38,401 bases of DNA. It comes from a virus. The DNA is taken from positions 1-38,401 of IMG/VR virus record IMGVR_UViG_3300046516_001491. The stretch is one strand, 5' to 3'. The notes beneath the pieces are model-generated. The model saw nothing but the letters and a program-made list of their open reading frames with translations. It had not been told where the DNA came from and made no database searches. A program made the translations under genes and the position numbers. Of this stretch, positions 1 through 38,401 are shown piece by piece; the first letter of the stretch is position 1; the number at the start of each line of letters is the position of its first letter.

Positions 1-2
1 AG

Positions 3-674
3 AAGTTCGAGCGGGTCAAGGCGAGGATCTCGCCGTACTGGTGGAACGCGATCTACCAGCAGCGGCCCAGGCCCCGCGAGGGGGCGATGTTCCCCGTCGA
101 GAACCTGAAGTGGTGTGATGCCTGCCCAAATGGACTTACATATGTTAGATTCTGGGACAAAGCTGCGACGGAAAATGCAGGGTGTTTCACGGCAGGGGTA
201 CTCATGGGACGCTCGCCGCAGGGTTTGTACTACGTCAAGAACGTGAGGATGGGTCAGTGGTCGGCCATGAGGAGAGAGGGGATCATCAGGGACACGGCTG
301 AGGAGGATGGGCACGCGGTGCACATTTACCACGAGCGTGAACCTGGCTCGGGCGGCAAGGATTCGGCGGAGAACACGACACGCAATCTCGCCGGCTACAC
401 CGTGTTTGAGGATCTCGTGACTGGCTCGAAGGAGGAGCGTGCACAACCCCTGGCGGCCCAGGTGGAGGCGGGGAATGTGTACGTGGAGCGGGACACGGAG
501 GGGGATCGCTGGAACAAGGCGTTCAAGGATCAGTTGCGGGACTTCCCTCGCGGCAAGTTCAAGGATGTGGTCGACGCCGCGGCCGGTGCGTTCAATAAGC
601 TGGCTGCCAAGCGGTCGAGTGGTCGCTGCGTCTATGGACCCAGGCGGATCTCCGTGGGGCTGAGGATAAGGTAG
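3..674 (+). CDS. Phage terminase large subunit, C-terminal part (5' partial)
   Basis: The reading frame is open from the first bases of the window, so the ATG at 87 is not the true start. The opening residues include YWWNAIYQQRPRPREGAMF, the usual linker between the packaging ATPase and the nuclease of large terminases. The rest fits the RNase H-like headful/cos nuclease domain: RFWDKAAT with an acidic residue, an acidic GKDSAENT stretch, then DQLRDFPRGKFKDVVDAAAGAF, where the aspartates near the end would be the last metal ligands. The enzyme cuts concatemeric DNA and drives it into the prohead through the portal. The ATPase domain lies upstream of the window. Its place at the head of the structural genes fits this role. 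Confidence 0.88.
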   Translation, partial: KFERVKARISPYWWNAIYQQRPRPREGAMFPVENLKWCDACPNGLTYVRFWDKAATENAGCFTAGVLMGRSPQGLYYVKNVRMGQWSAMRREGIIRDTAEEDGHAVHIYHEREPGSGGKDSAENTTRNLAGYTVFEDLVTGSKEERAQPLAAQVEAGNVYVERDTEGDRWNKAFKDQLRDFPRGKFKDVVDAAAGAFNKLAAKRSSGRCVYGPRRISVGLRIR

Positions 675-691
675 ACGGCGCGCGTGATAGA

Positions 692-713
692 CGAGTTTAC
701 CCGGGTAAACTCG
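692..713. repeat. Perfect 22-bp palindrome in the gap after terminase
   Basis: The arm CGAGTTTACCC is followed directly by its exact reverse complement GGGTAAACTCG, with no spacer. It lies 18 bp after the terminase stop, in a 219-bp stretch (675-893) with no convincing gene. There is no T-run, so it is a poor intrinsic terminator. A protein-binding site or a cruciform-type signal are possible. The open frame from 684 through this stretch is treated as non-coding because its residues look random and a better start with a purine-rich leader exists at 894. Confidence 0.75.
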
Positions 714-893
714 CATCGCACAGTTCGGGTGCATTGTCGGGTGCGTCGTACTGCGGCCCAGCGTGAGGTGGCATCGCAGCGGGTGAGGGTACTGCCCGGG
801 GTAACGCACGCAGTCGCGGGATGGCTTTTCGTTGGCCAGGCCCGCGGCAAATACACGAGGGTTGGCGAGTCCTTTTTTGGGGAGTGGGGAGTC

Positions 894-1148
894 ATGCACT
901 ACAAGAACGGCCGTAAGGCCAAGAACGGCGACAAGGTCGTCTTGATCAACGATTACGCCGCGGTGGTCGGCATCCTGTACGACGCGACCGAGGGCAATGA
1001 CTACTGCAACGGCAAACTCGCCCCGATCAGCCCAGGCGACCCCTGCCCCAACCTCAAGGAATGCCTTCGTCTGGACGACGTGAAGGCAGTTATCGCCCAC
1101 ACTCCTGCTTCCAGTTACGCGAATCACCCGACCTTTGGCTCCGACTGA
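894..1148 (+). CDS. Small phage protein, KOW/beta-barrel-like
   Basis: An 84-residue product starting MHYKNGRKAKNGDKVV. The start at 894 was chosen over the in-frame ATG at 684 because a GGGGAGTGGGGA leader precedes it and the protein-like composition begins here. The KNGDKVVLIND...AVVGILYDA pattern resembles short SH3/KOW-like barrels found beside phage packaging genes, and CNGKLAPI plus two further cysteines follow. No enzyme motif is seen. It sits between terminase and portal with other small genes, so a packaging or virion accessory role is likely but unproven. Confidence 0.6.
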   Translation: MHYKNGRKAKNGDKVVLINDYAAVVGILYDATEGNDYCNGKLAPISPGDPCPNLKECLRLDDVKAVIAHTPASSYANHPTFGSD

Positions 1149-1162
1149 ATCACGAGGTTCTC

Positions 1163-1513
1163 ATGGGTGATGTCGGCGCGGACGGGTTTGGCCAGGACAC
1201 AGCGAAGGACGCCGATCAGCGGGCGAATCAGGATTCGTTCCTCGCAATGGACGCGGCTCGCGGCGGTCGCTTCGCCAGCTCGGGCAAAGTCGGCGACGTC
1301 GGCTTCGCACCCCCTAATCCCCCCCCCGTGGTCTATGACCTTGTGAGGATTCGCGCCCAGCAGGAGTCGGACGCTCGGGTACATGAGATTCAGCTTGAGG
1401 CAAACGAGATACTCGCGCACGCGGCGCTTATGAACGCTCAGGCGGAGGCCGCGATGGCTCAGGCGAAACTGAGGCAGGCCCAAGCGGCACTGGAGAAGCT
1501 CAAATCCCCATGA
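1163..1513 (+). CDS. Hypothetical protein with C-terminal coiled coil
   Basis: A 116-residue product starting MGDVGADGFGQDTAKDADQR. The first half is polar and probably disordered, then a proline patch (PPNPPPVVYD) encoded by a run of nine C bases at 1319-1327. The second half, about residues 60-114, is a continuous Ala/Gln/Leu/Glu-rich helix (VHEIQLEANEILAHAAL...AQAKLRQAQAALEKLK) with coiled-coil spacing. The start at 1163 avoids overlap with the previous gene; an upstream extension to 1061 would overlap it. The stop overlaps the next start at 1510. Function is not recognised; a small oligomeric packaging or virion protein is possible. Confidence 0.6.
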   Translation: MGDVGADGFGQDTAKDADQRANQDSFLAMDAARGGRFASSGKVGDVGFAPPNPPPVVYDLVRIRAQQESDARVHEIQLEANEILAHAALMNAQAEAAMAQAKLRQAQAALEKLKSP

Positions 1514-1770
1514 CTCTGGTCGCAATCGGGATCTTGCTCGCCATCTTGAGAGTCGCCGGCGTCCACAGTTCGGCATTCATGGCGGTCGCCCACCTGTTCA
1601 TGGGCTGGCTGGCCCGGGATGTGGTGCTCAAATGGAAGTGGCGCGAGTTCGATCCCACCTGCTTTCGCCGAAGTGTCAGCGTGTGGCTGTTCGCCATCCT
1701 CTGCGTCGTCGAGGTCGCCTCGGCCGTCTACTATCGATTCTTCGCCGTACACTCGGGGAACTTCTCTTAA
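1510..1770 (+). CDS. Small membrane protein with two or three transmembrane segments
   Basis: An 86-residue product translated from an ATGA overlap with the gene before. Hydrophobic spans cover about residues 3-18, 22-36 and 56-76 (SVWLFAILCVVEVASAVYY), separated by a basic, aromatic loop (KWKWREFDPTCFRR). This is the only clear multi-pass membrane protein in the window, so a holin-like role is one possibility. Its place between terminase and portal is unusual for a holin, and a virion or DNA-ejection membrane factor is equally possible. No family is recognised with confidence. Confidence 0.6.
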   Translation: MTLVAIGILLAILRVAGVHSSAFMAVAHLFMGWLARDVVLKWKWREFDPTCFRRSVSVWLFAILCVVEVASAVYYRFFAVHSGNFS

Positions 1771-1856
1771 TGGCGATTGCCCTCCCTCTGGCGACGCTGC
1801 TCTTTGCCGGGATGATCCTCGGCGCTTCAAAGTGGGTGGATTGCCCCGGTGGCTGA
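1770..1856 (+). CDS. 28-residue single-span membrane micropeptide
   Basis: The frame starts in a TAATG stop/start overlap with the gene before and ends eight bases inside the portal gene. The product, MAIALPLATLLFAGMILGAS then KWVDCPGG, is one hydrophobic span with a short polar tail. The two-sided overlap suggests translational coupling that delivers ribosomes to the portal GTG start. It may be a real micropeptide working with the preceding membrane protein, or only a coupling leader. Confidence 0.4.
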   Translation: MAIALPLATLLFAGMILGASKWVDCPGG

Positions 1857-3432
1857 CACCTCCACGCCCGAACCTCGGGTGGAGAAACCGGCGCCGGTGA
1901 TTCGCGGCGAACTGCGCGACTACCTGCTCGAAGCTGGGCAATTCCCCGCAGCGGACCCGCGGCGGGAGTACATCGCCGGCGGTGACCCGTCGTTCCCGCT
2001 GGTCGGCCAGCTTGAACTGTCGCACAACGTCGATGACCTCGCCCTCGACCTGGGCATGCGGGTCTACGAGCAGATGCTCAACGACCCCACCGTCAGCGGT
2101 GCCCTGCACATCCTGATCACCGGGATTCTCTCCGGCCAGTTCCAGGTGGTGCCGGCCGTCAAGCCCGACGACGGCGAGGAAGTGGAACCGGGGAGTGATC
2201 GCGAGCAGGAGATCGAAGCGGCCCGGGTGGAAGCGGAGTTCTGCAAGCGGTCATTCCGTCGCCTCAAGGTGCCCATCAAGTCGATCCTCTACGACCTCCT
2301 CCTCGGCTCGTTCTCGCTGGGCTGCAAACTCGCCGAGAAGGTGTTCGAGGATGGCGATGGCGAGGACGCCGGCCAGATCGTACTGAAGACGCTGCGGGTG
2401 AAGCGCAACCAGTCGTGGAACTTCGTGGTCGACCCCCCTGGCAACATCGTCGCGGTGCGGGCCCTCTGCTTCGACGTCGGCCTCCACGACCTGCCCCCCG
2501 ACAAGTTCATGGTCTGCACCTGGATGCCGCGAAACAGCGACCCCCGCGGCCGCTCCCTGCTCCGCGGTGCCTACAACGGCTGGAACCTCAAGCTCAACGC
2601 CTGGCCCCTCTACTTCGCCTACCTGGAAGTGTTCGGTTCCCCCACGGCCGTGGGCATCGCCGCTCCGGCCGGCCCTGATGAGGCCCAGCGCGACGAACGC
2701 GGCAAGCCCACCGGGGTGATGCTGGCCCCGACGGAGGCCCTCGGCGAAGCGATGGCGATGTTGCGGAAGTGCGGGTACATCGCGGTGCCCAACGGGGCGG
2801 ACGTCAAGTTCTGCCAGGCGGTCGGCAACGGCGAGGCGTTCGAGAAGTTCTTCGCCTTGACGAAGAATGAGATCCTCGAGGGGATCTTGCACTCTGCTCG
2901 GGCGATGCTGGAGTCGAAGCGGAACAGCCAGGCCGACGCGGACCAGGCCCAGGATGTCGTGGGCAACATCATGATCTTCGGCCGCGAATGGGCCGAACTG
3001 CTCCTCGGTGGACGCCGCGGGTCGCTCTGCCATCAACTCGTGGAGCTCAACAAGGGCACCGAGTACGCGAACAAGTACGCCCCGCACGTGTCGCTCGGTC
3101 AGATCGAGCATCAGGACGTGGCCAAGGCAGCGGTAGCCTACGCGGCACTTGGCTATCAGATCGAGCCGTTCCAGTCGCGTGCGATCGATGCCAAACTCAG
3201 CCTGCCCGTGCGGGAGAACGTGACGACGCCCGTCGATCCCCCGCCCTCGAGCGACCCCGTGGTGTCGACGAAGCCGAAAGTGGCCCAGTTCGCCGAAGGG
3301 GAAGATGGCGCTGACCCTTTCTCGCGGCTCCGGACCTCGTTTGGCGAGCACTCTTCGCGACCGGGAAAGCCGCGGCGTACCAGGCCGGCACGCTCTCGGC
3401 CGATGGCCGCCGGAAGGCGCTCTCCGCACTGA
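1849..3432 (+). CDS. Portal protein, Mu gp29-like (DUF935 family)
   Basis: A GTG start, coupled to the overlapping micropeptide, gives 527 residues, the usual length for Mu-like portals. The product forms the dodecameric ring at the head vertex through which DNA passes. Matches to the family: an N-terminal GELRDYLLEAG and DPTVSGALHI segment, the YLEVFGSPTAVGIA core, an SARAMLESKRNSQADADQA helix, and the final FGREWAELLLGGRRGSL..LVELNKG motif. The last 36 or so residues after GADPF become Arg/Pro/Ser-rich and look out of frame. At that point a CCCTTTC heptamer allows a -1 shift into the MuF frame. The unshifted product would be the free portal, the shifted one a portal-MuF fusion of about 700 residues. 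Confidence 0.85.
   Translation: MADTSTPEPRVEKPAPVIRGELRDYLLEAGQFPAADPRREYIAGGDPSFPLVGQLELSHNVDDLALDLGMRVYEQMLNDPTVSGALHILITGILSGQFQVVPAVKPDDGEEVEPGSDREQEIEAARVEAEFCKRSFRRLKVPIKSILYDLLLGSFSLGCKLAEKVFEDGDGEDAGQIVLKTLRVKRNQSWNFVVDPPGNIVAVRALCFDVGLHDLPPDKFMVCTWMPRNSDPRGRSLLRGAYNGWNLKLNAWPLYFAYLEVFGSPTAVGIAAPAGPDEAQRDERGKPTGVMLAPTEALGEAMAMLRKCGYIAVPNGADVKFCQAVGNGEAFEKFFALTKNEILEGILHSARAMLESKRNSQADADQAQDVVGNIMIFGREWAELLLGGRRGSLCHQLVELNKGTEYANKYAPHVSLGQIEHQDVAKAAVAYAALGYQIEPFQSRAIDAKLSLPVRENVTTPVDPPPSSDPVVSTKPKVAQFAEGEDGADPFSRLRTSFGEHSSRPGKPRRTRPARSRPMAAGRRSPH
3296..3375 (+). promoter_or_regulatory. Candidate programmed -1 frameshift signal, portal to MuF
   Basis: The heptamer C CCT TTC at 3315-3321 is in the correct phase (GAC CCT TTC in portal frame; CCC TTT CTC after a slip). 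A Shine-Dalgarno-like AAGGGGA lies at about 3296-3302, roughly 12 nt upstream, the spacing that stimulates dnaX-type shifting. Downstream, CGCGGCT (3323-3329) can pair with AGCCGCG (3368-3374), with an inner CTCG/CGAG hairpin at 3336-3348. The outer stem starts only one base after the heptamer, closer than usual. The -1 frame has a TGA at 3312-3314, just before the heptamer. Confidence 0.65.
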
Positions 3433-3953
3433 TCAAGGCGGGTTGCCAGGACCTGCGCGATTCGTTCGATGCCCTGGCCGTATTCGCCCTGTCCAACGAT
3501 CTCGAGGCCGTACTGACGCGATGGTCGGGCCGAGCTTGGGCCTACCTGCGGGCGATGCGGATGGCGGGCGCCGCCCTGATGCTGGGTGCTCCCCCTATCG
3601 ACCAGCACATACGCGAGTTCCTCAGTGCCTCGGACGCGGACCAGGGCGTCTACTGGACGCGGTTCGTCGAACAGATCCTCTCGGGCCGTTTGACCCGCCG
3701 GGCGATCAAGGCTCGCGTCGCTCTCTACGGATCGGCCACCTGGCAGATCGCGATGAACGCGGTGCGATCGACGGCGATTCGCTCGGGTGAGTTCACCGAG
3801 GAAGCCCGCGTACTCGGCCGGGGCGAGGATCATTGCCAGCCGTGCATCGACTGGAGCCTGGATCGTGTGGGCTGGCAGCCGCTCGGCTCGTTGCCACCGC
3901 TGGGAGAGTCGGACTGCCTGATGAATTGCCGGTGTCACTGGAGGTTTCGCTGA
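3315..3953 (+). CDS. MuF-type head morphogenesis protein (Mu gp30/SPP1 gp7-like), reached by -1 frameshift
   Basis: This frame opens right after a TGA at 3312 and has no ATG, GTG or TTG until ATG 3555, yet it reads as normal protein from its first codons (APDLVWRALFATGKAAAYQAG). The C-terminal region has the MuF signature: TRRAIKARVALYGSATWQIA, an NAVRSTAIRSGEF segment, HCQPCIDW with a CxxC, and the terminal DCLMNCRCHWRF, typical of this family. MuF proteins sit inside the capsid near the portal and are needed for a correct head. The lack of a start supports expression as a portal fusion; a minor internal product from 3555 is possible. A sequencing error of one base is the alternative. Confidence 0.75.
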   Translation, partial: PFLAAPDLVWRALFATGKAAAYQAGTLSADGRRKALSALIKAGCQDLRDSFDALAVFALSNDLEAVLTRWSGRAWAYLRAMRMAGAALMLGAPPIDQHIREFLSASDADQGVYWTRFVEQILSGRLTRRAIKARVALYGSATWQIAMNAVRSTAIRSGEFTEEARVLGRGEDHCQPCIDWSLDRVGWQPLGSLPPLGESDCLMNCRCHWRFR

Positions 3954-3954
3954 G

Positions 3955-4182
3955 ATGTCGAGCAGGCAAGTCCCCCAGACAAAAACCCCATTCACTGCGT
4001 TCTCGGGTGTGGTCGAACGCTTTCGCCGGAACCTGAGGGACATCGAGGCGGGCACCCTGGCCCAGTTCTCTCGACACCAGCGACCGACGGAGATCCGCCG
4101 ACTCGCCGAGGATCTGGCGATCATCGAATGCCACGCCCGCGAACTGAGAGAGTCCCTGAATCGGGTAAACGCGAACCTATGA
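3955..4182 (+). CDS. Small helical hypothetical protein
   Basis: A 75-residue product starting one base after the MuF stop, so it is almost certainly translationally coupled. Most of it is predicted helix: VVERFRRNLRDIEAGTLAQF and EIRRLAEDLAIIECHAREL, with a basic polar N-terminus and no catalytic motif. It ends in an ATGA overlap with the next gene. Function is not recognised; size and place suggest a head accessory protein. Confidence 0.55.
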   Translation: MSSRQVPQTKTPFTAFSGVVERFRRNLRDIEAGTLAQFSRHQRPTEIRRLAEDLAIIECHARELRESLNRVNANL

Positions 4183-4793
4183 TCACACCCCTCGAACAAT
4201 TCCTGTGCCTCTTCGCCGGCTACAACCCCAATCAGGCCCGCGATCACCTGGGGCGGTGGATGCCGTCTGGCGAGAAGAAGGAGAAGAAGCCCAAGCGGGA
4301 GAAGAAGCCCAAACCCGCACCGAAGGGAAGGGCACGGGGCCGCGGCTCGTCGGGCGGCACCTCGGGAGCGAAGAAGCCGAAGGGTGTTCCCAAGCCGAAA
4401 GGCGTACCCAAGACTCGCGGCACCGTCAATGTGAAGGGAATCAACTTCGGCCGCGATCGCAACGCCAAGATGCGGGGCTACAAGATCGTGCAGGTCAACG
4501 CGGCGAAACTCGACAAGGTTCTTGCCCGGGATCATGGGATTCACGTCGGCAAGGGCGGCATGGGGCCGAGTGCCAAGCCGGGAGCCTATGCCAACGCCCG
4601 GAACTTCATGAGGAACGCCCGGAAGAACGGCAATATCGTCGACGTGCCCAGGGTGGTACGTGGCGCCGACGGGCACCCGTTCATCGACGACGGCCGCCAT
4701 CGCTGGGCTGCGCTCAAAGACATGGGCTTTCGCACGATTCCGATCGCCGTCCCCCGCGGTCAAGCAGCACGAATTCAGGATCAGTTCGGCTAA
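4179..4793 (+). CDS. Head-operon protein with basic linker and ParB-like domain
   Basis: A 204-residue product. The start at 4179 is set by the ATGA overlap with the previous gene; an upstream ATG at 4128 would overlap more. Residues 16-28 (NPNQARDHLGRW) match a short motif, QxRDxxGRW, common in phage head proteins. A Lys/Pro/Gly-rich basic linker spans about 30-85. The C-terminal 100 residues include PFIDDGRHRWAALKDMGF followed by TIPIAV, which matches the DGRHR signature of the ParB/sulfiredoxin-like fold. ParB-like domains can be nucleases, CTP-binding clamps or toxin domains. In the head gene cluster it could be packaged with DNA. The exact activity is unknown. Confidence 0.55.
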   Translation: MITPLEQFLCLFAGYNPNQARDHLGRWMPSGEKKEKKPKREKKPKPAPKGRARGRGSSGGTSGAKKPKGVPKPKGVPKTRGTVNVKGINFGRDRNAKMRGYKIVQVNAAKLDKVLARDHGIHVGKGGMGPSAKPGAYANARNFMRNARKNGNIVDVPRVVRGADGHPFIDDGRHRWAALKDMGFRTIPIAVPRGQAARIQDQFG

Positions 4794-4805
4794 CGAGGAA
4801 CCATC

Positions 4806-6533
4806 ATGGGCAAGTGGACTGCGGAGAGACGAAGGAACGCTCCCGAGGGGTCATTTGGAGATCCCAAGAAGCGAGCCTTTCCCGTGGAAGATCAGGAAGA
4901 TCTGGAGCACGCAGCCGAGTTGCTCCATCACGCCTCAGATCCGAGTGCCGTGCGTGCTCGGCTGACCAGAATCGCCAAGAGAAAGGGCCTTGCATTGCCC
5001 AAGTCCTGGCAGGAGACCGCAGCCATGAGTGACTCTGTCCGCTTCGATCTGGTCGGCTTTGAACTGGGGACCGGGACGATCGAGGGTGACGAGGTTCTCT
5101 ACGAGGACGTGCTCATCTTCCGCTGTGGCGACTACCCCGACAAGAAGTTCTCGCTTGACGAGAACGAAGCCGAGGAAGCCATCGAGGCGTTCGAGCCGGT
5201 GCTCAACGAACTCGCCCACGTCAACTCCCAGTTCGGCGAGAAGACCATCCTGGATGGAAAACTTGGCGAAGTCCGCGATGCCTGGATCAGCGATGCCGAC
5301 GACGGCTCAGTGGAGGTTCGCGGTGACGTCACGATCCCCCTCTGGCTCGACAAGATCTGGGAGGGGAAGAAGCAGATCTCTGCCGTCTGGGACCGCACGT
5401 CGAAGACACTCGAGGGCCTTGGCTTGGTGGTCAAGGGGCGGGTGAAGGATGCTGCTCTAATGGCTTCCTTCGCTCTGGCCAACCCGGAGGATCTGGACGC
5501 CATCTTCGCCGAGGGCGGCGGCTACGGCACTCCCCACGGTCGCATGGCCGTTCAGGGCATCCACGACATGGCGGCCCAGCACGGGGCCATGTGCTCGCCG
5601 GGAAGTTCACCCGCGATCAGTCACATAGGCGGCCCCTCGGCGGGGTTCACCAGCCGGCGGGAACGCAAGGGCTTGCAGAAGATTCACGATGCCGCAGTGG
5701 AGCACGGCGCGAGTTGCTCCATGTCGTCGGGACGATCCATGTTCGACGATAACCCCAAGCCGAAGGAGGGCACCGTGCCCAAGAACGCAACGCTGGCGAC
5801 GAAGTTCCGGGCCCTCTTCGGCGACACACTGCCGGAGGAGACCGAAGACGACCAGATTGACGAGTTCATCGAGGACCTCCGGTCCACATTCGCCAAGCCG
5901 AAGGACGATGACGATGACGACGAGGAGGTAGAGGTGAAGAACGACGATGACGACGATGAGGAGACGCCACCTCCCAAGCCGAAGCCGGGGATGAGGGGTG
6001 GCCGACGTCGGCCCAAGCCCGCAGCGATGGCGGCTGAGGTTGTCCACCGCCCCGACCCCGAGGTCGCCCGCCAGCGGGAACAGATCGAGGCACTTCAGAC
6101 GAGACTGATGGTCGCCGACGTGCGTGCCGAGGCGGTTGCCTTTGCTGACTCGATGATCAACGGACCCGTCCGCAAGGCACTCCCAACCGAGCGGGAGAAC
6201 ATCCTCTCCTGCTACATACAGGCCGCGATCGATGACCAGCGGTCCGTCGCCCGGGTGACGTTCTCCGACGTCGAAGGGAAGGCCAAGGTCGGCGGCCGGG
6301 TCGAAGCCCTCAAGGCCCTTTTCGCTCGCCGGAGTGCTCACCTGGCGTTCCAGGAGATGACCTCGGGCGACATCCCCGACGGGTCGCTCGTTCTCTTCAA
6401 TCGCGACGATCCCGCCACCCGCACCACCGCCCCGAAGAGCTACGACGACAAGCAACTCGATCAGGCCCTGATGGCCGGCTACGGCGATCTGGGGCGGCAG
6501 GCCGTCGCCATGCGGAAGAACGGTAGCGGCTGA
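4806..6533 (+). CDS. Prohead protease with C-terminal scaffold (Mu I-like)
   Basis: A 575-residue product. Residues 1-70 form a small helical domain (FPVEDQEDLEHAAELLHHAS, then RIAKRKGLALP) often found at the front of phage head proteins. Residues 75-230 resemble the Mu I-type prohead protease: LAHVNSQFGEKTILDGKLGE and QISAVWDRTSKTLEGLGLVV followed by KDAALM. Next come two copies of an IHDxAxxHGAxC motif (about 247-260 and 298-310). The C-terminal part is scaffold-like: acidic runs of Asp/Glu, then a long helix from about 415. An in-frame ATG at 5025 has its own AGGAG nine bases upstream, so the protease may also be made without the N-terminal domain. The protease should cleave scaffold and head proteins during maturation. 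Confidence 0.75.
   Translation: MGKWTAERRRNAPEGSFGDPKKRAFPVEDQEDLEHAAELLHHASDPSAVRARLTRIAKRKGLALPKSWQETAAMSDSVRFDLVGFELGTGTIEGDEVLYEDVLIFRCGDYPDKKFSLDENEAEEAIEAFEPVLNELAHVNSQFGEKTILDGKLGEVRDAWISDADDGSVEVRGDVTIPLWLDKIWEGKKQISAVWDRTSKTLEGLGLVVKGRVKDAALMASFALANPEDLDAIFAEGGGYGTPHGRMAVQGIHDMAAQHGAMCSPGSSPAISHIGGPSAGFTSRRERKGLQKIHDAAVEHGASCSMSSGRSMFDDNPKPKEGTVPKNATLATKFRALFGDTLPEETEDDQIDEFIEDLRSTFAKPKDDDDDDEEVEVKNDDDDDEETPPPKPKPGMRGGRRRPKPAAMAAEVVHRPDPEVARQREQIEALQTRLMVADVRAEAVAFADSMINGPVRKALPTERENILSCYIQAAIDDQRSVARVTFSDVEGKAKVGGRVEALKALFARRSAHLAFQEMTSGDIPDGSLVLFNRDDPATRTTAPKSYDDKQLDQALMAGYGDLGRQAVAMRKNGSG
5775..6533 (+). CDS. Nested scaffold protein from an internal GTG start
   Basis: An in-frame GTG at 5775 is preceded by AAGGAGG at 5763-5769, a perfect Shine-Dalgarno sequence at close spacing, inside the protease gene. 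The 252-residue product starts MPKNATLATKFRALFGD. It contains only the acidic, helical scaffold part: DDQIDEFIEDL, Asp/Glu runs at about 40-60, a Pro/Lys/Arg linker and a long helical C-terminus. Lambda Nu3 within C and other phage protease/scaffold pairs use the same arrangement. It would be made in excess over the protease, fill the prohead and be removed later. Function is inferred from layout and composition. Confidence 0.6.
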   Translation: MPKNATLATKFRALFGDTLPEETEDDQIDEFIEDLRSTFAKPKDDDDDDEEVEVKNDDDDDEETPPPKPKPGMRGGRRRPKPAAMAAEVVHRPDPEVARQREQIEALQTRLMVADVRAEAVAFADSMINGPVRKALPTERENILSCYIQAAIDDQRSVARVTFSDVEGKAKVGGRVEALKALFARRSAHLAFQEMTSGDIPDGSLVLFNRDDPATRTTAPKSYDDKQLDQALMAGYGDLGRQAVAMRKNGSG

Positions 6534-6597
6534 GTCCCGGTTCCAACCACTTCCGTAGCCGTTCCTCTTGACTGACTCCAACCTGGAGAATTGACCC

Positions 6598-7662
6598 ATG
6601 CCTATGACAGCGCCTGTTCAGCGCTACACCAACCAGCCGCTCATTCCGGTTGTCGGCTCGCCGAAGCCGGTCGAGTTGGCTGTGAACATCGCCCCGAACC
6701 AGACGATCGTCAAGGGGACCGTGCTGGCCCAGGTGACCGCCTCGGCCAGCGACGTCCAGACGATCACCATGAGCGGGAGCGGTGGCACCTTCACGATCAG
6801 CGGCGTTAACCCGCTGACCGGCCTGTCGTTCACCACGGCAGCGCTGGCTTACAACATCCCCACCACCACTACGGCTACCAACCTTCAGGCGGTTCTGAAC
6901 GCCCTCTTTGCCCCTGGGACCAACGTCACCGTCACCGGAACGGCCGGGTCGAGTTACGTGATCACCTTCGGCAGCAACATCGCCACGATGCCGGTCCAGT
7001 TGATGACCCTCGGCACCAGTTTGCTGACCGGTGGCAGTGCGACGATCGCCCACACGACCTACGGGGCGTTCGCTGGCACCTACGCCCCCTACTCCATCCT
7101 CGCGGCTCCGACGGTGGCCCCGACGGTGGCCGTGGGAACGAGCACGAGTGATCCGCCCAGTGCTTCAAACGCCATTCTGTGGACCTACACGTACTACGAC
7201 GCCTCAGGCGAAACCACGCCGTCTCCCGCGGCGTCGCTAGCTCCCGACGGCACCCACGCACCGACGATCGCCTCGATCGCCGTTCCGACCGGTGCCACGG
7301 GGATTCGCTACTACGCCAACGGCAACCTGATCACCAGCAAGACCGCGGCTGGCGTTGCCACGATCACGCAGACCCTGCTCACCGCCTCGCTGTCAGCAGT
7401 CAAGTCGCCTACCACCAACACGACCAGCATCGCCGCGTGCCTGGCCAAGTACGACATGGCCACGGACAGCATGGGCCAGATCACGATGGGCGGCGCTTCC
7501 GGAGGCAGCGAACTGGGGACAACCTACACGTCCCTGGCCTGCTACTTCTCCGGATGGTTCCGCACCCAGGATCTGACCGGCCTCGATGCCAACGCTGTCA
7601 CCCAGCTTGGTAAACTGAAGGTCGGCACCACGACCAGCGGCGTTCTCGCTGTCGTCAACTGA
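6598..7662 (+). CDS. Head decoration protein with two inserted beta domains
   Basis: A 354-residue product behind a GGAGA Shine-Dalgarno. Its place before the major capsid gene and the pattern VKGTVLAQVT (39-47), GTYAPYS (160-166) and a C-terminal IAACLAKYDMATDSMG fit small trimeric capsid decoration proteins, normally 110-150 residues. Here the fold is interrupted twice. Residues about 52-156 (VQTITMSGSGGTFTISG, NVTVTGTAGSSYVITFG, LLTGG) match a repeat module common in phage surface proteins. Residues about 171-276 (TYTYYDASGETTPSP, IASIAVPTGATGIRYY) look fibronectin-III-like. The inserts should protrude from the capsid. The assignment rests on motif and position. Confidence 0.65.
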   Translation: MPMTAPVQRYTNQPLIPVVGSPKPVELAVNIAPNQTIVKGTVLAQVTASASDVQTITMSGSGGTFTISGVNPLTGLSFTTAALAYNIPTTTTATNLQAVLNALFAPGTNVTVTGTAGSSYVITFGSNIATMPVQLMTLGTSLLTGGSATIAHTTYGAFAGTYAPYSILAAPTVAPTVAVGTSTSDPPSASNAILWTYTYYDASGETTPSPAASLAPDGTHAPTIASIAVPTGATGIRYYANGNLITSKTAAGVATITQTLLTASLSAVKSPTTNTTSIAACLAKYDMATDSMGQITMGGASGGSELGTTYTSLACYFSGWFRTQDLTGLDANAVTQLGKLKVGTTTSGVLAVVN

Positions 7663-7709
7663 CCTACCACACCAACACGCCTATCCCACTGCGGAACCCG
7701 CCGGGAGAA

Positions 7710-7726
7710 AGGGGGAACGTCCCCCT
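7710..7726 (+). terminator. GC hairpin upstream of the major capsid gene
   Basis: AGGGGG (7710-7715) pairs with CCCCCT (7721-7726) around a five-base loop. It lies in the 107-bp gap between decoration and major capsid genes and is not followed by a T-run. It may be an RNA processing or stabilising hairpin for the capsid message, or a weak attenuator. Confidence 0.35.
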
Positions 7727-7769
7727 CCGGGCCTGGGACCGATCTCGGCCCGTATCGTGAGGGGGAATC

Positions 7770-8828
7770 ATGCAGACGTATCTCTATCCCAACAACTTCC
7801 AGTTGACGCAGATCGATCAGAACCTGTTGCCCGTTTACGAGCTCCAGGACCCGATCTTCAAGATGTTCCCGGTGCGCACCAAGGACACCGCCCACGTCAT
7901 CTGGGAGCAGAAGGACGATTACACCGGTGTGATGCAGATTCGCGGTTACGACGGCGAATTCCCGATGGTGCAGACCGTCGGCATCAACCGGTTCACGATC
8001 AATCCGGGGATCTACGGCGAAGGAATGCCGATCACCGAGCAGGAACTGACCGAGCGTCGCGGCTTCGGTCAGATCAGTCAACCCATCTCGATTGCCGATC
8101 TGGTCCAGGACCGCCACTTGCATCTCATGACCCGGCACTGGAACCGGATGTCGCAGATCACCTGGACGCTCCTGGCAACGGGCACGTACTCGGTGATCAA
8201 CGACGTCACGAACAGCCTGGGGATCATCGACGCCTATCAGCCGCAGAGTTACACCTCGGGCACGCCCTGGTCCACCACGGCCACCGCGACGCCCCTGGCG
8301 GACTACCGCGCGGTCCAACTCCTGCATCGTGGCCACAGCGTCAGTTTCGGCAGCAAGGCCACGGCCTTCCAAAACCTGGCGACGTGGAACGCCATGATCG
8401 CCAACTCCAACACCGCCGACCTCGGCGGCCGTCGTTCGACTGGCCTGGAGACGATCGAAGGGGTGGCCCAGTACTCGGCGCTGGCACTCAAGGACAACCT
8501 GCCGATGGTGGAGATCTGGGACGAAGGGTACAAGTCGGACGGGATCACCGACAATTACACGTCGGGGACATTCACAACCTTCATCCCCGATGGTGCGGTC
8601 ATCATCATCGGCAAGCGTACCAACGGTGCGCCTGTCGGCGAGTTCCAGCTCACACGGAACGCCCAGAATCCCGACGTGTCGCCGGGCTACTTCGTCAAGG
8701 TCACCGACTCGATGGCCACCGAGCATGGCCGTCCCCCGCGCAAGATCGAGGTCTTCCGCGGCTTCAACGGCGGCCCGCAGATCTCCTACGGGTCGGCCAT
8801 CGTCATCTTGCAGACAGGCGTCGCCTGA
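7770..8828 (+). CDS. Major capsid protein, phage E-like family
   Basis: A 352-residue product with a strong GAGGGGGA Shine-Dalgarno just upstream, fitting very high expression. Length and order (after decoration protein) match the lambda gpE-like major capsid family, which forms the HK97-fold shell. Supporting stretches: an N-terminal DPIFKMFP and TAHVIWEQKDD segment, INPGIYGEGMPITEQEL, a central helix with TRHWNRMSQITWTLLATGT, then VEIWDEGYKSDG and FIPDGAVIIIGKR, which is typical of the C-terminal strand region of this family. There is no N-terminal delta domain, in line with a separate scaffold made from the protease gene. Confidence 0.85.
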   Translation: MQTYLYPNNFQLTQIDQNLLPVYELQDPIFKMFPVRTKDTAHVIWEQKDDYTGVMQIRGYDGEFPMVQTVGINRFTINPGIYGEGMPITEQELTERRGFGQISQPISIADLVQDRHLHLMTRHWNRMSQITWTLLATGTYSVINDVTNSLGIIDAYQPQSYTSGTPWSTTATATPLADYRAVQLLHRGHSVSFGSKATAFQNLATWNAMIANSNTADLGGRRSTGLETIEGVAQYSALALKDNLPMVEIWDEGYKSDGITDNYTSGTFTTFIPDGAVIIIGKRTNGAPVGEFQLTRNAQNPDVSPGYFVKVTDSMATEHGRPPRKIEVFRGFNGGPQISYGSAIVILQTGVA

Positions 8829-8854
8829 TTCCTTTCTCTCCTTCAGGATTCCCC

Positions 8855-9295
8855 ATGCCCAGGCCACATGATATCGGGGCCAAGCCCCTCGAGACGATCG
8901 ATCCGGATGAGTCAAAGTCGATTCTGGAACTGGCCGCGGATTCCACCCCGGACCCGTGGTTCCGGATCTTGAGGCCGTGCCACTACGACCAGCACGGCAA
9001 GGCATTCACGCCACCGCCGAAGCCTCCCCGCCGCAAGCCCGGGGAACCAGTTCCACCCGAGCCGGAGCCGACGCTGGTTCGCCAGTCGCAGTTTGGCGTG
9101 AAGCTGGATTTCACCCGGCCCAACGCCAAGGGGGAATGGCCCTACGGCAAGGATCTGACCGAGGCTCGCCGCAAGGAAGTGATCGAGGAAGCACGGGCGG
9201 CCATCGTGATCAATCTGATCAGGATGAAGGCAATCGAGCCGTGGCATGGGCCGCTTCCAGCAGCAAGGGTTCTGGTCGCCTCGGGTGCTCTCTGA
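8855..9295 (+). CDS. Hypothetical protein after major capsid
   Basis: A 146-residue product starting MPRPHDIGAKPLETIDPDES. The frame is open far upstream across the capsid gene, but only the part after 8855 is outside it and protein-like. Centre: Pro-rich linker (FTPPPKPPRRKPGEPVPPEP). C-terminal half: FGVKLDFTRPNAKGEWPYGK and a helical segment ending RMKAIEPWHGP. No cysteine pairs or catalytic motif. Shine-Dalgarno is weak (CAGGAT). Function not recognised; position suggests a virion protein. Confidence 0.55.
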   Translation: MPRPHDIGAKPLETIDPDESKSILELAADSTPDPWFRILRPCHYDQHGKAFTPPPKPPRRKPGEPVPPEPEPTLVRQSQFGVKLDFTRPNAKGEWPYGKDLTEARRKEVIEEARAAIVINLIRMKAIEPWHGPLPAARVLVASGAL

Positions 9296-9315
9296 TCCGG
9301 AAGGCTGGTTGATCG

Positions 9316-10107
9316 ATGGACGCGACGGAACTCTACCTCCGGCGGTGTGTCGTTGTGGGAACTCCGACTTGCGGTAAGGTTTGGGCTCGCTGGGCCGTGG
9401 CCTATACGCAGCTCGAATTCTTCATGATGTCTCAGCCGCCGATCCGGATCTTGAAACAGCGCTGGCCGGTCGATCTGGCGCGGAATTTCATCGTTCAGTG
9501 TGCACTCGATTGCGACAAGGAACCGACGCACATCTTCTGGCTCGACGACGATGTCTTGCCGCACCCGGCGGTGATCAAGCAGTTGTTCCACGCCGACAAG
9601 GACATCGTCACCGGGGTCTACTTCGGCAAGACGAGCCTGGCCGAGCCGATCATCTTTGGGAAACCCGGAGAGGGGGTGATCCCGTACGTTCCCGGCAGTG
9701 GCCTGCACCGGTGCTACGGCCACGGCATGGGACTGACCCTGATTCGCACCGAGGTCTTTCGCAGGATGCGGGACGAGATGGACCTCGGCGTGGACACCAA
9801 GGGCAACCCCCGATGGTTCTACGTGAGCGGGGACCGGCCTGGCGAGAAGAGGAAACTGACGGAGGATCTCTGGTTCCTGTCGAAAGCCTACGAACTGGGC
9901 TATGAGAGTTGGTTTGACTCGCACCCCAACGCGTTCGGCTTTCATATGGACCCCCACGAGGATACGGCCTATCCCGAACCTCAGTGGAAGCAGTGGATCG
10001 AGGAAGGCAGCTTCCACTTCCCGGTTCCAGAACACCTGCGGTCCACGATTCAGCCGGATCTGATCGTTGACGGACCGCCCAATCAATCCCTGGCACCTTC
10101 ATCGTAA
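9316..10107 (+). CDS. GT-A fold glycosyltransferase
   Basis: A 263-residue product. The stretch HIFWLDDDVLPHP (residues 72-84) is a classic DXD metal/nucleotide-sugar site at the end of a strand, preceded by DLARNFIVQCAL, as in phage GT2-like enzymes. Later CYGHGMGLTLIRTEVFRRM (about 133-151) matches the acceptor-side GxGxxLIR motif, and TEDLWF (182-187) the catalytic (G/T)ED motif. It should transfer a sugar from a nucleotide-sugar donor, probably in the cytoplasm. It is placed among head genes, so modifying capsid or fibre proteins is a reasonable idea; modification of host surface sugars or DNA is the alternative. Confidence 0.7.
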   Translation: MDATELYLRRCVVVGTPTCGKVWARWAVAYTQLEFFMMSQPPIRILKQRWPVDLARNFIVQCALDCDKEPTHIFWLDDDVLPHPAVIKQLFHADKDIVTGVYFGKTSLAEPIIFGKPGEGVIPYVPGSGLHRCYGHGMGLTLIRTEVFRRMRDEMDLGVDTKGNPRWFYVSGDRPGEKRKLTEDLWFLSKAYELGYESWFDSHPNAFGFHMDPHEDTAYPEPQWKQWIEEGSFHFPVPEHLRSTIQPDLIVDGPPNQSLAPSS

Positions 10108-10110
10108 ATC

Positions 10111-11043
10111 ATGTCTGTCACCAAGCCAACATCCCCCGTCCTGCAGTCGAACGCCGACTCTGTGAACCTCGTTTATTTCGGCGTCGCGTACGAGGGATCG
10201 GGGACGACCCTCCACGATCTCAGCGTAACTGGGCTAACCGGCACGCTGACATCGTCTGCGATTTGGAACGGCAGCGGCCTGTTCAGCGGGCCCGACCTGA
10301 ATATCGCGGCCGACAACACCAAATACGTGTCGTTCGGGTCCAATGGCCCCTTCGCGCCGGCCGGATCGTTCAGCGTTTGCACGAGTGTCAAGCTGACGTC
10401 GGTCGACGTCCAGGTGTTTGCCGGATGCTACGGACTCACGGCCGGCTCATTCGACACCGGGTGGGCGGTTGGTACAGACGACGCCCACTCCGGCAAGGTC
10501 AAGTTCTTCACGGCGGCATCGGTCTCGGGCGAGATCGCCGACACGCTTCTATCCGCGACGGTGCTCTCGACGGGCGTTGCATACGATATTGTATGCACGT
10601 ATGACAGCGGGACTGGCGCCAAGAAGATTTACATCGACGGCACGCTCGACGCCTCGAATACCTGGGCGAGCGGCCCGTGCACGTTCAGCACCGCCTTGGC
10701 GCATATTGGTCAGCTCGAATACACGGCCAGCGGACAGCAGCACATCCAGCCAGCCCGAGGCGAGGTGTCGTACGTCTCGCTCTATTCGGTCGCGATCAGT
10801 TCGGGCATCGTTACGGACCTGCACACCGATCCATTCGTTGCCGTTCGGCCCGTTGCCGTGAGCGTGAACCTGCCCACAGCAGTCGTCCATCGATCTGCGC
10901 GTACACCTGGACTGTCGATGGGAAGCGCCAGCCGTCCCTTCCGATTCCTCCCTGACGAACGCGGTGCCCCTCCTCGACCGCTGACCCGCCGCGGCCCGCG
11001 CCGGTATGTACTGGGCGCGGCGAAACCATTCCAATATTCGTGA
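10111..11043 (+). CDS. LamG-domain virion surface protein
   Basis: A 310-residue product whose first 230 residues form one laminin-G/concanavalin-like jelly roll: GSFSVCTSVKLTSVDVQVFA, then GVAYDIVCTYDSGTGAKKIYIDGT and a closing EVSYVSLYSVAISSG. This fold commonly binds glycans. The C-terminal 75 residues are Arg/Pro-rich and less structured (ERGAPPRPLTRRGPRRY). It follows the glycosyltransferase by three bases and has no obvious Shine-Dalgarno, so it may depend on coupling. A role in attaching the virion to sugars, or as an outer capsid protein, is inferred. Confidence 0.65.
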   Translation: MSVTKPTSPVLQSNADSVNLVYFGVAYEGSGTTLHDLSVTGLTGTLTSSAIWNGSGLFSGPDLNIAADNTKYVSFGSNGPFAPAGSFSVCTSVKLTSVDVQVFAGCYGLTAGSFDTGWAVGTDDAHSGKVKFFTAASVSGEIADTLLSATVLSTGVAYDIVCTYDSGTGAKKIYIDGTLDASNTWASGPCTFSTALAHIGQLEYTASGQQHIQPARGEVSYVSLYSVAISSGIVTDLHTDPFVAVRPVAVSVNLPTAVVHRSARTPGLSMGSASRPFRFLPDERGAPPRPLTRRGPRRYVLGAAKPFQYS

Positions 11044-11055
11044 GGTAATCATTCG

Positions 11056-11355
11056 ATGTCTGTTGCCATTACCACGAATATGGGCACATTCACGCCCACG
11101 CCGGTGACCGTTGCGGCGACGGCGACCCTGCTGGTGGCGGCGTCGATTGTGAACCAGCGAGTGATCGTCATCAACAATAGCCCGAGCGTTATGGACATTG
11201 GGGGACCGACCGTGGCCCCGGGAACCGGAATTCCTGTCCAGGGTGGCGGCGATTCGATCGACCTCGTCCTGGCCCCTCAAGGCGGAACGGCCAGCGGCTT
11301 GTATGCAGCGTATTCCGGCGGCGGTGGCGATGCCCGCGTCGTCGTCTTGTCGTAG
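11056..11355 (+). CDS. Small beta-rich phage protein
   Basis: A 99-residue product behind a GAGGT Shine-Dalgarno. It alternates small residues and valine/isoleucine (VTVAATATLLVAASIVNQRV, IVINNSPSVMDIGG) as in a compact beta sandwich, with Gly-rich turns at the end. No signal peptide or catalytic motif is seen. Similar short beta proteins occur near fibre genes in phages. A capsid or fibre accessory role is inferred; no family name is assigned. Confidence 0.55.
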   Translation: MSVAITTNMGTFTPTPVTVAATATLLVAASIVNQRVIVINNSPSVMDIGGPTVAPGTGIPVQGGGDSIDLVLAPQGGTASGLYAAYSGGGGDARVVVLS

Positions 11356-11372
11356 GGCAAAACTGATTCATA

Positions 11373-13184
11373 ATGCCAACCACTCTCGCCCAGCCGCTGG
11401 ACAACTTCGCCTGCACCGTCGTCAGCCACGTCAACGGCAGCGGCACGATGGTACTGTCGACGTCGCCCGGCACCCTGCCGGCGAACCGGTACTGGCTGTT
11501 CACGGCGCTCCAGAATCCCGATGCGAGCAACGAGGTGATTCTCGGGATCTTCAAGGCGACCGGGAACAGCGGTGCGAGCCTGACGGGCGTTACCGAAGTG
11601 GGCGGTTACGGGGATTCGACGCTCACTTCAGGGACCGCTATCCAAACTCGGCCTACCGCCGAATGGGTTACTCCACTTCAGACCGCCGTGAACGCCGCCG
11701 AGGCGACGATCGCCACACTCCAGTCGGCCATTTCAGCGGCACAAGCAATCCTGTCGTCCCTTGGGACAGCGGCATTCCAACCGACCAGCGCCTTTGACGC
11801 CAGCGGGGCCGCCGCAACCGCGCTGACAACCGCCGAAGCCTACACGGATTCGCACCTCTCAGCCTATACCGGATCGACGTTGATCGTCACGCTGGGGACG
11901 ATCACGGCCGGGACCGTGCCGGTCGCGCGCGTCTCGGGTCTCGGGTCGCTGGCGACGCAGAGCGGCACGTTTTCGGGGACCAGTTCGGGCACGAACACGG
12001 GCGACCAGACCATCACCCTGACCGGCAACGTGACGGGGTCCGGGACCGGAAGTTTCGTTACGACGATCGCCGCCGGGGCCGTCACGAACGCGATGCTCGC
12101 AGGCTCGATCGCAGCATCGAATCTCGTCGGCACCGACATCACGACGCTCGGCACGATCAGCACGGGGACGTGGGCCGGGACCGTGGTCGCGATCGCGCAC
12201 GGCGGGACAGGGCAGACGTCGGCGAGCGCGGCGCTGGCGGCACTCGGCGGACAGGCGGGGCCGCTAACGGGCGACGTGACGACCAGCGGCGCGGCGGCCA
12301 CGCTCGCGAATACGGCCGTGACGGCGGGATCGTACACGTCGGCGAATATCACTGTCGACGCGAAGGGGCGATTGACGGCGGCGGCGAACGGGTCGGGCGG
12401 CGGCGGACTCACGATCGGCGGGGCGGTCTCGGGCGGCACGCACAATACCGTGCTCTATGAGGATGGGAGCGGCAATCTCGGGGTCGGCCCGGGGTGGGAC
12501 ACGAGCAATCTCACGACGGGCCGACTGACATTCACGAGCACTGGCAGCGGCACCCCGGCCACTTACGGCGGGGTGATGATCGGCGCCGGATCGACCGATT
12601 TTTACGGAAATGGCACTATAACGGCGGTCGGAAATGGAACTGCAGTCACCGGGCTCGGCGGGACCGCGATAGGGTACCAGGCCCAAGCAGGCCGCGGTGT
12701 CTCGGTCGGAAATTCCTCGAACGCGCAGCAAGACGGATCACTTTGTTTCGGGGTCGGTACTACCTGTATTTTCCCAGCGGCAAACTCGATCGCCTTGGGA
12801 AATGCGGCGGCGGCTAATGCCGCCAACCAACTGATGATCGGTGATGGCTCGTCGCCGATCAATACGATGGTCATTCGCGGCGACACGACCGGGGTATCCT
12901 ACGCACCACAGGGGCTCTCATCGACTTCGACCGAGCGCGACCTCGCGTATCTCAACACCGGCTTCACGGTCTCCACTGACGCGAGTTACGTCGGCTTCGG
13001 CCAGCTCGCCGCGCAGGACTGGAACGCGACATCCGGCGGTGTCGAGTGCTTCCGGTACACGACCGACGGCTCGGCGCACGCAAAAATCGGCTTCTATGGC
13101 GCAACGCCTGTCGTGAAAGCGGCCGCGCCTACCCTCTTGTCGGACGTGATCACCATTCTCCGAAACCTCGGACTCTGTTCATAA
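11373..13184 (+). CDS. Tail-fibre-like repetitive structural protein
   Basis: A 603-residue product. N-terminal domain: [20 protein letters not shown]...[12 protein letters not shown] short Ala-rich helix (about 100-160; [19 protein letters not shown]) could trimerise. A long low-complexity beta region follows, rich in [17 protein letters not shown] and GDVTTSG, the latter two being hallmark motifs of phage fibres. A later [20 protein letters not shown] stretch resembles trimeric autotransporter-type head repeats (AIG..A). The end ([14 protein letters not shown]) is a short terminal helix. It probably forms trimeric fibres on the virion. Its place between capsid and connector genes is unusual for a tail fibre, so a head fibre is possible. 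Confidence 0.65.
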
Positions 13185-13194
13185 GGGCAAACAC

Positions 13195-13479
13195 ATGTCT
13201 CTCAGCAAGCTCGAACAGGACACGATAAGCCGGGGCCTCGCCGCCGCAAAGCTGGTTACAGATCAGCTCAAGCCCGTGCTCGATGCGCTCAACATTATTT
13301 ATGACTCGCAGGGCGGCGCGAAGACGACGATCGATCAACCGGGCCTCGACGCGATCGGTTCATTCTCGGGGCTCACGAAGCAGCAACTGGATGACGGGAT
13401 GTTCGCCCTTACCGCAACGCTTCGGGGCGACATCACCAACGCTTACGCGCAGCTCGCTCAACTCTCGGCAAGGGCCTGA
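13195..13479 (+). CDS. Small helical phage protein
   Basis: A 94-residue product with an AAGGG Shine-Dalgarno. Composition is helical and amphipathic: SKLEQDTISRGLAAAKLVTD, LKPVLDALNIIYDS, and a C-terminal ITNAYAQLAQLSARA, with GLTKQQLDDGMFALTATL in between. No cysteines or catalytic motifs. It lies right behind the fibre gene and ends three bases before the next start. It could be a fibre chaperone or small virion protein; function not recognised. Confidence 0.55.
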   Translation: MSLSKLEQDTISRGLAAAKLVTDQLKPVLDALNIIYDSQGGAKTTIDQPGLDAIGSFSGLTKQQLDDGMFALTATLRGDITNAYAQLAQLSARA

Positions 13480-13482
13480 CGC

Positions 13483-13707
13483 ATGTTCAACGGATCACGC
13501 TTCAACGCCACTCGCTTCAACGGTCCCCGCTTTATCTCCGCTCCTACCCCTGTGGCCGTGGGAATAACCGCCTTCGCCTCGGTGGGACACCGCGCCGGCG
13601 TCGATCCCGACCAGACCTCGGGCCGCCGCTCTGGAGTCGATCCCGCACAGACCTTCGGCCATCGCTTTGGCGTCGACCCATCCCAAACCTTTGGCCGGGG
13701 GCATTGA
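13483..13707 (+). CDS. Small protein made of two kinds of tandem repeat
   Basis: A 74-residue product. The N-terminus is three copies of a five-residue unit FNxxR (FNGSR, FNATR, FNGPR; 15-bp units from 13486). The C-terminal half is three copies plus a fragment of a 12-residue unit GxRxGVDPxQTx (36-bp units from 13585). The DNA copies differ at third positions, so the repeats are old or under protein-level selection. It is spaced like its neighbours and has an AAGGG leader. Function not recognised; small FN-repeat proteins are seen near phage head genes. Confidence 0.6.
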   Translation: MFNGSRFNATRFNGPRFISAPTPVAVGITAFASVGHRAGVDPDQTSGRRSGVDPAQTFGHRFGVDPSQTFGRGH

Positions 13708-13710
13708 TCC

Positions 13711-14577
13711 ATGAGCGGCGAGGTCTTTCAGGTCGACCAGGGCGACGAGCTCAAGATCAGCCCGATCACCCTCCTGGATAGCCTGGGAGCCGCCATCACC
13801 GCCTATGACGGCTCTCAGAGCCTGACCGTGACCGTTTGGCCTGGTGGCGGCCGAGCGGCGGCGTTCACGTTCACGAATGGCAACGCGACCTGGCTCACCG
13901 TCTCCCCGACAGCCAACACCGTCCAGATCATCATCACGCCGGCACAGACGGCGAGCCTCTACCCGGTCAACTATGATCTCAAGCTCGAGATCAACGACAG
14001 CGGAAATCTGGTCAAGGCGTACTCCTGCACGCTTGAAGTCGGCGCCAGACCCGAGGACCCGACTCAGCCGCCGGCCTACCCGAGCGATCCCAGTATCCGC
14101 ATCGTCCTCGAGGCTGAGCTGATCGACCGCACGGGTGGCCTGCTGACGCTGGTCGGCAAGTCGACCGAGCCGACAGGATCGAACCCGAACCTCACCGGAG
14201 CGATTGGCTTTGGGCTCCAGCACCTGAACGTCACGCCGCTCACTCCAGGTGTCGTGACCGACGCGGACATCGCTCGTCTTGACCCGTCTCTGTGGTACAC
14301 CCTCTGCGACCTGTGCGAGTACCGCATCCTCGACAGTTGCCTGATGAACTTCGTGGTGCCGAACCAGAAGATCAGCCTGGGGAGCCAGGATTGGGGCAGC
14401 ATGATGAACCGCTTCCAGACCCGCCTGAGCGAGCTTCAAATGCTCTACGGCGGCCTGCTCTCGGTGCGGAAAAACCCGACGGTCTCGGGCTCGATTCGCT
14501 CGCGGTACCCGGTTGGCGGCGACTCTTTCAGGCCCCTGGGCTTGCGTGGCTTTGTTGCGTGGGACTCAGATCTATGA
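13711..14577 (+). CDS. Ig-like plus connector-like head protein
   Basis: A 288-residue product. Residues 1-115 look like an Ig-like beta sandwich similar to baseplate upper protein N-termini (FQVDQGDELKISPITLLDS, LYPVNYDLKLEINDSG). Residues about 120-288 are mainly helical: DADIARLDPSLWYTLCDLCE, CLMNFVV, MMNRFQTRLSELQMLYGGLL. The following gene is a head-closure protein, so this may be the head-tail adaptor with an added surface domain. Family assignment for the helical half is tentative. It ends in an ATGATG overlap with the next gene. Confidence 0.5.
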   Translation: MSGEVFQVDQGDELKISPITLLDSLGAAITAYDGSQSLTVTVWPGGGRAAAFTFTNGNATWLTVSPTANTVQIIITPAQTASLYPVNYDLKLEINDSGNLVKAYSCTLEVGARPEDPTQPPAYPSDPSIRIVLEAELIDRTGGLLTLVGKSTEPTGSNPNLTGAIGFGLQHLNVTPLTPGVVTDADIARLDPSLWYTLCDLCEYRILDSCLMNFVVPNQKISLGSQDWGSMMNRFQTRLSELQMLYGGLLSVRKNPTVSGSIRSRYPVGGDSFRPLGLRGFVAWDSDL

Positions 14578-14930
14578 TGCCCCCGTTCTCACCGCTGATG
14601 TTCCCTCACAAGGTCACGTTCCGCGCGGGTGCCTACTCCACCGGCCAGCGTGGCGGCCTTGAGTCTGAGGAGACGCCTGGTGCGATGGTTGCGGCCTACG
14701 TGGAGGCGATCGTCGCCGAAGCGCCGCTGGCGGAGTCGCCTTTCCACAAGCGACAGTCGCGGACGTCCTACCGGGTGTTCACGCCGGCGAACCCGGCCAC
14801 GGGCCTCTCCCGTGAGATCCAGGAAGACGACCACATCGTCTGGGTGGACACAGGCTTCATCTTGAGGATTCAGAAGCCCCCGGTGCCCCAACTTCCGCTT
14901 TGGTTCACGGCTGCGGAGAGAATCGCCTAA
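14574..14930 (+). CDS. Head-closure / head-tail joining protein
   Basis: A 118-residue product starting at ATGATG (14574 or 14577) overlapping the preceding stop. MFPHKVTFRAGAYSTGQRGG at the start, then YRVFTPANPATGLSREIQ, DDHIVWVDTGFILRI and a terminal LPLWFTAAERI fit the small beta-barrel head-closure proteins, which seal the portal after packaging and dock the tail. Order (connector, then this, later neck and tail completion) agrees, although a large adhesin gene follows directly. Confidence 0.6.
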   Translation: MMPPFSPLMFPHKVTFRAGAYSTGQRGGLESEETPGAMVAAYVEAIVAEAPLAESPFHKRQSRTSYRVFTPANPATGLSREIQEDDHIVWVDTGFILRIQKPPVPQLPLWFTAAERIA

Positions 14931-17900
14931 TGTCAGCCGAATTCGCTGCAAGCTTCAATGGCTCATCGAATTACCTTGTCGCTCCAAACTACACGGGTAA
15001 TCCCACCGTGTTTTCGGTGGGGATGTGGGTCTATCTCAATACGACTCAAGACCAGGTTGTCTTTTTCTCGAACTATCAAACGACCGGAAGTTTTGGGTGG
15101 GCTCCCGGGATCTCCGACACCCTGAACAATCAACTCAAGTTCTATCTTGGCTCCGCGACCCTGGCGTCCGGGACGGTCCTGACCAACGCGACATGGTACT
15201 ACGTGGTTTTCACCTATGATGGAACGACAGCGAAGATCTGGCTCAACGGAAGTTCGACGCCCGATTGCTCTCTGACGTCGGCTCTCAGTTATGGGTCCGT
15301 TCCGACGTCGAATTACCTCGGCCGGCTTGAGGGCGTTTCCCCGCAGTATCTCAATGGCTTGCTCGCAGCCGTCGGGTTCTGGACGAAAGCACTCTCCACC
15401 GCCGAGATGGCAAGTCTCTACAACGCCGGCAAGGGCCGTGCTTTTGCTGATCTCTCGGGCACATTGTTGACCGGCCTCGTCAGTTATCAGGACTTCACCT
15501 CATCCGGGAACCTCGGCCTCGACCAATCCGGCAACGGCAACGATTACACCAACACCGGCACGGTCACTCAGGTCCCCGGACCGGGCCAGCGATACGGCCT
15601 CAAGATTACGTCGACGACCGACCAGCTCGTCATCACGCCCAATCCCCTGACGGGCGGAATCGAGAGTTTCGCGCTCGCCGGTCTGCTCCAGTTCGATACG
15701 GGTTCGTTGTCTCTTGGGTCGGGATTCGCCGTGCTGTTCTCGCAGGTCGGCTCGGGCACTCCAAACAACGTCGTCGCGCTGATCCTGAGCAGTGCTGCAA
15801 ACCCACTCACGTTCCCTAGCGCCCCAGCGAGCAATTTCCTTGTCTTGTACCTCGGCAACGGGCACGGCCAATTCCAGGAGTGGGTTCTACAACTCGACCC
15901 GTTTTCGGGCTTCGACGGTGATGGGCTCCGGCATCCGTTTATGCTGGAGTGGTCCGCACTTACTGGCGGCTCGTCGATCCTCCGCGTCGGGACGTTGGGT
16001 GGGAGCATGACCACCTACAACTCGTCCCAATGGCTCCAGACGGCCAATGGAAATTTCGCGACGAATCCGCTCGCGACCTCTTCGGCCAACCTCACTCTGG
16101 GCACGAACGATGTCGCATGGAACGCGCTGGTCGGACTGACCTATGCCGATTTCGCGATCTACCATAAGCCTGTCTACGGATCGGGTTATTTCACAGATTC
16201 AGGCACGTTCAACGACGTCTCCAACTTCGCGGCCGGCATCCCCGCCGAAGTGATCGAGGCATCCGCCAGCGTCGATGTATTCCCATTTGACAACGCCTCG
16301 CCGACGATCGGATTCCGGTCCGTCCTGACCGGGACGATCACGGGCACGTCGCGCGTCGCTGGCCCCACCCTCGGCCCGACCTATGCGGCCTCGGCCTCGT
16401 TCTCGCACAACGCGACGGCCCACGACGCGGGCTCATCGGTCCTCACGATCACGGCCGGCGCAGGCTGGGCGCCCGGATCGCCCGTCACGTTCACGCCATC
16501 CGTTCCTGGCGCTGGCTATTCGTGGTCGCCGACGACGATCGTCCTGGGCACCGGGGCCGGCGCTTCGGGCACGGCCCGGCTCACGATCCCGCTCGGCGTG
16601 ACGATCCCGAGCACCGTCCAGGTTGACATAACCAACAACGGCGGGGTCGCGCCGTTTAGCCAGACGCTATCGCTTATCAATCCGAGCGCCTTCCTTGCCA
16701 CCGCCAATCCTCTCGGCGGACCCGGCGCCGCTGTGATGCCCAACGGCAACATCGTCTGCCTGTTCTTCAAGGATGGGTCTGGCAACCCCACGCCCGTCAC
16801 CGGAGCCGACTTCACGGGCGCGACACTGACCAAGAATGGCGGCAGCCCGATCGACCTGACCGGCATCACCGTGGCGTATGACGGGGTCGGGAGCAGGGGC
16901 GATAACTTCGCCTGGTTCTTCGCCGGGCAGCCGGATCAGATCCAGATCCTCGACGACGCGAACGCCACGCTGGCGGGCAGCGGGTGGACCACAGCGAGCG
17001 AGCAATCGAGCCTCAATCAGAACTTCAACCCGGCCTGGTTCGCGGACGACGGCGCGGGCTCGCTGCAATTCTCAACGGACCCGGCAGCGACCGCGACCTA
17101 TGCCTTCACGGGCCTGATCCCGGGCGCGGCCTACGTGGTCAGCCGCAATTCGCCCGACCAGTACCCGGGATTCCCTGGAGCCGCCCGTCTCAATCACGGC
17201 ACCCCGACGACGCATGCGCAGTACGCGATTACCGACGGCACCACAACCACGAACCACGCTGTTGATGACACCATCGTCGGGAGCTTCGATCGTTGTGACG
17301 CGCTCTACCGCTGGACCGACATTGCCACTGTGACCCCGGTCGGGTCCACGCTGACGATCACCCTCACGAACGCGGCGGGCACGGGCACGCTCTACGCCGA
17401 CGGAATCCGGATCGAACTGATCCCGGTCCCGTTCATGCAGTCGGGCGACACGGTGGTTCTGAGTCTTCCTGACTCGGCGATCAGCACCACGGCCGGCGCG
17501 ATCGGGCCGATGGTGGGAGGTCAAGCGATCACCCTGATCCTAGCCACGACACAGACGAATCCTCCCGCGAGCACCGACTGGTTCGTGTTCGATCCGAGTC
17601 TCCCGAGAAACATGGGCCTGGGCTACAATTTCGGCACACAGAACGTGCCCGCGAACGTGCCGAATCAAGTATTCGCCGCGAGAAATAAGTGGATGTTCGA
17701 GTTTGGCGGCGGCGGCGTCTCGATCGACGGCAACTACGAGATGAGCGGCATCTCGGCGACCCCAGGGGCGACGGCCTCCCTGAATCCGATCGCCAGCTCG
17801 CAAGACACGATCGACCAAGGCAACGGCGATGACATGTGGGGCTGGCCGCTCGCTCCGATCACCGGGGCATGGTCGTTTCTCTTCGACACGCCAGGCCATC

Positions 17901-19951
17901 CCACAGTGACGATGGTTGGGCTCGACAACTCGACCTCGGTCAGCAGCGCCTACAGCGGCGGACCCGGGACCGGGATCGTCTTTCAGCAGACGCCGACCTA
18001 CGGCCTTGTGCCGATGTATTCCCCTGGGTTGAAGCTCAATTGCGTGTCGAGCGGGTCTACGAACGACTACATCACGAACCTGAGAATCTTCGACCCGCAG
18101 ACGCCGTCCAACTGGCCCCACACCACACACCCGGCCACCTACAACCGCTTGCACGGGAACTTCCCGACCGGCTTCTTGAGGTGCGTCAACCTCGGTTTCT
18201 ACAACGGGTCGAACGTCTACAACTGGACCGACCACCACCCCACGACGCACTTCACTTATGCGTTCGACGGCAGCACGCCGACATCCAGCGTCATGTCCGT
18301 GGGTCCGGTTTCGGGCTCACCGGCCTCGGCTCTGGCTCTGAACCTGTACGAACTGTTCCACGGCTTGGCCGTGATCCAGGTCGAATTCACGGCTCCCCAC
18401 AGTTTTCACGACGGCCAGCAAGCGAACTTCAATAACTTCTCCGGCAATCCCTTGGATACCCTCGGTGGGAACATCACCTTCCAGTTCGGCTGGATTGTTG
18501 TAGTGGACTCCACGACGGTTCTGCTCCAGGTCACGACCTCGTCCCCCACTACCCCGGTCACACCCACCACACTCGCGGCCCCGATGACGCTGGGCGGCTC
18601 TGAGACCATATCGGTCTCGATCGATGACAAATGCTCACCCCCGCAAGACAACCTGGCGATCTGCAACGAAGTGGGGATGAATCTCTGGTTCCAGACGTCT
18701 CTCCCGGTCTCGGACGCCTACTGCCTTACGGCGGGCGCATACTTCGCCGCGAATCTTGCGGCAGGCAAGAAAATCGCCGTCGAGTTGAGCAATGAGATCT
18801 GGAACACCAGCGCGGCCGGACACAACAAGTCAATCGCTTATATAATGACAGGACGTCAGAATTACCTCTGGAATTCGACTGGAGGCGCCCAGGGTGCTCC
18901 CCTCGCAAGCCTTGGCCACTGGACCGCATGGCGGTCGGGACAGATCCACTCGCTGATTCGAGCCGGCTACACCGGGGATCAACCCGACGTCCGCATCACT
19001 GGGTATGGCACGGGCGCGACAGCGAAGGCGACCGTTGTGGCTGGCGTCGTCACGGGCTATGTGGTGACCAATGGCGGAACGGGATACACCTCAGTACCAA
19101 CCGTTCTCGTCCAGGGCGTGGGCACCGGCGCGACCGGAACGGCGGTCATTTCCGGTGGAAGCGTTACCGGAATCATGCTCGGCTCGGGCGGCTCGGGCTA
19201 CACGGCCACGGGACGGCCCGCCTCGGACATCATCCGGGTCATGCCCAGCTTCGGCGGCGATACCGATGTAACAACTCAAATCGCCGACGCCTGCAACGAG
19301 TTCAACATCGGCTTCGACTGGCTCGCGATTACCACCTACCAGGACAATGACCCGTGGAACGGCAGTTACGGAGACACGATCCCGAGTACGGTGGGCGCTC
19401 TGTACAACGCGTGCTCAGCCGAGGATCACCTGGACCTTTTCGGCTTGCACGCGCTCTACACCGACGCCTCCGCGATCTACAAGACACACCCGATCGTCTT
19501 GAACAACAAGGGCATCCACGGGATTGAACTCGTAGCTTACGAGGGCGGCGCCGGCCTGCTGGTGCAGTACGGCGACAACACCTACCGTCGCGCCCATCAG
19601 GTCCAGCGCAGCCCCCGGTACTACCAGTTCGAGTTGGCACGGCTCCAGCAGATCGAGCAGACGTATAAATTTACCCAGGAATGCCGCTACACGCTCGACG
19701 GGACAGACTTCCTGGCCCTCGGCGTAGGCTGGAACACCTACGTCGCCAACGAGAACGCCGACGGCACCGGCACCGCAGGCGAGAATGCCCAACCCTACGA
19801 TCAACGAGCAATCGTGAGCGAGGAGGGAGGGGCACGGGTGTTCTACGCGTCGTCTGCACCTTCCTCCAATGCGCTACCGGTCGCCTTCGTGGCAATGGCT
19901 GGTCACTCCCCGACAATTCACGGTACAGGCGTTGCGACCTATGCCCTTTAG
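14930..19951 (+). CDS. Giant virion adhesin with LamG and glycoside-hydrolase-like domains
   Basis: 1673 residues from an ATG in a TAATG overlap. Residues 1-170 form a LamG jelly roll (AASFNGSSNYLV, WYYVVFTYDGTTAKIWLNGS); a second lectin-like region spans about 215-430. Ig-like and carbohydrate-binding-like segments follow to about 1000. The C-terminal 600 residues resemble a clan GH-A TIM-barrel hydrolase: KIAVELSNEIWN carries an Asn-Glu pair (Glu about 1289, candidate acid/base) and LVAYEGGAGL carries a Glu (about 1538, candidate nucleophile). The barrel is interrupted at about 1358-1430 by a Gly-rich repeat (VVTNGGTGYTSVPTV). It is probably a polysaccharide-binding and -degrading spike or fibre. 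No signal peptide is seen. Confidence 0.7.
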   Translation: MSAEFAASFNGSSNYLVAPNYTGNPTVFSVGMWVYLNTTQDQVVFFSNYQTTGSFGWAPGISDTLNNQLKFYLGSATLASGTVLTNATWYYVVFTYDGTTAKIWLNGSSTPDCSLTSALSYGSVPTSNYLGRLEGVSPQYLNGLLAAVGFWTKALSTAEMASLYNAGKGRAFADLSGTLLTGLVSYQDFTSSGNLGLDQSGNGNDYTNTGTVTQVPGPGQRYGLKITSTTDQLVITPNPLTGGIESFALAGLLQFDTGSLSLGSGFAVLFSQVGSGTPNNVVALILSSAANPLTFPSAPASNFLVLYLGNGHGQFQEWVLQLDPFSGFDGDGLRHPFMLEWSALTGGSSILRVGTLGGSMTTYNSSQWLQTANGNFATNPLATSSANLTLGTNDVAWNALVGLTYADFAIYHKPVYGSGYFTDSGTFNDVSNFAAGIPAEVIEASASVDVFPFDNASPTIGFRSVLTGTITGTSRVAGPTLGPTYAASASFSHNATAHDAGSSVLTITAGAGWAPGSPVTFTPSVPGAGYSWSPTTIVLGTGAGASGTARLTIPLGVTIPSTVQVDITNNGGVAPFSQTLSLINPSAFLATANPLGGPGAAVMPNGNIVCLFFKDGSGNPTPVTGADFTGATLTKNGGSPIDLTGITVAYDGVGSRGDNFAWFFAGQPDQIQILDDANATLAGSGWTTASEQSSLNQNFNPAWFADDGAGSLQFSTDPAATATYAFTGLIPGAAYVVSRNSPDQYPGFPGAARLNHGTPTTHAQYAITDGTTTTNHAVDDTIVGSFDRCDALYRWTDIATVTPVGSTLTITLTNAAGTGTLYADGIRIELIPVPFMQSGDTVVLSLPDSAISTTAGAIGPMVGGQAITLILATTQTNPPASTDWFVFDPSLPRNMGLGYNFGTQNVPANVPNQVFAARNKWMFEFGGGGVSIDGNYEMSGISATPGATASLNPIASSQDTIDQGNGDDMWGWPLAPITGAWSFLFDTPGHPTVTMVGLDNSTSVSSAYSGGPGTGIVFQQTPTYGLVPMYSPGLKLNCVSSGSTNDYITNLRIFDPQTPSNWPHTTHPATYNRLHGNFPTGFLRCVNLGFYNGSNVYNWTDHHPTTHFTYAFDGSTPTSSVMSVGPVSGSPASALALNLYELFHGLAVIQVEFTAPHSFHDGQQANFNNFSGNPLDTLGGNITFQFGWIVVVDSTTVLLQVTTSSPTTPVTPTTLAAPMTLGGSETISVSIDDKCSPPQDNLAICNEVGMNLWFQTSLPVSDAYCLTAGAYFAANLAAGKKIAVELSNEIWNTSAAGHNKSIAYIMTGRQNYLWNSTGGAQGAPLASLGHWTAWRSGQIHSLIRAGYTGDQPDVRITGYGTGATAKATVVAGVVTGYVVTNGGTGYTSVPTVLVQGVGTGATGTAVISGGSVTGIMLGSGGSGYTATGRPASDIIRVMPSFGGDTDVTTQIADACNEFNIGFDWLAITTYQDNDPWNGSYGDTIPSTVGALYNACSAEDHLDLFGLHALYTDASAIYKTHPIVLNNKGIHGIELVAYEGGAGLLVQYGDNTYRRAHQVQRSPRYYQFELARLQQIEQTYKFTQECRYTLDGTDFLALGVGWNTYVANENADGTGTAGENAQPYDQRAIVSEEGGARVFYASSAPSSNALPVAFVAMAGHSPTIHGTGVATYAL

Positions 19952-19965
19952 AAAGGCCCTCTCAT

Positions 19966-20619
19966 ATGCCCGCCTTCGTTTACGATAACGCCGAGTACAT
20001 GCAGCAAATCGGCACGCTGAACATGTCCACGGACACCATGAAGTGGATGCTGGTCACGAACGCCTACGCTGCGGCGAAGTCCGATCAATTCGTGTCGGCC
20101 GCCAGCAGCAACGAGATCTCGGCCACGGGCTACACGGGCGGCTTCAATGGCGCCAGCCGGCTGTCCGCCCCGAGGACGATCGTCAACGACACCTCGGCCA
20201 ACATCGTTCGCACGGTCTTCTCTGGCAATGCTGTCTGGTCTGCCCTGGGAGGAGCATCCAACGCCACCATCGCGGCGGCGGTATTGATCAAGGAGATCAC
20301 CAACGACGGCGCCAGCATCCTGGTTGGCTACTTCCCGATCGGCACCACCCTGACGGGTACCACCGCCAGTTCCTCCCCCACCGTCACCGGCCTATCCACG
20401 ACCATCGGCATCTCCGTCGGGATGGCGGTCAGCGGAACCGGAATCACTGGGGGTACCACGGTGTCGGCGATCGTCTCGGGTACCTCCGTCACCCTCTCGG
20501 GCAATGCCACCGCCTCCGGCTCAACGAGCCTCACCTTCGGTACCCCGATCACCACGAACGGGTCGGGAATCACACTGACGGTCGACGGGTCCAACGGTAA
20601 CCTGACGGCGATCCTGTAA
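19966..20619 (+). CDS. Phage structural protein with inserted Ig-like module
   Basis: A 217-residue product; start 19966 follows the adhesin stop by 14 bp. Residues 1-125 (NMSTDTMKWMLVTNAYAA, TIAAAVLIKE, ASILVGYFPIG) and 193-217 (TPITTNGSGITLTVDGSNG) match one recurrent phage virion family. Between them, at about 127-192, lies a beta module with the common pattern SVGMAVSGTGITGGTTV and SGTSVTLSGNAT. Such modules are found on exposed virion loops. Its role in the particle is unknown; head-tail interface or fibre base is possible. Confidence 0.6.
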   Translation: MPAFVYDNAEYMQQIGTLNMSTDTMKWMLVTNAYAAAKSDQFVSAASSNEISATGYTGGFNGASRLSAPRTIVNDTSANIVRTVFSGNAVWSALGGASNATIAAAVLIKEITNDGASILVGYFPIGTTLTGTTASSSPTVTGLSTTIGISVGMAVSGTGITGGTTVSAIVSGTSVTLSGNATASGSTSLTFGTPITTNGSGITLTVDGSNGNLTAIL

Positions 20620-20640
20620 CGACCGGAGGCACCGTCTCTC

Positions 20641-21432
20641 ATGGGTTACGGACCGGCCTCGGTTCATAGAGTCGCACGCGACCTGGGCGTCACGCTGGGC
20701 ACGCTGACGCTGGCGCTTCCCCATGCCACCGTCAGTGTCCACGCCAAAGACCTCCAGAACCAATCCGTTGGCAGTTTCCCCCTTCCGATCGCTACGCTCC
20801 ACCGAGCCGCTGCCGCTCCGACGGCGAGTATGGACTCGGCGACTCGAGTACTGGCGACGGCCCAGCGAACCATCAGAGCGATCACGCCGGGCGTGGGCGG
20901 CACGGGCGGGACCCACACGGCATTACCCCAGGCTCGGGTCATCATCGACCCCGGGCCGATCTATTACCCCTTCCCCGACTTTCTCGCCGCGTTGATTGGA
21001 TACTGGCAGAACGTCAACGCTCTGCTGACCCTGTCCCCCGAGCTCTACTACGGGATCGCCCCACCGGGACCTGTCTGGAATCCCACCGACCTGGGAGCGC
21101 CCGGCACGGGCGGTTACTACCCGGTCTGTGTGGTCACGCTGGCTGGCCAGAGAGACGACGGCTATACGACCAGGGGAGAATACTGGGACGACCTCCGCTA
21201 TGACATCTGCACCGACCATCCCGACGCGGACCAGGCGGCCATCAACGGAAAACTGATCGTCGACTCGCTCAAACCCATCCTCCGCCAGCCTCTGCGCTTT
21301 CTCGATGGCTATCAGATGACCTTCTATCCCACCGCTCCCAGCCTCACGCATGTGCCCGGTGCGGGTCCGCTGTCGAACACTTACGTCTACCGGCAAACCT
21401 ACACCTGGCGAGCGAAAGTTGGGCACCCATGA
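20641..21432 (+). CDS. Tail completion / minor tail protein candidate
   Basis: A 263-residue product with GGAGG ten bases upstream. The C-terminal half has features of tail terminator-type proteins: a strand-rich PVCVVTLAGQRDDGYTTRGE segment, DDLRYDICTDHPDADQAAIN, and YVYRQTYTWRAKV at the end. The first 100 residues are Thr/Ala-rich and probably extended. It lies just before the neck protein and overlaps it by ATGA. The tail-terminator role, capping tube growth, is inferred from position. Confidence 0.45.
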   Translation: MGYGPASVHRVARDLGVTLGTLTLALPHATVSVHAKDLQNQSVGSFPLPIATLHRAAAAPTASMDSATRVLATAQRTIRAITPGVGGTGGTHTALPQARVIIDPGPIYYPFPDFLAALIGYWQNVNALLTLSPELYYGIAPPGPVWNPTDLGAPGTGGYYPVCVVTLAGQRDDGYTTRGEYWDDLRYDICTDHPDADQAAINGKLIVDSLKPILRQPLRFLDGYQMTFYPTAPSLTHVPGAGPLSNTYVYRQTYTWRAKVGHP

Positions 21433-21782
21433 TAGTCAAGTCGTTCTTGCCTCAGGCGAACAAGGAGATCAACGCTCTGCTGTCGCGGAACCTAACCGCC
21501 GGCGTCGATCATCTCACCGAGGCGATCCAGGAGAAGATCTCGATCCAGGGCGTTCCCACGGACCGTCGGTCCTACCGCGGCGAACCGCCGCGCAAGGAGA
21601 CCGGCGATCTGTACAAGGGTTACCATTCCTACATCGACCATCGCCAGTTGGCGGCCCAGGTCGGCAGCGACCAGCCCTACGACATCGTTCTCGAAGACGA
21701 GAACCAACTTGACCGGCCTCACGTTCGCGTGACGGTTCAGCAAGAGGCGAACACGATGGCCAGCCTGATGACAAAGCCATGA
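21429..21782 (+). CDS. Neck / tail completion protein, HK97 gp10-like
   Basis: A 117-residue product with ATGA overlaps at both ends. An N-terminal helix (ANKEINALLSRNLTAGVDHL), a TEAIQEKISIQG turn, then a basic RRSYRGEPPRKETGDLYKGY loop and short strands fit the HK97 gp10 family, in which a charged arginine/proline loop precedes the beta part. Such proteins link head and tail or complete the tail top. Motif support is moderate, position support good. Confidence 0.5.
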   Translation: MIVKSFLPQANKEINALLSRNLTAGVDHLTEAIQEKISIQGVPTDRRSYRGEPPRKETGDLYKGYHSYIDHRQLAAQVGSDQPYDIVLEDENQLDRPHVRVTVQQEANTMASLMTKP

Positions 21783-22300
21783 ACGTATCCGAAAACATCA
21801 TAATCAACGACCGGGTGACCGAGCAGCTTACCTACGGGTCGGCGACCACCTCGGCGAGCAGCAACCCGTCGCCGCTGCCCAATTACACCTTCCAGAACGG
21901 CACCAGCACTGGCGGCACCGTCGCTGGCCTGATCGACCTCTGGTGGGAGAAGGCCAACGCGACGGTCTACACGCTTGCCGCCAGTGCGACGATGACGATC
22001 ACGTGGTCGGCACTGACCGACGACGAGGGTCGCACCGTGGCCTATCACCGGCTGCGGAAACTGCACGTCATGGTCACATCCAAGAACTTCGCGAGCAACG
22101 ATCACCTCACCTTCGCTCCGGGTGCAACCCACGGCCTGGCCGCTCTGAAGTCGTTCGACGTCTGGGACTCCCATCACGCGGTGTTCAACGGCCCGGCCGG
22201 GCTTCCGATCGTCGCCTCAACCACCGACCAGACGGATATCACCAACAACGGCGCCAGTTCGATGACGTTCGCGGTGTTCTCCTCGGGTTGCTCGACCTGA
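21779..22300 (+). CDS. Hypothetical tail-region protein
   Basis: A 173-residue product, coupled to the neck gene by an ATGA overlap. It is beta-rich: TLAASATMTITWSALTDDEG, KLHVMVTSKNFASN, GLPIVASTTDQTDITNNG. It looks like a single compact sandwich with no catalytic residues. It stands just before the tail tube gene. Possibly a tail or capsid accessory protein; no family recognised. Confidence 0.5.
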   Translation: MNVSENIIINDRVTEQLTYGSATTSASSNPSPLPNYTFQNGTSTGGTVAGLIDLWWEKANATVYTLAASATMTITWSALTDDEGRTVAYHRLRKLHVMVTSKNFASNDHLTFAPGATHGLAALKSFDVWDSHHAVFNGPAGLPIVASTTDQTDITNNGASSMTFAVFSSGCST

Positions 22301-22324
22301 CCCTCTACCGAAAGGGACGACCTT

Positions 22325-22774
22325 ATGGCCGATCCAGTTTATCATTCTGGTTCCGATGGGCTTGCGTTCTCCACGCCAAAGCTCGGTTCCGCTCCCACGA
22401 TCACCGAACTCGCGGTGACGGGCTGGGACATGGATATTGATCCAGACATCAAGAAGTATGACAACAACAAGGATGGCCGGTTCCGGCAGCGGGGCAACCA
22501 GGATTGCAGTGGAACCCTCAAGCTCCACTACGACTCCGCCAACCAGCCGCATCTCACCAACACCACGGGCACGTTGCCCTCACTGCGGGACGGCGACTGG
22601 CTGAACCTTCAGCTCAATCCCGACGGGACGAGCGTCGCCACGAACGCCTTTCGTTTGCTGGCGATCGTTGACCACGTCAAGCCCTCGACCGAGTTCACCG
22701 GTACCGTCGACTACGAGTGCACGTACATGCTGCAAAGCGGTACGGTCCTGTACCCCGGCGATCCGGCGTCCTGA
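22325..22774 (+). CDS. Major tail tube protein candidate
   Basis: A 149-residue product with an AAAGGGA leader. It sits immediately before the tail assembly chaperone and tape measure, the canonical place of the tube protein. Its all-beta pattern fits: SAPTITELAVTGWDMDIDPD, a KYDNNKDGRFRQRGNQDCSG loop, SGTLKLHYDS, and a final TGTVDYECTYMLQSG strand. Tube proteins of this length polymerise as hexamer rings around the tape measure. No sheath gene precedes it. Confidence 0.6.
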   Translation: MADPVYHSGSDGLAFSTPKLGSAPTITELAVTGWDMDIDPDIKKYDNNKDGRFRQRGNQDCSGTLKLHYDSANQPHLTNTTGTLPSLRDGDWLNLQLNPDGTSVATNAFRLLAIVDHVKPSTEFTGTVDYECTYMLQSGTVLYPGDPAS

Positions 22775-22789
22775 CGCAAGGAGTCGCTG

Positions 22790-23377
22790 TTGCTCGACTT
22801 CATCACGGGCGTCGGCATGCCCATCACGTTCGGCAAACGGACCCTCCTGGTGGGAGCCTTGAAGCTCCGCGAGGAGGGTCTTCTCGTCGGGTATCTTCGG
22901 GCCAATACGGTTAGCCCGCTGACTCAGTTCGAGGAGATCCGGGACCATCTCCCCAAGGAACAGATCCTCCAGGCCCACAAGGAAGCGTACTTCGCACAGA
23001 AGCACTGGCCGCCTGCTCCGACCTCACCCGAGGGCCAGCGGGTCTTGTTCCGGACTCCCGAGGGCCAGCGGTTCTTCCTGGGTGTCGTGCTCCGCAAGTA
23101 TCAGCCCGACCTGAGCGACGCCGACCTGGAAGAGATCCTCGTGAGCCTGTCCAACGAAGACTTCATGACGCTGGCACACATTGCCTTTGGCGAGGACGGC
23201 ACAGACCCGGAATCCGTCAGGGCCGAGGCTCGCGCAAACCTGGAGTCGATCGAAGCGGCAAACCTTCAGGAAGCCACGGCCCAGATCCTCGCCTCGCTGG
23301 ACTCGCACACTACGGAAAACTCTTCGCCAAACTCTCCGACGGAGACCCCCGACGCTGGCACGCTCTCGGAGAAATGA
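22790..23377 (+). CDS. Tail assembly chaperone, short form (gpG-like)
   Basis: A TTG start with AAGGAG six bases upstream gives 195 residues. N-terminal MPITFGKRTLLVGALKLREE is a small strand domain, then a mainly helical body (YQPDLSDADLEEILVSLSNED and RAEARANLESIEAANLQEAT). The last 20 or so residues turn Ser/Pro/Thr-rich, while the -1 frame there reads as normal protein. This mimics lambda G/GT. It would bind the tape measure and guide tube assembly and is not expected in the virion. Confidence 0.7.
   Translation: MLDFITGVGMPITFGKRTLLVGALKLREEGLLVGYLRANTVSPLTQFEEIRDHLPKEQILQAHKEAYFAQKHWPPAPTSPEGQRVLFRTPEGQRFFLGVVLRKYQPDLSDADLEEILVSLSNEDFMTLAHIAFGEDGTDPESVRAEARANLESIEAANLQEATAQILASLDSHTTENSSPNSPTETPDAGTLSEK
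23314..23345 (+). promoter_or_regulatory. Candidate -1 frameshift signal in the tail assembly chaperone gene
   Basis: The heptamer G GAA AAC (23314-23320) is in chaperone phase; a -1 slip gives GGA AAA CTC. The A-site pairing is well kept; the P-site changes GAA to GGA, so it is weaker than the classic GGGAAAG type. A small hairpin TCTCC-GAC-GGAGA lies at 23333-23345. The exact slip point is not certain. Confidence 0.4.
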
Positions 23378-23490
23378 CCCGCCTGCAACTCCAGATCATG
23401 ACCAACTCCGGCGAGATGCCGAACCCGAACCGCCGCAGCCTTTCGGGTAATTCTGGAGTGCACGACTACCTCCGCAGCGGAGACGTATAA
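23320..23490 (+). CDS. -1 frame extension of tail assembly chaperone (gpGT-like)
   Basis: The -1 frame at the end of the chaperone gene reads LFAKLSDGDPRRWHALGEMT and continues past the short-form stop to 23490, only three bases before the tape measure start. It includes MTRLQLQIMTNSGEMPNPNR. With a slip at 23314-23320 the long form would be about 233 residues. A separate 38-codon frame could start at ATG 23374 (ATGA overlap), but the coding-like part begins before that ATG, which favours the frameshift. Long-form chaperones usually contact the tape measure and the tube. Confidence 0.55.
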   Translation, partial: LFAKLSDGDPRRWHALGEMTRLQLQIMTNSGEMPNPNRRSLSGNSGVHDYLRSGDV

Positions 23491-23493
23491 GCT

Positions 23494-25785
23494 ATGCTTG
23501 ATGTCAAATTATTCGAGGCGTATGGCGATGTGTACATGAAAACTGGGCGTTGGGACGCCAGCCTGAAGACGCTACAGAGCCAGATCAGTAGCCTGAAGGG
23601 CCAAAATATTGCTATAACGGCAACGATGAATACTGCGGGGATGATGGCTGGGATCAGGATGATCAATGCCGCACGAGCACAAGCAAGAGCACCTCTTGTT
23701 CTCCAGATCAGGTTTGACCGCGCCCAAGCCTCGGCGGCTCTTAGCCTCTTCAACCAGCAGCTTCGCGCAGTCAAGGCAGCGGCGAACAGCCAGATTCAGA
23801 TCAGGGTCAACCTGACGCAATGGCGACGGGCTATGCGCCAAATGGCGTTCGACCTGTACCGGATCAGGGCGTTCGCCAACATCCCGATCACCGTCAACAC
23901 GTCATCAGCACACGCCAACCTGAACCTGCTCCTCCAACAACTGCGAGCATTCCAAGCTGCTGCAAGGTCGAGGATCAACCTAGGAGGCCGTCTTAGCGGG
24001 GGCGGCGGAGGGGGCCCTGGATTCTTGACCGGGGTCGGCCAGGGCCTGGGCATGCCCTACGTGGGCAGTCCGCAGGCGGCAGCCGGCTACCTTGCGGCCA
24101 AGGCGACGATGGAGTCTGTCAAGACGGCCGTCCAGCTTCAGGCCAAGTTCGCCGACCTCCAGCGGATTACCGGGATGACGGCGGACGAGATGCGGACGCT
24201 CAAGTCCAGGATCTTCGACATCGGCACCAAACAGACCGGCGTGTCGATAGAAGACCTGACCGGTATCGCTGAGACTGGTGCCCGCATGGGCGTCGGTGAT
24301 CGCGAGGGGATTGGTGGCCTCGGCAACTTCGTCCAGCAGGTCGCGATGGTGCGCAATGCCATCTCTGGAATTGGCACTGAGGAACTGGCCGACTCGATGG
24401 CCCGGGTACTCAATGTCTTCCAGCTCGGAACCGAGCATATCGCTGGGTTCGGGTCCGCACTCACGCAGATGGACAACATATCGACCGCAACCGCACAGGA
24501 TATCCTGGCGATCACTCAGGGCCTGTCGGGGACCGCCGCGACGCTGCGGATGACGCTTCCCCAGATTCTCGCCTTCTCCAGCGTACTCAAGGACGTAGGC
24601 TTGACGAACCAGCTTGCGGCCGGCTCGTTCAGTCAGATATTCAGGAAAATGGCCTCTGATAGCGACAATTTCGCCCAGAAGATCGGGGTCGACGCCCGCG
24701 TGTTCAAAGACGCGATGCGCACCGACATGATGGGCGCCCTGAAGATGGTGGTGGATAAACTCAAGGATCTTTCGGGCACTGACGCGATCGCGGCGCAAGA
24801 GTTTCTCTCTGACCTCGGTCTCAGGGGAGTGCGGACAGCAGGGTCGCTCCAGCAGCTTGCGGCTCGGTTCGATGAGGTAGCGGCCCGCACCAAGATCGCC
24901 AGCCAGGAGACGGGCACTCTGAACGCACTGATGACGGCCAACCAAATCAAGGCACAGACTGCCGAGGCAGCCTTTGAACGGTTCAAAAACGCGACGGTGC
25001 AGCTCGCTGATGCACTTGGCAGTCAACTGGTCCCGGCATTGACGGACGTTCTTAACGTCCTCACTGTGATCACGATGGCGATGAGCAAGGGCAAATTCTT
25101 TGATTTCCTCAATCTGCTCAACAAGCAACACCCTTTTTTCGGTGGTGGCGCCGCCGACAGAAAAGCGCTTGAGGATTGGATCGGTTCCATGCTTGGATTG
25201 GACATGGGCGCCAACGCCCAGTTCAAGCCGCCCGGGGCTCCTCCTGCGAAGCAGCCGGCGTTACCTGCGGTCCCACCGCCACTCCCTGGGACGCTTCCCA
25301 AGGCTCTTGAGAAGCAACTCCGCGATGAAATCGTCGCGAACCCCGACAACATAGGGGCCACAGAAGAGGGCATCCAGCAACAGATTTTCACGGCTGCGGG
25401 CGACTTCTTGGCGGACATGGGCGACTTCGGGACCGCAGCCGAGATGTTCAAGAAGGCGGCTGAGATCCAACTGGAGAGAGCCAAGAAGGAGGAGGCGGCC
25501 GAGATCCTCCGAAAGTCGGTCGCCCGCAAACTGGCCGGGAAGATCGCGGGTAGCGAGTTCAAGGCCGAGGGCCTGGAGGATGAGAAGCCGCGTAACTTCT
25601 CCGCCAGCATCTTCTCCAACCATCAGGATTTCGCCCGCAAGATTCAGCAGGACATTCTCTCCGGAGAAGGCGAGATCCCGAAGCAACAGCTTGACACTCA
25701 GAAGAAGACGCTTGAGGAGATCAAGAAACTGAATCAGAAGCAAGGACTGGGCACGGCTGTCCTGAACGCGGGGGTGATCGCATGA
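23494..25785 (+). CDS. Tape measure protein
   Basis: A 763-residue product, long and helical, directly after the chaperone frames. Residues 1-180 are repeats of Gln/Ala/Arg-rich amphipathic helix (RAQASAALSLFNQQLRAVKA). The central part matches the TP901-type tape measure core: TVQLQAKFADLQRITGMTAD, IFDIGTKQTGVSIEDL, AISGIGTEELADSMARVLNV and LKDVGLTNQLAAGSFSQIF. A hydrophobic patch lies near 510-525, then a proline-rich linker and a charged C-terminal helix. It sets tail length; at about 0.15 nm per residue this suggests a tail near 110 nm. Confidence 0.85.
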   Translation: MLDVKLFEAYGDVYMKTGRWDASLKTLQSQISSLKGQNIAITATMNTAGMMAGIRMINAARAQARAPLVLQIRFDRAQASAALSLFNQQLRAVKAAANSQIQIRVNLTQWRRAMRQMAFDLYRIRAFANIPITVNTSSAHANLNLLLQQLRAFQAAARSRINLGGRLSGGGGGGPGFLTGVGQGLGMPYVGSPQAAAGYLAAKATMESVKTAVQLQAKFADLQRITGMTADEMRTLKSRIFDIGTKQTGVSIEDLTGIAETGARMGVGDREGIGGLGNFVQQVAMVRNAISGIGTEELADSMARVLNVFQLGTEHIAGFGSALTQMDNISTATAQDILAITQGLSGTAATLRMTLPQILAFSSVLKDVGLTNQLAAGSFSQIFRKMASDSDNFAQKIGVDARVFKDAMRTDMMGALKMVVDKLKDLSGTDAIAAQEFLSDLGLRGVRTAGSLQQLAARFDEVAARTKIASQETGTLNALMTANQIKAQTAEAAFERFKNATVQLADALGSQLVPALTDVLNVLTVITMAMSKGKFFDFLNLLNKQHPFFGGGAADRKALEDWIGSMLGLDMGANAQFKPPGAPPAKQPALPAVPPPLPGTLPKALEKQLRDEIVANPDNIGATEEGIQQQIFTAAGDFLADMGDFGTAAEMFKKAAEIQLERAKKEEAAEILRKSVARKLAGKIAGSEFKAEGLEDEKPRNFSASIFSNHQDFARKIQQDILSGEGEIPKQQLDTQKKTLEEIKKLNQKQGLGTAVLNAGVIA

Positions 25786-26672
25786 GCGTGATCGGTACCC
25801 ACCAGAGCATCCCGACGATCCCCGTGCCCAACGTGGAGCTCATGGAGGAGGATCAGGGCGTCAGCGAGGGGATGAACCAGAGCGGTCCGTGGGCGGTCAA
25901 GAAGTATCTGGTCAACTGGAACGACCGGTTCATCTTCGCCCAGGCGATGGCCGGTTCGTCGACCCGTAGCGGTGGCACAGGCGGAGCGTGGATCAGAGCG
26001 ATCCCCTACCCCTACCCCGCCAACCCGATCATCTATGCCAAGGAAGTCACCTTCCAGCCGCGAGGCGCCTACATCATCGGAGCGGTACCAGCGGCGTGGG
26101 AGTACGCGGTGTGCACGGTGACGTTCGGCCCGCTCACCTGGGACGCGCTTCCCTCGGATGATCCCTTTGGGCTGGGCTCGATCAACCCGGGCGAAGTGAT
26201 CCCCTTCTGCTCCCAGAAGATCTCCTACGCCTATGAGACGTACGAACTGCCCAACTCGGCTCTGACGTACCTCAGCGACGGTGCCAAGTTCACATCCAGC
26301 TCCGGGATCAAAGTCCCCATCATCACGATGTCATTGACGTTCGAGAAGTTCCCGGTGATCCCCTTCGGAATCATGAAGGATTTCGTGGGTACCGTGAATC
26401 AGACGTCAGTCCTGGGCTGCGCATCAGAGACCATCTTCTGTGATGGTGGCGATACGGAACGGCAACAGAGCTTCGTCAATACCGACCCGTCCGAAGGGTA
26501 CGAGTCGAACATCACACAGCGGTTTGCGCTTGTACTCCGTTGGCGGCCGATCAGTTGGCAAAAGTTCCTCAGAAAAGACAAGATCATATGGGATGTTGTT
26601 GAAGATTCCGTTGGTACCTTCGTGTACGAAGAGACGGAATTCAATGACCTGATCGACCTGCTTACCGAGTAA
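25782..26672 (+). CDS. Distal-tail protein candidate
   Basis: A 296-residue product overlapping the tape measure stop by ATGA. It is beta-rich with aromatic turns: WAVKKYLVNWNDRFIFAQAM, VTFQPRGAYIIGAVPAAWEY, CTVTFGPLTWDALPSDDPFG, VPIITMSLTFEKFPVIPFG, and a terminal KIIWDVVEDSVGTFVYEE. Location after the tape measure is that of distal-tail or tail-tip hub proteins. No peptidase or lectin motif was recognised. Confidence 0.5.
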   Translation: MSVIGTHQSIPTIPVPNVELMEEDQGVSEGMNQSGPWAVKKYLVNWNDRFIFAQAMAGSSTRSGGTGGAWIRAIPYPYPANPIIYAKEVTFQPRGAYIIGAVPAAWEYAVCTVTFGPLTWDALPSDDPFGLGSINPGEVIPFCSQKISYAYETYELPNSALTYLSDGAKFTSSSGIKVPIITMSLTFEKFPVIPFGIMKDFVGTVNQTSVLGCASETIFCDGGDTERQQSFVNTDPSEGYESNITQRFALVLRWRPISWQKFLRKDKIIWDVVEDSVGTFVYEETEFNDLIDLLTE

Positions 26673-26679
26673 GACGATC

Positions 26680-27084
26680 ATGGGAATCCAACCCCAACCA
26701 TTCCGGGCTGGCCAGCGGCTCAAGGCAGCCGACCTTCAGTGGCTGCTCGACGAGATCGTGCGGCTCGGCAAGATGTCGGCCACGCCCCCGCTGTTCGTCG
26801 ACAGCGGCCCCTCTGGGGTCGATTACCGCCTGGCGATCCCCCAGCGATACGACATCAAGCTCACCGGCGGTGGAACAGGCGGCAAGTACGCCTGGACTCG
26901 CCAGGTGCCTACGGCCACGGGAACCTGGACGGCCGATTCGAGTGGGGAGGTTGGTACCACGACGGTGGACCCGGCGTACGAGTACAACCTCAACACCACG
27001 GTGAACCTCAGCCCCAACCCAGTCGTCTCTGCCTGGCGCGAACCCGGCTCGAACGTCTTGTGGTTCGAGGGGGGAAGCTGCTGA
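26680..27084 (+). CDS. Tail-tip region protein, short paralogue
   Basis: A 134-residue product. After an N-terminal helix (KAADLQWLLDEIVRLGKMSA) comes PPLFVDSGPSG, a beta region and a closing AYEYNLNTTVNLS...WREPGSNVLWFEGGSC. The next gene has the same order: RLGRMSLQPPLQV, GPSG, AYEYNAV, then W and a Gly-Cys end. The pair therefore looks like a duplication. It ends in a TGATG overlap with that gene. A tail-tip or baseplate role is inferred from place only. Confidence 0.5.
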   Translation: MGIQPQPFRAGQRLKAADLQWLLDEIVRLGKMSATPPLFVDSGPSGVDYRLAIPQRYDIKLTGGGTGGKYAWTRQVPTATGTWTADSSGEVGTTTVDPAYEYNLNTTVNLSPNPVVSAWREPGSNVLWFEGGSC

Positions 27085-28097
27085 TGCCCGAGTTCGAGCC
27101 GGGACGATTCGGGATCGTGGGGCCTGATGGATACCTGCACCTCGACCGCGACGGAGCGGCCAAACTGGAGCGGATTCGCCTGGAGACGCTCCGCCTTGGC
27201 AGGATGAGCCTGCAACCCCCGCTTCAGGTCAGCGATGGACCGTCGGGCCGCTCGTTCTCGATCAGCGGCATCCGGTCGATCGTTGGGATACTGTCGGGGT
27301 CGACGAGCCCGTACACCTTCACCGAGGTTGCTTGGAACGGCACGGCTTGGGTTACGCTGACAGGGGGCGCCACGGGAAACGCGTACGAATACAACGCCGT
27401 GGCGGGGCTGGGCGGTAAGGTCACCAAACTGGACTTCAAGGAGGAATCGAACGACTGGCGGTTCCAGTGGATCAAGAGGGGCGGGTGTACTTGTAGCCTG
27501 AACACGATCGGGAACGTGAGCGGCTGCTCGCTCACCACGCCGAATGTTTCGCTGTCGGGCATCAGTTCATCCGGCGGCGGCACGATCACCGTCGCGGCCA
27601 CATCCAGCAACACCTCGGTTGTCGCCACGCCGACGGTCACTTATACCAGCCCGAACGCGACGGGTACCCTTCACCTCAACATCCTCACTCCCAGCGGATC
27701 GAGCACGATCTCGGTCACCGTGTCGAGCACGGCGTGCGGTCCTATCACCCGGACGTTCACCGTCACCTCGGGAGCAAACATCACGGCCACACTCGATCCG
27801 ATTTCCAACCAGACGTTCAACCCGCTCGTCACGAATCCTGGCGTCGTGAACCTCACCGGGATCGGCCCTGGTGCGGGTGGCGGGACTGGCCACATCGGGA
27901 TTACCGCGAACACCACCAGTTCCGCCGCGGTGCTCTCGGTGACGCCGTCCTACACCAACCCCAACACGACGGGGACGGTCTCGATCGCATTCACCGGGTT
28001 TGCTGACACCGTGACGCTGACAGTCACCGTCAACGATAGTAACCCGGCCTACTGCGGCAAGCCTATCACCCGCACTGCAACGATCACCATCACATGA
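27084..28097 (+). CDS. Tail-tip region protein with Ig-like repeats
   Basis: A 337-residue product from an ATG overlapping the previous stop; the frame is open further upstream but that part is out of phase with the earlier gene. Residues 1-140 repeat the domain of the neighbour (RLGRMSLQPPLQV...GPSG...AYEYN), ending in a Gly-Cys-Thr-Cys tip. Residues 150-337 are Thr/Ser/Val-rich beta repeats (SSNTSVVATPTVTYTSPNAT, then SSAAVLSVTPSYTNPNTTGT), two related Ig-like copies that could reach out from the tail tip. The two TPxxTYTxPNATGT / TPSYTNPNTTGT stretches show internal duplication. Confidence 0.55.
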   Translation: MPEFEPGRFGIVGPDGYLHLDRDGAAKLERIRLETLRLGRMSLQPPLQVSDGPSGRSFSISGIRSIVGILSGSTSPYTFTEVAWNGTAWVTLTGGATGNAYEYNAVAGLGGKVTKLDFKEESNDWRFQWIKRGGCTCSLNTIGNVSGCSLTTPNVSLSGISSSGGGTITVAATSSNTSVVATPTVTYTSPNATGTLHLNILTPSGSSTISVTVSSTACGPITRTFTVTSGANITATLDPISNQTFNPLVTNPGVVNLTGIGPGAGGGTGHIGITANTTSSAAVLSVTPSYTNPNTTGTVSIAFTGFADTVTLTVTVNDSNPAYCGKPITRTATITIT

Positions 28098-28294
28098 GCA
28101 TACCACTTTTCGGCGACCTGATCGCGATGGTCGCCTCCCGCCTCCGCATCGACCGCGTGGCCCAATGGCTGGTGGCCAAGCAGGGAACTGGCTGCGGGTG
28201 CGCCAACCGCCAGCGCAAGCTCAACGAGTGGGACGTCGCCTGGCGCCAGCGATGGAACGAGCACTACTCACGGATCATGGCCCTACGAGAATAG
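28094..28294 (+). CDS. Small cysteine-containing protein, last gene of the late operon
   Basis: A 66-residue product in ATGA overlap with the gene before. N-terminal hydrophobic/amphipathic helix (IPLFGDLIAMVASRLRIDRV), then GTGCGCANRQRKLNEWDVAW with two cysteines and a Trp/Arg-rich C-terminus (WRQRWNEHYSRIMALRE). Function is not recognised. The terminator follows 30 bp later, so this is the end of the structural operon. Confidence 0.55.
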   Translation: MSIPLFGDLIAMVASRLRIDRVAQWLVAKQGTGCGCANRQRKLNEWDVAWRQRWNEHYSRIMALRE

Positions 28295-28324
28295 GCCACG
28301 CACCACACCACTGAATCCCTACCC

Positions 28325-28351
28325 ACCCCGCAGCACTACTGCGGGGTTTTT
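28325..28351 (+). terminator. Strong intrinsic terminator of the late operon
   Basis: ACCCCGCAG (28325-28333) pairs perfectly with CTGCGGGGT (28339-28347) around a five-base loop, followed by further T bases to 28351. It lies 30 bp after the last late gene. The stop codon of the converging minus-strand gene (28336-28338 on plus coordinates) lies within the loop. Confidence 0.85.
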
Positions 28352-28728
28352 GCTTTGTGTAGCACGCCCAGATAGAGTTGGCTCCGCTCATCCCCGTGCA
28401 ATCCCATCAGTAGCAGTCGCTTCTCGGCATCCTTGGTTTCAGGCATGTCGCCGTAGTCACGCATGGCCATCCAGTAGGCCGACACCGCCGCCTGCAACTG
28501 CCCCGCCTTTTTGGCCCGGTCGCCATAGGACATGAGCTGTTTGGCCCGGATTGTGCGGGTTTTTCCCGAGGGCATGTCGGCCGGCAGCTTGAACTGCTGG
28601 AACGACCACATCCCCCGTCCTCCGGTCCGGAGTTGCTCCGACATCATGAACCCACGCTGGGGCTGGCCGTCGGGCCCAGCGGTGGGAAACTGACCGGTCA
28701 GCAGAACGGCGAACAGAACGGACGTCAT
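28336..28728 (-). CDS. Minus-strand protein with hydrophobic N-terminus; possible secreted accessory
   Basis: A 130-residue product with a GGGAGA Shine-Dalgarno upstream of its ATG. N-terminus MTSVLFAVLLTGQFPTAG is short and hydrophobic but lacks an early basic residue, so export is possible rather than clear. The remainder is helical and charged (TRTIRAKQLMSYGDRAKKAG, QLQAAVSAYWMAMRDYGD, DAEKRLLLMGLHGDERS), like a small repeat-helix protein. It converges on the late operon and stands alone, the usual setting of a moron or lysogenic accessory gene. No family recognised. Confidence 0.6.
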   Translation of the reverse strand: MTSVLFAVLLTGQFPTAGPDGQPQRGFMMSEQLRTGGRGMWSFQQFKLPADMPSGKTRTIRAKQLMSYGDRAKKAGQLQAAVSAYWMAMRDYGDMPETKDAEKRLLLMGLHGDERSQLYLGVLHKAKTPQ

Positions 28729-28767
28729 GGCTTGTTCTCCCGATGTTGCGAAAAATTACCGAAGCTG

Positions 28768-28796
28768 TTGAAACGCGCACCAGACTCCGGTAGGCT
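28768..28796 (+). promoter_or_regulatory. Possible sigma70-type promoter for the gene at 28881
   Basis: TTGAAA (28768-28773) and TAGGCT (28791-28796) are separated by 17 bp, upstream of the small plus-strand gene and within the divergent gap. The -10 match is only partial. Confidence 0.3.
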
Positions 28797-28880
28797 CCAC
28801 GGGCTTTCCACGGCAGTCCCTACCGATCGTTATGTCAATATCGCCGCTGCCAGGCCGCTGGTGCACGGCAAGGAGGTTCT

Positions 28881-29126
28881 GTGAGAACCAGGGCCGGAAG
28901 GCTACCCCGCCACGCTCTGCCAGCGCCGCTTCACCTCTGGATCTCCCCCCCTCCATTTCAGGTCAAGTGCGAGTCGACCCGTCTGACGTTAGACGGCTTC
29001 TCCTACGTTATCAAGTACTGGACCGCCGAAGAATTCGCCCGCATACCCAAGCAGCATCGGCCAGCGATGACGCTGCCGGGAGACGCCGGTGGATGGTTTA
29101 GCATCGAGCAGGACCCACTCGCCTGA
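28881..29126 (+). CDS. Small hypothetical protein with strong ribosome binding site
   Basis: An 81-residue product from GTG 28881; AAGGAGG at 28870-28876 sits five bases before it and decides the start. N-terminal 30 residues are Arg/Pro-rich. From residue 35 the sequence is more ordered: LTLDGFSYVIKYWTAEEFAR, then RPAMTLPGDAGGWFSIEQDP. No known motif. It lies alone between the minus-strand accessory gene and the repressor pair, converging on the latter. Function unknown. Confidence 0.6.
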   Translation: MRTRAGRLPRHALPAPLHLWISPPPFQVKCESTRLTLDGFSYVIKYWTAEEFARIPKQHRPAMTLPGDAGGWFSIEQDPLA

Positions 29127-29148
29127 GCTTCAGGTCGCTCAGCCGACC
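29122..29148. terminator. Overlapping hairpins at a convergent gene junction
   Basis: CCTGA-GCT-TCAGG (29122-29134) and GGTCG-CTCAGC-CGACC (29133-29148) overlap in the 12-bp gap between two converging stop codons and include both stops. There is no T-run on either side, so this is a weak bidirectional terminator candidate. Confidence 0.3.
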
Positions 29149-29489
29149 GGAGGAGGCCGAAGACTTAGCCGTCTTATCCCCTCGTGCGGGCACATGCCCT
29201 CGTTAGGGTCGTCATTCAGATAGCGGTAGAACTCAAGCACAAGTCTTTCGCCGTCCGTCAGTGCCTCCAGTGGGATTCTCGCTTCGCCGATCTCATCGCC
29301 GACGAAAGCTGAGACGGGAACGTCGAAGATCTGAGCAAGTTTTAGCATGTCACTAAAGCGAGGCTCGCTCTCTCCGGCCAGCCACCGGCCAACGGTTGTA
29401 TCGCTAAATGTGCCACCCTGACGAGCGAGCTCGCTGGCGTTGACTCGATGCCGTCCCATCAGTTCTTCAAGTTTCTCGGGCAGTCCCAT
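29139..29489 (-). CDS. XRE-family repressor-like regulator, copy 2
   Basis: A 116-residue product. The first 65 residues are a Cro/C1-type helix-turn-helix: MGLPEKLEELMGRHRVNASE, ELARQGGTFSDTTVGRWLAG, then PRFSDMLKLAQIFDVPVSAF. The C-terminal tail (GERLVLEFYRYLNDDPNEGM) is shared with the upstream paralogue. No LexA-type Ser/Lys self-cleavage domain is seen, so release from repression would need another route. It lies 15 bp after the stop of its paralogue, likely in one transcript with it. Confidence 0.7.
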   Translation of the reverse strand: MGLPEKLEELMGRHRVNASELARQGGTFSDTTVGRWLAGESEPRFSDMLKLAQIFDVPVSAFVGDEIGEARIPLEALTDGERLVLEFYRYLNDDPNEGMCPHEGIRRLSLRPPPVG

Positions 29490-29504
29490 GTTCTCGATTC
29501 CTCG

Positions 29505-29912
29505 TCACGGTGTTCTCTTCTTCTCGGTAGCCCCGCCGACAACCGGCGGACGTCGGCGTAATCGCCTCATTGCCTCGTGGGCGTTCATCCCCTCAGAGGG
29601 GTCATCCCTGAGCGCTCTGTAGAATTCTAGTACGAGCCGCTCGTCGTCGTTAAGGCCGTCCGTCGCAAAGGCCACGATGTCGCTAGGGTCGCCGGTCAGT
29701 ACCGACAACTGAACATCGAAGACGCGAGCCAACTCGACTAACTCGCCGAGTCTCGGCGTGCTTTTACCGGACAACCACCTGTGAACGGTGGACTCACTTC
29801 GCACGGCGCATTGGCGAGTGAGCTCGGCGACGGAGATTCCACGTCGTTCAAGGAGTTCCTGGAGTTTTTCGGGTAGTCCCATGTGCTCAACATCTAAAGA
29901 GTTGCGCGACAT
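29505..29912 (-). CDS. XRE-family repressor-like regulator, copy 1
   Basis: A 135-residue product. HTH region: MGLPEKLQELLERRGISVAE, LTRQCAVRSESTVHRWLSGK, PRLGELVELARVFDVQLSVL. The tail DDERLVLEFYRALRDDPSEG and HEAMRRLRRRPP matches the neighbour. The ATG at 29912 has GGTGG upstream; an in-frame ATG at 29882 aligns with the start of the paralogue and may be the true start. It is divergent from the HTH gene at 30031, the classic layout of a phage immunity switch. Confidence 0.7.
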   Translation of the reverse strand: MSRNSLDVEHMGLPEKLQELLERRGISVAELTRQCAVRSESTVHRWLSGKSTPRLGELVELARVFDVQLSVLTGDPSDIVAFATDGLNDDERLVLEFYRALRDDPSEGMNAHEAMRRLRRRPPVVGGATEKKRTP

Positions 29913-29922
29913 TTTTCCACCG

Positions 29923-29939
29923 TGCCATCGAAAATGGCA
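29923..29939. promoter_or_regulatory. Candidate repressor operator
   Basis: TGCCAT and ATGGCA flank five bases (17-bp dyad) about 10 bp upstream of the copy 1 repressor start, in the divergent gap. A second dyad, ACGGT-N10-ACCGT (30003-30022), lies downstream of the plus-strand promoter. The dyad size suits XRE dimers. No repeated copies were found, so this is a guess from place and symmetry. Confidence 0.4.
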
Positions 29940-29958
29940 GAAAATCCACCAAATTTGA

Positions 29959-29987
29959 TTGACTCCACCGCGATTGGTTCGTAGACT
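29959..29987 (+). promoter_or_regulatory. Sigma70-type promoter for the HTH/early genes
   Basis: TTGACT (29959-29964) and TAGACT (29982-29987) with an optimal 17-bp spacer, 43 bp before the ATG at 30031. This is the best promoter match in the window and fits the early rightward promoter of a lysis/lysogeny switch. Confidence 0.6.
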
Positions 29988-30030
29988 CCCAACGTTGACG
30001 CAACGGTCGATTCCTCAACCGTAGGGACCT

Positions 30031-30231
30031 ATGAGCGAGAACGGCCTGAAGACGCTTTCTGACGCGGCCAAGGAACTGGGCGTGCATCGCAACACGGTCG
30101 GTGATCTGGTTCGGACATTGGGCATCCGTACCCGTCCCATGTCCAACGGCAAGGCCAAGGGTCTCGACGAGCGAGGCATGTTGCAGCTTCGCAAGGTGCT
30201 CCGCATGGCGCCGGCCCGCGCCTCAGCCTAG
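30031..30231 (+). CDS. Small helix-turn-helix protein (Cro/excisionase-like place)
   Basis: A 66-residue product with an AGGGA leader. KTLSDAAKELGVHRNTVGDL is a clear helix-turn-helix, followed by VRTLGIRTRPMSNGKAKGLD and LQLRKVLRMA. It resembles short MerR/excisionase-type wings. It stands divergent from the repressors, downstream of the strong promoter, so a Cro-like antirepressor or early regulator role is likely. Confidence 0.65.
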   Translation: MSENGLKTLSDAAKELGVHRNTVGDLVRTLGIRTRPMSNGKAKGLDERGMLQLRKVLRMAPARASA

Positions 30232-30358
30232 CCTGCTTCGTCGCCGGAACTGGAAATGTTCATCGGGCTGATGCGAAACCGCGTAACCCCGCGGAAGGAT
30301 CGGGGTGCGCACTGACGTGACGTGATTTCTATTCCTCAAACCGCAGGACCCAACAACG

Positions 30359-30970
30359 ATGATCTGTACGATTGACCCCTTGCAACACGAAGGGCTGGTG
30401 AGAGACATCGCCCGGCGATTCGTTCGCCGTGGGCTGGACGAGGAGGATCTGGTCCAGGAGGGCTTCCTCGGCCTCCTGGCGGCGGTTCGCTACTTCGATC
30501 GTACCCGCAAGGTCCGATTCAGTTCGTTCGCCACACACTGCATCCGGAACCGGATCAAGATCGCACTTCGCGACCAGTCGAGAACGATCCGGCTTACCGG
30601 CTGGGGTTGGACGACCTTCTTCAATGCTGACCGCGACTTCGCGTCCGCTTCCAGCGCGAAGACCCTGGAGCATGTGCTGGCGACCCGCTGCCAAGCCCTG
30701 GGGCTGGCGGTCGTTTTCCTCGCCGACGATAGGGACAGCCCCTTCGAGCAGGCCAGCAAGCGGGAGGTGCTGGCCGACCTGCGGAACCGGGTTGCTGACC
30801 TGATGCCGAGGGATCGGGATGTTCTGGCCCTCTACTTTGGCCTCGACGGACCTCAACTCACCCTGCGGCAGATCGCCGTCCAACAGGGGTTCTCCTACCA
30901 GCGGGCCTTCCAGCTCGTGACTAGGGGACTGGCCAGGCTTCGTCGCGGCCTTCGGCAACACGCGGCCTGA
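30359..30970 (+). CDS. Phage-encoded sigma70-family sigma factor
   Basis: A 203-residue product. Region 2 covers about residues 10-75: HEGLVRDIARRFVRRGLDEE, DLVQEGFLGLLAAVRYFD with the core-binding Asp-Leu-Val-Gln-Glu, and VRFSSFATHCIRNRIK for -10 recognition. Region 4 covers about 145-200: LMPRDRDVLALYFGLDGP, TLRQIAVQQGFSYQRAFQLV and a terminal LARLRRGL. A short linker replaces region 3. Size and domains fit a small alternative sigma factor. Its place after the immunity region suggests it redirects host polymerase, perhaps to late phage promoters. Confidence 0.8.
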   Translation: MICTIDPLQHEGLVRDIARRFVRRGLDEEDLVQEGFLGLLAAVRYFDRTRKVRFSSFATHCIRNRIKIALRDQSRTIRLTGWGWTTFFNADRDFASASSAKTLEHVLATRCQALGLAVVFLADDRDSPFEQASKREVLADLRNRVADLMPRDRDVLALYFGLDGPQLTLRQIAVQQGFSYQRAFQLVTRGLARLRRGLRQHAA

Positions 30971-30981
30971 GCGTCGTGGCG

Positions 30982-30996
30982 CGGCTTCGTAAGCCG
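30982..30996 (+). terminator. Weak hairpin after the sigma factor gene
   Basis: CGGCTT-CGT-AAGCCG forms a 6-bp stem with a three-base loop, 12 bp after the sigma stop. It is followed by GTCTTGG, not a clean T-run, so termination would be partial. Confidence 0.3.
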
Positions 30997-31043
30997 GTCT
31001 TGGGAACTTCATAGCGAACCGAAACCAATAACCAGGAAATTCA

Positions 31044-31330
31044 ATGGCGAAGAAAACAGAGACCAATGGCGACGGTCGACCCGTGATCGTCTGCACCGAA
31101 CATCGCGGCGTGTTTTTCGGCTACACGAAGGACACTGCCGGCGACGTTATCCACCTGCACCGCGCCCGCATGGCGATCTACTTCGGGACGACGCGCGGCG
31201 TGATGCAGCTCGCCGAGACCGGCCCGACCGCGAGCTCCAAGATCAGCGCACGGGCGGATCTCGAAATCCGGAAGATCACGGCCGTCATGGAGGTCGCCGA
31301 GCCGGCAGTCACCGCCTGGGAGGACGCCAA

Positions 31331-31334
<4 letters not shown>
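31044..31334 (+). CDS. DUF6948-like small phage protein
   Basis: A 96-residue product. The pattern HRGVFFGYTKDTAGD, MAIYFGTTRGVMQLAETGPT, SSKISARADLEIRKITAVME and a terminal AVTAWEDAK matches a recurrent phage/prophage family with RGVFFG and skIs motifs (DUF6948-type; recalled, not searched). Function unknown. It opens the early operon and ends in a GTGA overlap with the repeat gene. Confidence 0.6.
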
Positions 31335-31825
<491 letters not shown>

Positions 31826-31832
31826 CAGCCTG

Positions 31833-32171
31833 ATGCAACTCACGACCTCGTTCACCACCTGGGATCCCGATGATCGCTGCGTCACGTTCGCGGTGGTGTA
31901 CGAGGTAAAGGTCGCTGCCGGGGGTTTCCCCCAGGAGATGGAGATCGTCGCGACCTACCTGGAGACATGTGCCGAGCCTTCGTCGGCGTCCCTTCCGGTC
32001 CTTCTTATGATCGAGCGATGGTTCACCGCCGCACTCGACACGAACGCCGGCTACATGAGGGATACGGTCAAGGCGGCATGCGTCGAGCATTTCGCCCGGT
32101 GGTACCAGCAGGAGCAGGACGAGCGGCACTGCGAGCGGCAGCGCGATCGCGAGGAGTGGCACCCATTCTAG
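31833..32171 (+). CDS. Hypothetical early protein
   Basis: A 112-residue product; the frame is open through the repeat, but protein-like sequence and an ATG begin at 31833, after the repeat gene stop. It has a beta-rich first half (VTFAVVYEVKVAAGGFPQEM), a central helix (LLMIERWFTAALDTNAGYMR) and a charged Glu/Arg/Gln-rich tail. No cysteine motif. Shine-Dalgarno weak. Function unknown. Confidence 0.5.
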   Translation: MQLTTSFTTWDPDDRCVTFAVVYEVKVAAGGFPQEMEIVATYLETCAEPSSASLPVLLMIERWFTAALDTNAGYMRDTVKAACVEHFARWYQQEQDERHCERQRDREEWHPF

Positions 32172-32197
32172 GCTTCATACCAGGAGGAAAATCACAT

Positions 32198-32566
32198 ATG
32201 TCGAGTGACGCCCCGGTCAACATCCTCGCCCCGGCCCGCGGCAAAGTAGGCGTTCATGCGATGGCGTGGAGCGATACGTATTCGTTCCTGTTTCCACCAA
32301 GCGACCCCTTCCCGCCGAGGCTCGCTGACATCGCGGTGGCCTGGCATCTGTTCTTCCTGTCCTACCACGCACAGACGATCAACAAGGTTCTTGAGTGGAT
32401 CTCCGCCCACGGCAGCGTGGAGATCTGCCCCTGGCTGTATGACGAGCACAGGGCCGACGTCGAGGCGATGCTCCCCTCCGCACCCGCATCGTGTTGGGCG
32501 CGGCAAGAAGCGTTTATCTACAACATCGGAGCTGATGATGGCAACGGAAATTGCAGCGGCCTTTGA
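32198..32566 (+). CDS. Hypothetical early protein
   Basis: A 122-residue product behind an excellent AGGAGG (32182-32187), which fixes the start at 32198. It has a hydrophobic/aromatic core (LADIAVAWHLFFLSYHAQTI), EWISAHGSVEICPWLYDEHR and a loop-rich end. Two cysteines, no metal motif. It overlaps the following gene by 29 bp. Function unknown; position in the replication region. Confidence 0.5.
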   Translation: MSSDAPVNILAPARGKVGVHAMAWSDTYSFLFPPSDPFPPRLADIAVAWHLFFLSYHAQTINKVLEWISAHGSVEICPWLYDEHRADVEAMLPSAPASCWARQEAFIYNIGADDGNGNCSGL

Positions 32567-34235
32567 GGCGCCCCCTGGCTTTGGTCTCGGGCCGAACGCG
32601 GCGGCCGAGGCGGGCCTGACACTCCAGCAGGTGCGGCAGTACATCGAGGATGAATTCATTGAGGGGGTCGACTTCGGCGAGATCCCCGGCACCGGCGGCG
32701 GCAAGGACAAGCCGAAGAAGAAGCCGCTGCTCCAGCCAGGCGCACACAAGCTTTTCCGCCTCTTCCACTGCTGGGCGATGCACACCATCGACTTCATCGA
32801 ACTGGGCAACGGCCATCTCGAGGTTCGGTCGAAGACGTCCCTTATCCAGTTCGGCACCGGCTCTCCGTGCGGCGAGGGGTTGGGATCGTGCTCGACGATG
32901 GAGAAAAAGTACCGCTACCGCAATGGCGAGCGGCAATGCCCATCGTGCGGCAAGGCGAACATCATCAAGGGTAAGCCGGAGTTCTCTAAGGGTCAGCAGG
33001 GCTACGCCCAGGGCGGGTGGCTCTGCTTCAAGAAGCTGGGCGGGTGCGGCGAAAGCTTCCCTGACGCCGACACGCGGATCGTCGGTCAGACGATCGGGCA
33101 GGTAGAGAACCCCGATCTGGCCGACCAGCGTTTCACGGTCGAGGCGATGGCGGTCAAACGCGGTGACGTCGCTGCGGCCCGCACGATGGCCTGCGTGAGC
33201 GACATGTTCGGCACCGAGGATGATCCCCCGCAGCGACCAGAACCACAGCAGCAGGCTCCGCAGCGGGAGTCGAGCCGGCCGCCGGCCGCACCGGAGCCAG
33301 CCACGCCATCGTCCGGCGCTGGCATCCAGTTTCGTGATGACCTGAACGCACTCGACCGTCGGGATTACCCCGGGATCGTCACGCACATGAGGGGGTTCAT
33401 CAAAAGCAAGGGCTGGGCTAACGTGACCAAGTTCGGCGACCTTGACTCCGGCCAGGTTGCGTACTGCCGCAAGGAAGCCGACCGGTGGAAGCAGGAACAC
33501 CCTCCGTACGATGAGCCTGATGCGGTTCCCGTTGACGAGGCTCCGGCCACCGCCCCAAATCCGTCGCCGGCTGTTCCGCCACGCCCGCCCGGTGGCGGCA
33601 AGCGGCTGTTCGACTTCGCCCGCGGTCTCGATCCCGACGGTGCCCAGGGGATGATGGGTTGGCTGAACGCCTACGGCGCCAAGCAGAACCCACGATGGGG
33701 TGCCCGCGTGGTCGACTGGACCGCCGAGCAAGCCGACGTTGCTCTGGCCGCACTGCGGACCGCCTACGGTATTCCTGATGAAGCGATCCCGCAGCCAGTG
33801 GCCCCGCCCAAGCCGTACCCCCAGAACAACTCCGGCCACGGCCGTGGGCAGTACGCGACCCCTCAGCAGATCGCTGCCTATCGCGATTGGGCCATCGGGT
33901 TCACGGAGGACTGCAACCAGCGGTGGTACGACGACTGCCAGGATGAGAACGGGAATATCTTGCCTGACACCAAGGCGGTGCTCCATGAGCATCAACTGAC
34001 GTTCCACTTATTGAAGTGGGCGATCGCTGGCAAGATGCTCGCCGAGCTCGATCTGACGCTCGACGCCGAGAGCGGCAAGCCCGTGCCCAAATGCTCGATC
34101 GAGCAGGCCAAGGCATACGTCGCGATCGCCTACCACCGCTCGCCTGGGGTGGTCCTGGCAGAAGCTCAAGGTTACTTCGGCATGCAGGTGGAGATTGAAC
34201 TGAAGCGTCAGCGTGAGGAGGTGGGATCGCGATGA
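32538..34235 (+). CDS. Zinc-ribbon phage DNA-metabolism protein, recombination-like
   Basis: 565 residues from ATG 32538 (ATG 32535 is one codon earlier; GGAG at 32528 suits 32538 better). Residues 30-130 carry EFIEGVDFGEIPGTGG, PLLQPGAHKLFRLF and GEGLGSCSTMEKKYRYR, a pattern known from many phage proteins next to recombination genes. A zinc ribbon follows: Cys134-x2-Cys137 and Cys163, Cys170. Pro-rich linkers then join two small helical domains (about 260-310 and 365-415) and a C-terminal helical domain (450-560). A single-strand annealing or DNA-end-binding role is suggested by this neighbourhood, not by a catalytic motif. Confidence 0.5.
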   Translation: MATEIAAAFEAPPGFGLGPNAAAEAGLTLQQVRQYIEDEFIEGVDFGEIPGTGGGKDKPKKKPLLQPGAHKLFRLFHCWAMHTIDFIELGNGHLEVRSKTSLIQFGTGSPCGEGLGSCSTMEKKYRYRNGERQCPSCGKANIIKGKPEFSKGQQGYAQGGWLCFKKLGGCGESFPDADTRIVGQTIGQVENPDLADQRFTVEAMAVKRGDVAAARTMACVSDMFGTEDDPPQRPEPQQQAPQRESSRPPAAPEPATPSSGAGIQFRDDLNALDRRDYPGIVTHMRGFIKSKGWANVTKFGDLDSGQVAYCRKEADRWKQEHPPYDEPDAVPVDEAPATAPNPSPAVPPRPPGGGKRLFDFARGLDPDGAQGMMGWLNAYGAKQNPRWGARVVDWTAEQADVALAALRTAYGIPDEAIPQPVAPPKPYPQNNSGHGRGQYATPQQIAAYRDWAIGFTEDCNQRWYDDCQDENGNILPDTKAVLHEHQLTFHLLKWAIAGKMLAELDLTLDAESGKPVPKCSIEQAKAYVAIAYHRSPGVVLAEAQGYFGMQVEIELKRQREEVGSR

Positions 34236-34807
34236 GCGACGGCGGCGCCGAAAGCATTGCGGTGATGCACCCTCTATTCCAAGGGGGAGAAGGCGGTTCG
34301 ATTCCGACCTCGGCGCTTTCTGCGAAGTCTCTGGTGATCGAGGGAATCCCGTTCCTTGAGGCAAAACGGCTCAACCGTCTGTGGCATTCGCGTATGCCTC
34401 GCTTTGGAACCGGGTTCATCAAGAAACAGCCTTTTCTGTCATTCGGAGCTCGGCATGGTGATGTGACCTATGCCGTTGCGATCTGGTCGAACCCTGCCGC
34501 TCGTCATCTTCCGCAAGGCACCTGGTTGGAGTTACGCCGCTTGGCGACATCACCGTCAGCGCCGAGGAACTGTTGCTCTCGGATGCTACGAATCATGGAG
34601 TTGTTGATCCGTCGCCAACGTCCCGAGATCGTGAACCTGATCAGTTACCAGGACACGGAAGTCCACTCTGGATCGATCTATGCCGCTGCGGGCTGGAAGA
34701 GGACGACTTTGAGCGCGGATGGCGACGAGTGGGATCGTCCGAATCGGAGTCGGCCGAAGGTTCAATCCTCTGCTGCGAAGCAGCGTTGGGAGAAATCGCT
34801 CCTATGA
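34232..34807 (+). CDS. Mom-like GNAT-fold DNA modification enzyme candidate
   Basis: A 191-residue product, ATGA-coupled at both ends. The features of the Mom-related GNAT group are present: WHSRMPRFGTGF (51-62), AVAIWSNPAARHLPQGTWLE (81-100), LRRLATSPSAPRNCCSRML with the acyl-CoA-side helix (101-119), and ISYQDTEVHSGSIYAAAGW (137-155), which closes the fold. In Mu, Mom converts adenine to a carbamoylmethyl form that blocks restriction. Here the enzyme would modify phage DNA bases or a similar target. The N-terminal 30 residues are variable. An ordinary acetyltransferase is the alternative. Confidence 0.65.
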   Translation: MSDGGAESIAVMHPLFQGGEGGSIPTSALSAKSLVIEGIPFLEAKRLNRLWHSRMPRFGTGFIKKQPFLSFGARHGDVTYAVAIWSNPAARHLPQGTWLELRRLATSPSAPRNCCSRMLRIMELLIRRQRPEIVNLISYQDTEVHSGSIYAAAGWKRTTLSADGDEWDRPNRSRPKVQSSAAKQRWEKSLL

Positions 34808-35733
34808 TCCTCTCCTCGGACATCGATCTCGCTCGCCGCTGGGCGGAGAACTACCGCCTCAAAGGGTACAACCCTCTGCCCAGCGCCATGGCTAGCCCCG
34901 AGGGGCGCAAGAAGCCGCTGTGTGCTTACGCTTGCTACTGGGAGGAGCCGGCACCCGCCGGCCTCTTCCTTCGCTTCCCCACGAGTAATATCCAGCTTGT
35001 GACAGGACGTCGATGGCAACTGCTGGTGATCGACCTGGACGGTCCCGAGGCGATAGAGCAGTGGGATCGCCTGGGACGATGCCCGTGGACCTGGATCACG
35101 CACTCCGGTGGCAACGGGCGGCACATCTGGTTCCGTCTGCCCGAGGGGCTGAGCCGTCCCCTGCCCTCAGTCACCCTCTGGAAAGGCGTCGGACCGCACT
35201 CGGCGATCGAGCGGCTTTGCGATCAAAAACTGGTGATGGTCCCCCCATCGATTCACCCCCGCACCGGCAAGCGATACCGCTTCCTCTCGCGAGCGCACAG
35301 CCCATCCGGCGTCACTCGGCCCGCGATGTGCCCTGACTGGGTTCTCGCCTTGCAACCGGTCGAACCCGAGCGGACCGTCGAGCCGTTCCGCTCGCGTGTC
35401 TCTCTACCGCTGACCGACGTTCGCCTGCGGTACCGCGTCGACGACGTTCTTGACGCGATCTTGGACAAGCCCAACCTCGCGGCGACCTGGGGCCTTCGCC
35501 TGGCGTCCCGCCCCTGCCGTTCGGCCGGCTGGGTGTCGTGCCATGCCCTCGATCGCCCCGACAACAACCCATCGGCCCGCATCTCGATCGAGACCGGCCG
35601 CTACTGGGAGCCCGGTGACGGGGCGATCGGCCTGTTCGACCTCGCCGTGCGGCTCGGTGCCTACGGCTCGTGGACTGAGGCCGTGAACGACCTGGGCGAC
35701 CAGTTGCGGGTTGCTGCCGTTCGTTCCTCTTGA
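34804..35733 (+). CDS. Prim-pol (archaeo-eukaryotic type primase/polymerase) domain protein
   Basis: A 309-residue product from an ATGA overlap. Residues 5-200 fit the bifunctional primase/polymerase fold: YRLKGYNPLPSAM at the N-terminus, LLVIDLDGPEA (Asp77 and Asp79 as metal ligands), ITHSGGNGRHIWFRLP (nucleotide-binding SGGNGRH at 101-107), and LVMVPPSIHPRTGKRYRF (motif III). The C-terminal 90 residues (WVSCHALDRPDNNPSARISI, YWEPGDGAIGLFDLAVRLGA) form a small domain of unknown role. It should make primers for phage DNA replication and acts next to the helicase. Confidence 0.75.
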   Translation: MILSSDIDLARRWAENYRLKGYNPLPSAMASPEGRKKPLCAYACYWEEPAPAGLFLRFPTSNIQLVTGRRWQLLVIDLDGPEAIEQWDRLGRCPWTWITHSGGNGRHIWFRLPEGLSRPLPSVTLWKGVGPHSAIERLCDQKLVMVPPSIHPRTGKRYRFLSRAHSPSGVTRPAMCPDWVLALQPVEPERTVEPFRSRVSLPLTDVRLRYRVDDVLDAILDKPNLAATWGLRLASRPCRSAGWVSCHALDRPDNNPSARISIETGRYWEPGDGAIGLFDLAVRLGAYGSWTEAVNDLGDQLRVAAVRSS

Positions 35734-35761
35734 TCTCTCACCCTTGGATTGGAGCACACTC

Positions 35762-36748
35762 ATGAACAGCGAAATTCAGCCAATGACAGCCGCGCGTGCC
35801 CGGTCTCTCGTTGACGACATTCGGTCTCGCTTAGGGGAGGTGCGGGATCTCATTCTGGAGTTCTACACCAGCGAGGGATGGGTGGCACTGGGTTATCCGT
35901 CCTGGCTCGACTGCGTCAAGAACGAGTTCGGTCATAGCAAGACCTGGCTCTACCAGGAACTCAACGCAGCGATCATCGAGCAACAGCTTTCGATTGAGAG
36001 TGAAACCGAGAGGAATGGAGAAGATGCGCAAATTTCCGCAATTGCGGACAAGTCGTATTCGGATTCAAGCAAACCTCCAAACACGAGTCGTAAGTCCGGT
36101 TCATCTAACAGGATGCCGGAAGGTCAAATTCGGCCTCTTGCCCAATTGCCGACCGCTGAGGCGCGCCGTGAGGCGTACAAGGAGGCCAGCGCCAACGGTG
36201 AACCCACTGGCAAGAAGGTGCAGGAGGTCGTCGATAAGAAGCTTGGCAAGACCAGGGTCAACGGGGTGCTCCAGGACGATCCGCCCGACGTCGCCAAGCA
36301 GCGGCAGCGGGGCATCCTCGCCCCCGACGTCGTGCCCGAGGTGACGGAGCCCGAGCCGGTCGAGGAGCAGTTGCCACTGCCGATGGACGCCAAAGAGGGG
36401 GAGATGAGCGAGGAGTTGTGGCTGGCGACGTTGCCCCTCAACGAGCAGCTTCGCGGCACTTGCCTGCTGATCTTCCAGCGGGACGCGATGGTCTACCGTG
36501 CGATGGAGTCGGTCCGTCGCACCTTCCAGCATCACGCCTCCCGCATCATGAAGTCCTATCGAAACCGTCGGCCCAGGTCGGCAGGTGGAGGCGAGTACGT
36601 CTACCGGTTGACCTCATTCATGAGGTTGAACCACCCCAAGCACTGGCACCTCTGTGCACCGACCGACAAAGGCGGCTGCGCTGGCGAAGGGACGATCGGG
36701 ACCATCGGGGAATGCCCCAGGTGCCGGGGCCGCGGCTACTGGATCTGA
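35762..36748 (+). CDS. HTH plus zinc-finger replication-region protein
   Basis: A 328-residue product with a GGAG leader. Residues 15-75: LGEVRDLILEFYTSEGWVAL, GYPSWLDCVKNEFGHSKTWL and YQELNAA, a helix-turn-helix arrangement seen in plasmid/phage DNA-binding proteins. A Ser/Lys-rich hinge follows (about 90-120), then a helical stretch with TGKKVQEVVDKKL. The end holds CAPTDKGGCAGEG and CPRCRGRGYW, a four-cysteine zinc-binding module like DnaJ-type ribbons. Specific function not recognised; likely DNA-binding. Confidence 0.55.
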   Translation: MNSEIQPMTAARARSLVDDIRSRLGEVRDLILEFYTSEGWVALGYPSWLDCVKNEFGHSKTWLYQELNAAIIEQQLSIESETERNGEDAQISAIADKSYSDSSKPPNTSRKSGSSNRMPEGQIRPLAQLPTAEARREAYKEASANGEPTGKKVQEVVDKKLGKTRVNGVLQDDPPDVAKQRQRGILAPDVVPEVTEPEPVEEQLPLPMDAKEGEMSEELWLATLPLNEQLRGTCLLIFQRDAMVYRAMESVRRTFQHHASRIMKSYRNRRPRSAGGGEYVYRLTSFMRLNHPKHWHLCAPTDKGGCAGEGTIGTIGECPRCRGRGYWI

Positions 36749-36783
36749 TCGACTCACGCCTAACGGGAAAGTGAGGTGAGGGT

Positions 36784-37164
36784 ATGGCTGCGCCTATTCA
36801 GCTTGAACAACGAATGACGACCGCCGAGGAACGGGAGGCCATGCGTTGTGGCACCTGCGGTGTTCCCTGGGACGAACACACCGACGCGTGCACTCGACAC
36901 GCCTTCCGGCCGGTTCCGGCGGTAGCGGAGGCTCTGATTGCTGCTACCGCGAGCCCCGTGGTTCCGATCCCTGCGTTTATCTACGGCCTTCCTTTATGGA
37001 AGGATCGAACTCAGGCCGAATGCCTTGAAAAGCCGGCCGCCCCCTTTCCGATCGTTCCGACGACTCAGTGCGTCGTTGAGCCTCTCGTCTGGGATGAACG
37101 TATCAGGCGATTGGTCAACCGAGAAACCCTGGGCAAGCCTGCCACTCCGGGAGCACCGGAATGA
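36784..37164 (+). CDS. Hypothetical protein with N-terminal Cys/His knuckle
   Basis: A 126-residue product starting with MAAPIQLEQRM. RCGTCGVPWDEHTDACTRH (residues 21-39) offers Cys-x2-Cys, two His and a further Cys, a small zinc-knuckle-like unit. The remainder is Pro/Ala-rich with little order. It overlaps the helicase start by ATGA, so both are probably co-translated. Function unknown. Confidence 0.5.
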   Translation: MAAPIQLEQRMTTAEEREAMRCGTCGVPWDEHTDACTRHAFRPVPAVAEALIAATASPVVPIPAFIYGLPLWKDRTQAECLEKPAAPFPIVPTTQCVVEPLVWDERIRRLVNRETLGKPATPGAPE

Positions 37165-38401
37165 GCTTGCTCACGAAGCCCGAGTTGGGTCCAGACACAC
37201 TGACGTCCCGACCCTATCAGGTCGACGGCTTCAACCGCGTTCGACGAGAGTTCGGCGGCGGCAAGCGGTCGACACTAGTGATCTGGGGCACGGGCTTAGG
37301 CAAGACCATATTGATATCAAAGATCTGTAGATCATGCGTCGAGAAAGGTGGACGTGCGTTGGTGATCGTCCACCGCGACACGCTGGCGGAGCAGACGCTG
37401 CAAAAATTGAATCGCGTTGGGATCGAGGCTGGTCTGGAGATGGCCAGTTCCTACGCTCGAAGCCTGTTCGAGCCGGATGTCGTGGTCGCCAGCGTCCAGT
37501 CCTTGCAGAAGAAGCGGCTTGAATCGTTTGCGGCCGATTACTTCAAATTGATGATCTTCGATGAGGCGCACCACTGCACAGCGCCCACATATCGGAACAT
37601 AATCAGGCACTTCCAGAAAGCGAAGTATCTCGGTGTGACCGCCACGCCCGACCGGGCCGACGAGGATTCGCTGGCCGACATCTTCGAGTCGGTCGCCCAT
37701 GAGATGGGCATGATCGAGGGAATGGTCGCCCCGGCACCAGGGCCCTATCTGTCGCGGCTGGACATCTTCCGCCTTGACCTGGGAATTGACCTTCGCGGTC
37801 TGCGGAGGACCGAGGAAGACTTCAACCTGGCCGAGCTTGAGGAGCGGCTTCTGCCCCTGATCGAGCCGCTCGCCAACAAGACTCGCGAAAAGATCGGGGA
37901 CCGCCCCACGCTGATCTTCACGCCCGACGTGGGTAGTGCCACCGGAGCGGCCACCGCGTTCCAGAACCTGGGCATGCGAGCCGACTGGGTTAGCGGCGAT
38001 TGCCGCAACAAACTCGAACGGATCGAGCGGTTCAAGAACGGCGACACGCAGATCCTGTGTAACTGCAACCTCATCTCCGAGGGCGTGGACATCGAGCAGG
38101 TGCAGGCGATCGGCCTCTGGACGCCAACCAAGTCCCGAAGCCGGATGGCCCAGCAGATCGGCCGTGGGACGCGTCTGGCGGCCGGCAAGCTAAACTGCCT
38201 CATCCTCGATATGGCGAACCTGACCGACCAGCACAGCCTGGTCCGGCCCGAGGATCTCTTCGACACGATGGGCACTCACCCGGAAGTGCTCGCCATGATG
38301 ACCGCATCGATCGACAAGGCCAGCAAGTCTGGCCAGAGCCTTGACCTTCTCGAAGTTGTGGAGAAGTCACAGAAGGAACACACCGAGCGGGAAGTGATCA
38401 G
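37161..38401 (+). CDS. DEAD/DEAH-type SF2 helicase (3' partial)
   Basis: At least 413 codons; the frame leaves the window. ATG 37161 overlaps the previous stop. Motif Q region RPYQVDGFNRVRREF; Walker A WGTGLGKTILI (about 42-52); Ia-like IVHRDTLAEQTL; DEAH box MIFDEAHHCTAP (about 130-141); TATPDRADE (motif III, about 160); C-terminal RecA core with LIFTPDVGSATGAA, CNCNLISEGVDIEQVQ (motif V) and MAQQIGRGTRLAAG (motif VI, about 328-341). This is the type III restriction/UvrB-like SF2 class often found in phage replication modules beside prim-pol. It uses ATP to unwind or translocate on DNA. Confidence 0.85.
   Translation, partial: MSLLTKPELGPDTLTSRPYQVDGFNRVRREFGGGKRSTLVIWGTGLGKTILISKICRSCVEKGGRALVIVHRDTLAEQTLQKLNRVGIEAGLEMASSYARSLFEPDVVVASVQSLQKKRLESFAADYFKLMIFDEAHHCTAPTYRNIIRHFQKAKYLGVTATPDRADEDSLADIFESVAHEMGMIEGMVAPAPGPYLSRLDIFRLDLGIDLRGLRRTEEDFNLAELEERLLPLIEPLANKTREKIGDRPTLIFTPDVGSATGAATAFQNLGMRADWVSGDCRNKLERIERFKNGDTQILCNCNLISEGVDIEQVQAIGLWTPTKSRSRMAQQIGRGTRLAAGKLNCLILDMANLTDQHSLVRPEDLFDTMGTHPEVLAMMTASIDKASKSGQSLDLLEVVEKSQKEHTEREVI

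Follow-up and report, generated by a model that had tools for sequence, protein, structure and literature searches.

The portal gene of this virus and the MuF-like open reading frame (ORF) that follows it are very probably expressed through an SD-assisted −1 programmed frameshift, which would yield a 527-aa portal protein and, as a minority product, a 701-aa portal–MuF fusion. The stretch of DNA analysed (hereafter, the window) comprised positions 1 to 38,401 of the IMG/VR virus record IMGVR_UViG_3300046516_001491, that is, all 38,401 bp. Its left contig end lies inside a terminase gene, whose ORF is open there (PF17289 and PHROG terminase), and is followed in order by small ORFs, the portal gene, the MuF-like ORF, a gene for major capsid protein E (PF03864) and one for a tail tape-measure-type protein (PF10145). 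The ORF adjoining the MuF-like ORF on its 3′ side (4128–4793) gave no match in a Pfam profile search of the window; the C-terminal half of its product resembles a ParB-type domain (DGRHRWAALKDMGF motif). Between the capsid and tail genes, a glycosyltransferase-like ORF with a WLDDDV motif was found at 9316–10107, and a tRNA-Gly (tcc) gene was found at 34245–34317 on the plus strand. The elements of the portal/MuF junction are as follows.

1849–3432, plus strand: portal protein, 0-frame ORF of 527 aa (PF06074, PHROG portal, codon statistics)
3296–3301, plus strand: SD-like AAGGGG, probable frameshift stimulator (sequence; anti-SD duplex; kept in the diverged locus L129)
3312–3314, plus strand: TGA closing the −1 (MuF) frame on its 5′ side, directly before the heptamer (sequence)
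3315–3321, plus strand: candidate slippery heptamer C CCT TTC, with −1 re-pairing to CCC TTT (sequence; same heptamer at the L129 junction)
3315–3953, plus strand: MuF-like ORF in the −1 frame, 212 codons to the stop (ORF list, codon scan, PHROG, model, Foldseek)

The portal ORF matched Portal_Mu (PF06074; E 5.4e-29) with 102 bits against a curated cut-off of 23.9, which places it in this Pfam family, and also matched a PHROG portal profile (E 3.8e-21). The original prediction held that the MuF frame reads as good protein after the TGA at 3312 without a start for 240 nt, and that the portal frame turns to noise at the junction. ORF and codon scans agreed with the former claim, as the first ATG, GTG or TTG of the MuF frame lies at 3555, 240 nt into the open frame. 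When a codon log-odds model trained on the other window genes was applied to both frames, the highest-scoring segment ended at 3348 in the portal frame and began at 3351 in the MuF frame, confirming that the portal frame loses its coding character near 3348; the last 36 portal codons after the slip site (3322–3429), which run to the TGA at 3430–3432, looked non-coding. The MuF-frame coding signal spanned 3351 to about 3887 and thus preceded its own first start by 204 nt, a property unique among the high-scoring plus-strand ORFs of the window, barring the terminase gene cut by the contig end. Such a frame switch could also arise if a one-base indel from sequencing or assembly of the metagenome had split a gene that is in truth a continuous in-frame portal–MuF fusion. 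Errors do occur in metagenomic contigs; however, CCCTTTC contains no long homopolymer, and no other complete forward gene of the window was broken in this way. With a single such break among the complete forward genes, frame errors are not widespread in the window, and given also the comparisons below, we consider an indel very unlikely.

The identity of the downstream protein as MuF, claimed from the sequence alone, found support in its fold. Neither Pfam nor NCBIfam gave a match to this protein, and PF04233 (Phage_Mu_F) was found neither in the window nor in 12 relatives; hhalign against PF04233 members returned a weak match at the Cys motif. The protein and all twelve aligned relatives belong to PHROG_24776, a family of unknown function, and the C-terminal C-x2-C ... 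CRC motif is intact in the ORF and common to the 12 relatives. An AlphaFold model of the MuF-like frame, built from a 13-sequence alignment, reached a pLDDT of 86.5 and a pTM of 0.85, with a helix from residue 5. Among the Foldseek hits of this fold in viral models, names denoting minor capsid, head morphogenesis, MuF-like or portal proteins predominated, and the best matches had probabilities near 1; sequence and fold searches of the PDB with the MuF part yielded nothing significant. The predicted fold and the position after the portal gene therefore support a MuF-like protein, although membership in PF04233 fails. The same data bear on whether the frame is a decayed or unexpressed remnant, or a truncated C-terminal half expressed from 3555. 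The location of the first in-frame ATG at 3555 would suit either case, but the coding signal begins at 3351, the model shows a confident fold from residue 5 onwards and the shared Cys motif is intact, so that we give this explanation almost no credence.

The heptamer C CCT TTC was said to be exactly in phase, and this was read directly at 3315–3321: CCCTTTC is in phase with the portal frame at the first codon position after the −1-frame TGA, as the in-phase X XXY YYZ pattern demands. Any in-phase XXXYYYZ occurred at only 19 of 7,299 codons in the window genes, and the chance expectation of an in-phase heptamer across the roughly 12 permitted codons was ~3%. In Escherichia coli, A-site codons of the UUN and AAN types are prone to shifting, and all-pyrimidine or all-purine motifs shift better (Sharma et al. 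2014; PMC4066793). As a candidate slip site, C_CCU_UUC (all-pyrimidine, with a UUY A-site codon) fits these rules. The SD-like AAGGGGA proposed upstream of the heptamer was likewise present (3296–3302), AAGGGG ending 13 nt 5′ of CCCTTTC, and an SD-like sequence within a gene is a known −1 stimulator (PMC4066793). Its anti-SD duplex of −7.9 kcal/mol was matched by about 10% of 12-position scans in the portal gene, so that the pairing is ordinary in strength for this gene, and it is weak in L129. Since the pairing strength is unexceptional, the case for this element as a stimulator rests on its conservation in L129. The 7-bp stem suggested downstream did not hold up: in a search for a stem or pseudoknot, the folds of the RNA 3′ of the heptamer did not surpass those of dinucleotide-shuffled sequences (z 0.47 to 1.29), and the stem would also begin ~1–2 nt after the heptamer. 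Downstream structure is not always present at prokaryotic frameshift sites (PMC4066793).

We propose that most ribosomes would stay in frame across C CCU UUC and terminate at 3430, producing the 527-aa portal, while a minority, made to pause by the SD-like AAGGGG lying 13 nt upstream, would slip back by one base at this heptamer. Slipped ribosomes would continue into the MuF frame and add 210 residues to 491 portal residues, giving the 701-aa portal–MuF fusion. The portal ring consists of twelve subunits; MuF is believed to be a low-copy protein of the head interior and, in some phages, to carry toxins or enzymes. By analogy with SPP1 gp7, a few fused subunits might enter the portal ring and put MuF inside the head. 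The slip rate, which we infer together with the slipping itself, would then set the MuF copy number covalently.

Conservation of the heptamer and its spacing in related phages, which had been named as a check, was found in one diverged relative. Peptide patterns run against viral and genome contigs recovered no close relative of either the portal or the MuF of the window; a search of all viral contigs with the MuF Cys-motif pattern identified L129, an IMG/VR contig whose MuF is 37% identical to that of the window in the alignment and whose portal belongs to another family (PF04860, compared with PF06074 in the window). At its portal/MuF junction, L129 shares with the window the SD-like element, the 13-nt spacing and the heptamer (portal frame: GAA AGG GAA GAT GAC GAC GAC CCT TTC GGG TTG ATG TGA), and its MuF ORF opens in the −1 frame 6 nt 5′ of the heptamer. 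Across the SD, spacer and heptamer, 23 of 27 bases were the same, whereas the flanks agreed at 24/70 positions on the upstream side and 25/90 on the downstream side. A match this good was found for only about 9e-5 of the in-phase 18-mer pairs between the two portal genes, and for none of the 567 pairs preceding GAC. Part of the 27-nt match could stem from a shared acidic E-D-x-x-D-P-F peptide or from recombination. Scanning all viral contigs for SD-N-GACCCTTTC recovered L129 and no other match at a portal/MuF junction; five further records with the SD-heptamer pattern, representing four distinct sites, were set aside as chance occurrences in unrelated contexts. The sequence comparison thus makes L129 the best independent support for the putative frameshift junction and argues against an indel, as a separate record with another portal family is split at the same heptamer.

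L129 also bears on whether MuF is made separately, either from the ATG at 3305 behind AAGGGGAAG with a +1 shift at CTT-T or from an unusual start codon (CTC, CTG) near 3321–3429. This ATG is kept at the same place in L129 with SD-like bases before it, and free MuF genes occur elsewhere, with normal starts in some relatives (L014, L065 and L161). However, the frame opened by ATG 3305 comprises 161 codons without coding character and only 7 codons in L129, and this route would still require a shift, whereas a −1 slip from the portal frame is one event. In addition, the SD lies about 15 nt from CTT, in contrast to the 3 nt between the SD and the shift site in prfB. Separate synthesis is therefore highly improbable for the window. 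In L129, a GTG just past the portal stop is a possible MuF start.

To place the junction among other phages, loci were gathered by a portal motif pattern and then classified automatically, giving 51 with a portal and a recognised MuF. Portal and MuF formed single-frame fusions in 39 of these and separate ORFs in 12. In-frame fusion was therefore the commonest layout in the sample, which would favour the indel explanation; it also implies that the fused product is tolerated. The nearest phage relatives with PF04860 portals, Sinorhizobium Aussie and StopSmel and Microcystis Mwe-Yong1, have portal genes of 688–702 codons, and their C-terminal part extends far past the portal domain. We read these three as probable fusions by length and position, the MuF part having been missed by the automated classifier. 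The 701 aa predicted for the window fusion are close to the 688–702 aa of these in-frame genes, which are relatives of the L129 portal.

Junctions with other heptamers were also detected. In L056/L090 and L073, Portal_Mu genes end in GGA AAA AAA (TCG) stop, forming an A7 run, and the −1 frame goes on into a PF04233 domain, without a start codon for 60–63 nt.

L056, 3225–3231, plus strand: A7 junction (L090 identical at the junction)
L073, 2768–2774, reverse strand: A7 junction

The portals of L056 and L073 are 85% identical; the A7 run is kept and the position of the stop codon differs. On this sequence evidence, L056, L090 and L073 represent a second, independent candidate family of portal–MuF slip junctions. 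The MuF ORF of L056 additionally bears a PI3/PI4-kinase-like domain. In EBPR siphovirus 4 (L005, JF412299.1), CTC AAA AAA AAA CGC TGA at about 5201–5218 places an A9 run directly before the last portal codon; the −1 frame contains a MuF-PBECR2 ORF that lacks a start codon for 66 nt, and the deposited annotation begins gp16 later than this frame opens. These A-run junctions could alternatively act by transcriptional slippage. L104 was rejected as a clear slip case, as its A9 run is accompanied by an ATG that immediately follows the portal stop. L120 (reverse strand, 4474 and 3847–5343) carries a portal followed by a −1-frame MuF ORF with no start within −60 to +150 nt, and no slippery heptamer was found at this junction. 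The MuF profile gave no matches in 392 Planctomycetota genomes and two in 298 Phycisphaerae genomes, each with MuF in its own ORF and no slip junction; PF06074 was found at 11 loci in Planctomycetota genomes, with no new slip junction.

Among the closest known counterparts is phage Emery, in which gp4 and gp5 (KC595516) are annotated as a slippage pair of 58.9 and 82.5 kDa named 'head morphogenesis protein' (PMC4168068). Within 3171–5350 of this genome (L300, KC595516.1), gp4 comprises about 521 aa and the extended product carries a MuF-type C-terminal domain. An in-phase T TTT TTA lies at 4718, four codons before the gp4 stop; a GGAGG ends 13 nt 5′ of it, and the MuF part lacks a start codon over the 147 nt that follow the first stop. 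The match of gp4 to Portal_T4 was weak and below the family cut-off, and the relatives of gp4 include one annotated portal. From the sequence, gp4/gp5 is probably a portal–MuF −1 frameshift that has gone unrecognised as such, gp4 being an apparently misnamed portal. Emery thus shows the same slip-joined portal-type and MuF-type layout as the window, although the portal family and the heptamer differ, and although its authors regarded gp4 as a head morphogenesis protein rather than a portal and provided no virion proof. The window, L129 and Emery share the SD–13 nt–heptamer spacing, an agreement noticed after the fact. As an isolate sequenced at over 100-fold coverage with the same architecture and another slip site, Emery further weakens the indel explanation. 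A search of the open literature for portal–MuF frameshifts yielded two items only: the Emery paper, and a suggestion of a general kind on MuF/VIP2 pairs (PMC10885494).

Other systems resemble the proposed junction in part. The −1 frameshifts of lambda gpG/gpGT and of phage capsid and tail genes (A2, T3) have been tested experimentally (PMC5009743); there too, a fixed minor fraction is C-terminally extended by a −1 slip, but the proteins and their function differ from portal–MuF. In SPP1, a few copies of gp7 (MuF) reach the procapsid interior through binding to the portal gp6 (PMC6316719). The portal places few MuF inside in SPP1 as is proposed for the window, whereas the SPP1 genes are separate and the interaction is non-covalent, with no frameshift. 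In-frame portal–MuF fusions, such as those described in Microbacterium clusters EA/EB (PMC7302621), have the same parts in the same order and at a similar length, but with one frame every subunit has MuF. The original prediction regarded a frameshift as the switch between free and fused portal as noteworthy. Given the in-frame fusions and the Emery join, the arrangement is not wholly new. The proposed portal–MuF frameshift is a variant of a kind already known from phages, for which Emery is the one, poorly recognised, precedent. As for the join itself, a −1 frameshift at CCCTTTC remains the best reading, with the SD-like element, spacing and heptamer recurring in L129.

Beyond the window, the portal-to-MuF −1 frameshift may be a general stoichiometry device that has evolved repeatedly, in at least three portal families and with several heptamers, as an alternative to in-frame fusion; we lean slightly towards this broader reading, under which a mixed portal ring would carry a set, small number of MuF domains, and MuF-linked cargo domains, inside the head. 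Gene callers miss such MuF parts, which have no start near their beginning in the window, the A7 group and EBPR siphovirus 4. If the frameshift is true, the MuF copy number would be set covalently and the portal ring would be heterogeneous, which bears on how a twelve-fold portal carries low-copy internal proteins.
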